Origin: Desulfobacterales bacterium
Lineage (GTDB): Bacteria; Desulfobacterota; Desulfobacteria; Desulfobacterales; Desulfobacteraceae
Direction: 5' to 3'
Length of the DNA: 43,175 nucleotides
Assembly: GCA_022361395.1 (NCBI GenBank)
Contig: JAKSAX010000101.1
Location: 1-43,175, forward strand
Shown here: positions 1 to 43,175 of the stretch, piece after piece
Layout: each line of letters begins with the position of its first letter
How positions within the stretch are numbered: position 1 is the stretch's first letter
Notes under the pieces: model-generated
What the model was told of the DNA's origin: nothing
Seen by the model: only the letters and a program-made list of their open reading frames with translations
Database searches by the model: none
Made by a program: the position numbers and the translations under genes

Positions 1-2
1 CT

Positions 3-137
3 AAGATACTGGAGGTCAGCGGGATGATCGATATTATACTCGGAGCCCTTAAAAACAATGAAGATATCAGCCACCTGATGGTCCGCGAGCACACGGGATG
101 CGGGGAGTACAAAGGGACCGCCGCCGGCTGTGTATAG
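3..137 (+). CDS. C-terminal fragment, probable NifB (nitrogenase cofactor biosynthesis)
   Basis: An open frame runs in from the left edge and stops at TAG 135-137, giving 44 residues that include VSGMIDIILGAL and end in GCGEYKGTAAGCV. The frame fits the tail of a NifB-type protein, where a NifX-like end ('E..G.I...L') is followed by a Gly/Cys-rich terminus in anaerobes. The next two genes are a nif-type [2Fe-2S] ferredoxin and nifV, which supports a nif operon. NifB is the radical SAM enzyme making the NifB-co precursor of FeMo-co. No catalytic motif lies inside the window, so the call rests on the tail and context. Another NifX/NafY-family protein is possible. Confidence 0.45.
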   Translation, partial: KILEVSGMIDIILGALKNNEDISHLMVREHTGCGEYKGTAAGCV

Positions 138-212
138 CGGGAGTCCGCTATTTGATCGTTGGCTATTTGATATTGGATACCTGACTTATTTACACTGAAA
201 ACGGAGAAACCT

Positions 213-518
213 ATGAAGAAACCCAAAAAACACATCATGGTCTGCGCCAGCTTCCGGCCCAGCGGAGAGCCCAAGGGCAAATGCCACAGAAAAGAATCAG
301 GCGCCTTTCTGCCCTATATTGAAAATGAAATCCTTGACCGGGGGCTTGAGGATGTCCTGGTCTCGTCCACCTGCTGCCTGAAGTATTGTGACCAGGGTCC
401 TGTGATGGTCGTCTATCCGGACAATCTCTGGTACGGCAATGTGGACAGCGAAGATGCGGTTGACACTATTCTGGACGCCCTGGAAGATGGTACCGTTGCC
501 GGGGAGTATCTGCTCTGA
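213..518 (+). CDS. Thioredoxin-fold [2Fe-2S] ferredoxin, nif-associated
   Basis: This 101-residue protein matches the Clostridium pasteurianum-type [2Fe-2S] ferredoxin over its whole length. The cluster cysteines are C11 and C24 (VCASF...GKC) followed by C55 and C59 (CCLKYC), then the family signature GPVMVVYPDNLWYGNV. The family forms thioredoxin-fold dimers, and the clostridial member is known to interact with the nitrogenase MoFe protein. A specialised electron-transfer or protective role in nitrogen fixation is therefore likely here. CGGAGAAACCT precedes the ATG. The TGA overlaps the nifV start by one base (TGATG), indicating translational coupling within the nif operon. Confidence 0.9.
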   Translation: MKKPKKHIMVCASFRPSGEPKGKCHRKESGAFLPYIENEILDRGLEDVLVSSTCCLKYCDQGPVMVVYPDNLWYGNVDSEDAVDTILDALEDGTVAGEYLL

Positions 519-1669
519 TGGCAGGGCGGCCTCAGCATATATGGATGGTGGACACCACTCTCAGGGATGGTGCCCAGGCACCGGGCGTGGTATTCCGTCC
601 GCTGGACAGGCTTGAGATCGCCTGGGGGCTTGCAGCCTGCGGTATAGACGAAATAGAGGCAGGCATACCGGCCATGGGGGAAACCGCCTGTCACGAAATC
701 ATCGCCCTGTCCCGTCTTGACCTGGCCTGCACCTTATCTTGCTGGTGCAGGGCAGTGAAGGGGGATCTTTCCCTGGCCGCCCGCTGCAATACCCCCGGGG
801 TTCATATCAGCTTTCCCACCTCGTCCGTTCTTCTCAAAACCTTTGGCAAAGACGAGGCCTGGGTGCTGAACACCCTGGAAGACCTGGTCCGCTACAGCCG
901 GCACCACTTTGACCATGTTACCGTTGGCGCCCAGGATGCCACAAGGACAGATACGGGATTTCTGTACCGGTTTTCAGGCCTGGCCCGGGACCTCGGGGTC
1001 CGCCGCCTCCGCCTTGCAGATACCGTTGGGATGGCAAGCCCGGTCATGATTATGGATATGGTGTCGGACCTCTGCATAGCCGTGCCCGGGCTTGACCTGG
1101 AATTCCACGGCCATAACGATCTTGGAATGGCCACGGCCAATGCTGTATCTGCCGTGGATGCCGGCGCCTCCGCCCTGAGCGTCACCGTGAACGGTCTTGG
1201 GGAACGGGCCGGCAACACCCCTTTGGAAGAGACAGCCACGGCCCTGTTTGGCACAGGGGTCCGAAAGGGTAGCATCCGGCTGTCCGGCCTCACAGCCCTT
1301 TGCAGAAATGTTGCCCGGTTTTCCAACCAGGAGATCCCCCCTGCCAAACCCGTTGTGGGATCCAGAGTATTTTCCCATGAATCCGGCATCCACACTGCCG
1401 GACTGATGAAAAATCCATACGCCTATCAATTGTTTGACCCCGGCCTTGTGGGCAGTCCGCCTGCCGCCTTTGTTCCCGGCACCCACTCCGGTGCCGCCGG
1501 CATCTGCCACATGCTGAATGAACGGGGTATCTCCATCACTAGAAAAGCAGCTCAAAAACTGGTGCCCATGGTCCGGGAAAAAGCAATGAGCCTGAAAGGC
1601 CCTCTCCGCCCGGACCACCTGGAAGAGATTTACCGCAAGGATTTTGAAAAACACAAAGGGACCGCGTAA
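518..1669 (+). CDS. nifV: Homocitrate synthase NifV
   Basis: This 383-residue member of the DRE-TIM metallolyase family condenses acetyl-CoA with 2-oxoglutarate to (R)-homocitrate, the organic ligand of FeMo-co. The sequence shows the N-terminal DTTLRDGAQAPGV motif (metal and substrate site), the HGHNDLGMATAN metal-binding histidines and VNGLGERAGNTPLEE. It lacks the long C-terminal LeuA regulatory domain, which favours NifV over 2-isopropylmalate synthase, as does its coupling to the nif-type ferredoxin. The start overlaps the ferredoxin stop. The last three codons and stop (Gly-Thr-Ala-TAA) lie inside the palindromic repeat at 1658-1756, so the native C-terminus may have been altered by that insertion. 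Confidence 0.88.
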   Translation: MAGRPQHIWMVDTTLRDGAQAPGVVFRPLDRLEIAWGLAACGIDEIEAGIPAMGETACHEIIALSRLDLACTLSCWCRAVKGDLSLAARCNTPGVHISFPTSSVLLKTFGKDEAWVLNTLEDLVRYSRHHFDHVTVGAQDATRTDTGFLYRFSGLARDLGVRRLRLADTVGMASPVMIMDMVSDLCIAVPGLDLEFHGHNDLGMATANAVSAVDAGASALSVTVNGLGERAGNTPLEETATALFGTGVRKGSIRLSGLTALCRNVARFSNQEIPPAKPVVGSRVFSHESGIHTAGLMKNPYAYQLFDPGLVGSPPAAFVPGTHSGAAGICHMLNERGISITRKAAQKLVPMVREKAMSLKGPLRPDHLEEIYRKDFEKHKGTA

Positions 1670-1756
1670 GAATCAGTTCACATTCTGTTTGCACAATACC
1701 CAATGTTTTAAGGGTTTTTATCAACAGACCAGGTGAAGTTATTTTTGTGCGATCCC
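1658..1756. repeat. MITE-like palindromic repeat, copy 1
   Basis: About 99 bp nearly identical to 19218-19314. It begins GGGACCGCG and ends TGCGATCCC, an imperfect terminal inverted repeat, and the two halves are imperfect reverse complements along most of their length. Shared blocks with copy 2 include AGTTCACATTCTGTTTGCA and GGTGAAGTTATTTTTG. It encodes nothing. It overlaps the end of nifV and supplies its stop, and as RNA it would fold into a long hairpin that could act as the operon's 3' end. No convincing target-site duplication is visible. Confidence 0.8.
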
Positions 1757-1805
1757 TAATACCAACCTTTCCGGACTTTGCCCGATTCCCAGCCCCGATG
1801 GTGGG

Positions 1806-1835
1806 TTGACAAAGTGAACGGTGCTGCCCTAATAT
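1806..1835 (+). promoter_or_regulatory. Candidate sigma-70 promoter for the AcuI-like gene
   Basis: TTGACA at 1806-1811 and TAATAT at 1830-1835 are separated by 18 bp, a good match to the housekeeping consensus, in the 211-bp gap after the repeat. The implied 5' UTR is about 125 nt. Confidence 0.5.
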
Positions 1836-1967
1836 CTGTCTGATAACGATCCGATCTGAGCTGCTTTTAAATTGGGGGAAGTATGGAAACCTCCGTGTTG
1901 ACTTCTCCTCTTTTGCGTATTATGGATTTACTATAACAGCTTCACTGATTCTGACAGGAGGCACTCC

Positions 1968-2960
1968 ATGGAAAACAAGGCCTTTCAGGCATTGGTTGTC
2001 GAAGAAACAGAACCGGAAACCTTTACCCGCACCGTCCGGGAACGATCCGTTGAGGATCTTCCGGAAGGCGAGGTGCTTATCCGGGTCAATTACTCCTCCC
2101 TAAATTACAAAGATGCGCTGTCCGCCACCGGAAACCGGGGGGTCACCAAATCTTTTCCCCATACCCCGGGCATTGATGCGGCAGGTGTTGTCGAAACAAG
2201 CGAGGCAGAGGCCTTTGCCCCGGGCGATAAGGTCATCGTAACCTCTTACGATCTGGGGATGAATACACCGGGGGGATTTGGCCAGTACATCCGGGTGCCG
2301 GCAGACTGGGTCGTGCCCCTGCCCGGGGGGTTAAGCATGGAAGAGAGCATGGTACTCGGCACGGCCGGTTTTACGGCTGCCATGTCCGTGGAAAGGCTTG
2401 TGCCCGGCCTGACCCCGGGCCAGGGCCCGGTTCTTGTCACCGGCGCCACAGGCGGCGTGGGTTCCCTGGCCTGCGCCATACTTTCCAAACTCGGGTTTGA
2501 GGTGGCTGCCGTATCCGGAAAGCCTGACGACGGCTTTCTGGGAAGCCTCGGGGTAAAAGAGGTGATTCCCAGGCAGAACTTCCTTGAAAATACAGGTTCT
2601 CCCATGCTCAAACCCAGATGGGCCGGGGTAGTGGACACGGTTGGCGGGGAGATTCTTGCCACGGCCATAAAGGCCACCCGGGAAAACGGCCTTGTTACCT
2701 GCTGCGGCCTCGTGGCCTCGCCCGATCTTCCCATTACCGTATTCCCCTTCATCCTGAGAGGCGTGTCCCTGTTCGGCATTGACTCCCAGCACTGTCCCAT
2801 GCCCCTGCGCAGGGATCTCTGGGACTGCCTGGCCGGGGAATGGAAACCTGACATGCCTGAATCCATGGTCAGGAAAATAGGACTAAAGGATCTGGACGAA
2901 AGCATTGGAACAATCCTCAAAGGCCAGGTCAGGGGCCGGACCCTTGTGGACCTGGGATGA
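1968..2960 (+). CDS. AcuI/YhdH-type acrylyl-CoA reductase (quinone oxidoreductase family)
   Basis: This 330-residue medium-chain dehydrogenase/reductase belongs to the zinc-free YhdH/YhfP/AcuI branch. Visible features are VNYSSLNYKDALSATG, the TPGIDAAGVV segment, and the NADPH-binding Rossmann motif VTGATGGVGSLA near residue 155, with no structural-zinc cysteines. Characterised AcuI enzymes reduce acryloyl-CoA to propionyl-CoA with NADPH. In an anaerobe this could serve acrylate or DMSP turnover or detoxification of the reactive thioester, but substrate cannot be read from sequence. ACAGGAGGCACTCC gives a strong ribosome site. The zinc-ribbon gene follows 54 bp downstream and may be co-transcribed. 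Confidence 0.82.
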   Translation: MENKAFQALVVEETEPETFTRTVRERSVEDLPEGEVLIRVNYSSLNYKDALSATGNRGVTKSFPHTPGIDAAGVVETSEAEAFAPGDKVIVTSYDLGMNTPGGFGQYIRVPADWVVPLPGGLSMEESMVLGTAGFTAAMSVERLVPGLTPGQGPVLVTGATGGVGSLACAILSKLGFEVAAVSGKPDDGFLGSLGVKEVIPRQNFLENTGSPMLKPRWAGVVDTVGGEILATAIKATRENGLVTCCGLVASPDLPITVFPFILRGVSLFGIDSQHCPMPLRRDLWDCLAGEWKPDMPESMVRKIGLKDLDESIGTILKGQVRGRTLVDLG

Positions 2961-3014
2961 GCTTTAACTGGATTAAGTATCGCTTAAAACAACCATAAGT
3001 ATAAGGAGAACACC

Positions 3015-3197
3015 ATGAGCACACCACAACACTGCCCTGGATTTGAAAATTTCAAAGAGTTGAAATCCTTTTCCTGCAAATGCACGAAATGCAGTGCAAC
3101 AAAGGAAATTTTCTCCGACGAATTTGACAAAAAACATAAATGTGCCGAGTGCGGTGAGGAGATTGACTTCACCAGCTGCACCTACGAAGCCGGCTAA
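3015..3197 (+). CDS. Small zinc-ribbon protein, function unknown
   Basis: This 60-residue protein has two cysteine pairs, SCKCTKCSATKE and HKCAECGEE, in the CxxC-x(n)-CxxC arrangement of a small zinc ribbon or rubredoxin-like knuckle. Additional cysteines lie near both ends (C7 and C56). ATAAGGAGAACACC precedes the ATG, so translation is likely. No enzymatic domain fits in this length. Such micro-proteins are common in Desulfobacterota but I do not recognise a named family. A hairpin directly downstream closes the transcription unit. Confidence 0.65.
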   Translation: MSTPQHCPGFENFKELKSFSCKCTKCSATKEIFSDEFDKKHKCAECGEEIDFTSCTYEAG

Positions 3198-3207
3198 ATA
3201 CAACCGG

Positions 3208-3237
3208 CCCGGTCTGCCGGTTTGCCGGCAGACCGGG
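3208..3237. terminator. Hairpin between convergent genes
   Basis: A perfect 13-bp stem, CCCGGTCTGCCGG / CCGGCAGACCGGG, with a 4-nt loop lies between the stop of the zinc-ribbon gene and the stop of the convergent sigma-54 activator. It lacks a U-tract on either strand, so it may be a weak bidirectional terminator or an mRNA 3'-end stabiliser. Confidence 0.55.
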
Positions 3238-3256
3238 TTCCCCCGTGAAAAACCAC

Positions 3257-4672
3257 CTACTCAGGTGTCAAACTGATTTCAAACTCTTTCATCTTCCGGT
3301 ACAGCAGGGTTCTGTGAATTCCCAGGAGTCTTGCCGCCTCTGTCTTGTTGTACCCGGTCCTTGCCAGTGCCTGGTAAATGGCCTTGATCTGGGCCTGGTT
3401 TTTAGCGGTTTTAAGGTTTGACCGGTCCCTGGTCTTCTGCCTCTTTCCGGAGAATGCCATGGAAAAGGGCAGATCCCCTTTGTAGATCACCGGGGCATCA
3501 GAGGCGTACATGGCCCGTTCCAGGACATTGGACAACTCCCTGACATTACCGGGCCAGTCATGGTGTACCAACTCCTTTTCCGCCTCTTTTTCGATCCGCT
3601 TTTCAGGAAGGCCGGCCTCAGTGGTCATTTTTTCAATCAGGTGGCGGGCAGTGGGAAGAATATCCTCCTGCCGCTCCCGGAGGGGGGGAATCTCGATGGG
3701 AATTACGTTAAGCCGGTAGAAAAGATCCTTTCGAAACCTGCCCTGTTCCATCAGGTTTTCCAGATCCTGGTTGGTGGCGCAGATCACCCGGAAATCGGGA
3801 CGGATAAGCCGGGTGCCCCCGATTTTTTCAAACTCTTTTTCCTCCAGTACCCTGAGAAGCTTGGGCTGCATATCCAGGGGCAGGTCCCCGATCTCGTCCA
3901 GAAAAATGGTCCCCTGGTCAGCCAGCTCAAATTTTCCGGTTTTTCCCTTGGCCTTGGCACCGGTAAAGGCCCCGGCCTCATACCCGAAGAGTTCCGATTC
4001 AAGAAGATCTTTGGGGATTGCCGCGCAATTGATGCGGATAAAGGGATGAAGGCGGCGGCGGCTGCCGTGGTGGATCGACTGGGCAAAGAGCTCCTTTCCC
4101 GTGCCTGAGTCCCCGGTAATCAAAACGGTGGAGTCATTTGTGGAAGCCTGCCAGGCCTGTTTTTTAAGATAACGGATTTCCCTGCTCTCCCCTATTATGC
4201 TGTCAAAGGTATACCGGGTGGATCTCAGGTCAAATAATTCCTTTTCATAGGCACGTACCTTGGACTCCAGCAGGGACAGCTTTTTTGCCAGTGCCCCCAC
4301 CTCGGACACATCCTTGAAAATCACCTGGCCGTACACACCGATCAGACGGCCGTCCCTTTTCATGGGAATCCGCTGGACCACCATGTCCACACCGTTTATC
4401 CGCTGGGACTGGTTGATCTCCTCTTCTCCGGTGCGGGCAACAATGTGCATCCGGGTGTTCTCAAACACCTCGGTGCAGTGCCTGCCGATCTGCTTTGCGG
4501 CATCCACCCCCAGGAACCTGCCGTAAGGCTCGTTCATATGGGTGATCCTGCCGTCAGGATCAATCACGGTGGCGCCGTGGTTAATACTGTTAAAGATCAG
4601 GTGGTAGGTCTCCAGTTCTTTTTTCAATGCATCCAGCTCTGAAGGACAGGACATCTGTTTTTCATCTGCCAT
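3257..4672 (-). CDS. Sigma-54-dependent transcriptional activator, PAS-AAA+-Fis
   Basis: A 471-residue enhancer-binding protein of NtrC/RocR type. An N-terminal PAS-like sensory domain (about 20-130) is followed by the AAA+ domain with Walker A GDSGTGKE, the sigma-54 contact loop GAFTGA, Walker B TIFLDEIGDLP and FYRLNVIPIEIPPLRER, and then a C-terminal Fis-type helix-turn-helix (NKTEAARLLGIHRTLLYRKM). It has a PAS domain in place of a receiver, so a small ligand or redox signal rather than phosphorylation is likely. The track start at 4708 is a GTG without a ribosome site; ATG 4672 follows CCGGAGAATATT and is preferred. The gene is divergent from the SDR/CoA-transferase operon, its probable target. 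Confidence 0.9.
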   Translation of the reverse strand: MADEKQMSCPSELDALKKELETYHLIFNSINHGATVIDPDGRITHMNEPYGRFLGVDAAKQIGRHCTEVFENTRMHIVARTGEEEINQSQRINGVDMVVQRIPMKRDGRLIGVYGQVIFKDVSEVGALAKKLSLLESKVRAYEKELFDLRSTRYTFDSIIGESREIRYLKKQAWQASTNDSTVLITGDSGTGKELFAQSIHHGSRRRLHPFIRINCAAIPKDLLESELFGYEAGAFTGAKAKGKTGKFELADQGTIFLDEIGDLPLDMQPKLLRVLEEKEFEKIGGTRLIRPDFRVICATNQDLENLMEQGRFRKDLFYRLNVIPIEIPPLRERQEDILPTARHLIEKMTTEAGLPEKRIEKEAEKELVHHDWPGNVRELSNVLERAMYASDAPVIYKGDLPFSMAFSGKRQKTRDRSNLKTAKNQAQIKAIYQALARTGYNKTEAARLLGIHRTLLYRKMKEFEISLTPE

Positions 4673-4700
4673 AATATTCTCCGGATTTGATTTGCCTGTT

Positions 4701-4736
4701 TGTATCACAAAGTCTACATGTAGACTTTATGATACA
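4701..4736. promoter_or_regulatory. 36-bp near-perfect palindrome, probable activator binding site (UAS)
   Basis: Two 18-bp arms, TGTATCACAAAGTCTACA and TGTAGACTTTATGATACA, are reverse complements with a single mismatch. The site lies 29 bp upstream of the activator start and about 100-135 bp upstream of the sigma-54 promoter at 4836, the usual spacing for an enhancer site. It could serve both activation of the operon and autoregulation. Confidence 0.75.
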
Positions 4737-4835
4737 TGCTTAACTTATAGTTTGGTTTTCCTGTAAAGTCGAGCAGAATTTTAATTCTTTTTGATTTCAG
4801 ATATTTACCCTGCCAGATTTCCTGAATACCTTTTA

Positions 4836-4851
4836 TGGTCTGAAACTTGCT
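4836..4851 (+). promoter_or_regulatory. Sigma-54 (-24/-12) promoter
   Basis: TGGTCTGAAACTTGCT has GG and GC exactly 10 bp apart and matches the consensus TGGCACG-N4-TTGCW at the key positions. It lies about 87 bp upstream of the SDR start and downstream of the palindrome, and the divergent neighbour is a sigma-54 activator. Confidence 0.75.
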
Positions 4852-4937
4852 CATTATTTAAATTGTCTAAATCGGTTTAACATCGACACAATAATATTAC
4901 CAGGGGGACAGCAGTGTATCCCCGTGAAAGGAGTGCC

Positions 4938-5777
4938 ATGGACATCCAGGAACCGGATATTCTATCCTATGAAATCCTCAGCCTTAAAGATGAAAACTTT
5001 ACCAGGGACAATGTCTGTATCATCACAGGTGCGGGAAGCGGTATCGGCCGGGCAACTGCTGTTGCGGCGGCAAAAAACGGATTAACCGTGGTGGGGCTGG
5101 ATATCAATGAAGCGGCAGGACAGGAGACCTGCGACAAGGCCCGTGCCCACGGCGGCAATATGACATTTATCCCCACAGACCTCTGTGACGACAAAGCAGT
5201 TGCCGGGGCGGTGGAACAGGCCGCAGACCTGGGTCAGATCAAATATCTGGCCAATATTGCCGGCATGCAGCACATTGATTCCATTGAGAACTTTCCCATG
5301 GATATTTATGACCGGATGCAAAAAACCATGCTCAGGGCGCCCTTCCTTCTCTCACAACTGGTTATTCCGCACATGAAAGAGAGCGGCGACGGCAAAGGGG
5401 TTATTGCCAATATGTGCTCCGTCCACGGTCATATCTGCACCAAAAACAAACCGGTATACAACCTGACCAAATTCGGGCTCCGGGGACTGAGCCAGTCCAT
5501 TTCCGCCGAAGGCCGGGGAAAAATAAGATCCTTTACCGTGAGCACTGGATTTGTTAAAACCCAACTCGCCCTCAACCAGATTGCAGACCAGGCAGAACAG
5601 CGGGGAATAACCCGTGAGGAAGTGGTATCAGACGTAATGATGGGTAAATCCCGGGTCAAGGAGATGATGACCCCGATTGAGGTGGGCAATATGATAATCT
5701 TCGGGTTTTCCCGGCATGCCACCTATCTGATAGGCGGGGATTTGTTATTTGACGGCGGCATGGTGCTGACCTACTAG
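4938..5777 (+). CDS. SDR oxidoreductase, 3-hydroxybutyrate dehydrogenase-like
   Basis: A classical short-chain dehydrogenase of 279 residues. It shows the NAD-binding motif TGAGSGIGRA, NIAGMQH, and a catalytic Ser-Tyr-Lys set in CSVHG and VYNLTKFG. Segments such as GMQHIDSIENFP, SVHG and LNQIADQAEQRGI resemble D-3-hydroxybutyrate dehydrogenases, which oxidise 3-hydroxybutyrate to acetoacetate. The two CoA-transferase genes downstream fit activation of a 3-oxoacid. The track start is GTG 4914, but AAAGGAG just before ATG 4938 supports the later start; either is possible. It is the first gene of the sigma-54 operon. The exact hydroxyacid substrate is inferred, not proven. Confidence 0.75.
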   Translation: MDIQEPDILSYEILSLKDENFTRDNVCIITGAGSGIGRATAVAAAKNGLTVVGLDINEAAGQETCDKARAHGGNMTFIPTDLCDDKAVAGAVEQAADLGQIKYLANIAGMQHIDSIENFPMDIYDRMQKTMLRAPFLLSQLVIPHMKESGDGKGVIANMCSVHGHICTKNKPVYNLTKFGLRGLSQSISAEGRGKIRSFTVSTGFVKTQLALNQIADQAEQRGITREEVVSDVMMGKSRVKEMMTPIEVGNMIIFGFSRHATYLIGGDLLFDGGMVLTY

Positions 5778-5832
5778 AGCCGGAAGAAAAGTAAAAGCTG
5801 CAAGATTTATAATATTAACGAGAGGATAAAAA

Positions 5833-6825
5833 ATGGAAGTTTTGGAAAAGGGTAAGGGCCCAGTGTTTACCGATCCGGATCCGGATGCGGCCCGGGATTT
5901 TTTCCGGAAGAAGAGCAGAGTAAAAAAAGATAAGACCATGTCTTTGAAAAAGGCTGTGGAAACCTTTGTAAACGACGGGGATTACCTGGGGATAGGCGGA
6001 TTCGGCGCCAACAGAACCCCTGTGGCAGCCTGCCACGAAATCGTCCGCCAGAAGAAGAAAAACCTTGGATTTGCCGGCCACACCTCCACCCATGACATGC
6101 AGATCCTTTCTGCCGGCAGGGTCTATGACCGTATTGACATGGCATACGGTGTGGGGCTTGAGGCCAGGGGGCTCTCCGGGTGCTCAAGGAAATATCTGGA
6201 AAGCGGGGCCGTGACCGTCAGTGAATGGACCAACTATGCCCTGTCCATCCGTCTCCAGGCAGCATCCATGGGGGTTCCTTTCCTGCCCATGAGAAGCATG
6301 CTCGGCACTGAAACCTTTGATTACAGCGGTGCTGTGGCAGCCAACTGCCCCTTTACCGGTAAAAAAATGGCATTGGTACCCGCCCTGAGCCCGGATGTAT
6401 CCTTTATCCATGTCCATGAGGCGGATATTTACGGCAACGCCAGGTTCGAAGGGATTGCCGTGGCAGATATAGAGCTAGCCAACGCATCAAAAAACCTGAT
6501 CATCACCTGCGAGCGCCTGGTTCCCCACGGGGAAATCGCCAGCGAGCCCCACAAGACCCAGATCCCTTATTTCATCGTGGATGCGGTTTGCGAAGTTCCC
6601 TACGGCGCCTTTCCGGGCACCATGCCCAATGAATATTTCAGCGATGAAGCCCACCTGAAAGAATGGATGGCCAAGGAAAGGGATCCCGACGCCTTTGAAA
6701 CCTTTCTGAACGAAAATATCTATGACTGCGAGGACTTCCAGGCCTACATTGACAGAAACGGCGGCATGGACAGGATGCGGCAGTTGCGGCGCCAGGAATT
6801 CATGATCAACGGGGAGGATGAATAA
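5833..6825 (+). CDS. CoA-transferase subunit A (glutaconate CoA-transferase-like)
   Basis: A 330-residue family I CoA-transferase alpha subunit, similar to GctA. It begins with an unusual ~35-residue charged extension (DPDPDAARDFFRKKSRVKKDK) before the standard MSLKKAVETFVNDGDYLGIGGFG core. Later segments include FIHVHEADIYGNARFEG, typical of the family. GAGAGGATAAAAA precedes the ATG at 5833, so the extension is probably real. The alpha subunit pairs with the beta subunit, whose start overlaps this stop by one base. Family members move CoA between short-chain acyl donors and carboxylates or 3-oxoacids. The 3-hydroxybutyrate-dehydrogenase-like gene upstream suggests an acetoacetate-type acceptor. 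Confidence 0.82.
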   Translation: MEVLEKGKGPVFTDPDPDAARDFFRKKSRVKKDKTMSLKKAVETFVNDGDYLGIGGFGANRTPVAACHEIVRQKKKNLGFAGHTSTHDMQILSAGRVYDRIDMAYGVGLEARGLSGCSRKYLESGAVTVSEWTNYALSIRLQAASMGVPFLPMRSMLGTETFDYSGAVAANCPFTGKKMALVPALSPDVSFIHVHEADIYGNARFEGIAVADIELANASKNLIITCERLVPHGEIASEPHKTQIPYFIVDAVCEVPYGAFPGTMPNEYFSDEAHLKEWMAKERDPDAFETFLNENIYDCEDFQAYIDRNGGMDRMRQLRRQEFMINGEDE

Positions 6826-7592
6826 TGACTGAATATAACCAAATGGAAATGATGATCTCCATCGCAGCCCGGGAGCTGGAAAACGGGGCCACTGTCGGCG
6901 TGGGCACCGGAGCCCCCTGTGCTGCAGCCATGCTTGCCCAGAAAACGGCCTCCCCCGATCTTGTCATCATGTTCGAAGCCGGCGGAATCAGCCCGGATCT
7001 CCCTGAGATGCCTATTTCGGTAGGAGACTCAAGAACCTTTTACAAGGCCTCCATGGCAGGTTCCATGAGCACCATCATGTCCTCCTGCGCCAGGGGGTTT
7101 GTGGATTATACCTTCCTGGGCGGTGCCCAGATCGATATGTACGGCAACCTGAACTCAACAGTCATCGGCGACTGGGAATCCCCCAAGGTCCGCCTGCCCG
7201 GCAGCGGCGGCGCCAATGATTTTGCCTCCTTCTGCTGGAAGATGATGGTCATGACGCCCCAGGACAAGCGCCGCTTTGTGGAAAAGGTGGACTTCCTCAC
7301 CACGCCCGGCTGGCTTGAGGGCGGGGATTCCAGGAAAAAATCAGGCCTGCCGGAGAATGCAGGTCCCCACAAGATTATCACCAATATGGCAGTAATGGAT
7401 TTTGAACCGGAATCCAAACGGATGCGGGTGATCTCCCTGAACCCCGGCTATACCTTTGATGATGTCCAGGAAAACTGCGGGTTTGAACTCCTGCGCCTGG
7501 ACAACCTGGCCGAGACACCGGCACCCACCGAGGAGGAGCTCTCCATCCTCCGGCACCAGGTGGATCCGGGACGGGTGGTTATCGGCAGATAA
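6825..7592 (+). CDS. CoA-transferase subunit B (glutaconate CoA-transferase-like)
   Basis: A 255-residue beta subunit, GctB-like. The probable catalytic glutamate, which forms the glutamyl-CoA thioester, is E51 in IMFEAGGI. Other family segments are GVGTGAPCAAAMLAQ near the N-terminus and LGGAQIDMYGNLNSTVIG, followed by LPGSGGANDFAS. The start ATG overlaps the alpha-subunit stop (TAATG), giving coupled 1:1 synthesis. A strong bidirectional terminator follows directly, so this ends the sigma-54 operon. Confidence 0.82.
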   Translation: MTEYNQMEMMISIAARELENGATVGVGTGAPCAAAMLAQKTASPDLVIMFEAGGISPDLPEMPISVGDSRTFYKASMAGSMSTIMSSCARGFVDYTFLGGAQIDMYGNLNSTVIGDWESPKVRLPGSGGANDFASFCWKMMVMTPQDKRRFVEKVDFLTTPGWLEGGDSRKKSGLPENAGPHKIITNMAVMDFEPESKRMRVISLNPGYTFDDVQENCGFELLRLDNLAETPAPTEEELSILRHQVDPGRVVIGR

Positions 7593-7611
7593 CCGGTCCG
7601 GACGGTTCATA

Positions 7612-7702
7612 AAAAAATCTGCTGTTGAATCCGGCGGGTTCACGGGATGAATGGTGCGAACAGCATTCATCCCGGATCCCGGGATAAAACAGCAGATTTT
7701 TT
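7612..7702. terminator. Nested bidirectional terminator
   Basis: An outer 15-bp perfect stem (AAAAAATCTGCTGTT / AACAGCAGATTTTTT) encloses an inner 11-bp stem (CGGGATGAATG / CATTCATCCCG). The A-rich start and T-rich end give a U-tract in both directions. It separates the convergent CoA-transferase and thi operons. Confidence 0.8.
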
Positions 7703-7705
7703 ATT

Positions 7706-8989
7706 TTATAGCAGTCCTTCCACACGTTTTACCGCGCAAAAGTCCCCGCACATGGTGCAGACCCCGTCTTCGGACGGCTGCGAACTCTCCTTGTAGGCCC
7801 TGGCCTTTTTGGGATCCAGGGAGGCGGCGAACTGGCCTTCCCAGTCCAGGGCCTTCCTGGCCCTGCTCATGGTCAGATCCTTGTCACCGGCTCCCGGAAT
7901 TCCCTTGGCCAGATCCCCTGCATGGGCGGCAATTTTGGATGCGATAATCCCCTCCTTGACATCATCCACAGAGGGCAGGCGCAGATGTTCGGCAGGCGTC
8001 ACATAGCAGAGGAAATCCGCACCGTGCATGGCTGCAAGGGCGCCCCCGATGGCAGAGGTGATATGATCATACCCAGGGGCAATGTCGGTGACCAGCGGCC
8101 CCAGCACGTAAAACGGGGCGTTGTGGCAGAGTTTTTTCTGGATTTTCATGTTCATCTCCACCTCGTGGAGGGGCACATGGCCCGGCCCTTCGATCATCAC
8201 CTGGACATTCCTGTCCCAGGCCCGTTTGGTCAGTTCGCCCAGGGTGATGAGCTCCTGGATCTGGGGGGCGTCCGTGCTGTCTTTGATGGCGCCCGGACGG
8301 AGTCCGTCACCCAGGCTGATACAAATATCGTACTTTTCGCAGATATCCAGCAGACGGTCAAAGTGCTCGTAAAAGGGATTTTCAGTACCTGTTTTTTTCA
8401 TCCATTCAAAGAGAATGGCGCCGCCGCGGCTGACGATCCCGCAGAGCCTGGGATTCTTCTCTATGGTCTTTGCAGCCTTAAGGTTCAGCCCGGCATGGAT
8501 GGTTACAAAATCAATCCCGTTTTTTCCATGGATTTCCACGGTTTCAAACCAGTCGTCAATGGTCAGCTCTTCGGTCGGTTTTCCCGTCCGGGTCAGGGTG
8601 TCGTAAATGGGCACACTGCCGATCATCACGGGAACCTCTGCCACCAGGCGTTTCCTGAACGCTTCGGTATCCCCTGACACACTCAGGTCCATGATGGCGT
8701 CTGCGTTGTACTCCAGGGCCAGTTTGGCCTTGTTCATCTCAGAATCAAAGGAGCAGACATCCCTGGACACCCCCAGGTTGACATTGATCTTGGTTTTCAA
8801 CCCGTGGCCGACACCCGCAGCCCTGATGCCGAAGTGGTTCTTATTGGCAGGGATGGCAATGGAGCCGTCTGCCACACGCGCCACAAGGTCTTCCCTTGAA
8901 ATGGATTCATTTTCAAGGACCTGTTCCATCTGGGGGGTGACGATGCCTTTTCTGGCCGCATCCATCTGGGTGGTGTATGTTTCAGTCAT
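7706..8989 (-). CDS. thiC: Phosphomethylpyrimidine synthase ThiC
   Basis: A 427-residue noncanonical radical SAM enzyme converting aminoimidazole ribotide to HMP phosphate, the pyrimidine half of thiamin. The C-terminal [4Fe-4S] motif CTMCGDFC (CxxCx4C) is present, along with MIEGPGHVPL and YVTPAEHLRLPSVDDV. It is the short form (~430 residues) common in anaerobes, lacking the N-terminal domain of the ~630-residue E. coli protein. AGGAGAGTAAA precedes the ATG. It is last in the thiSGHFEC operon. The BzaF paralogue at 15629 shares this fold, but operon context and the TPP riboswitch make this the thiamin enzyme. Confidence 0.93.
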   Translation of the reverse strand: MTETYTTQMDAARKGIVTPQMEQVLENESISREDLVARVADGSIAIPANKNHFGIRAAGVGHGLKTKINVNLGVSRDVCSFDSEMNKAKLALEYNADAIMDLSVSGDTEAFRKRLVAEVPVMIGSVPIYDTLTRTGKPTEELTIDDWFETVEIHGKNGIDFVTIHAGLNLKAAKTIEKNPRLCGIVSRGGAILFEWMKKTGTENPFYEHFDRLLDICEKYDICISLGDGLRPGAIKDSTDAPQIQELITLGELTKRAWDRNVQVMIEGPGHVPLHEVEMNMKIQKKLCHNAPFYVLGPLVTDIAPGYDHITSAIGGALAAMHGADFLCYVTPAEHLRLPSVDDVKEGIIASKIAAHAGDLAKGIPGAGDKDLTMSRARKALDWEGQFAASLDPKKARAYKESSQPSEDGVCTMCGDFCAVKRVEGLL

Positions 8990-8990
8990 T

Positions 8991-9638
8991 TTACTCTCCT
9001 ATAATATTTCTCAGTTCTTTGATCCGTTCTTTAATATCAGGTGCACTGATGATCTCAGTCACCAGGCAGATGGTTGCGGCACCACGATCGGCCACCGCTT
9101 TTATGTTGTTACGTTTGATCCCGCCGATAGCCACAAAGGGAATGCTGTGGGTGGCGACAACATGATCCAGGTACTCAAACCCCACGGCATCACAGACATC
9201 TTCCTTGGTCTGGGTGGTAAAAACAGGCCCCACCCCGATATAGTCCGCCCCGTCCTCAACCGCCCGGGCAGCCTGCTCAGGCGTATGGGTTGAGCAGCCG
9301 ACCATGAGGTCCGGGGCCAGCTGTTTCACGGCAGTCACCGGCAGGTCCTCCTGCCCCACATGCACCCCGTCCGCCCCCACCATCAGGGCGATATCCAAAA
9401 AATCATTCACAATAAAGGGCACGCCTGCACCGGCTGTGATTTTCCGGATCTCCCGGCACTCGGCCAGCATATCCCTCCGGTCTTTTTTATGGGCCTTTTC
9501 ACGGTATTGGAGGATATCAATTCCCCCGTCCACAAGCAGCCTTGCCGTCTCCACATTGGACCGCCCCAGAGAAAACGCCTCACCAAGAATCCCGTAAATC
9601 CCCTTGGGGAGTCCGGGTCTATCCGATTGATCCGTCAT
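8991..9638 (-). CDS. thiE: Thiamin-phosphate synthase ThiE
   Basis: A 215-residue TIM-barrel enzyme joining HMP-PP and the thiazole phosphate to give thiamin phosphate. Family motifs seen are LQYREKAHKKD, NDFLDIALMVGADGVHVGQEDLP, the diphosphate-binding GCSTHTPEQA, GVGPVFTTQTK and PFVAIGGI. GAGGAGGGAAAT precedes the ATG, and the start overlaps the thiF stop by 4 bp (ATGA). No ThiD or HMP kinase gene is seen in the window, so that step is encoded elsewhere. Confidence 0.93.
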   Translation of the reverse strand: MTDQSDRPGLPKGIYGILGEAFSLGRSNVETARLLVDGGIDILQYREKAHKKDRRDMLAECREIRKITAGAGVPFIVNDFLDIALMVGADGVHVGQEDLPVTAVKQLAPDLMVGCSTHTPEQAARAVEDGADYIGVGPVFTTQTKEDVCDAVGFEYLDHVVATHSIPFVAIGGIKRNNIKAVADRGAATICLVTEIISAPDIKERIKELRNIIGE

Positions 9639-10177
9639 ATTTCCCTCCTCTTACTTATCCATTCCAATACTTTGCCTGCCATTAGAGCCGCAATAATCCC
9701 GATTTTCGGCGGGAACAGCACCCCATCCCTCACATCGGTCGTAAAATCACCGACAATACGGCAATTGCCTATCTTCCGGACCCGGACCGCATCCAGATCC
9801 CTTCCGGCAATGCCCGAGGCACAGACCATGGGTATATCTGCAGCGGACAACTCCTCAACAAGATGCTTTTTGGCAACGGGATCATCAAAGCCTTCCACAA
9901 CCAGGTCACAGTCTTTGAAAACAGAAAGGCTTTCCCCCGGGGCCAGGCGGTGATGCACCACGTCCACATCCATATCCGGGTATATTTTTTTTAAATTATC
10001 CCTCAGGCATTTCACCTTGGGACGGCCGATCTGATCAACCCCGTAGAACTGGCGGTTTAAATTTGAAGACTCCACCCGGTCAAAATCAACCACCCGGATC
10101 CGGGAAACCCCGGCCTGGGCCAGGTACCGGGCCACATTGGACCCGATCCCGCCGGCCCCGGCAATTCCGATAATCAT
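9635..10177 (-). CDS. thiF: ThiS adenylyltransferase ThiF-like (short form)
   Basis: A 180-residue E1-like adenylating enzyme that would activate the ThiS C-terminal glycine for sulfur transfer. The nucleotide-binding GAGGIGSNVARYLAQAG lies at the N-terminus, followed by VVDFDRVESSNLNRQFY. It is shorter than E. coli ThiF (~250 residues) and lacks the CxxC zinc ligands, as in the short ThiF forms of anaerobes. The ATG follows the thiH stop TAA without a gap, and GGGAG within thiH serves as ribosome site. It sits between thiH and thiE, with a 4-bp overlap to the latter. Confidence 0.85.
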   Translation of the reverse strand: MIIGIAGAGGIGSNVARYLAQAGVSRIRVVDFDRVESSNLNRQFYGVDQIGRPKVKCLRDNLKKIYPDMDVDVVHHRLAPGESLSVFKDCDLVVEGFDDPVAKKHLVEELSAADIPMVCASGIAGRDLDAVRVRKIGNCRIVGDFTTDVRDGVLFPPKIGIIAALMAGKVLEWISKRREI

Positions 10178-11341
10178 TTAAAAAATCTCCCAGTCTTTGA
10201 ACACAGGCTGGTACCCGCTGGCCCGGATCATTTCGGTAATTTCGGAAACACTCCTGTTGTCGGTGATTTCAAACTGGACCGTGGTATCCGGGTTTTTTGC
10301 TCCCGGTCCGCCGGGCTCGCCGCTGCTTGCCCCTGGATTCCGGACCAGATAACCGCCCACATCTGTTTTGGAACCGGCAGAGTACCTGGTCGCCCCCAGA
10401 TGAATCAGCCTGTCCCTGAATGCGGCAGATTCCCGTGTGGACACCGTTATCCCCAGCCGCGGCATGAACAGCCGCCAGGCCAGCATGGTCTGGACAAAGG
10501 CGGCGTCAGATAAATGATTTTTAGGGGCGATCCCCCCTTCCGCCTTTGTCATCCGGGGCAGGGACAGGGAAACCTCCACATGGGGAAACTCCTGCTCCAG
10601 GTACCTGGCGTGGAGTCCGGCCATAAAGGCCTCTGCCCCGGGTTTTCCAAGACCGAAAAGGGTACCGATATTCAAGGCTCTAAAACCGGCCCTGGCGCCC
10701 CTTTCAGGTGTGAGCAGGCGAAAGGCGTAATCGGATTTGGGTCCTTTGGGGTGGACCTCTTTATACAGGGCCTGGTCATAGACCTCCTGGTAAACGGTCA
10801 GGGAATCCGCCCCGGCCTCACTCAACTGCCTGTAATCCGCCTCTTCCATGGGGAACATCTCCAGTGCAATGGAAGAAAAGTGCCGGGCCAATATGGAAAC
10901 CGCCTCTTCAAGATAGCCCATGGGGGTTTTGGCCGGGGCCTCTCCGGTGAGCACCAGAATATGGCGGATGCCCAAGTCGGCGATGGCCTTTGCCTCGGTC
11001 TCGATCTCTTCCATGGTCAGGCGGGTCCTGGGAAAGTCGGTCACGGCATTAAAGCCGCAATAGGTACAATGGTTGGAACAGAAATCGGAAATATACATGG
11101 GCGCATACAGGCCGATGGTCCGTCCGAAATACTGGAGGGTAAGCTCCCTGGCCTTCTGCGCCATGGGCTCAAGAAACTCTGCAGCCGCCGGCGACAACAG
11201 GTTGAGCAGGTCATAGACATCAAGGCGGTTCATATCCCCGGCCTTACCCAGACTGGTCCCCACATCCACGGGGGTAACCCCCTGAAAATATCCGTCAAAA
11301 TCAAAGGATTGATATTGGTCTGCCAGATCTAAAAAGGACAT
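10178..11341 (-). CDS. thiH: 2-iminoacetate synthase ThiH
   Basis: A 387-residue radical SAM tyrosine lyase producing dehydroglycine and p-cresol from tyrosine for the thiazole ring, the anaerobic alternative to glycine oxidase ThiO. The cluster motif CSNHCTYCGF (CxxxCxxC) lies near residue 90, followed by a typical TIM-barrel with ILVLTGEAP. An internal stretch near residue 345 (GASSGEPGGPGAKNP) looks like a low-complexity insertion. AAGGGAGTAAACC precedes the ATG. It is in the middle of the thi operon. Confidence 0.92.
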   Translation of the reverse strand: MSFLDLADQYQSFDFDGYFQGVTPVDVGTSLGKAGDMNRLDVYDLLNLLSPAAAEFLEPMAQKARELTLQYFGRTIGLYAPMYISDFCSNHCTYCGFNAVTDFPRTRLTMEEIETEAKAIADLGIRHILVLTGEAPAKTPMGYLEEAVSILARHFSSIALEMFPMEEADYRQLSEAGADSLTVYQEVYDQALYKEVHPKGPKSDYAFRLLTPERGARAGFRALNIGTLFGLGKPGAEAFMAGLHARYLEQEFPHVEVSLSLPRMTKAEGGIAPKNHLSDAAFVQTMLAWRLFMPRLGITVSTRESAAFRDRLIHLGATRYSAGSKTDVGGYLVRNPGASSGEPGGPGAKNPDTTVQFEITDNRSVSEITEMIRASGYQPVFKDWEIF

Positions 11342-11344
11342 GGT

Positions 11345-12118
11345 TTACTCCCTTAAAAACCCGGTCAGCGGGGATGATGCCCGGGCAGTAACACTTTGCC
11401 CGGCAAGCCTTGCCCTGTATGCCGTGCGCCCGGCCTCAACGGCCAGGGCAAAGGCGCGGCCGGCCATGGACGGATCCTGTGCCGTGGCGATTGCGGTATT
11501 GACCAGTACGGCGTCCGCCCCCATCTCCATGGCTTCGGCAGCCTGGGAGGGTTTGCCGATACCGGCATCCACAATCACGGGCAGCCTGCCGGTGTCAATA
11601 ATCCGCTGAATCATGGGGTGCATCTCAAGGCCCCGGTTGGACCCTATGGGGGAGCCAAGGGGCATGACTGCGGCAGCACCGGCATCCTGCAGCTGACGGG
11701 CCACTGTTATATCCGGCATCATATAGGGAAGGACCACAAATCCTTCTTTGGCCAGGATCTCAGTGGCCTTCAGGGTTTCATGGTTATCCGGCAGCAGGAA
11801 CTGCATATCCGTGATCACCTCAATCTTGATGAACTCCCCGCATCCGGCCTCCCTTGCGATCCTGGCGATACGGACAGCCTCCTCTGCCGTACGGGCTCCG
11901 GAGGTGTTGGGCAGCAAGGTCACTGTCTCCGGGATATGGGACAGGATATTATCCTGGGCATCCGCTCCGGGATCCACCCGGCGAAGGGCCACGGTAATCA
12001 TTTCCGATTTGCTGGCCTCCAGCATGGGGGTGATAAGGGTTTTTGACGCAAATTTTCCGGTACCGGTAAGCAACCGGCTGGAAAAGGTTTTCGGGCCAAG
12101 GGTTAACAGGTCTTCCAT
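11345..12118 (-). CDS. thiG: Thiazole synthase ThiG
   Basis: A 257-residue TIM-barrel enzyme assembling the thiazole phosphate from deoxyxylulose 5-phosphate, dehydroglycine and ThiS thiocarboxylate. Features include [10 protein letters not shown], the Schiff-base lysine region [67 protein letters not shown] gives a strong ribosome site. It follows thiS by 3 bp and precedes thiH by 3 bp. Confidence 0.94.
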
Positions 12119-12121
12119 GGT

Positions 12122-12319
12122 TTATCCTCCTCCCACGAAGTTGAGCAGTTCAACGGTATCCCCGTCACGCACCGGGGTTGCGGCCCAACTGGCTTGTTTA
12201 ATTACATTCAGATTGTGTTCAATGACCAGGGATGAGGGATCAAGCCCCTGTGAGTCTACAAGGGCGGCGAGATCGGGACTCTCCGTGTCAACGGAAGAGC
12301 CGTTTAAAATAATTTTCAT
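12122..12319 (-). CDS. thiS: Sulfur carrier protein ThiS
   Basis: A 65-residue ubiquitin-like sulfur carrier ending in NFVGGG, whose C-terminal glycine is adenylated by ThiF and converted to a thiocarboxylate. The core MKIILNGSSVD and VRDGDTVELLNFV fits ThiS. The track ORF starts at 12352, but CGGAGGTGTT directly before ATG 12319 shows the true start. It is the first gene after the TPP riboswitch. The terminus has three glycines where most family members have two. Confidence 0.9.
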   Translation of the reverse strand: MKIILNGSSVDTESPDLAALVDSQGLDPSSLVIEHNLNVIKQASWAATPVRDGDTVELLNFVGGG

Positions 12320-12423
12320 AACACCTCCGGCAAATTTAAATACCCCGAACATTCAGGGTAAGGTAACCGGGGATGATCTGATGGAAACTACAGGCGGGAA
12401 TACTAAAAAAGACTCTCTATAAC

Positions 12424-12531
12424 GCTATACACTTTCCCTACGCCGGTATTAACCGTATCAGGTTCCAAGGGTTGAAGGCCTGCCTTCTCTCAGCAAAAAG
12501 CACCCCCAGTGAACTTGGAGGAGTGTATATG
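12424..12531 (-). ncRNA. TPP riboswitch (THI element)
   Basis: Read on the minus strand, the conserved blocks appear in order: GGGGGTGC, GCTGAGA, ACCCTTGGAACCTGATACGG and the 3' end GCGTAGGGAAA. A closing P1 stem is formed by TATACAC and GTGTATA. It lies about 105 nt upstream of thiS and should repress thiSGHFEC when thiamin pyrophosphate is abundant. Confidence 0.95.
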
Positions 12532-12550
12532 ATTTGGATGGCGTTGTCAA
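12524..12550 (-). promoter_or_regulatory. Candidate promoter of the thi operon
   Basis: On the minus strand TTGACA (12545-12550) and TATACA (12524-12529) are 15 bp apart, a short but usable spacing. Transcription would start right at the 5' edge of the TPP riboswitch; the -10 overlaps the P1 strand, so the exact start is uncertain. Confidence 0.4.
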
Positions 12551-12602
12551 ACTGAAATATCAGATATCAGTTGACGCGGTGGGAGAGGGATAAGCGGGAG
12601 CC

Positions 12603-12637
12603 GCTTGAACAGCCGTTCCTGTTTTGGCTGTTCAAGC
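12603..12637. terminator. Strong hairpin between small ORF and thi promoter
   Basis: A perfect 12-bp stem, GCTTGAACAGCC / GGCTGTTCAAGC, encloses an 11-nt loop. There is no clear U-tract. It lies just after the stop of the small minus-strand ORF at 12661-12855 and before the thi promoter, so it may insulate the two. Confidence 0.5.
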
Positions 12638-12660
12638 AGACCCCGCGGTTTTCGGTGCTT

Positions 12661-12855
12661 TTATACATGTCCGCCAAGGAATCCGGGCGGTTCATTCCGG
12701 GAGCATGCCCGGGAAACGCTGGGGATGGAATCTTCGATGCTGTATGCAAAAGATTCAAGTTCGGCCTGACGCTTTTCATCAGCTTCCCTTACAATATTTC
12801 TGCATTCGCCTTCGTCACAATGTCCGGTTATATCTCTTGAGGGTATTTGTGCCAT
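12661..12855 (-). CDS. Hypothetical 64-residue protein
   Basis: The reading frame starts at ATG 12855, behind GAGGAGAGATATC, rather than at the track start 12870. The protein is hydrophilic: DITGHCDEGECRNIVREADEKRQAELESFAYSIEDSIPS in the middle, ending PPGFLGGHV. Two cysteines (HCDEGEC) are close together. I do not recognise a family. Support comes from the good ribosome site and a hairpin downstream. It overlaps other frames on the plus strand that have no ribosome site. It could be a chance ORF. Confidence 0.4.
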   Translation of the reverse strand: MAQIPSRDITGHCDEGECRNIVREADEKRQAELESFAYSIEDSIPSVSRACSRNEPPGFLGGHV

Positions 12856-12953
12856 GATATCTCTCCTCATTTATCTGAATTTAAAGCCGTTTTTTTTCGG
12901 CCAGGTTGAGGATAAAATAACCACCAACAAAAGTTCGTCAAGGCTAATTTTTA

Positions 12954-12982
12954 TTGACAATCAAAACCATTGCGAATATAAC
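12954..12982 (+). promoter_or_regulatory. Sigma-70 promoter of the HD-GYP gene
   Basis: A perfect -35 TTGACA (12954-12959) is followed after 17 bp by TATAAC (12977-12982), 44 bp upstream of the GTG start at 13027. This is the best housekeeping promoter in the window. Confidence 0.7.
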
Positions 12983-13026
12983 TCGAAACCGGGACAAAAA
13001 GTAAACAGAATATAAGGAAAATTTCA

Positions 13027-13701
13027 GTGAAAGAAACCCTGGCAACCAAAGTGCTGCACCAGTTTTCAGAATCCCTGGGTGCGGCCATAGATGCCAAGGA
13101 TCCCTTTACCAGCCTTCACAGCGAGGAGGTGGCGGAAATCTCACATTCCATTGCCCTGTCCATGGGACTTGATACCCGGGAGGCAGACCTCATCCATGTG
13201 GCAGGACATCTTCACGATATCGGAAAAATAGGGATACCTGACGACATCCTGAAAAAAAAGGAACCGCTCACAGACCTGGACTGGAAGTTTATCCGAAGAC
13301 ATCCGGATATCGGAGCGGATATTCTCAAACCGGTTGAGGCTTTGGCTGACAGCGGTATCGTTGACCTGGTAAGACATCACCATGAACGGTTTGACGGACA
13401 GGGCTACCCCTGCCGGTTAAAGGGAGAGACCATTCCCCTGGGCGCAAGGATCATTGCCCTTGCAGATGCCCTGTCTGCCATTTTACAGAACAGGCCTTAC
13501 CGGCCGGCAAGAAAATTTGAGGAGGCTGTTGCTGAGATTATCAACTGCAGTGAGACCCAGTTTGATCCCGGGGTTGTGGCGGCATTTCTCAGGATAAAGG
13601 ACGAGGTCCGGTCCATTCTGACCTATTTAAACCCGGATCCTCTGGGTTCTGTTAATTCTTTGGATCCGGCGGATCCGGAGGATATGGCAGTTCAGGCCTA
13701 G
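13027..13701 (+). CDS. HD-GYP domain protein, probable cyclic-di-GMP phosphodiesterase
   Basis: A 224-residue stand-alone HD-GYP domain without receiver or sensor. It shows the HD metal site GHLHDIGKIGIPD, then RRHPDIGADIL and the signature HHHERFDGQGYP, followed by ARIIALADALSAI. Family members hydrolyse cyclic di-GMP or related cyclic dinucleotides. The normally acidic residue in the 'DRPYR' segment is Asn (QNRPYRPA). Start is GTG 13027 behind AAGGAAAATTTCA. The gene is convergent with the class III cyclase gene, the two stops only 11 bp apart, so both encode nucleotide second-messenger enzymes. Confidence 0.85.
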   Translation: MKETLATKVLHQFSESLGAAIDAKDPFTSLHSEEVAEISHSIALSMGLDTREADLIHVAGHLHDIGKIGIPDDILKKKEPLTDLDWKFIRRHPDIGADILKPVEALADSGIVDLVRHHHERFDGQGYPCRLKGETIPLGARIIALADALSAILQNRPYRPARKFEEAVAEIINCSETQFDPGVVAAFLRIKDEVRSILTYLNPDPLGSVNSLDPADPEDMAVQA

Positions 13702-13712
13702 GGCCGTGATAC

Positions 13713-15269
13713 TCACCCCAGATCTTTGGGCAGGGAGTATACCCGCACAGGATCGGATTTGCCTTTTACACTGGTTTCGGGCATGGGTATAAAATCGTAC
13801 CGGTTTTTAAGCCTGGCCTGCATCTCTTCGCTGACAAGGATGTCTGTACGAAACTCCTTGGTCAGCCCCTGGATTCTTGAGGCCATGTTGACTGTATCCC
13901 CGATCAATGAATAGGCCGACCTGTAGGCACTGCCGATGTTGGCCGCCAGGACCGGTCCGGTATGAATGCCTACCCCGTGGGCGATGGGGGGCATGCCCCG
14001 GACTTCAAACCTCTTGTTGAGCAGTTCCAGCCGCCCCCGCATTTCCAGGGCGGTTTTTACGGCATCTGCCTCATGGCCCTCCCTGGCCACAGGCGCACCG
14101 AACACCGCCTCCACCTCATCGCCGATAAACTGGAGGATCAGGCCGTCATTCCTGTCTATGGCCCTGGAGATCTCATTAAAATAGGAGTTGAGCATATAGA
14201 TCAGTTCCTTGGCCGGGGTTACGGCCACCAGGGGGGTAAAATTTCTCAGGTCCGCAAATAGGATGGTGGCCTCCTTTCTCTCCCCGTCCAGGGGCACCTT
14301 TCCCGAAAGGATCTCATCCCTGATCCTCCGGTCCACATACTTACCAAAGGTATCCTTAATGAGTTCCCGTTCCACCAGTCCCTGGTTCATGGCGTTGAGC
14401 ATCTCCCCTGCAAACCCGATCTCATCGTTTGTCAAGACCTGTGCCTTTTGGGAAAAATCCCCTTTTTTCACATGGGCCATGACCCTGATAATCTCTGCCA
14501 CCGGCCGTTTCAGGTGGTGCAGCACCAAAAAGGAGAAAGCAACGGCAACCACCATGAAAACAGCGCTTTCCCGTATAATGGTATCATCAAGGCGCTGGAC
14601 CAGGTCAAGCAGGGACATTTCATCCATCATCTGCATCTGCCGGAACCTGTGAATGGTTATGTGGATAAAGGCCAGGGGAACTATGGAAACGGCAAAGATA
14701 AGAGAGGTAAACCGCACCCGCAGGCTGATGGATTTCACCCCCTGGACAGTGGACAGGTCGCCCTTTGGAAAAAACAGGGGAATACGGGTGTGCTGGGAAA
14801 CATGCTCAACCCAGAAAAATGCCAGTGTCACAGTGATCAGCCCGCTGCCAAGCCCGACCCAGATCCCACCCGGGGTTCCCACGGCCCAGAACAGGAAGGA
14901 GCCCAGCAGCCAGACAATGATGTCCATGATGACAATGAAATAAGGCTCGTTAAGTACACGGCGACGCGCCTTTTCCAGCAGCCCGGGATCTGCCGGTTCA
15001 CTCCGGTGAAAGGCTGTCAGGCACTGCCGTATGGACCGCTCATACAAAACAATCAGTACAGACATGATCACGGTCATAACAGCGCCGTAGGACAGGTCCA
15101 GATAATAGACCATGATCAGGACCTCTTCAGGGGCATCCCCCACCCGGTTATCAAAGAAGATGTTGGTCATCCAGTCGCCGACAAGCAAGGCAAAGGTATT
15201 GCCGATGATGACCTCATTGGCGACGTAAAATTTGTAGAACTTGTTTTTTATCAGTCTGGCCTGGTTCAT
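13713..15269 (-). CDS. Membrane-bound class III adenylate/guanylate cyclase with HAMP
   Basis: About 518 residues. The N-terminal half carries four or more membrane segments (FALLVGDWMTNIFF, AVMTVIMSVLIVLY, IVIMDIIVWLLGSFLFWAVG, LIFAVSIVPLAFIHI and FMVVAVAFSFLVLHH). A HAMP linker follows (PVAEIIRVMAHVKKGDFSQKAQ), and then the cyclase domain with both metal aspartates in ILFADLRNFT and FIGDEVEAVFGAP, plus SLIGDTVNMASRI. The usual lysine two before the IGD motif is Gln. The track starts at GTG 15461, but residues 1-60 of that ORF are only the complement of the cobalamin riboswitch; ATG 15269 is preferred although its ribosome site is weak. Confidence 0.82.
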   Translation of the reverse strand: MNQARLIKNKFYKFYVANEVIIGNTFALLVGDWMTNIFFDNRVGDAPEEVLIMVYYLDLSYGAVMTVIMSVLIVLYERSIRQCLTAFHRSEPADPGLLEKARRRVLNEPYFIVIMDIIVWLLGSFLFWAVGTPGGIWVGLGSGLITVTLAFFWVEHVSQHTRIPLFFPKGDLSTVQGVKSISLRVRFTSLIFAVSIVPLAFIHITIHRFRQMQMMDEMSLLDLVQRLDDTIIRESAVFMVVAVAFSFLVLHHLKRPVAEIIRVMAHVKKGDFSQKAQVLTNDEIGFAGEMLNAMNQGLVERELIKDTFGKYVDRRIRDEILSGKVPLDGERKEATILFADLRNFTPLVAVTPAKELIYMLNSYFNEISRAIDRNDGLILQFIGDEVEAVFGAPVAREGHEADAVKTALEMRGRLELLNKRFEVRGMPPIAHGVGIHTGPVLAANIGSAYRSAYSLIGDTVNMASRIQGLTKEFRTDILVSEEMQARLKNRYDFIPMPETSVKGKSDPVRVYSLPKDLG

Positions 15270-15373
15270 GATGTCCGAATAATCGGCCAATCCCCCTGGT
15301 TTGTAAAGACATTTTACAAAAATATTGACCTTGGGGCCGAACCGGTGTAATTTATCAGCCCATAATTTGTTGC

Positions 15374-15512
15374 GGAAATCCGGCCAACGGAACACGGTGA
15401 AATCCCGTGACGGTCCCGCCGCTGTAATCGGAAATATCTGATCTGCCATGCCACTGGTCACCCGGGAAGGTGCAGATTCAGGTCTAACGCCGTAAGTCAG
15501 AAGACGAGCCGG
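15374..15512 (+). ncRNA. Cobalamin riboswitch upstream of bzaF-cobT
   Basis: Conserved blocks of the adenosylcobalamin aptamer appear in order: GGAACACGGTGAAATCCCGTGACGG, TCCCGCCGCTGTAATCGG, GCCACTGG, CCCGGGAAGG, and the 3' B12-box region GTAAGTCAGAAGACG. It sits about 115 nt upstream of bzaF. The gap to the ribosome site contains a TGATCTAGATCA palindrome and a weak hairpin (CTTGC/GCAAG); the platform type is unclear. High B12 should repress bzaF and cobT. Confidence 0.92.
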
Positions 15513-15628
15513 AGCTTCCCTTAAGCTTTGTAAAACTTGATGGTAAAGGGTTTTGTAGGATGTAACGTCTTGCAGAGCCTTTTTCGGTTTTGCAGGGCAA
15601 GCTGATCTAGATCAATAGCGAGGAGACT

Positions 15629-16933
15629 ATGAAAACACAGATCGAATACGCCCGCGAGGGCAAACTCACCAGGGAAATGACCTTTGTCGCAGAATCAGAA
15701 GGCCTGTCAACAGACTTCATTATGGACAAGGTTGCCAGGGGCGAAATCGTCATCCCATGCAACACCAACCGGCCCAACCAGAAAATTGCCGGTATCGGTA
15801 CAGGACTGAGAACCAAGGTAAACGCCTCCATCGGGACCTCTTCCGATATCTGCGATGTGGATCTTGAAGTGGCCAAGGCCAAGGCTGCCGAAGAAGAGGG
15901 GGCAGACACCCTCATGGAGCTGTCTGCTGCCGGCAACATGGATAAAATCAGGCGTACCGTCCTGGCCAACACAGACCTTCCCGTTGGCAACGTTCCCCTG
16001 TACCAGGCATTCAAGGAGGTCATCCGCAAATACCAGAACCCTGCCAAACTGGATCCGGAATACCTGTTTGACCTGATCGAACAGCAGCTGGACGACGGGT
16101 TGAGCTTCATGGCCATCCACTGCGGTATTAACCAGTACACCATTGAACGCCTCAGGAAACAGGGATTCCGCTATGGCGGCCTGGCCTCAAAGGGCGGCAC
16201 ATATATGGTGGCCTGGATGGATATCAATAAAAAGGAAAACCCCCTTTACGAACAATTTGACAGGGTCTGCGCCCTGATGAAAAAATATGATGCCGTCTTT
16301 TCCCTGGGGAACGGCATCCGGGCAGGCGCCATCCACGACAGCCATGACCGGGCCCAGATGGCCGAGATGATCATTAACTGCGAACTGGCTGAAATCGGCC
16401 GGGACCTGGGCTGCCAGATGATGGTGGAAGGCCCCGGCCACGTCCCCCTGGATGAAATCGAAGGCAATATCATGCTGGAAAAACGGATGTCCGGCAATGC
16501 CCCCTATTATGTACTGGGTCCCATCCCCTGTGACACCGGTGCCGGATATGATCATATTACCGCCGCCATTGGTGCGGCCTCATCTGCCCGTTACGGCGCA
16601 GACCTGATCTGCTATATCACTCCGGCCGAACATCTGGCCCTGCCCTCAGTGGCAGATGTGCGTGAAGGCGTAAGAGCCACCCGCCTGGCTGCCAGAATCG
16701 GTGATATTTCCAAATATCCCGACCGCAGGGAGAACGAAAAACAGGCAGCCATGGCCAGGAGGGACATGCGCTGGGACGACCTTGAAAAATACCTGCTCTT
16801 CCCGGATGTGGCAAAATCCATCCGTGAGGAACGGGCACCGGAACAAAAAGAGACCTGCACCATGTGCGGGGATTTCTGTGCCATGAAAAAAGGCATGGAG
16901 ATATTTGAGAAAGATATAACAGACAAGAGGTAA
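15629..16933 (+). CDS. bzaF: 5-hydroxybenzimidazole synthase BzaF (ThiC paralogue)
   Basis: A 434-residue ThiC-family radical SAM enzyme with the C-terminal cluster CTMCGDFC, MVEGPGHVPLDEIEG and YITPAEHLALPSVADV. Characterised BzaF proteins turn aminoimidazole ribotide into 5-hydroxybenzimidazole, the lower-ligand base for anaerobic B12. Assignment to BzaF rather than a second ThiC rests on context: a cobalamin riboswitch upstream, cobT 3 bp downstream, and a separate thiC in a TPP-regulated operon. This bzaF-cobT pairing is known from Geobacter-type deltaproteobacteria. GCGAGGAGACT precedes the ATG. No bzaCDE-like methylation or hydroxylation genes follow, so the end product is probably 5-hydroxybenzimidazolyl-cobamide unless they lie elsewhere. 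Confidence 0.9.
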   Translation: MKTQIEYAREGKLTREMTFVAESEGLSTDFIMDKVARGEIVIPCNTNRPNQKIAGIGTGLRTKVNASIGTSSDICDVDLEVAKAKAAEEEGADTLMELSAAGNMDKIRRTVLANTDLPVGNVPLYQAFKEVIRKYQNPAKLDPEYLFDLIEQQLDDGLSFMAIHCGINQYTIERLRKQGFRYGGLASKGGTYMVAWMDINKKENPLYEQFDRVCALMKKYDAVFSLGNGIRAGAIHDSHDRAQMAEMIINCELAEIGRDLGCQMMVEGPGHVPLDEIEGNIMLEKRMSGNAPYYVLGPIPCDTGAGYDHITAAIGAASSARYGADLICYITPAEHLALPSVADVREGVRATRLAARIGDISKYPDRRENEKQAAMARRDMRWDDLEKYLLFPDVAKSIREERAPEQKETCTMCGDFCAMKKGMEIFEKDITDKR

Positions 16934-16936
16934 GCT

Positions 16937-18001
16937 ATGTCACTGCTTGAACAGACCATAGGATCAATTAGGGAAACCCTGGACCAGGAAGTCCTGGCCG
17001 CAGCCAAGCAGCGCCTTGCCGACCAGGCCAAGCCTGCCGGCAGCCTCGGGATCATGGAAGGTATCGGCGCCCGCCTTGCCGCCATAAAAGGCACCATTGA
17101 CGTCCGCCTGACAAACAAGCGGATCGTTACCTGCGCCGGGGACCACGGTGTAACCGACGAAGGGGTCAGCCTGTTTCCGGCTGAAGTCACCCCCCAGATG
17201 GTGATGAACTTTGCCGGAGGCGGCGCCTCGGTAAATGTCATCGGCAACCATGCCGGCGCCGTTGTCAAGGCAGCCGACCTGGGAGTGAACCATGACTTCC
17301 CTGCCGACCTGCCCATCTTCCATAAAAAGGTCCGCCACGGTACGGGTAACTTCACCAAAGAACCGGCCATGACCCGGGAAGAGGCTGTCCGTTCCATTGA
17401 GGCCGGTATTGAGATCGTGGAAGAACTCCAGGCCGAAGCCCCTGTGGATCTGTTGGGCACCGGTGATATGGGGATCGGTAATACCACCCCTTCATCAGCT
17501 ATTATTGCGGCCTTTTCAGGCCTGCCCGTGGAAACCCTTACCGGCCGCGGCACCGGCATTGACGATGCCGCCCTGGCCAATAAGATCGCCGTCATCCGGA
17601 AAGGCCTTGACCTGCACAACCCCGATCCCAAGGATCCCATTGACGTCCTCTCAAAGGTCGGCGGCCTTGAAATCGGCGGCCTGGCAGGGCTTGTACTGGG
17701 AGCGGCAGCCCACGGCATCCCCGTGATCTGCGACGGCCTCATCTCCACGGCAGGGGCACTGATTGCCTGTGAGCTGGCTCCGGCAGCCAAGCAATACCTG
17801 TTTGCCAGCCACAAATCCGTTGAAATCGGCCATAAATACATGCACGACCGCCTGGGGCTCGATCCCCTTATTGACCTGAAGTTCCGCCTCGGCGAAGGCA
17901 CAGGCGCTGCCGTCTGCATGGAGCTTCTGGATCTTGCCACACGCATCCTGGCAGATATCAAAACCTTTGAAGAGGTCGGGGTATCCCAGGCAGACCAATA
18001 A
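16937..18001 (+). CDS. cobT: Nicotinate-nucleotide-dimethylbenzimidazole phosphoribosyltransferase CobT
   Basis: A 354-residue enzyme that activates the lower-ligand base by transferring ribose phosphate from nicotinate mononucleotide, giving alpha-ribazole phosphate. Motifs include RIVTCAGDHGVTDEGVS, LLGTGDMGIGNTTPSSAI, TGRGTGIDD and the C-terminal RLGEGTGAA holding the catalytic glutamate. Full length for the family. It starts 3 bp after bzaF and so shares the cobalamin riboswitch. The natural substrate here is probably 5-hydroxybenzimidazole. Two hairpins follow the stop. Confidence 0.95.
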   Translation: MSLLEQTIGSIRETLDQEVLAAAKQRLADQAKPAGSLGIMEGIGARLAAIKGTIDVRLTNKRIVTCAGDHGVTDEGVSLFPAEVTPQMVMNFAGGGASVNVIGNHAGAVVKAADLGVNHDFPADLPIFHKKVRHGTGNFTKEPAMTREEAVRSIEAGIEIVEELQAEAPVDLLGTGDMGIGNTTPSSAIIAAFSGLPVETLTGRGTGIDDAALANKIAVIRKGLDLHNPDPKDPIDVLSKVGGLEIGGLAGLVLGAAAHGIPVICDGLISTAGALIACELAPAAKQYLFASHKSVEIGHKYMHDRLGLDPLIDLKFRLGEGTGAAVCMELLDLATRILADIKTFEEVGVSQADQ

Positions 18002-18007
18002 GCCCCT

Positions 18008-18075
18008 CCGGCCCGGACATTTCCGGGCCGGCCGCACATCCAAACGCCCCCGGATAATTTCCAGGGGCGTTTTTC
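18008..18075 (+). terminator. Tandem hairpins ending the bzaF-cobT operon
   Basis: The first hairpin is CCGGCCCGGA / TCCGGGCCGG with a 4-nt loop (18008-18031). The second is ACGCCCC / GGGGCGT followed by TTTTT (18043-18075), a standard intrinsic terminator. Confidence 0.8.
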
Positions 18076-18235
18076 ATTGAAAAAAGTCCTGAAAATCAGG
18101 GTTTCCCCGATTGTTTTTCCCGCCACGATTGATTATTCACTGCTATGGGTCTATGTTTTTAGAGGAGATGAGATTAATGACTGTCCCAAATAAACCGCAC
18201 AGCGTATACATCCAATAAACCAACGGGACCCGCAG

Positions 18236-18958
18236 TTGATTATACCTAAAAAACCGATAACCGGACTGATCATACTCATGTCACTCATAAGTGCAGGCCA
18301 TTCAGGCGCAAAGGAGTCTGTTATCCTTCTCCACGGGCTTGCACGGACCAACCGGTCCATGGTGAAAATGGCTGCCTCACTAAAGGCCGAAGGGTTTCAC
18401 ACGGTCAACCAGGATTATCCGTCAACTGATTTTCCCATAGAGGTACTGGCTGAAAAAACCATTGAAAAGGCATTGAAAAAATGCCCGTCAGGCAACAGGA
18501 TCCACTTTGTCACCCATTCCCTGGGGGGAATTCTGGTGCGCCAGTACCTGAGCGGCCATACCATTGAACACCTGGGAAGGGTGGTGATGCTCGGCCCGCC
18601 GAACCAGGGGAGCCAGGTGGTGGATGCATTGAAAAACATGCCTGGTTTTAAGCTGCTGAACGGCCCTTCCGGAATGCAGCTTGGCACGGATGCCCAAAGC
18701 GTTCCCATCAGGCTCGGTCCGGCAGATTTTGAGGTGGGAATCATCGCAGGCAGCCGGAGCATCAACCTGATTTTGTCCACATTTTTACCGGGCCGGGATG
18801 ACGGCAAGGTCACCATAAAGAATACAAAACTGGAAGGGATGGCCGATCATATTACCCTGCCGGTCTCCCACCCTTTTATGATGAGAGATAAGACAGTGAT
18901 CCGCCAGGCCATCCGGTTTCTCAGGGACGGCAGGTTTGGCAGGGAAACCGATCATTAA
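18236..18958 (+). CDS. Secreted alpha/beta hydrolase, lipase-like
   Basis: A 240-residue alpha/beta hydrolase with an apparent signal peptide (PKKPITGLIILMSLISAGHSGA). The oxyanion segment is VILLHGLARTNRSM, the nucleophile elbow is THSLGG (GxSxG variant) and HPF near the end may carry the catalytic histidine. This resembles the PGAP1/lipase-class esterases. Start is uncertain: TTG 18236 keeps the full signal peptide, but the ribosome site is weak; the internal ATG 18278 would shorten it. A 13-codon ORF with a good ribosome site (18178-18219) precedes it in another frame. Monocistronic. Substrate unknown. Confidence 0.72.
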   Translation: MIIPKKPITGLIILMSLISAGHSGAKESVILLHGLARTNRSMVKMAASLKAEGFHTVNQDYPSTDFPIEVLAEKTIEKALKKCPSGNRIHFVTHSLGGILVRQYLSGHTIEHLGRVVMLGPPNQGSQVVDALKNMPGFKLLNGPSGMQLGTDAQSVPIRLGPADFEVGIIAGSRSINLILSTFLPGRDDGKVTIKNTKLEGMADHITLPVSHPFMMRDKTVIRQAIRFLRDGRFGRETDH

Positions 18959-19043
18959 TCTTATACAGCTTGTCTGCCCAGGATCAATCATCCACTGATT
19001 TTCCCACTTCTCTTCATGTCTATCCTGTGATATATCGCATGCA

Positions 19044-19203
19044 GTGAACCTGTTTTCCTTAAGGGAACCCGGTTAAAATCCGGGGCGGACCCGCCGCTGT
19101 GAATGGGGACGAAAACCGCAGAGGCCACTGTGTTGTAAGTAAACCAGCGAAACAGCACGGGAAGGCGCGGTGATTAGAAGGATCCACAAGCCAGAATATC
19201 TTA
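19044..19203 (+). ncRNA. Cobalamin riboswitch upstream of the SSS transporter
   Basis: Aptamer blocks are present in order: AAGGGAACCCGGTTAAAATCC, GGACCCGCCGCTGTGAATGG, GGCCACTGTG, CACGGGAAGGCG, and the 3' AAGCCAGAATA. Together with the repeat and terminator it fills the 439-bp gap before the symporter gene. The palindromic repeat copy 2 starts 15 nt after the aptamer, so it separates the aptamer from the terminator at 19362. Confidence 0.92.
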
Positions 19204-19217
19204 GGGAAAGCGTTAAT

Positions 19218-19314
19218 GGGTCGCGAAAGAATTAGTTCACATTCTGTTTGCAAAATACCCAAGGTTTTAAGGGTTTTTAAAACAGACTAGGTGAAGTTAT
19301 TTTTGCGCGATCCC
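19218..19314. repeat. MITE-like palindromic repeat, copy 2
   Basis: About 97 bp, closely matching copy 1 at 1658-1756. It begins GGGTCGCG and ends GCGCGATCCC. The left half (AGTTCAC..CTGTTTGCAAAATACCC) and the reverse complement of the right half (AACTTCACC..CTGTTTTAAAAACCC) align over nearly the full length, so the element is one imperfect hairpin. It has no ORF and no obvious target-site duplication. It lies in the 5' leader of the symporter gene. Confidence 0.8.
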
Positions 19315-19361
19315 TAAATAAACGTCTCGGAGAGACGGTAAATCCCCGGGCTGATAAAGTG

Positions 19362-19386
19362 CCGGCTCGCGGAGCGGCCGGTTTTT
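19362..19386 (+). terminator. Leader terminator, probable riboswitch expression platform
   Basis: CCGGCTCGC / GCGGCCGG with one bulge forms a GC-rich stem followed by TTTTT, 11 bp before the symporter start codon. A second small hairpin, CGTCTC / GAGACG, sits just upstream at 19323-19337. This fits premature termination controlled by the upstream cobalamin aptamer. Confidence 0.65.
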
Positions 19387-19397
19387 GGGAGTTTATC

Positions 19398-20933
19398 ATG
19401 GCATCATATCACCTGTTTCTGCTTGTCCTGGCTGTTTATATTTCCTTCCTGGTCCTAACCGGGCTTTACTTCAGTAAAAAACAAAAATCCCAGACCGACT
19501 TCTGGCTGGCGGGAAAATCCGCAGGCTTTTTATCCGTCGGGTTTTCCGCTGCCGCCTCCTGGCTGACGGCAGGGGCGCTTCTGGCGGTTATCGGTTTTTA
19601 TATGCTTTTAGGCATGGGATCGGTGTGGGGATTTGTGGCCCCCAATATCCTGGCGCTCTTTATCATTGCCTTTTTTGTGAAAAAGATAAAATCCCTGCCG
19701 GCCATTACCCAGCCGGAACTCCTTGAAATGAGATACGGCAGTTTTTTAAGGCTGCCCGTGGCCGTCATCATCACCGTGGTCATGATCCTGTTTGCCGTTG
19801 CCGATATCAAGGGGTTTGCCATGGTCCTTGAAATATTTTACGGGATCAGCCCGACCTGGTCCGCTCTGATCGTCGGGCTTGCCGTTGCCGTATATGTCAC
19901 CCTTGGCGGCCTGTCCGCCGTCATTGCCACGGATATGATTCAGTTTATCTGCCTCTCCCTTTTTATCCTGATCATGGCCGCCGTTGTCACATCCGGAGGG
20001 GGGAGTGCCGCAGGGCTTTCCCTTGGGGAGATGGTAGGGGGCACACCTGAGGGATGGTGGAATCCGGCATCCATCGGAATGCCCATGGTATTGATCTTTG
20101 TACTGGCCATTATTCCCGGATGGATCACGGAGCAGGATCCCTGGCAACGGGTGTGGGCGGCAAAGGATGAACGCTCCGCCCGGAACGGGATGTTTCTGGG
20201 ATCTTTCCTGGTGGCTGTGGTTTTCGGTGCCTGCGCCCTGATCGCCCTGGGCCTGAACAACATCTATCCTGAAATTGCAGAGGCCGGATTCCCCATGGGA
20301 ATGGCCAAGGCAGAACCGGCACTTCTGACCTTTATCATGGAGAGCCGGTTTTCAGATATCAGCCTGGCCCTGTGCGCCGTCGCCCTTGCCACGGCCGCCA
20401 TGTCCTGTACAGATACCTTTGCCGCCTCCGGTGCCTCCTGCATTTCAAGGGATATCTTCCAGCGGTATATTTACAAAGATGCCGGTATGAAGCAGGTGCG
20501 CCTGGTTAACCGGCTCAGCGTTCTTTTAATCGTAGCCCTGGCCACCCTGGGCTCTTTTTACATCAACAGCATCATAGATGCCATCCACATTGCCACCTTT
20601 ATTGCCTCTGCATCTTATTTTTTCGCCCTCATGGGCGGCCTGTACTGGAAACGGGCCACAGGCCCGGGAGCTGTTGCCTCACTCTGGACAGGATTCATCA
20701 TCCAGACCGGCCTGGTCATATTTGACCTGGCCAAAACAGCGCCCATGGCACCGCCTTATCTTGAAAGCATCCATCCCGTATTCATGGGCCATGGTGTTAT
20801 TATTGCCATGCTCATCTCCGGTATTGTATTTGTAGGTGTTTCTCTGGCCACGAAACCTTGCGAAAAAGAGCAGCTGGATATCTTTTTTAAAAACGGGAAT
20901 GTGGAAACAACCGGTCCTGCAACGGAAAGATAA
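19398..20933 (+). CDS. Sodium:solute symporter (SSS family), B12-riboswitch-linked
   Basis: A ~511-residue integral membrane protein with about 12-13 hydrophobic helices, beginning LFLLVLAVYISFLVLTGLYF. Family features include DFWLAGKSAGFLSVGFSAAASWLTAGALL, ITQPELLEMRYG and ATAAMSCTDTFAASGASCISRDIFQ (sodium-site helix). SSS members import sugars, amino acids, carboxylates or vitamins with sodium. The track ORF starts at 19359, but GGGAG before ATG 19398 supports the later start and keeps the leader terminator untranslated. Control by a cobalamin aptamer suggests a cobamide-related solute or a nutrient replacing a B12-dependent product. Substrate cannot be read from sequence. Confidence 0.85.
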   Translation: MASYHLFLLVLAVYISFLVLTGLYFSKKQKSQTDFWLAGKSAGFLSVGFSAAASWLTAGALLAVIGFYMLLGMGSVWGFVAPNILALFIIAFFVKKIKSLPAITQPELLEMRYGSFLRLPVAVIITVVMILFAVADIKGFAMVLEIFYGISPTWSALIVGLAVAVYVTLGGLSAVIATDMIQFICLSLFILIMAAVVTSGGGSAAGLSLGEMVGGTPEGWWNPASIGMPMVLIFVLAIIPGWITEQDPWQRVWAAKDERSARNGMFLGSFLVAVVFGACALIALGLNNIYPEIAEAGFPMGMAKAEPALLTFIMESRFSDISLALCAVALATAAMSCTDTFAASGASCISRDIFQRYIYKDAGMKQVRLVNRLSVLLIVALATLGSFYINSIIDAIHIATFIASASYFFALMGGLYWKRATGPGAVASLWTGFIIQTGLVIFDLAKTAPMAPPYLESIHPVFMGHGVIIAMLISGIVFVGVSLATKPCEKEQLDIFFKNGNVETTGPATER

Positions 20934-20943
20934 GCTTAAGAAT

Positions 20944-20976
20944 CCCGCCCCTGAAAACATTCAGGGGCGGGGTTTT
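20944..20976 (+). terminator. Intrinsic terminator after the symporter
   Basis: CCCGCCCCTGA / TCAGGGGCGGG with a 6-nt loop is followed by TTTT. The convergent PilZ gene ends inside the hairpin (TGA at 20961-20963), so the element is shared by both strands. Confidence 0.85.
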
Positions 20977-21365
20977 AAAACTGATTCATCCTCCGACTGT
21001 ACTGTGTTTTTATGAATATAGTAGGCCAGATCAGATTTTTGCCGGGTATCCAGATTTGTAAACCGGACATGGCATCTGCGGCACTCCATGGAGCTGAACG
21101 GAGAAATATTCAGAACCGGATATTCCCCGACAATTTCATATTGGAGCGCTCCCACAAAAGAACTCATACTGACCAGAGAAAGGTACTCTTCAGGTAAAGA
21201 CCTGTTTTCTTTATTGTCAACAATATATTTAAAGCAGAGACCGCCTTTACTTATATTGATAACCTGCCCAGCTTTAGACGACTTCTCAATCGCGGCAAAA
21301 GCACCTTCGGAAGCCATATAACGCTCTTCTTTTCTTCTTTCGAAAGCCGGTATTTTTTTAGACAT
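20961..21365 (-). CDS. PilZ-like domain protein
   Basis: A 134-residue protein with features of a PilZ domain: the N-terminal arginine cluster FERRKEERY and, about 20 residues on, NISKGGLCF, matching the RxxxR...[DN]xSxxG cyclic-di-GMP binding pattern. The C-terminal part contains a CRRCHVRF segment and no enzymatic domain. It could act as a cyclic-di-GMP effector, fitting the HD-GYP gene elsewhere in the window. GGAAGGATATATTTC precedes the ATG. The stop lies in the terminator hairpin shared with the symporter. Confidence 0.75.
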   Translation of the reverse strand: MSKKIPAFERRKEERYMASEGAFAAIEKSSKAGQVINISKGGLCFKYIVDNKENRSLPEEYLSLVSMSSFVGALQYEIVGEYPVLNISPFSSMECRRCHVRFTNLDTRQKSDLAYYIHKNTVQSEDESVLKPRP

Positions 21366-21466
21366 GAAATATATCCTTCCACCTTTGATTTAATTTGAAA
21401 CAGTCTCTTTGGATGCCCTGTATTGCGGGAAACCCACAGGGAGCAATTTTATTGAACCTATTGGAC

Positions 21467-22126
21467 CTATTGAACAGATGCAAGATCTGTGAGGCCTTTT
21501 GTAATCGCATATTTAGTAAGGCCTGCGATGGTGTGTATGTTCAGTTTTTTTTTAATGTTATTCCGGTGAACATCAACGGTCTTCGAACTGATGTTCATCT
21601 GTGCGGAAATGGTTTTGCTTGTATGACCTTCTGATATCAATTGAAGTACTTCACGTTCCCGGGCGGATAGCAGGGATAAACTGTCCACCGCATCCCATTC
21701 CCTGTTTTTAGCAAACTCCACCACCATATGGGTTATTTCAGGGCTCAGGTATGTGGCGCCTGATAATATCACATTCAATGCTTTTACCACCTCTTCAAAC
21801 GGGGCGGTTTTCAACAGGTAGCCTGAAGCGCCTGCGTTGAGCATGCCCATTACATAGGGTTTGGCCGAGTGCATGGTCAGGGCCATGACCTTTGTGTCTG
21901 GGACGGTGGCAACAATCTGGCGGGTGGCTTCGATACCGTTCATATCCGGCATGCTGACATCCATTAAAACAATGTCCGGCCTGAGTTCTTCCGTCAGTTT
22001 CAAGGCAACCCTGCCGTTGTCGGCCCTGGCAACCACGTGGAATTCACTGCTGGATTCAAGGGTGTGGCCGATACTGTCCCGCACGATCTGATGGTCATCA
22101 ACAACAAGGATTCTGGGTTTTTCCAT
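21467..22126 (-). CDS. NarL/FixJ-family response regulator
   Basis: A 219-residue regulator with a receiver domain (ILVVDDHQIVRDS, phospho-acceptor Asp in VLMDVSMPDMNG, lysine in LLKTAPFEE) and a C-terminal LuxR-type helix-turn-helix (LSAREREVLQLISEGHTSKTISAQMNISSKTVDVHRNNIKKKL). All receiver residues appear intact. It is divergent from a large sensor kinase-like gene at 22532, its likely partner. The ribosome site is weak. Target genes are unknown; an inverted repeat in the shared intergenic region may be an operator. Confidence 0.9.
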   Translation of the reverse strand: MEKPRILVVDDHQIVRDSIGHTLESSSEFHVVARADNGRVALKLTEELRPDIVLMDVSMPDMNGIEATRQIVATVPDTKVMALTMHSAKPYVMGMLNAGASGYLLKTAPFEEVVKALNVILSGATYLSPEITHMVVEFAKNREWDAVDSLSLLSAREREVLQLISEGHTSKTISAQMNISSKTVDVHRNNIKKKLNIHTIAGLTKYAITKGLTDLASVQ

Positions 22127-22531
22127 TGAGTACTCGTTCTAAGAATAATTGGAATCATTTATATGATAGCGTATATTTTTTTTACCAGAAATCCGCCCCC
22201 GAGATCAAGACATACTTTTAACCGCCTTAATTTGCTGGAAATATAACAAAAAAGACTCGCCGCATGCACCAAGGGCAGCGCATTCCTCAGTAAAAAAACA
22301 CCTGGTCCGGTATACTGTTTTTATTTGCTGAAGAATGCAGAAAAGCGGTGACCGCTGCGTATACCGGAACCGTTCATTTACATTGGAGATCAAAATATGA
22401 TGACATATCCGGCCCCCGGTATTTTACTTATTTGCCTGTAGACAAATTTTCCCTTTTTTTTCGACAGCAAAAGCTGTTATAGAACATCAATAAAATATTG
22501 CAACGTTTATTTCACAAGGGCGGCAATTATT
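22127..22531. promoter_or_regulatory. 405-bp divergent intergenic region with inverted repeat
   Basis: This AT-rich region holds the promoters of the response regulator and the kinase. CCGGTATAC (22307-22315) and GTATACCGG (22359-22367) form a perfect inverted repeat enclosing a small hairpin, GCGGTGACCGC. A 14-codon ORF behind TTGGAGATCAAAAT (22397-22441) could be a leader peptide but is unsupported otherwise. CAGCAAAAGCTG at about 22467 is a further small palindrome. Confidence 0.4.
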
Positions 22532-24619
22532 TTGAAAATCAAACTCTCCATAGCTAAAAAATTATTCGTATTCCTAATGGCTGTTACATTTCTTATTTTC
22601 GGTCTTTTATTTTTACTTGCCAATAATGCGTTACAGGAATTCGGAAAAGTGGCCATGAAGACAAACACACAGCAGATAAAAAGCCTGTCCGAATCCTATC
22701 TGATGGATATTGCCCGTGAGAGAGTTCAAAAATTTAATGAAAAAATAGCAAAATACGAATCAAGTGCGGCGTTTGTGGCAAAGCGGGCCGGGGAAATATA
22801 CAACCGGATGGATGAAGAGATTCAACAGAGCGGGACGTATCCGGACTTAAGCCGGAGTATTGAAAATAACATTTTTTACACGCCAAAAACGCTTCCGTGT
22901 ATAACGGCTTTCTGGGGAAGCGATAAAATATCAGAGAAAAAAAACCAGGAACTCAGGGCATTGTTCCGTCTGGATGCTGATTTGGAAACCGCAAAATTCC
23001 TGACAGCTGAAAGTATGGCCGCCCATATCATCACATTGTCCGGAATCGGTAAATACTTTACGGAAAATCCATCTGCCAGGGCCAGGTGCTTTGATTTACC
23101 GCCGGCTTCGGTATTTGACCTGAGGGACGGAGAACCGGTCACCATTTATACAAGAACGCCCGGCCAAGGTAATCTTCCGAAAATAACACAGCCCTATAAG
23201 GACGATGTAATTGACGGTTTTATCATTACGGCAACAGCCCCGATAGTGGATAATAAAGGCATTTTAAGGGGAATAGCAGGAATTGATGTCCCCCTGGCCG
23301 ACATTTCCAGATCCCTGAAAACAGACAGCAACAAAAAACGATTTTTCTTTTTTATCGGAACAGACGGAGAACTCATGGGGTTCCCCCAGAAATGTATGGA
23401 TTTTTTCGGTTTAAATATTGACCAAAAGGCGTTTAAACACTCAAAAGACACCTTATCACTAAAATTAACAGACTCTTCCATACCTGAGGTAAAAAAAATA
23501 GACCAGTGGATCCGGGAGGACAAGAAACCCTTTTTCAGGTTAACCGTTGATGGTGAACCGCTGTTATTGGCAGTTGCCCGTTTCAGCCAGGCAAAGCACC
23601 GCCTGGTGGAAGTCATGAGTGAGAGAGAGATGGTGGCATCCATCCGCCGGACCGGGGAGGCCCTTGAAAGAAGCGATTCAAAGATAAAATACCATTTTTT
23701 AATGTATGCCCTGGCATTTTTCATTTTTTCCATTGTCTGTATTTCCGAAGCCGTCAGAAGCGTGGTAAGGCCTATTCAGCACCTGACAGCGTTTACCCGC
23801 AGGATTGCAAATAAAGAGTACCATCTGCGTTCAAAGCTTTACAGAAATGATGAAATCGGAGACCTGTCCATTGCCCTTGATATCATGGCCAAGCGTCTCG
23901 GGCAGTACAAAACCCAGGAAAAAAACCTTGTTGAAGACCTTTCCAGGCAGGGCCGGCAGTTGAAACAGCTGAACGAATACCTGGTCTATTTTGAAGAATC
24001 CGAAAGAAAAGCCATTGCTTCGGAACTTCACAGCACAATTGCCCAAAGCCTCGGAATCGGGGTATCAAAAATCAGAAGCCTGATAAACCGGGAGGATCCT
24101 CCCCAGCCGTCTGACCTGGAGGAATTGCAGGCTTTTCTGGAGTATGCGGTCAAGGATATCAGAAAAATCATGTATGAACTTGCCCCGCCGATATTGAACG
24201 ATTTTGATATTGATGTGGCCATTGAATTCTTAATCGAAGAAATCAACGAAAAAAAGGGAACGGATTTTGTTTTCCATAATGCCGTAGGCGGGGCAGTCGG
24301 ATTGAACAAGGCCCTGAAACTTACATTTTACAGGGCTGTCAAAACACTGCTATTCAGTATCCTCGAACAATCGGACGCCCCACAGGCAGGGGTGGAAATA
24401 TCAGCGGAGAAAACCCAGCTGCTTATCCGTATGCATGCATGCGGGGCAGGCATTGATACAGAGAAGCTGATGTGCCTGCCGGTCGGCAGTTCAGGCTCCC
24501 ACCTCCTGTCCGAAAGAATGAGACGGCTGGGAGGGTCCATGTCCACCCGTGAGACGGAGAAGGATTGTGTCCTTATCGATCTTGCGGCCCCGGTTTTAAC
24601 GGATCACCCTCAGGAGTAA
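22532..24619 (+). CDS. Membrane sensor kinase-like protein with degenerate catalytic boxes
   Basis: A 695-residue protein starting at TTG behind AAGGGCGG. One membrane helix near residues 10-32, a large extracytoplasmic sensor (Cache-like) to about 385, a second helix (FLMYALAFFIFSIVCIS, about 388-408), a HAMP domain, then a HisKA_3-type segment ERKAIASELHSTIAQSLG with candidate H500. The acidic residue that normally follows this histidine is Ser. In the ATPase region the asparagine-bearing N-box is replaced by FYRAVKTLLFSILEQ and the G1 aspartate segment by MHACGAGID. The protein may therefore be a weak or inactive kinase, or a phosphatase or sensor scaffold for the divergent NarL-type regulator. 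Confidence 0.8.
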   Translation: MKIKLSIAKKLFVFLMAVTFLIFGLLFLLANNALQEFGKVAMKTNTQQIKSLSESYLMDIARERVQKFNEKIAKYESSAAFVAKRAGEIYNRMDEEIQQSGTYPDLSRSIENNIFYTPKTLPCITAFWGSDKISEKKNQELRALFRLDADLETAKFLTAESMAAHIITLSGIGKYFTENPSARARCFDLPPASVFDLRDGEPVTIYTRTPGQGNLPKITQPYKDDVIDGFIITATAPIVDNKGILRGIAGIDVPLADISRSLKTDSNKKRFFFFIGTDGELMGFPQKCMDFFGLNIDQKAFKHSKDTLSLKLTDSSIPEVKKIDQWIREDKKPFFRLTVDGEPLLLAVARFSQAKHRLVEVMSEREMVASIRRTGEALERSDSKIKYHFLMYALAFFIFSIVCISEAVRSVVRPIQHLTAFTRRIANKEYHLRSKLYRNDEIGDLSIALDIMAKRLGQYKTQEKNLVEDLSRQGRQLKQLNEYLVYFEESERKAIASELHSTIAQSLGIGVSKIRSLINREDPPQPSDLEELQAFLEYAVKDIRKIMYELAPPILNDFDIDVAIEFLIEEINEKKGTDFVFHNAVGGAVGLNKALKLTFYRAVKTLLFSILEQSDAPQAGVEISAEKTQLLIRMHACGAGIDTEKLMCLPVGSSGSHLLSERMRRLGGSMSTRETEKDCVLIDLAAPVLTDHPQE

Positions 24620-24632
24620 AGGAAGGTTTGTA

Positions 24633-25061
24633 ATGATAAAGCAGACGCTTATTTTCTGTATTGTCACATTGGTGCTCACAGCCCATTCCCTCTGGGCGGA
24701 ATCGCCCGAACCGGAAAAAGAGGCCCGGGCCCTGATGGCGGCCGAGGCCTGGCTGTCCATTGTTGATAAAGGGGAATATGACAAAAGCTGGGAAAAAACC
24801 TCTGAATATTTTCAGAACTCAGTATCGAAAAAAGACTGGACCGATGCCCTGACCGGCTTCCGAAAGCCTTTTGGAAAGGTGATCCTCAGAAAGGTAGCCC
24901 AGATGAAATACACCACGAGCCTGCCCGGTGCCCCGGACGGTGAATATGTGGTGATCCATTTTAAAACATCTTTTAAGAACAAGGCCTCTTCTTTTGAAAC
25001 CGTTACACCCTCACTTGAAAAAAACGGGACATGGCGGGTTGCAGGCTATTTTATAAAATAA
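24633..25061 (+). CDS. Exported DUF4019-like protein
   Basis: A 142-residue protein with a signal peptide (LIFCIVTLVLTAHSLWA) and a mature domain starting near ESPEPEKEARALMAAEAWLSIVDKGEYDKSWEKTSEYF, which fits the DUF4019 family of small periplasmic proteins. The C-terminal segment EKNGTWRVAGYFIK is also typical. Function is unknown. The start is 14 bp after the kinase-like gene, and the nitroreductase follows after 12 bp, so the three may be co-transcribed. Confidence 0.75.
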   Translation: MIKQTLIFCIVTLVLTAHSLWAESPEPEKEARALMAAEAWLSIVDKGEYDKSWEKTSEYFQNSVSKKDWTDALTGFRKPFGKVILRKVAQMKYTTSLPGAPDGEYVVIHFKTSFKNKASSFETVTPSLEKNGTWRVAGYFIK

Positions 25062-25073
25062 GGGAGATAATCC

Positions 25074-25640
25074 ATGACCTTTGATGAATTGCTGGGATCC
25101 CGGAGATCCGTACGAAACTACAGGCAGGATCCGGTTTCTCAGGAACTGATCACGGAGATGATAAACGAAAGTACCCTGGCGCCGAATGCCGGTAATGAAC
25201 AGCCCTGGAAATTTATCGTAATTAATAACCAGGCAGTTATGAAACGCATATCAGACGAAAGCAAAAGGAACATCCTCGCCCGAATCGCGGCAAACCCGGA
25301 CGATTATGCAAGCCGGTATAAAACCATCCTTGAAAAAGAGGGGTATAACGTATTCTACAATGCCCCCTGCCTGGTCATGATCCTGGGACCTGCAAGACTG
25401 CGGAATATCTATGCGGACTGCACCCTGGCAGCGGCCTACTTTATGCTGGCAGCCGCATCCCGGGGGCTTGGCACCTGCTGGGTCAACCTTGGCAGGGCAA
25501 TTGAGGATCAGGAGATGCTGACCGAACTGGGTGTTCCGGATGATTGTGACATTATTGCCCCGATAGCCCTGGGATATCCCACACAGATACCGCCCGTTCC
25601 AAAAAGAAAACCACCTGAAATCCTGAAAATAATCGATTGA
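25074..25640 (+). CDS. Nitroreductase-family FMN oxidoreductase
   Basis: A 188-residue member of the nitroreductase fold, with the FMN-binding SRRSVRNYRQDPV at the N-terminus, LAPNAGNEQPWKFIVI, and AAASRGLGTCWVNLG in the second half. Members are FMN enzymes that reduce nitro compounds, quinones or flavins with NAD(P)H. The segment PIALGYPTQIPPVPKRKP near the C-terminus fits the family. AAGGGAGATAATCC precedes the ATG. The next gene is an exported Ni-SOD 206 bp downstream, which may hint at oxidative-stress defence, but the substrate is unknown. Confidence 0.85.
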   Translation: MTFDELLGSRRSVRNYRQDPVSQELITEMINESTLAPNAGNEQPWKFIVINNQAVMKRISDESKRNILARIAANPDDYASRYKTILEKEGYNVFYNAPCLVMILGPARLRNIYADCTLAAAYFMLAAASRGLGTCWVNLGRAIEDQEMLTELGVPDDCDIIAPIALGYPTQIPPVPKRKPPEILKIID

Positions 25641-25846
25641 CGCAGCTTCCGGATACCGGAAAAATACAGGGCAGACTACAGCTCCCTGGGAATCATTGGG
25701 TTTCATCTGCAATAATCAAATTCAGGGTTGATTACACGGCAGTCAGGCCTTACCTTTGTCAATATCCCCCGGGCGGCCTGCCAATTTCCACTGCAATTCC
25801 AAGTGACAGGCCCTGCGGGACCATCCGTGATTAAAAGGAGAGCCCC

Positions 25847-26311
25847 ATGCTTAAGAAAATGAATCATCCCTTTGCCTTTTCCTCATTGGCTGTGATTTTT
25901 TTACTGGTCTTCGGCCTGGCCCCTGCCGTACAGGCCCATTGTCAGATTCCCTGCGGGATCTACGATGACCATGCCAGGGTCAAGTCAATGAAGGAAGATG
26001 CTTTGACCATTGAAAAATCCATTCACAAGATTTCCGCGTTAACCGGAAAAACAGATGCCCTCTCAGTAAACCAGAGGGTCAGGTGGGTTATGAACAAAGA
26101 AAAACATGCCCAGAATATTATCTCAGCCATCAGCGATTATTTCCTGACCCAGCGGGTTAAGCCGGATCAGGAGGATTATACCCGTCGGCTGATAAACCAT
26201 CACGCCGTTATTGTAGCTGCAATGAAAGCCAAACAGAATGCGGCCCCGGAGTTTGTCCAGGCCCTGAAACAGGCCATTGGCGAACTGGAACCGTATTACC
26301 CGGGACATTAA
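25847..26311 (+). CDS. sodN: Nickel superoxide dismutase with Sec signal peptide
   Basis: A 154-residue precursor. A signal peptide (FAFSSLAVIFLLVFGLAPAVQA) ends exactly before HCQIPCGIYDDHARV, which matches the Ni-hook HCxxPCGxYD of nickel SODs: His1 amine and imidazole, Cys2 and Cys6 bind nickel. Cleavage after A30 by signal peptidase would expose His1, the role played in Streptomyces by the SodX protease. The rest is a four-helix-like segment ending GELEPYYPGH. The enzyme would dismutate superoxide in the periplasm. AAAAGGAGAGCCCC precedes the ATG. No sodX gene is next to it. Confidence 0.9.
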   Translation: MLKKMNHPFAFSSLAVIFLLVFGLAPAVQAHCQIPCGIYDDHARVKSMKEDALTIEKSIHKISALTGKTDALSVNQRVRWVMNKEKHAQNIISAISDYFLTQRVKPDQEDYTRRLINHHAVIVAAMKAKQNAAPEFVQALKQAIGELEPYYPGH

Positions 26312-26416
26312 ATATTGCAGCACCGGCCGCCGCCTCTCCGACCAGGCTGTCCCCCGGAGGCGGCTGTCCGGACCTCTTACAGGACCGGTAAAAAACAGCA
26401 CCCGGGGGCGCTATCA

Positions 26417-27724
26417 CTATGTCCCTGGGCGTGAACCTTCTTTGGGTGTATTCCACCTGATGATGACGCAGGTTCCTTTGCCGGGCCGGCTGTCCATAGA
26501 GAGTTCCCAGCCAAAACGTTTGCACAGCCGGGAAACAATACTCAGGCCAAGGCCGAACCCCCGGCTCCGCTCTCCCTTGATATGGGACTGTGTCACTGAT
26601 TCCAGCCGGTCCGGTTCAATGCCCATGCCGGTATCAATGATGGTGATGCGGGCAGGATCGGAAATGATGGAGACCGATCCGCTGGATGTAAACTGAAAGG
26701 CATTCCGGATCAGGTTGGTTACGGCTATATAGAGGATCTCCTCCCTTACCCGGAGGGTGGGGGTGCCGCTGAAGTCCAGCTTCAGTTCAACATCCTTATT
26801 CTCTATAAGATACCGGGTGTTTTCCACGGCCTTTTTAATAACCGGCTCCACATCACAGGTCTCTGTGGGATCATTGTCTTCCCTGGCCAGCCAGAGAAAG
26901 GTCTCAATCGTGGTTTCCATATCTTTCACGGACATGACAATCCGGTTCAGTGGCTTTTTCAGTAAGGGGTTGACCTCTATCTCAGGCTGCTGCTCCATAA
27001 TCTCAACCGCACCCTTGACAATGGTCAACGGGGTTCTCAACTCATGGCTGGCATCCCGGGTAAACTGCTTTTCCCTGCGGATGAAGGCGTTGATCCTCTG
27101 CATGGCAGTCTCTATGCTTGAGGTCAGCATGCTGATTTCCCCCTTCTGGGACTGTTCGGTCCATTGCTCGGGAATTTTTTCAGGATTCAGGCGCTTTATC
27201 TTATTCATGAGGTCGACCATGGGCCTGAACAAGACCCTTGAAGTGATCACCCCGATGATTGTTCCCGGCACCAGGAGAAGGCCCAGGGAGATCATCAGGA
27301 TCTGAAGGGGATTGAGAAAGTCATTTTCCTTAAAAAATTCCCTTCCGTGGAAAAAAAGATAGTGGGTGGCCCCGGTGTCCGGAAGCTTTATTATTCCCAC
27401 ATGCACCGGAGGCCGGTTCTTTTTGTAAAACCGGGTATAAACACCCGGTTTAAGTTCCCGCACAGCCCCCCGGACTTTCTCCGGTACCTGATCCAGCCCC
27501 TGGTAAGCTTTAATAAATCTTGAATGGGGAAAAGGGGTTGTTTTGTCTTTTTCATACTGGTACAGGAAATAGTCCACCTCTGTTTCCAAAAGGTTGTTTA
27601 CCAGGCGGTCAAGATTTTTTCCCATAAGAATAAAGGTGATTATACCGTTGATAACCACCAGGATCGTACCAAAAATCAGAATCGTGACCACCACCCGGAA
27701 CCGGATGCTCTGGTAAAATTTCAT
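26417..27724 (-). CDS. Sensor histidine kinase of the RND efflux operon
   Basis: A 435-residue canonical kinase. Two membrane helices (VVVTILIFGTILVVINGIITFIL; LQILMISLGLLLVPGTIIGVI) flank a ~120-residue periplasmic sensor. HAMP, then the H-box FTRDASHELRTPLTIV, N-box NLIRNAFQF, G1 IIDTGMGI and G2 GFGLGLSI follow, all intact. It is the last gene of the operon, 2 bp after the OmpR-type regulator, its cognate partner. Its periplasmic domain would sense the stress or compound expelled by the pump. Confidence 0.92.
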   Translation of the reverse strand: MKFYQSIRFRVVVTILIFGTILVVINGIITFILMGKNLDRLVNNLLETEVDYFLYQYEKDKTTPFPHSRFIKAYQGLDQVPEKVRGAVRELKPGVYTRFYKKNRPPVHVGIIKLPDTGATHYLFFHGREFFKENDFLNPLQILMISLGLLLVPGTIIGVITSRVLFRPMVDLMNKIKRLNPEKIPEQWTEQSQKGEISMLTSSIETAMQRINAFIRREKQFTRDASHELRTPLTIVKGAVEIMEQQPEIEVNPLLKKPLNRIVMSVKDMETTIETFLWLAREDNDPTETCDVEPVIKKAVENTRYLIENKDVELKLDFSGTPTLRVREEILYIAVTNLIRNAFQFTSSGSVSIISDPARITIIDTGMGIEPDRLESVTQSHIKGERSRGFGLGLSIVSRLCKRFGWELSMDSRPGKGTCVIIRWNTPKEGSRPGT

Positions 27725-27726
27725 TA

Positions 27727-28404
27727 TTATTCCTTTAGTCTGAAACCAACACCGTGGACCGTCTGCACCAGTGCCCGGTCAAAGGGTTTGTCAATTTTCT
27801 TCCGCAGGTTATAGAGGTGGCTTCTCAACACATCGCTGCCCGGGGGCATATCCCCCCACAGGGTGTGCTCTATCTCTTTTCTGGACACCACATTGGGACT
27901 GGCCTCCATGAGCTGCCTCAAAATAGAGATACAGGCGTTGTTCAGCTCAATGGCCCGGCCCTGGCGGGTCACCTCAAAGGTGCCCAGGTCCATGGTGAGA
28001 TCCCCCACGGCCAGCACCTTTTTATCCCGGGAACGCCGTTTGGCAAGTACCCGCACCCTGGCCTCCAGTTCTTTGAGGGCAAAGGGTTTGACAAGGTAAT
28101 CATCCGCACCGGAGTCAAAACCCAGGAGCTTGTCGTCCAGGGTGTCCCGGGCCGTGAGCATGATCACCGGTACCTGTTTATCCGCCTGCCGGCGAAGTTT
28201 CCGGCAGAGGGTGATCCCGTCCATACCCGGCAGCATCAGATCCAGGACAATGACGTCATACTCCTGGGTCAGGGCCAGGTGAAGGCCGCCGATACCGTCC
28301 ATGGAAAAATCCAGTATAAACCCTTTGGGCTCTAAAAAATCACTGATATTTTCCACTATGGCCGGGTTGTCTTCAATGACCAGCAAACGGATATTCTCTT
28401 TCAT
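27727..28404 (-). CDS. OmpR/PhoB-family response regulator
   Basis: A 225-residue regulator with a receiver (LLVIEDNPAIVENISD, phospho-Asp in VIVLDLMLPGMDG, LTARD, lysine in VKPFALKELEAR) and a C-terminal winged helix (LNNACISILRQLMEASPNVVSRKEIEHTLWG...VLRSHLYNLRKKID). Such regulators bind tandem heptamers with ~11-bp spacing, and three such heptamers overlap the promoter of this same operon at 34475-34503, which suggests autoregulation. TTGGAGGATCCAA precedes the ATG. It lies between the channel gene and the kinase gene. Confidence 0.93.
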   Translation of the reverse strand: MKENIRLLVIEDNPAIVENISDFLEPKGFILDFSMDGIGGLHLALTQEYDVIVLDLMLPGMDGITLCRKLRRQADKQVPVIMLTARDTLDDKLLGFDSGADDYLVKPFALKELEARVRVLAKRRSRDKKVLAVGDLTMDLGTFEVTRQGRAIELNNACISILRQLMEASPNVVSRKEIEHTLWGDMPPGSDVLRSHLYNLRKKIDKPFDRALVQTVHGVGFRLKE

Positions 28405-28426
28405 TTGGATCCTCCAACGGAACCGC

Positions 28427-29815
28427 TCAGGGTTGTGATATGTTACGGCCAGTATAATAGTCTAACTCTTCCAGGGCAAGGACAAGGGAGACCCTGGCAT
28501 CGGCAAGGTCACCCTGGGCTGCAACAAGATCGTTCTGGGCCTCGTTCATCCGGACCAGGGAGGCCTGGCCGGCGCGGTACTCCTTTTGGACAAGATCCCT
28601 TGTGGTTTCCACCAGGGAGGTGTTTTCCCGCTGGAGTTCCAGGGCCTGGCGGGCGGAATCCACCTTGGATAGTGCAGACCGGATTTCCGAGGCAGCAGTG
28701 ATCCGGGCCTCTTTCCGCACCTGTGCAAGCTCCCGCTTCTCCGATACCGCTTTCCGGACCGCGGACCGGGTGGCACCGCCGGAAAAGATCTCAAAACTGA
28801 GGGAAATACCCACGGATGCTCCCATATTGCCTGAATCTCCCAGGCCGTCGAACTCATCTATTCCGCTTCCGCCATAACCGCCCACCAGGGATATTGTTGG
28901 GAAATAGCCTGATTTTTCCCGGTTGATTCCGGCTTCAGCCTCCTGAACGGCAAATTCATCTTCTTTCAGGTCCGGACGGTCTGCCAGGGCGGCACTGATA
29001 TCCGAAGCCAGCTCTTTCTCGCTGACCGGGTCCCCCCACCGGGGTGAGGCGGTCAGGGCCTGGACTTCCATGCCCCGGGGCAGGCGGGCCTCTCTGTACC
29101 CCATCAGGGCGGCCAGGCCATAGCTGTACTCCTTATAGGACTGCCCGGCTTCAATCAGGGACGCCTTTGCCGAATTGACCCTGGTCTTATAATTCAGCAC
29201 ATCACTGTAGGAGCCCGTGCCGAGACGCTCTTTGGCAATGGCCTCCTTTTCCTGTTCCCGGTTGAAGTCCATGTCGGACCTGGCAATCCTGATATTTTCT
29301 GCTGCCAGCTGCACATTAAGAAAGCTCTGGGCAATTGACCATGCAAGGATGCGCCGGGCATCCTCCCGGGCAGCAAGGCTGGCTTTTTCCCCGTATCGGG
29401 CTGCCAGGGCATTATACTTCCGGTAAAACCCCTGAAACAGCACCTGGGTGACGGAAATTTTATTGGTGTATTGATTTTCAGAGGCTGAGGGAGAAGAAGT
29501 GTCAGTGGCCTCCGTGTAATCCCAGGACGAGGACAGCCCCACTGTGGGAAGATAATCCGCCCTGGCCCGGTTTATGGTTTCCATGGCCTGGATAACATTC
29601 TCCTTAGCCGCCTCAATGGTGGGGCTGTTTTCAAGGGCAATCTTTTTGGCCCGGGCCAGGGTCAGTGTAACGGCAGGCGCCGGGGATGGGCTTTGCATTA
29701 TTTCGGCGGCAGGTTGGCCGGAGGTGGATGCGGCCGTGGCGGGGCTGCCCTGGCCCGGGCCAAAAAGAAAAGCAATTACATAAATAGACAGCAACACTAT
29801 ATTAAAAAATCTCAT
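28427..29815 (-). CDS. TolC-like outer membrane channel protein
   Basis: A 462-residue outer membrane efflux protein with a signal peptide (FFNIVLLSIYVIAFLFGPGQ). Two repeats of long helices with the family pattern are seen, for example ALENSPTIEAAKENVIQAMETINRA near the start and EKRELAQVRKEARITAASEIRSAL in the second half. It would form the trimeric exit duct of the adjacent RND pump. The ATG overlaps the RND stop by 4 bp (ATGA). Confidence 0.9.
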   Translation of the reverse strand: MRFFNIVLLSIYVIAFLFGPGQGSPATAASTSGQPAAEIMQSPSPAPAVTLTLARAKKIALENSPTIEAAKENVIQAMETINRARADYLPTVGLSSSWDYTEATDTSSPSASENQYTNKISVTQVLFQGFYRKYNALAARYGEKASLAAREDARRILAWSIAQSFLNVQLAAENIRIARSDMDFNREQEKEAIAKERLGTGSYSDVLNYKTRVNSAKASLIEAGQSYKEYSYGLAALMGYREARLPRGMEVQALTASPRWGDPVSEKELASDISAALADRPDLKEDEFAVQEAEAGINREKSGYFPTISLVGGYGGSGIDEFDGLGDSGNMGASVGISLSFEIFSGGATRSAVRKAVSEKRELAQVRKEARITAASEIRSALSKVDSARQALELQRENTSLVETTRDLVQKEYRAGQASLVRMNEAQNDLVAAQGDLADARVSLVLALEELDYYTGRNISQP

Positions 29816-32800
29816 GATGACGCTCCCGGAGAGAAAGAATTCAGGGGTTCAGGTTCAGGAAGATTGCGTTTGAAAGCCGGCTCAAGACGGTTCCGGGAAA
29901 CCGGAACAGGACCGAACCCGCCGGCCAGCGCATATCTGATGTCATTGATAATGGCAAACAGGCAGGGCAGAAGCACCAAAGTCAATATTGTGGCAAAGGC
30001 CACACCAAATGCCAGGGATATTCCCATCGGGATCAGCTGCCGGGCGTGCTGGCTGGTCTCCAGGATCAGGGGTAAAAGCCCGCCGATGGTGGAGATGGAG
30101 GTAAGCATCACGGCCCGGAACCGCCTCAGGCCGCCCTGGAAAACAGAGTCGAAAAATCCCATTCCCTCTTCCAAGTTCATGTTGATCCGTTCAATAAGCA
30201 CGATGGCGTCGTTGACCACAACCCCGGACAGGGCCACCATGCCGAACACCGAGAGTATGGAGAGCATGTGGCCCATGATGAAGTGTCCCATTACAGCCCC
30301 CACCAGGCCGAACGGGATGGTCATAAGGATAAGAAACGGCTGGACATAGGACCGGAACATGGTGGCGATGATCACGAACATGCCCATGACGGAGATGGGT
30401 ATCCAGATATAAAGGCTGCCAAAGGATTCTGCAGAGTGTTTGGCATCCCCCTCCAGAATAATACGCATATCAGGATATGCCTCCCGGATCTCCCTGAACA
30501 CGCCGGCCTCAAGTGTGGAAATGACTTCTCCGGCCACAATTTTTGCCCTGTCCACATTTGCCGACACCATGATCTGGCGGGAACCGTTTTTCCGGGTGAT
30601 GGTGGAAAATCCCGGTTCAAAACTGATGTCAGCCACAGCTTCCAGGGGTATCCAGGTGCCGTCAGAGGTTTTTATCTTGTATTTGCCGATGGACTCCCGT
30701 GTCCGGCGCTCAGCCTCTGTAAGACGGACATAGACCTCGACCTCGTCATTGTCCCGCTGGATTTTCAGGGCCTCGGACCCGTAGTAGGCCTCGTAGATCC
30801 GGGTGGCCAGGTCTGACAGGCTTATACCTAAATATTCGGCTTCGGGCCTGATATGAAACTTAAGCTCGTTTTTTCCCGGGGCATTGTCGGAGTAAACCCG
30901 GGAGACCCCGTCTATGGCGGCCAGTTTTGCCATTATCCTGTCGGCGGCATCAGACATCCGGTCCAGGTTCTGCCCCTGGAGGCAGATCTCCACAGGGGCG
31001 CCCGGAGGCCCGCTGTTTGAAGCGGAAAAATCCAGGGACTGGACACCGGCAATGTCACCGGCAGCAGTTTCCCAGGCCGTGATAAAATCATCCGAATGGA
31101 CACCGCTCTCACCCGGATCCATCAGGGTTACCCTGACCCCTCCCTCGTGCGGGGAGGCGGTATCTGATCTACCTGCGGTCTCTCCGGCGTTCTGCCCCAC
31201 CGTGGCCAGGGTGTTCACAATCAAAGACTCCCCCGGGCCGAATGCCCGGGCAGCCTGCCGGGCTCCGGCTTCAATTTTCTCCACCGCGGCCCGGGTTACG
31301 GCAAACGGGGTACCTTCGGGGAAGGCCACAGAGGCGGTGATGATGGAGGAGGCCTGGTTGGGAAACACGTTAAACTTGATAAAACCGCCCGCAACCAGGC
31401 CTGCACACAATAAAAGAAGGGTGATACAGAGGCTGACAAACAAATACCTGAAGCGCACGCAGGCCTTTAATACAGGATAATAAACCTGGCGGGCAACACG
31501 CTCCATACCGGCCACAGACCTGTCATGGAACCGGTTTATTGCGGTTAACAGGATATTCCCCTTTTTAACCGGTTTCGGCCTGTCTGATAAACCGGATAAA
31601 TGGGCCGGCAGCATAAACAGGCACTCCACAAGAGAGACCAGCAGGCAGGCAATCACAGCCGTCGGCAGCGCCACTATGAATTTACCCATCATCCCTTCAA
31701 TGTGATAAAGAGGGAAAAAAGCCACAATGGTTGTAAATATGGCCGCCAGAACCGGCAGTCCGACCTCCCCGACCCCTTTCATCACAGCCTCCATGGAAGA
31801 GGCCCCGTTCTTCCGGTGATAAAAGATGGATTCCCCCACCACAATGGCATCGTCCGCCACAATCCCCAGAACCATGATCAGCCCGAACAGGGTAATCTTG
31901 TTTAACGAGATTCCACAAAAATGTACAATGGCCAGGCCTCCAAGCAGCGATATAGGTATGCCCATACCTGCCCAGAATGATATTCGAGTATCCATAAACA
32001 GCCAGAGCAGAACAAATACCAGCAAAAGCCCCATAGCAGCATTGGAATAAAGAGTGGAAAGATTTGACCGGGTGCTTTCGGTGTTGTCGGAAAGAATAAC
32101 GATCTCGGAACCCCGTGGAAGCTGTTCATTTTTCTCCTCCTGATATTGGCGGACCTGGTCTGCAATGCGGATGGTATCCTCTTCTCCTGCCAGGATATTG
32201 ATTAAAACGGCCGGCCGGCCGTTGGCCATGACAGAGAGGCTGTCCTGGGTGAATCCGTCTTTGATATCTGCAATATCGCCCAGGAAAAGGGTCTGTCCGT
32301 CCTCCCCGCTGATAATTTTGATCCGCGACAGTTCCTGCCCCGTGTACTTGCGGCCCATGGTCCTGAGACGGATATCTTCGGCAGAGGTTCTCAGGGTTCC
32401 CCCGGACCGGTTCAGGCTGTTATCACTGACAACAGCCGCCACCTCATCTATACTCAGGTTGTACTTGCGCAGGCTGTCCTGGGGGATCTCAATGGATATC
32501 TCATAGGCCCGGGTGCCGGAGAGGTTGACCTGGCTCACCCCTGGCAGGTGCTGGAGCTCTTTTTTTATACTGTCTGCCCATTCCTTGAGCCGGACCTCCC
32601 CCATATCACTGACCAGTCCCAGGCTGATCACCGCCCGTTGAATGGACGGCCGGACAATTGAGGGGGTATCGGCATCATCCGGAAAGGTGGAAATACTGTC
32701 CACCTCGTTGCGGACCCGGTCCAGGAGGCGGTCCGGGTCATACCCGTCGGTTACGGTGATCACCGTGCGCGAAGACCCTTCTGCAGATGTGGAGGTATAC

Positions 32801-33036
32801 TCATCAACGCCCTCAAGACCGTCAATGGCATCCTCGATTTTTCGTGATATTCCCTCTTCAATCTCTTCGGGGTCGGCTCCGGGATAGGTAACGCTGATCT
32901 CTATAGTATCCAGGTCCATCTCCGGCATATCTTCCCTGACCATGGAAGTCCCGGCCAGGATACCGGCCATGAGAATGGTCACCATGGCCAGGTTTGCAAA
33001 CACCGGGTTCCTGGCAAAGGCTTTTATCAGGTTCAT
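29812..33036 (-). CDS. RND-family efflux pump inner membrane transporter
   Basis: A 1074-residue AcrB-type protein with the expected two large periplasmic loops and twelve membrane helices. Proton-relay aspartates appear in LGIVADDAIVVGE (helix 4). The helix-10 segment is ALSGVVVNDAIVLIERIN, the Asn-Asp form common in this subgroup, in place of the AcrB lysine. Segments EMDLDTIEISVTYPGADPEEIEEGI and VNLSGTRAYEI are typical of HAE-type pumps. It overlaps the adaptor stop by 4 bp. Substrates cannot be predicted; the subgroup includes multidrug and metabolite exporters. Confidence 0.93.
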   Translation of the reverse strand: MNLIKAFARNPVFANLAMVTILMAGILAGTSMVREDMPEMDLDTIEISVTYPGADPEEIEEGISRKIEDAIDGLEGVDEYTSTSAEGSSRTVITVTDGYDPDRLLDRVRNEVDSISTFPDDADTPSIVRPSIQRAVISLGLVSDMGEVRLKEWADSIKKELQHLPGVSQVNLSGTRAYEISIEIPQDSLRKYNLSIDEVAAVVSDNSLNRSGGTLRTSAEDIRLRTMGRKYTGQELSRIKIISGEDGQTLFLGDIADIKDGFTQDSLSVMANGRPAVLINILAGEEDTIRIADQVRQYQEEKNEQLPRGSEIVILSDNTESTRSNLSTLYSNAAMGLLLVFVLLWLFMDTRISFWAGMGIPISLLGGLAIVHFCGISLNKITLFGLIMVLGIVADDAIVVGESIFYHRKNGASSMEAVMKGVGEVGLPVLAAIFTTIVAFFPLYHIEGMMGKFIVALPTAVIACLLVSLVECLFMLPAHLSGLSDRPKPVKKGNILLTAINRFHDRSVAGMERVARQVYYPVLKACVRFRYLFVSLCITLLLLCAGLVAGGFIKFNVFPNQASSIITASVAFPEGTPFAVTRAAVEKIEAGARQAARAFGPGESLIVNTLATVGQNAGETAGRSDTASPHEGGVRVTLMDPGESGVHSDDFITAWETAAGDIAGVQSLDFSASNSGPPGAPVEICLQGQNLDRMSDAADRIMAKLAAIDGVSRVYSDNAPGKNELKFHIRPEAEYLGISLSDLATRIYEAYYGSEALKIQRDNDEVEVYVRLTEAERRTRESIGKYKIKTSDGTWIPLEAVADISFEPGFSTITRKNGSRQIMVSANVDRAKIVAGEVISTLEAGVFREIREAYPDMRIILEGDAKHSAESFGSLYIWIPISVMGMFVIIATMFRSYVQPFLILMTIPFGLVGAVMGHFIMGHMLSILSVFGMVALSGVVVNDAIVLIERINMNLEEGMGFFDSVFQGGLRRFRAVMLTSISTIGGLLPLILETSQHARQLIPMGISLAFGVAFATILTLVLLPCLFAIINDIRYALAGGFGPVPVSRNRLEPAFKRNLPEPEPLNSFSPGASS

Positions 33037-34415
33037 TTGGGGCCTCCGGACACCCGGGCGATTTGAACTGCGGCCCTGGCCTGCCGGACAACCAGCCGGG
33101 TATTTTCAATGGGGTTGTTCAGGGGCGTGGTGATAATGCTGTCCCCCTGCTCAAATTCGCCGGAAACATAAACATCCTCTCCCTCAGCCATAACCTGGGT
33201 GACTGCCAGGGTTTTCAGCCGGTTGTCCCGGGCAAGGAAAACCGTGTCATCCGGATTCAGGGCGTTCAGGGGAATTTTAACCACATCCGGAACCGGCCGG
33301 CCCTGGAAATAGACCTTGCAGAACATGCCCTCCACCAGGGGGATCCCGCCCTGGCCTGGCGCACTGCCGTTTTTCTCCATATCTGATCCCTGCATTACCC
33401 GCACCGCCAGGTACAGGGTTCTGGTGGTTTCATCATACCGGACCGCCCTGTGGACCCGGGCGGCCATGGCGGCAAAGCTCTTGCCGGTAATAGTTTCAAT
33501 ACGGCAGTTGATGGCGGAAAGCCCTGAGAACCAGGTGTTTGTACCCGGGGTATGCCGCAGGCCCAGCACCTCAAAAGCATCCCTGTCGCTCAGGGGCACC
33601 TGGATTTCGACAACATTGTCATCGGTAAGGGTCAGGGCGCTGGTGCCGGTGGAAATATAGGTGCCGGTTTCAACGGACTCCGCCTTTACCCGCCCTGAAA
33701 AAGGGGCTGTAATTACACATCGTTCAAGGTTGAGCTTTACCGTTTTCAGGTCTGCCTTATCCTGTGCCAGGTCACTTTTTGCCTCCTCAATCTGGAGGGG
33801 ATAGAGGGAGATGGTCTTTATCAGGCTTTTCTCGGAATCCAGATAGGTGTTGTAATTTTTCTCAGCCGTCTCCACCTCGGACAGGGTGCCCACCCGGTCG
33901 CTTTCATACAGGGTTTTCAGCCTTAAATACTCTGCCTTGCCCAGTTGGGTGGTCTTCCTGACGGCATCCAGCCGGTCCTTGTCCCGGGCATAGGACATCC
34001 GGTACTGGGCAATGGCGTTTTCGGAAAGTTTTACCTCGGCAACGGCCTTGTCCACGGTAATGGCATAATCCGTGTCATCTATTTTTAAAAGGACCTCACC
34101 TTTTGACACCATCCCGCCCTGCTCCAGGGCCGGATGCCGCCGGACAATATTCCCGGATACCTGGGGACAGATCTCCAGGACATTCACCGGTTCTGCCTGG
34201 CCGTATCCCATGGCTGTCAGGCGGATGGTCTGTTTTTCGGCCGGAACCGCAGAGACAGTAAGATCCCCTTCTTTTTTGGGCTTTTCCCCGGGCGGCCGTT
34301 TGGATGCCGCCAATGTTTTCATGCCGAAAATCCCTATAGCGATGACCATGATACAGGCCAGTCCCATGGCAAGGGTTCTCACGGGATTGGTGCGGGACTT
34401 GGGTGTTGGTTCCAT
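33033..34415 (-). CDS. RND efflux membrane fusion protein (periplasmic adaptor)
   Basis: A 460-residue HlyD/AcrA-family adaptor. An N-terminal membrane anchor (TLAMGLACIMVIAIGIFGMKTLA) is followed by a lipoyl-like half-motif (ALEQGGMVSKGEVLLKIDDTDY), a coiled-coil hairpin rich in Lys/Glu (VAEVKLSENAIAQYRMSYARDKD), the second lipoyl half (LERCVITAPFSGRVKAESVETGTYIS), and beta-barrel domains. It links pump and channel. CGGAGGAACTCCA precedes the ATG. It is the first gene of the operon, directly under the heptamer operator. Confidence 0.92.
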   Translation of the reverse strand: MEPTPKSRTNPVRTLAMGLACIMVIAIGIFGMKTLAASKRPPGEKPKKEGDLTVSAVPAEKQTIRLTAMGYGQAEPVNVLEICPQVSGNIVRRHPALEQGGMVSKGEVLLKIDDTDYAITVDKAVAEVKLSENAIAQYRMSYARDKDRLDAVRKTTQLGKAEYLRLKTLYESDRVGTLSEVETAEKNYNTYLDSEKSLIKTISLYPLQIEEAKSDLAQDKADLKTVKLNLERCVITAPFSGRVKAESVETGTYISTGTSALTLTDDNVVEIQVPLSDRDAFEVLGLRHTPGTNTWFSGLSAINCRIETITGKSFAAMAARVHRAVRYDETTRTLYLAVRVMQGSDMEKNGSAPGQGGIPLVEGMFCKVYFQGRPVPDVVKIPLNALNPDDTVFLARDNRLKTLAVTQVMAEGEDVYVSGEFEQGDSIITTPLNNPIENTRLVVRQARAAVQIARVSGGPK

Positions 34416-34448
34416 TGGAGTTCCTCCGTGGGTTTTATTTTTTTACGG

Positions 34449-34503
34449 AGTATAAAAAAACAGGCATGAACCAGATGTGAATTTTATGTCAAAAAAATGT
34501 GAA
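34449..34503 (-). promoter_or_regulatory. Efflux operon promoter with three tandem heptamers
   Basis: On the minus strand TTCACAT-TTTT-TTGACAT-AAAA-TTCACAT gives three 7-bp repeats with an exact 11-bp period (34475-34503). The last repeat overlaps the -35 position of a promoter with -10 TATACT (34449-34454), 17 bp spacing. This is the layout of Pho-box-like sites activated by OmpR/PhoB-type regulators; one is encoded in this operon. Confidence 0.7.
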
Positions 34504-34558
34504 ATCCTTCCCCTCGGGACTGGCCGGCCCGGGGTCTGTTGTTTTGCGTAAACTTTCC

Positions 34559-34588
34559 TTGACGGTATCCATAGATTCCGGCTACTAT
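34559..34588 (+). promoter_or_regulatory. Candidate promoter for the solute-binding protein gene
   Basis: TTGACG (34559-34564) and TACTAT (34583-34588) are 18 bp apart, about 50 bp upstream of the ATG at 34638. Confidence 0.5.
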
Positions 34589-34637
34589 CTGGATGATCAT
34601 CTGAATTTAAGCCATTTTAAGACAAGGGGGCAATGCC

Positions 34638-35399
34638 ATGAAAAATGCCGTCCGGATCACTATCCTTGTTCTTTTACTTTCAGTTTCCCAGGCAGATGCC
34701 CAGGTAACCAGTAAACCGGCCCCCATAAAGATGACCACCTGCAACTGGCAGCCCTATGCAGGTGTCAACCTCACCAACCTCGGCTTTGCCTCTGAACTGC
34801 TTACCCGTCTTTTTAAACGGCTGGGATATGAGACAACAATAGATATTCTCCCCTGGAAAAGATCAATGATCAGTACGGCACAGGGCAAATACGACCTGGC
34901 CTACAATGCCTATTATTCAGAGGAACGCGCCAGGAATTACGCACTCACCGATCCCTACATCCACAGCAGGGTCTATCTCTGCTCCAGAAAAGAGTCCGGG
35001 ATCAATTTCACAACGCTCAGGGAGTTAACCCCATACAGGATCGGGGTGGTCATGGGATACGTCAACTCAGAGGAGTTTGACCGGGCAGCTTACCTGAACA
35101 TTGACGAGGCTGTCACAGATCTTCACAACCTGAAAAAATTATTCGGCAGGCGGATTCACCTTGCCGTTGTTGACCAGTATGTGGCTGTCCAGCTCATCAA
35201 AACCTCCCCCTTTCTCATTGCCAATGTCACGGATCTGACCTTTCATGAGCCGCCCCTGTCCACCCAGCCGGTTCATGCTGCCTTTTCAAAGGCGATCCCC
35301 GGGTACCGGGAGCGGGTAAAAGAGTTCAACCGGGAACTGAAAGCCATGATCAGGGACGGTACCTTTGATACCCTGATGGAGATTCACAATTTCAAATAA
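34638..35399 (+). CDS. Periplasmic solute-binding protein, family 3-like
   Basis: A 253-residue protein with a signal peptide (ITILVLLLSVSQADAQ) and a bilobed binding-protein domain: IKMTTCNWQPYAGVNLTNLGFASELL near the start, ILPWKRSMISTAQGKYDLAYNAYYSEERARNYALTDPY, and the typical C-terminal REFN/LKAMIRDGTFDTLMEIH. It resembles the orphan SBP_bac_3 proteins of Desulfobacterota that lie without permeases. No transporter is next to it on this strand, so it could serve a remote ABC system or act as a sensor partner. The radical SAM gene follows after 48 bp. Confidence 0.8.
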   Translation: MKNAVRITILVLLLSVSQADAQVTSKPAPIKMTTCNWQPYAGVNLTNLGFASELLTRLFKRLGYETTIDILPWKRSMISTAQGKYDLAYNAYYSEERARNYALTDPYIHSRVYLCSRKESGINFTTLRELTPYRIGVVMGYVNSEEFDRAAYLNIDEAVTDLHNLKKLFGRRIHLAVVDQYVAVQLIKTSPFLIANVTDLTFHEPPLSTQPVHAAFSKAIPGYRERVKEFNRELKAMIRDGTFDTLMEIHNFK

Positions 35400-35447
35400 G
35401 GAATCGTTACAAAACAACCCCAACGTTGCAAAAGCCGGGGAGGTATC

Positions 35448-36362
35448 ATGCTAACAGGAATCCACTTTCTACTCACCTATACCTGTAATTTTGAATGCGA
35501 CCATTGTTTTTTGTACTGCAGTCCCGGCACCACGGGCACCTTTACCCTGGACCAGGTAAACACCACTCTCGATGAGGCCGGAAAAACAGGAACCATCAAT
35601 TCGGTCTTCTTTGAGGGGGGAGAGCCATTTCTCTACTTTCCCCTTTTAAAAGAGAGCCTTGCCCTGGCAAAGGCTGCAGGATTTAAAACAGGGGTGGTCA
35701 CCAATGCCTATCCGGCAACTTCCGTTAACGACGCAAAACTCTGGCTTGCACCGCTGCAGGAGGCCGGCCTTGATTTTTTAAGCATCTCAAACGATGAGTT
35801 CCACTATGGGGATGCCGGGGACACCCCTGCAGGCAAGGCTCTTAAAGCAGCAGAAGCCCTTGGCATCAACACCTCTCCCATCTGCATCGACCGGCCGCAG
35901 CCAGTTGACAATTCAGCAGTAGAAAAGGACAAGGGCGCCCCGGTGACCGGCGGCGGCCCCCGATTCCGCGGCAGGGCAGCCGAAAAACTGGTTAAGGGCC
36001 TGCCCCTCCGGCCCTGGGAAAGCCTTAACCAATGCCCTGATGAAGACCTTACAACCCCGTCCAGGGTCCATGTGGACCCCTTTGGACATGTCCATCTCTG
36101 CCAGGGTATCAGCATGGGGAACATGTGGGATACGCCGCTGTCAGAACTGGCTGCCGGGTACCGGCCCCATTCCCATCCCGTTGTTGCCCCCCTTGTCAGG
36201 GGCGGACCGGCTGAACTGGCAAAGGAACTGGGGATTACCCCGGATAAAGGGTATGCCCGCGGATACGTGGATGAGTGCCATTTGTGCTATACGGTGAGAA
36301 AGGCATCCCTAGGCAGGTTTCCGGAATTACTTGCACCGGCTCAGGTGTACGGGACAGGTTAG
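35448..36362 (+). CDS. Radical SAM protein with C-terminal cysteine-rich domain
   Basis: A 304-residue radical SAM enzyme. The cluster motif is CNFECDHC (CxxxCxxC) at residues ~13-20, followed by FFEGGEPFLY (SAM-binding GGEP motif) and a partial barrel. The C-terminal third has further cysteines in NQCPDED, HVHLCQGIS and DECHLC, reminiscent of SPASM or twitch auxiliary-cluster domains. Substrate unknown; SPASM-like enzymes often modify peptides or proteins, yet no precursor peptide is seen nearby. CGGGGAGGTATC precedes the ATG. It is convergent with a MoaD-like gene, separated by 13 bp. Confidence 0.78.
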   Translation: MLTGIHFLLTYTCNFECDHCFLYCSPGTTGTFTLDQVNTTLDEAGKTGTINSVFFEGGEPFLYFPLLKESLALAKAAGFKTGVVTNAYPATSVNDAKLWLAPLQEAGLDFLSISNDEFHYGDAGDTPAGKALKAAEALGINTSPICIDRPQPVDNSAVEKDKGAPVTGGGPRFRGRAAEKLVKGLPLRPWESLNQCPDEDLTTPSRVHVDPFGHVHLCQGISMGNMWDTPLSELAAGYRPHSHPVVAPLVRGGPAELAKELGITPDKGYARGYVDECHLCYTVRKASLGRFPELLAPAQVYGTG

Positions 36363-36375
36363 ATCCGGTGTCCTG

Positions 36376-36609
36376 TTATCCGCCGCTGATCAGGGGAAAA
36401 AAGGTGATCGTATCGCCATGGCCCAGAACATCTCCCAATTTAGAAAACTGGCCGTTAACAAGGATTCTGCAGCCTGTTTCGCCTGGGACATCCAATTTCT
36501 TTACCAGGTGCCCAACTGTACTTTTTTCCGGTAATTCCATAAAAAATTTATCCGTTCCGTCAGGGGAGTACTTTTTAAAACAGGAGTACAATTTTACACA
36601 GATTTTCAC
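36376..36609 (-). CDS. MoaD/ThiS-like sulfur carrier protein
   Basis: A 77-residue ubiquitin-like protein ending in ITFFPLISGG, the di-glycine tail of MoaD/ThiS carriers. VKICVKLYSCF and LVNGQ...LGHGDTITFFP fit the beta-grasp fold. The track ORF starts at 36675, but GTG 36609 follows TGAGGTAGTAATA and matches the family length. It ends the minus-strand array containing an aldehyde:ferredoxin oxidoreductase, which needs a W/Mo-bis-pterin, so a role in pterin dithiolene synthesis is plausible. It is distinct from the ThiS at 12122. Confidence 0.8.
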   Translation of the reverse strand: MKICVKLYSCFKKYSPDGTDKFFMELPEKSTVGHLVKKLDVPGETGCRILVNGQFSKLGDVLGHGDTITFFPLISGG

Positions 36610-36676
36610 TATTACTACCTCAGGTGCTCTATTCCGGCTGTTAAAATTGAAATGGCCATGAAACAACCGGGGCATA

Positions 36677-37846
36677 TCAACCGGGTGCCAGAAAAGACTC
36701 TGTGAGTTTTGTCCAGAATCCGGCCCCGGCCTTCAGGATATCATCATTAAAATCATAACCGGGATGGTGCAAGGGATTTGCATCCGCTGATGACGCCGTT
36801 CCGATAAGAAAATAACATCCCGGGCAGGCCTGCAGCATATAGGTGAAATCTTCACTTCCCATAAGGGGATGATCCAGGTCGGTAACATTTTCATCCCCTG
36901 CAAACAGCACAGCCTGTTCCCTGACAAAACCGGTTTCAGAGGGATGATTGACCACCGGATCATAGCCCCGTTGGTAATCGACAGTGGCGCTCATACCATA
37001 TGCTTTGGCCTGGAATTCGGCGATCTGAGTAATGCGGTCCTGGATGAAGTCCCGGGTTGCCGGGCCGAAAGAACGGATTCCCACAACAAGCTCGGCTTTG
37101 CCGGGAATGATATTACTGGCTGAACCGGCGTGAAAAGAACCAACCGTTATGACAACCGGATCAAAAGGTTCGGTATTTCGTGACACGATGGTCTGTAATG
37201 CCAGGATGATGTTTGCCCCGGCAACCATGGGGTCTAAGGTATTGTGAGGTTCAGCCCCGTGGCCGCCGCTTCCGTGAACCGTAATTCTGGCTTCATCAAC
37301 CGATGCCATGATAACGCCCTCACGAAGGGCAAATTGACCGGACGGCAGGTCCGGATGATTGTGCATTGAAAATACAGCATCGCAGGGAAAGAGTTTGAAC
37401 AGCCCCTCTTCAACCATCATTTTTGCACCGCCATGATTTTCTTCTGCCGGCTGGAATATCAAATGGACAGAGCCGTCAAAACGTTTTCTCTCAGCAATTG
37501 CTCTTGCGGCGCCAAGCAGCATCGCCATATGGCCGTCATGACCGCAGGCATGCATCCTGCCTCTGTTTTTACTGGCCCAGGAAAGGCCGGTCTCTTCATT
37601 GACGGGCAGCCCGTCCATATCGGCACGAAGACCTATGGCCCGGTTGCTTCTGCCGTTTCTCAGGCTGCCGATCACAGCCGTTTTCGCAAGCCCGCGGTGG
37701 ATATCATATCCCAGTGTTTCCAGATGGCCCGCAATAAAATCAGAGGTCTGTGTTTCCTCCAGGCCAAGTTCAGGATAGCGGTGAAACTCCCTACGCATGG
37801 CTTTCATTTCAGGCAGGTCAACCCTGATATCACCTGAATTATCCAT
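36677..37846 (-). CDS. M20-family amidohydrolase (N-acyl amino acid hydrolase-like)
   Basis: A 389-residue metallopeptidase of the M20D type (hippurate hydrolase, N-acyl-amino-acid and auxin-conjugate hydrolases). Metal-ligand segments are RMHACGHDGHMAMLLG, FQPAEENHGGAKMM, FSMHNHPDLPSG and the C-terminal HHPGYDFND. A dimerisation domain with VHGSGGHGAEPHNTLDP is in the middle. No signal peptide, so cytoplasmic. GAGAGGAAAGCGCATAC precedes the ATG. It lies after the two permease genes and should act on the imported substrate, releasing an amino acid and an acid. Exact acyl group unknown. Confidence 0.88.
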   Translation of the reverse strand: MDNSGDIRVDLPEMKAMRREFHRYPELGLEETQTSDFIAGHLETLGYDIHRGLAKTAVIGSLRNGRSNRAIGLRADMDGLPVNEETGLSWASKNRGRMHACGHDGHMAMLLGAARAIAERKRFDGSVHLIFQPAEENHGGAKMMVEEGLFKLFPCDAVFSMHNHPDLPSGQFALREGVIMASVDEARITVHGSGGHGAEPHNTLDPMVAGANIILALQTIVSRNTEPFDPVVITVGSFHAGSASNIIPGKAELVVGIRSFGPATRDFIQDRITQIAEFQAKAYGMSATVDYQRGYDPVVNHPSETGFVREQAVLFAGDENVTDLDHPLMGSEDFTYMLQACPGCYFLIGTASSADANPLHHPGYDFNDDILKAGAGFWTKLTESFLAPG

Positions 37847-37868
37847 GTATGCGCTTTCCTCTCAATAC

Positions 37869-38636
37869 TTAAATCGTTACTGAATGTTTTCTTTCAAAGT
37901 AACCTAGCACCGCAACCAGAATACCGGTGAGGCACAGGTAAACCAGGGCAAGCAATAATAAGGGCTCATATACCACAAAGGTATCCTGGCGCACTTTAGA
38001 GGTGACGGCGAAAACGTCGATAACCGTGATCGTGGCAACCAGGGGGGTTGCCTTTAACTGCAGGACGATCTCTCCGGTGAGGGTCGGCAGGACGCGCTGC
38101 AGAGCCCGCGGCAGCCAAATCCTGTATAGTATTGTAAGCGGCTTCATGCCGTAGGATTTTGCCGCCTCAAGTTCGCTGCGGGGCACCCCTGCAAAAGCCC
38201 CGCGCATGACCTCCCCCTCATAGCTGGCAAAAGAAAGCGTTAAGGAGAGAACGGCATAGGGCCAGGCCTCTCTTAGAAAGGGCCATAAAAAAGAGTCCCG
38301 GATTCCGGGAAATTGGGGAAACAGCGAGGCAACGCCGAAATATAACAGCCAAAGCTGGAGCAGCAGAGGGGTGCCGCGAATGATGGTGCAAAATCCCCGG
38401 CACAGCATAGAGAGGGGCTTTGGTCCGGTTACCTGGAAAAAGCCGATAGGGATGGCAGCCAGAAATCCCAGGACACAGGTAACAATAAGAATCAGGATGG
38501 TTTTCCATAAACCGGCAAGCAGTTCCTCATAGTAGTCCGGCAGCCAATACCATTTCATTGAGGCCGCTGCAAAAACAATCAGGCCGGCTGCGATTATCAA
38601 TAACACTATCCGATGCGGCTTAAATAACATATTCAT
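37869..38636 (-). CDS. Polar amino-acid ABC transporter permease
   Basis: A 255-residue membrane protein of the HisM/GlnP family. It shows the family motif in IIRGTPLLLQLWLLYFGVASLFP and the EAA loop SYEGEVMRGAFAGVPRSELEAAKSYGM. Five or more membrane helices fit. It starts with a 4-bp ATGA overlap with the other permease gene, so the two would form a heterodimer. Together with the binding protein and ATPase upstream it makes a complete importer. Confidence 0.9.
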   Translation of the reverse strand: MNMLFKPHRIVLLIIAAGLIVFAAASMKWYWLPDYYEELLAGLWKTILILIVTCVLGFLAAIPIGFFQVTGPKPLSMLCRGFCTIIRGTPLLLQLWLLYFGVASLFPQFPGIRDSFLWPFLREAWPYAVLSLTLSFASYEGEVMRGAFAGVPRSELEAAKSYGMKPLTILYRIWLPRALQRVLPTLTGEIVLQLKATPLVATITVIDVFAVTSKVRQDTFVVYEPLLLLALVYLCLTGILVAVLGYFERKHSVTI

Positions 38637-39349
38637 GATCTGCCAACCTCAGGCATGCCCCGGTAAGCATGCTTTTCAATTTTCCGGATACAGAGGTTCG
38701 ATACCAGTGTCACACAAAGATACAGCAACCCTGCTGTGCAGAAAAAAAGTAAATACGCCTTGGTTGCGCCTCCTGCCTGCCGTGTGGCCATGGTAAGTTC
38801 CGTAAACCCCACAACAGCCAGGAGCGCGGTATCCTTAGTGGCAATCAGCCATAAATTTGAAAGACCGGGTATGGAGTGGGGCAACATGATCGGGAGTATG
38901 ATGCGGCGAAGGATAAGCCCGCGGCCCATGCCATATGCATTTGCCGCTTCAATCTGCCCGGGGTCGATGGCATTGATGGCGCCGCGCAGCACCTCAGTCG
39001 TATACGCACCCTGTACGACTCCGATCACCATAATACCGGCCACAAGCCCGTTAATATCCACCGGAGGCAGGCCGAAAACAGAGAGTATATGGTTTACTGC
39101 ATCGGATCCTGCATAATAGAGCAGAACGATCAGCACCAGTTCGGGAATGGCCCGGACAATGGTTGTATAGCACACCAGAAGGTCCCGCACCACAGGGCCG
39201 CCGTAAAGTTTGCCAAAAGCCCCCCCGATTCCTATTAACAGACCGAAACAATAGCCCCCCAGGGCAATCGATATTGAGGTTACCAGCCCCCGTAGCAAAA
39301 GGCCGCCCCAACCGGGGGGAGTCAGTGCGAGAAGTTCTAAATTACCCAT
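38633..39349 (-). CDS. Polar amino-acid ABC transporter permease
   Basis: A 238-residue HisQ/GlnP-like permease with the family segment VRAIPELVLIVLLYYAGSDAV and the EAA loop YTTEVLRGAINAIDPGQIEAANAYGMGR. Hydrophobic helices run through the whole length. It precedes the second permease with a 4-bp overlap. An intercistronic hairpin separates it from the binding-protein gene, which should raise the binding-protein level over the permeases. Confidence 0.9.
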   Translation of the reverse strand: MGNLELLALTPPGWGGLLLRGLVTSISIALGGYCFGLLIGIGGAFGKLYGGPVVRDLLVCYTTIVRAIPELVLIVLLYYAGSDAVNHILSVFGLPPVDINGLVAGIMVIGVVQGAYTTEVLRGAINAIDPGQIEAANAYGMGRGLILRRIILPIMLPHSIPGLSNLWLIATKDTALLAVVGFTELTMATRQAGGATKAYLLFFCTAGLLYLCVTLVSNLCIRKIEKHAYRGMPEVGRS

Positions 39350-39393
39350 TGTTCAAGATCCCACCTAATGGTTTCCGTTGCAGTCCGATTTGC

Positions 39394-39426
39394 GTAAAAG
39401 GCGCCTTTACCGCCGGCGCCTTTTAC
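39394..39426 (-). promoter_or_regulatory. Intercistronic hairpin after the binding-protein gene
   Basis: GTAAAAGGCGCC / GGCGCCTTTTAC is a perfect 12-bp stem with a 9-nt loop, directly after the stop of the binding-protein gene on the minus strand. On that strand TTTTAC follows the GC core, so it can act as partial terminator or mRNA stabiliser. Confidence 0.65.
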
Positions 39427-39430
39427 CCTT

Positions 39431-40207
39431 CTATTGGCCGTAAACGTCTACATTAAAGTACTTCTTCGTTATTTCCTCATATTTTCCATTGGCCCGGATG
39501 GCGGCTATGGCGGCATTAATTTTGGCTTTCAGCCCCTCGTCACCCTTCCGGACGCCCGCGCCGACCCCGGCGCCTAAAATAACCGGATCATCCGCGACCT
39601 GTCCTTTAACCTCGCAGCAGGCCCTGCCTTCCTCTGACTCAATGAACGTGTCAAGCACCAGGGAATCGCCCTGGATGGCGTCAATACGTCCGGAAACTAA
39701 ATCCTGGAGCATTTCGTCCTGGGTCAGGTAATCCTTTATTTTTGCCTTGGTAAAATATTTTTCTACATAAGTTTTGTGTATTGTTGATGTCTGGACACCT
39801 AAGTATTTGCCGCTCAGGCCTTCCGGCGTCGCGTCGAAACCGGATGTTTTCGCACCGATAACCACGGCAGGGGCATTGAAATATTTATCTGAGAAATCGA
39901 TGGTTTTCATTCTTGCCTCCGTGATCGACATGGAGTTCATGATTAAGTCGATCTTTTTTGACATCAAAGCCGGGATAAGACCATCCCATGCGGTGGGAAC
40001 AATCACATAGTCTAGTTTCGCCTCTTCACAGACGGCCTTGATAATGTCGATTTCCCATCCGACCCAGTTGCCGGATGCATCAGGAGACGTGAAGGGGGGG
40101 TAAGGTTCAGCAGCAATACCCACGCGGACCTTTTCGGCAAATGCCATGCTGCTGCAAAAACTTACTGCAACGGTGATTAGCAATAATTTCTTTAAAAATG
40201 TAGTCAT
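39431..40207 (-). CDS. Polar amino-acid ABC transporter substrate-binding protein
   Basis: A 258-residue family 3 binding protein. The signal peptide FLKKLLLITVAVSFCSSMAFA precedes the mature domain. Family segments are RVGIAAEPYPPFTSPDASGNWVGWEIDIIKAVCEEA, VPTAWDGLIPALMSKKIDLIMNSMSITEARMKTIDFSD and GEYEEITKKYF-like C-terminus (GKYEEITKKYFNVD). It sits between the ATPase and permease genes. The ligand is probably an amino acid or amino-acid conjugate. Confidence 0.9.
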   Translation of the reverse strand: MTTFLKKLLLITVAVSFCSSMAFAEKVRVGIAAEPYPPFTSPDASGNWVGWEIDIIKAVCEEAKLDYVIVPTAWDGLIPALMSKKIDLIMNSMSITEARMKTIDFSDKYFNAPAVVIGAKTSGFDATPEGLSGKYLGVQTSTIHKTYVEKYFTKAKIKDYLTQDEMLQDLVSGRIDAIQGDSLVLDTFIESEEGRACCEVKGQVADDPVILGAGVGAGVRKGDEGLKAKINAAIAAIRANGKYEEITKKYFNVDVYGQ

Positions 40208-40252
40208 TTTAATCTCCCTTAAGTTTTCTTCCTCAGTGAGGAATTTGGTTAA

Positions 40253-41074
40253 TTATGACACGGCACTGATGAACCGTTTCAGGTAACTGGATTTCGGCGC
40301 CCCGAATATCGCCTCCGGTTCCCCCTCCTCCTCTACGATCCCGCTTTGAAGAAATACAATCCGGTTAGCCACTTCCCGGGCGAACTTCATTTCATGGGTT
40401 ACCAGAATCATCGTCCGGCCCTCCCGGGCAAGGTCGCCGATTACAGAGAGCACCTCACCGACCAACTCCGGGTCCAGGGCAGAGGTCGGCTCGTCAAACA
40501 GCAAGACCTCCGGTTTGATTGCCAGTGCCCTGGCAATTGCCGCCCGCTGCTGCTGGCCGCCGGATAGAAAGGCCGGATATACGTCACGCTTGTCATACAG
40601 GCCTACCCGGTGCAACAGCACATCTGCGGATTCAATGGCCTCTGGTTTTGACTGGCCTAAAACGTGGACAGGGACCTCAATAATATTTCCCAACAGCGTC
40701 AGATGCGGCCAAAGATTAAAGCTCTGAAAGACCATGGCCAGCCGTGTCCGGATAAGCCGGACCTGGGAACGGTTTGCCGGGACCTGCCCCCCCTTTCCGT
40801 CGTCTTTCATTTCAATCTCTTCGCCGTGCACCTTGACTCTTCCGCTTGTGGGTGTCTCCAGCATGTTTATACACCGCAACAATGTGGATTTGCCTGACCC
40901 GCTTGCGCCTATGATGGCAATGACATCCCCCTCATACGCATCTAAGGAGACACCTTTTAACACCTCAAGAGAACCAAATGATTTATAGAGTTCTGATATT
41001 TCAATGGCCTTTGCCCTGCCGGCCTGGTTTAACCCCGTGATATTTCTTTTGTGCTGACCCTGTGATTCGTTCAA
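40253..41074 (-). CDS. Polar amino-acid ABC transporter ATP-binding protein
   Basis: A 273-residue HisP/GlnQ-type ATPase. Walker A is GASGSGKST, the signature is LSGGQQQRAAIARAL, Walker B is VLLFDEPTSALDPELV, and the switch histidine is in VTHEM. A 20-residue N-terminal tail precedes the domain. The start is a TTG behind GTGAGGATATT. It is followed by the binding protein and two permease genes on the same strand and preceded by the AOR gene, with an 84-bp gap. Confidence 0.92.
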   Translation of the reverse strand: MNESQGQHKRNITGLNQAGRAKAIEISELYKSFGSLEVLKGVSLDAYEGDVIAIIGASGSGKSTLLRCINMLETPTSGRVKVHGEEIEMKDDGKGGQVPANRSQVRLIRTRLAMVFQSFNLWPHLTLLGNIIEVPVHVLGQSKPEAIESADVLLHRVGLYDKRDVYPAFLSGGQQQRAAIARALAIKPEVLLFDEPTSALDPELVGEVLSVIGDLAREGRTMILVTHEMKFAREVANRIVFLQSGIVEEEGEPEAIFGAPKSSYLKRFISAVS

Positions 41075-41158
41075 AATATCCTCACTTTAATAATGATTTA
41101 AGTTTGTCTATTCGAACTTCTGCTTAACTTTTGACTGCCGGCTGTAACGCTCCCGGAT

Positions 41159-42952
41159 TTATTGTTTCCCCCTGTTCAAAAATCTGTCTTTAACGGATAG
41201 TAACCCCAGTCTTTCCAAGGTCTCTTCCGTCGGGACCCCGTTTTCATCCCATCCCCGTTTTTCATAGTACAAGCGCAGCATCTCCGCGAAATCGCCTTTA
41301 ACAAAGGGCTTGCCTTTGTGGGGGCCGTTTTGCAGCCCTTCCTTGTGTATCCTTTCCGGCAGGTAATCATCTTTTCCTGAGAACCCTGATGCAATATTAA
41401 ATACCCGCCCGAGATTCCATATCCGTTCTCCGGCAAGATAAATTTCATCTTCAGTAAAATTTTTCCCTGTGCCTGCCGATAAAAACCCGGTTATTTCCGC
41501 GACCTGGAACCCGTGGTTGAAAATACAGATCGTGGCACTGTCCTTAAGGGCAAATCTCTGGTTCTGGTCAACCACGACATCAACATTGGGTTCTATTTCA
41601 TAACTGCCCGCATCCCAGGCCGGGAATGCCCTGAGATGACATGCCCCCCTGTCCGAAGTTGCGTAGGCCAGTCCCATTCCATAGGCCCCCCTGGGATCGT
41701 AGCCCGGGAACTCAAGCCCCTTGACTTCCATGGCAAACTCACTGCCGCCGACTCTGTCACTCAGTTTTTTAACCCCTAAAGCCAGCAACTCACCCCGGCC
41801 CGGTTTTTTACAGGTGATTTCCCCGGGCATTTTCAGGTATTCATCTTCCTGGCCGAACTTTATTTGGAAATCATGAAGCCCTGTTTCAGTCATTTCCATG
41901 GCAAACCCGATGACGTTTCCCGTGGATATGGAATCCAATCCAAAATCATCACAAAGCTCGTTGAACCGTATGATCGGTTCGGCTCTTTCAATCCCGCAAT
42001 TGGACCCGCCCACTGACAATGTCTCGTATTCAGGCCCTTCGACCATACCGGTCTTTGTCCGGGTCAGTTTGCCGCATCCCAGGGGGCAGCTGAAACATGC
42101 CCGGTGATGTCTGGTCCATTTGTTGACCTTTTTTGAACTGATCCGGTGGGAATCGGGTAGCTGCCCCCTGGTATAATTGTTCACCGGAATGATGCCCATC
42201 TCGCTTATGGGCTCCACAAGGAAGGGGGTTCCCTCTTCCATCACCCATTGATTATCTTCATTGGCAAGAACCTCCTTGTAGGCCTCATTGTATAACCGGG
42301 TGAAGCCTTTTTTATCTTTTACCTCCACGGCGCCTGTACCTTTTACGGCAACGGCTTTCAGGTTCTTGCTGCCCATGACCGCCCCTGCACCGCCCCTTCC
42401 TGCCTGGCGATAGGATTCCGTGCCGATACATGCAAAAGGTATTAAATTCTCTCCGGCCTGCCCGATCAGTGCTTTTTTATATTTTTTATTGCCGAGCTCT
42501 TTTTCAATAAGGGCTTCGGAATCATAAATACCCTTGCCCCACACGCCTGAAGCATCTTTCAACTCAATTGCCTGATCACAGATACAAAGATATACCGGGT
42601 GATCTGCCCTGCCTGAAATCACAATCCCGTCAAATCCTGCAAATTTCAGCTCCGCAGCAAAGGTGCCTCCCATATGGGAATCGAGAATTGTCCCGGTTGC
42701 AGGTGACTTGGTCACGATGCCTGTGCGCGATGAACTCGGTATATTGGTTCCTGCAAAAGGCCCTGTCATGAAAATTATGATGTTTTCCTGGGATAAAGGG
42801 TCTGTCCGGGGAGATAATTCTTCGATCAGATATCTGAAACCAAGACCTTTTCCACCGATAAACTTCTCCGCCCAGTTCTGATTAAGCGGAATTATTTCAT
42901 TTTGCCGGGTTGTTAAATCGACTTTTAATATTTTTCCCGTATAAAGGGACAT
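41159..42952 (-). CDS. Aldehyde:ferredoxin oxidoreductase family protein (W/Mo pterin)
   Basis: About 597 residues. N-terminal AOR domain with KFIGGKGLGFRYL, FAGTNIPSSSRTGIVTKSP and GGTFAAELKFAGFDGIVISG. The [4Fe-4S] ligands are in CFSCPLGC (CxxCxxxC), with the fourth cysteine probably in the DSATIC segment. GLDSISTGNVIGF and DPRGAYGMGLAYATSDRGACHLRAFP bind the bis-pterin cofactor region. The family oxidises aldehydes to carboxylic acids, passing electrons to ferredoxin; some members differ in substrate. The track start is 43000, but TGGAGGAAACTAT before ATG 42952 is preferred. A polyferredoxin-like gene lies just upstream. Confidence 0.9.
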   Translation of the reverse strand: MSLYTGKILKVDLTTRQNEIIPLNQNWAEKFIGGKGLGFRYLIEELSPRTDPLSQENIIIFMTGPFAGTNIPSSSRTGIVTKSPATGTILDSHMGGTFAAELKFAGFDGIVISGRADHPVYLCICDQAIELKDASGVWGKGIYDSEALIEKELGNKKYKKALIGQAGENLIPFACIGTESYRQAGRGGAGAVMGSKNLKAVAVKGTGAVEVKDKKGFTRLYNEAYKEVLANEDNQWVMEEGTPFLVEPISEMGIIPVNNYTRGQLPDSHRISSKKVNKWTRHHRACFSCPLGCGKLTRTKTGMVEGPEYETLSVGGSNCGIERAEPIIRFNELCDDFGLDSISTGNVIGFAMEMTETGLHDFQIKFGQEDEYLKMPGEITCKKPGRGELLALGVKKLSDRVGGSEFAMEVKGLEFPGYDPRGAYGMGLAYATSDRGACHLRAFPAWDAGSYEIEPNVDVVVDQNQRFALKDSATICIFNHGFQVAEITGFLSAGTGKNFTEDEIYLAGERIWNLGRVFNIASGFSGKDDYLPERIHKEGLQNGPHKGKPFVKGDFAEMLRLYYEKRGWDENGVPTEETLERLGLLSVKDRFLNRGKQ

Positions 42953-42974
42953 ATAGTTTCCTCCATTTACCGGT

Positions 42975-43175
42975 TCATGTCGTGATATCACTGTATTCAA
43001 TCAGCCGAATTGCTCCGGGCCGGCATGAGCTAATGCACCGGGGCTCTCCATCGCAAAGGTCACATACAAAGGCGGATTTGGAAATTTCGTCAAACCCCAT
43101 TGCATTATATGGACAGGCCTTAAGGCATGCCCTGCACCCTGTACAGCTTTCCTGGTTAATCTCTATGATGCCTTC
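42975..43175 (-). CDS. 4Fe-4S ferredoxin-type electron transfer protein, partial (C-terminal 66 residues)
   Basis: The frame enters from the right edge of the window and ends at TGA 42975-42977. It reads INQESCTGCRACLKACPYNA, a full CxxCxxCxxxCP cluster motif, and then CDLCDGEPRCISSCRPGA, a second set with the spacing CxxCx5CxxxC. This pattern matches the iron-sulfur subunits beside AOR-family and similar enzymes. The stop is 22 bp upstream of the AOR start, so it is probably its electron partner. The N-terminus lies outside the window. Confidence 0.85.
   Translation of the reverse strand, partial: EGIIEINQESCTGCRACLKACPYNAMGFDEISKSAFVCDLCDGEPRCISSCRPGAIRLIEYSDITT

What the first reader, a model, noticed from the sequence alone, without database searches (positions are those of the whole stretch)
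19044..19397. MITE-like element wedged between a cobalamin aptamer and its terminator
The aptamer ends near 19203, the repeat occupies 19218-19314, and the apparent expression platform (GC stem plus TTTTT) is at 19362-19386. The insertion adds about 97 nt between ligand domain and platform, and it carries its own long hairpin. This may break, alter or rewire the switch, or put symporter expression under a second structure.
Basis: partly seen in the sequence, partly recalled or inferred. Interest (0 to 1): 0.6.

Follow-up and report, generated by a model that had tools for sequence, protein, structure and literature searches.

The report
Self-folding MITE inside corrinoid riboswitch
In one bacterium a small mobile DNA hairpin has jumped into the middle of a vitamin-B12-sensing RNA switch, between the sensor and the part that acts on the gene; both halves look intact and the insert folds up on itself, so the switch is more likely retuned than destroyed.

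Summary
An RF00174 corrinoid aptamer (19062-19201) lies upstream of an intact SSS symporter gene (19398-20933). Between aptamer and platform sits a 98-nt MITE (19217-19314) flanked by TAA/TAA; the draft genome holds about 158 such repeat ends. Fourteen ortholog leaders and one leader of an unrelated gene carry the aptamer plus a near-invariant platform motif and lack the element. With element and one TAA removed, box-to-platform spacing is 50 nt (others 45-52). This is a lineage-specific insertion into the linker between aptamer and P13.

The conserved part is a P13/L13 hairpin (19323-19337), where aptamer loop L5 (ACCCG) should kiss CGG, plus AAAUCCCCGGGCUGA. In folding models the element pairs almost only with itself (0.7 expected pairs with the rest; shuffles 15.9; 0/60 as low).

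Unexpectedly, this allele alone closes a P13 mismatch that is open in every comparable leader (P13 -7.7 versus 0 to -3.8 kcal/mol).

Best reading: a tolerated, insulated insertion into a still-coupled switch with shifted set-point or kinetics, perhaps compensated by the P13 change. Retained function and the sign of regulation are inferred, not shown.

The parts
19062..19201 (+). Corrinoid (cobalamin) riboswitch aptamer core
   Evidence: RF00174, 80.4 bits, gathering 31.5
19054..19209 (+). P1 closing helix (19054-19064 with 19199-19209), extending the Rfam match
   Evidence: sequence complementarity, all standard pairs
19089..19093 (+). L5 loop ACCCG, the aptamer side of the expected kissing contact
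   Evidence: RF00174 alignment; ACCCG in all compared leaders except L094 (ACCCT); role from PMC10653944
19214..19216 (+). Left target-site duplication TAA
   Evidence: alignment of 30+ copies with flanks
19217..19314 (+). MITE, 98 nt (97 nt if counted from 19218), terminal inverted repeats GGGATCGCG.../...CGCGATCCC, single long hairpin
19315..19317 (+). Right target-site duplication TAA
19323..19337 (+). P13/L13 hairpin CGUCUC-GGA-GAGACG; L13 CGG 19328-19330; G19324-C19336 pair unique to this allele
   Evidence: identity as P13 inferred from position, L5 complementarity and PMC10653944
19326..19350 (+). Alternative helix CUCGG (19326-19330) with CCGGG (19346-19350), excludes P13
   Evidence: 97% of cells paired in 15 leaders, weakly above shuffles
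19340..19354 (+). Conserved platform strand AAAUCCCCGGGCUGA
   Evidence: near-invariant in 15 leaders; pairs with a downstream strand + U run in several orthologs
19361..19386 (+).
   Evidence: -15 kcal/mol local fold; not flagged by scan; similar hairpin + T run at the same place flagged in L065 and L068
19387..19391 (+). Shine-Dalgarno GGGAG
   Evidence: sequence, 7 nt before ATG 19398; predicted occluded with and without the element
19398..20933 (+). SSS-family sodium:solute symporter gene, intact, 511 aa
   Evidence: PF00474 98 bits; orthologs 72-84% identical

Best explanation
A MITE transposed, after divergence from the nearest sequenced relative, into the linker between P1 of a corrinoid-riboswitch aptamer and its P13/L13 hairpin. 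Because the element is palindromic, its RNA folds into a self-contained hairpin arm that brings the two ends of the linker back together, so L5 and L13 can still kiss when corrinoid is bound and the platform still decides symporter expression. The likely consequence is retuning, not loss: about 100 nt of extra transcription separates aptamer from platform (more time for ligand binding before the decision), the kissing contact may be somewhat weakened, and a one-base change that closes the P13 mismatch makes P13 about 4-8 kcal/mol more stable than in the compared leaders, plausibly compensating. Shown: insertion, boundaries, empty site, intact and conserved flanking modules, predicted independent folding, uniquely closed P13. 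Inferred: retained corrinoid response, kinetic effect, compensation, and the identification of P13/L13.
For: Clean empty site: box-to-platform distance 50 nt without the element versus 45-52 in 15 other leaders. All 14 ortholog leaders carry RF00174 and the platform motif without insert. Element shares 0.68 expected pairs with the rest of the leader versus 15.9 for shuffled inserts, 0/60 as low, and the predicted platform fold is unchanged. L5 ACCCG and L13 CGG complementary as in the tested P. megaterium switch. P13 pair closed only here. Gene intact and conserved. Precedent: BOX element between two T-boxes with regulation apparently kept (PMC3049150).
Against: No expression or binding data. 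Thermodynamic folding ignores ligand, tertiary contacts and co-transcriptional order. P13 is supported by conservation, not covariation. Closing a P13 internal loop locked another corrinoid switch at low expression (PMC10653944). The compensation idea rests on one allele in one draft genome.
Confidence: 0.55

Rival explanations
1. The insertion has uncoupled or locked the switch: the hairpin separates L5 from L13 and/or the closed P13 fixes the platform in one state, so the symporter is expressed at a constant, probably low, level regardless of corrinoid.
For: P13 alone is more stable than the alternative helix only in this allele; an engineered closed P13 in P. megaterium metE gave very low expression independent of kissing (PMC10653944). 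The SD is predicted occluded.
Against: L5, L13, platform motif and gene show no decay; predicted SD occlusion is the same without the element and in several orthologs.
Confidence: 0.25
2. The insertion is neutral: the element is a passive side arm and the corrinoid response is the same with and without it; the P13 change is an unrelated substitution.
For: Near-complete self-pairing of the element; the family is abundant and mostly between genes, so some copies will land in leaders by chance.
Against: The only element-bearing leader is also the only one with a closed P13, and 100 nt more transcription would be expected to matter for a switch that decides during transcription.
Confidence: 0.13
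3. The element adds its own regulatory function: a promoter, a terminator or a ribonuclease site that puts the symporter under a second control or bypasses the aptamer.
For: Long AU-rich hairpin of -36 kcal/mol; such roles for MITEs are listed as conceivable in a review (PMC10969869).
Against: No sigma-70-type promoter-like site and no terminator-like site within the element in the scan, which does not cover other promoter types.
Confidence: 0.07

Closest known systems
Corrinoid riboswitches with an L5-L13 kissing loop (P. megaterium metE, E. coli btuB, env8HyCbl; PMC10653944)
   Same: RF00174 core, CCCG-type L5, downstream hairpin with a complementary CGG loop, alternative helix that excludes P13, then a terminator or ribosome-site hairpin
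   Different: A 98-nt transposed hairpin lies between P1 and P13; P13 fully closed; ligand response untested
Pneumococcal BOX element between two T-box riboswitches of the trp operon (PMC3049150)
   Same: Repeat element with strong secondary structure inserted in a riboswitch leader; parts thought to fold independently; regulation apparently kept
   Different: BOX lies between two complete riboswitches, not between an aptamer and its own platform; unrelated element
Prokaryotic MITEs (review PMC10969869)
   Same: Short, AT-rich, terminal inverted repeats, no coding capacity, high copy number, mostly intergenic, short A/T-rich target duplication
   Different: Parental transposon not identified here

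Membership tests
Corrinoid (cobalamin) riboswitch, RF00174 | Conserved aptamer core above the curated cut-off | tested here: met
   80.4 bits versus 31.5
Corrinoid (cobalamin) riboswitch, RF00174 | Closing helix around the core | tested here: met
   Rfam match is local (model 45-169) but an 11-bp P1 pairs 19054-19064 with 19199-19209
Corrinoid (cobalamin) riboswitch, RF00174 | L5-L13 complementarity between aptamer and platform | tested here: met
   L5 CCG 19091-19093 with L13 CGG 19328-19330, kept in orthologs; sequence only
Corrinoid (cobalamin) riboswitch, RF00174 | Binds corrinoid and changes gene expression | not testable with these tools
   needs probing and reporter assays
MITE | Terminal inverted repeats, short length, no ORF | tested here: met
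   98 nt, single hairpin from end to end
MITE | Many dispersed copies | tested here: met
   158 right-hand ends with <=2 mismatches, 0 for control
MITE | Target-site duplication and empty sites | tested here: met
   TAA/TAA here, TTA/TTA and ATT/ATT elsewhere; empty site in 14 ortholog leaders
MITE | Autonomous partner with matching inverted repeats | tested here: inconclusive
   six PF01609 transposase loci in the genome lack matching ends; other transposase families not searched
Intrinsic terminator at 19362-19386 | Stable GC stem directly followed by a U tract | tested here: inconclusive
   stem about -15 kcal/mol + UUUUU but not flagged; abuts the SD; other leaders of the group differ

The most novel reading that the evidence does not exclude
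A mobile-element hairpin acts as a spacer or delay arm within a riboswitch: it lengthens the time between aptamer folding and platform synthesis while preserving the L5-L13 contact, and the allele has co-adapted by closing P13.
Probability: 0.18. Interest if true: 0.7.

Novelty: new variant of a known kind. Interest (0 to 1): 0.42.

Why it matters
Aptamer and platform of a riboswitch are thought to need tight coupling. Here a 98-nt structured insert sits exactly between them, across a predicted tertiary contact, with no sign of decay. That gives a natural comparison (same aptamer and platform motif, with and without insert, P13 open or closed) for testing whether corrinoid switches are limited by kinetics, linker geometry or P13 stability. 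It also suggests a simple rule for how palindromic elements can be tolerated inside structured leaders: they fold themselves out of the way.

Tried and rejected
Rfam at low threshold for a second known aptamer in the conserved platform: none. Promoter inside the element: none by sigma-70 consensus. Parental IS through PF01609 loci: no matching ends. Platform motif by pattern in 292 genomes of the order: one further true leader, L063, before a ferredoxin-like gene, and two chance matches in coding sequence, L062 and L064. By sequence model in 395 genomes of the phylum: full motif only in this genome, shorter forms after corrinoid aptamers in L103 and L104. Constrained ensembles to decide the sign of regulation: not decisive, because two different helices can occlude the SD. 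Covariation: alternative helix only weakly above shuffles; P13 invariant, no covariation. Other element copies near Rfam RNAs: none in 20 loci. Chimeric assembly considered and rejected because both flanks match the orthologs. Literature: no report of a MITE between an aptamer and its own platform found in the open-access library, which is not proof of absence.

Full report
What is there. The window is contig 50 of a 6.57-Mb draft genome. Rfam finds a corrinoid aptamer at 19062-19201 +, followed 197 nt later by the ATG (19398) of an intact 511-aa SSS-family symporter. In between lies a copy of a repeat also present at 1656-1759. The genome holds many copies: 40 were scored and 158 right-hand ends were found with up to 2 mismatches, versus none for the reversed control pattern.

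Boundaries. Aligning more than 30 copies with their flanks gives a consensus that starts GGGATCGCG and ends CGCGATCCC, flanked by 3-bp A/T-rich duplications (TAA/TAA most often; also TTA/TTA and ATT/ATT). In the window the flanks are TAA 19214-19216 and TAA 19315-19317, so the element is 19217-19314 (or 19218-19314 if the left end is read with one inserted and one deleted base). It is 96% identical to the consensus and folds as a single hairpin (-36 kcal/mol, z -5.7).

Empty sites. Orthologs of the symporter were found in five related genomes and in public genomes. Fourteen distinct ortholog leaders besides the window, plus one corrinoid leader of an unrelated gene (L063), were compared. All fourteen carry an RF00174 aptamer directly upstream, and none has the element. 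From the B12 box (AGCCAGAA/AGTCAGAA) to the conserved AAAUCCCC the distance is 45-52 nt in the others, 151 nt in the window, and 50 nt once element plus one TAA are removed. The joined flanks GCGTTAAATAAACGTCTCGG line up with GCCTGAAATAAACTTCTCGG of L068 (read). The nearest relative (G011, 84% protein identity) lacks the element here, and the family is absent or only remotely present in 59 related genomes. It is therefore a lineage-specific insertion. Both flanks match the orthologs, which argues against a chimeric assembly.

The platform. The leaders share UUCUCGGAGAGAYGGYAAAUCCCCGGGCUGA, far more conserved than the linker. Much of it also appears in corrinoid leaders of other genes (L063; L103 and L104). 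Corrinoid riboswitches rely on a kissing contact between L5 of the aptamer (CCCG type) and L13, which stabilises P13 and so sets the downstream structure (PMC10653944). Here L5 is ACCCG (19089-19093), and the hairpin UCUC-GGA-GAGA presents CGG at 19328-19330, the same three-pair contact that was mapped in P. megaterium metE. I therefore identify 19323-19337 as P13/L13; this is inference from position and complementarity. The strand CUCGG can also pair with CCGGG (19346-19350; 97% of cells paired), which excludes P13. In L063, L069-L072, L036, L075, L087 and L094 the conserved strand pairs with a downstream strand followed by a U run, a terminator shape (sequence reading; inner part flagged for L071; the scan, limited to loops of 3-8, missed it in L069 and L094). 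In the window and in L065, L067, L068 and L073 the last structure lies at the Shine-Dalgarno sequence.

Effect of the insertion on folding. With the aptamer pairs enforced, the leader was folded with the element, without it, and with 60 dinucleotide-shuffled inserts. The real element has 0.68 expected pairs with the rest; shuffles average 15.9 and none is as low. The most stable platform fold is the same with and without the element, and the SD is occluded in both (unpaired 0.049 and 0.036). By the stricter measure of summed change in platform pairing, 15 of 60 shuffles disturbed it as little as the element did, so the platform is fairly robust in any case. Ligand and tertiary contacts cannot be modelled this way: this shows insulation, not function.

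An unexpected difference. In the other leaders that can be compared the second P13 pair is a mismatch; only the window has G-C (1 paired, 13 unpaired, 1 gap). The local hairpin goes from 0 to -3.8 in the others to -7.7 kcal/mol, so that P13 alone beats the alternative helix only in this allele. In P. megaterium metE, closing a P13 internal loop forced low expression irrespective of kissing. Here it might compensate for a kissing contact weakened by the insert, or might lock the switch. With one genome the association is only suggestive.

Mechanism. Most likely the palindromic element folds out as a side arm, leaving about 8 unpaired nt of original linker on either side, so aptamer and platform remain coupled. 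The extra length delays platform synthesis by an estimated 2-4 s at 25-50 nt/s (my assumption of typical polymerase speed), and the closed P13 shifts the balance toward the kissing-competent hairpin. The direction of regulation (repression is usual for this class) was not established; ensemble calculations were not decisive.

Relation to known things. It works like other L5-L13 corrinoid riboswitches and meets the sequence criteria for that family. The insert meets the MITE criteria except for an identified parent transposon. The nearest precedent found is a BOX element between two T-boxes in the pneumococcal trp leader, where regulation seems retained (PMC3049150). No case of a MITE between an aptamer and its own platform turned up in the open-access library.

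Verdict. Observation confirmed; interpretation partly supported. It is an ordinary transposition event in an unusual and informative place: a new variant of a known kind, of moderate interest.

Noticed in passing
L128 (G000:C272), element ending about 40 nt before the aptamer; L127/L129 (G000:C119:767-869), element between two divergent corrinoid aptamers: Of nine corrinoid aptamers in the genome, three more have a copy of the same element family close upstream. By a rough estimate this is only marginally more than chance for an intergenic element.
   Followed up: partly
window 15326-18001: A ThiC-family gene (15629; best matches ThiC and the B12 lower-ligand ThiC-like protein) and cobT (16937) lie behind their own corrinoid aptamer (15326-15527), next to the symporter locus: suggests the symporter belongs to corrinoid or lower-ligand metabolism.
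   Followed up: no
L066, L068, L073, gene after the symporter: In several orthologous loci the next gene encodes an O-methyltransferase fused to DUF2284; not next to the symporter in the window.
   Followed up: partly
L103, L104, L063: A platform motif GAGAnGGYAAAUCCCC followed by a strong terminator recurs behind corrinoid aptamers of unrelated genes in other families of the phylum: possibly an unrecorded conserved corrinoid expression platform.
   Followed up: partly
L099, L101 and other loci in G042, G054: Other genomes of the order carry many repeats with the same end GGGATCGCGCAAAAATAACTTCAC but different interiors: one end family, several elements.
   Followed up: no
window 19227-19304: The element matches the plant microRNA family RF03597 (MIR6438) at E about 1e-5, below its curated cut-off; probably a shared long-hairpin shape, not homology.
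   Followed up: no
L074, L076-L086, L088, L090, L093: Close homologs of the symporter (60-67% identity) occur in Methanosarcina and relatives; the three leaders printed (L074, L077, L088) show no corrinoid aptamer by eye.
   Followed up: no
window 12417-12517, - strand: TPP riboswitch.
   Followed up: no
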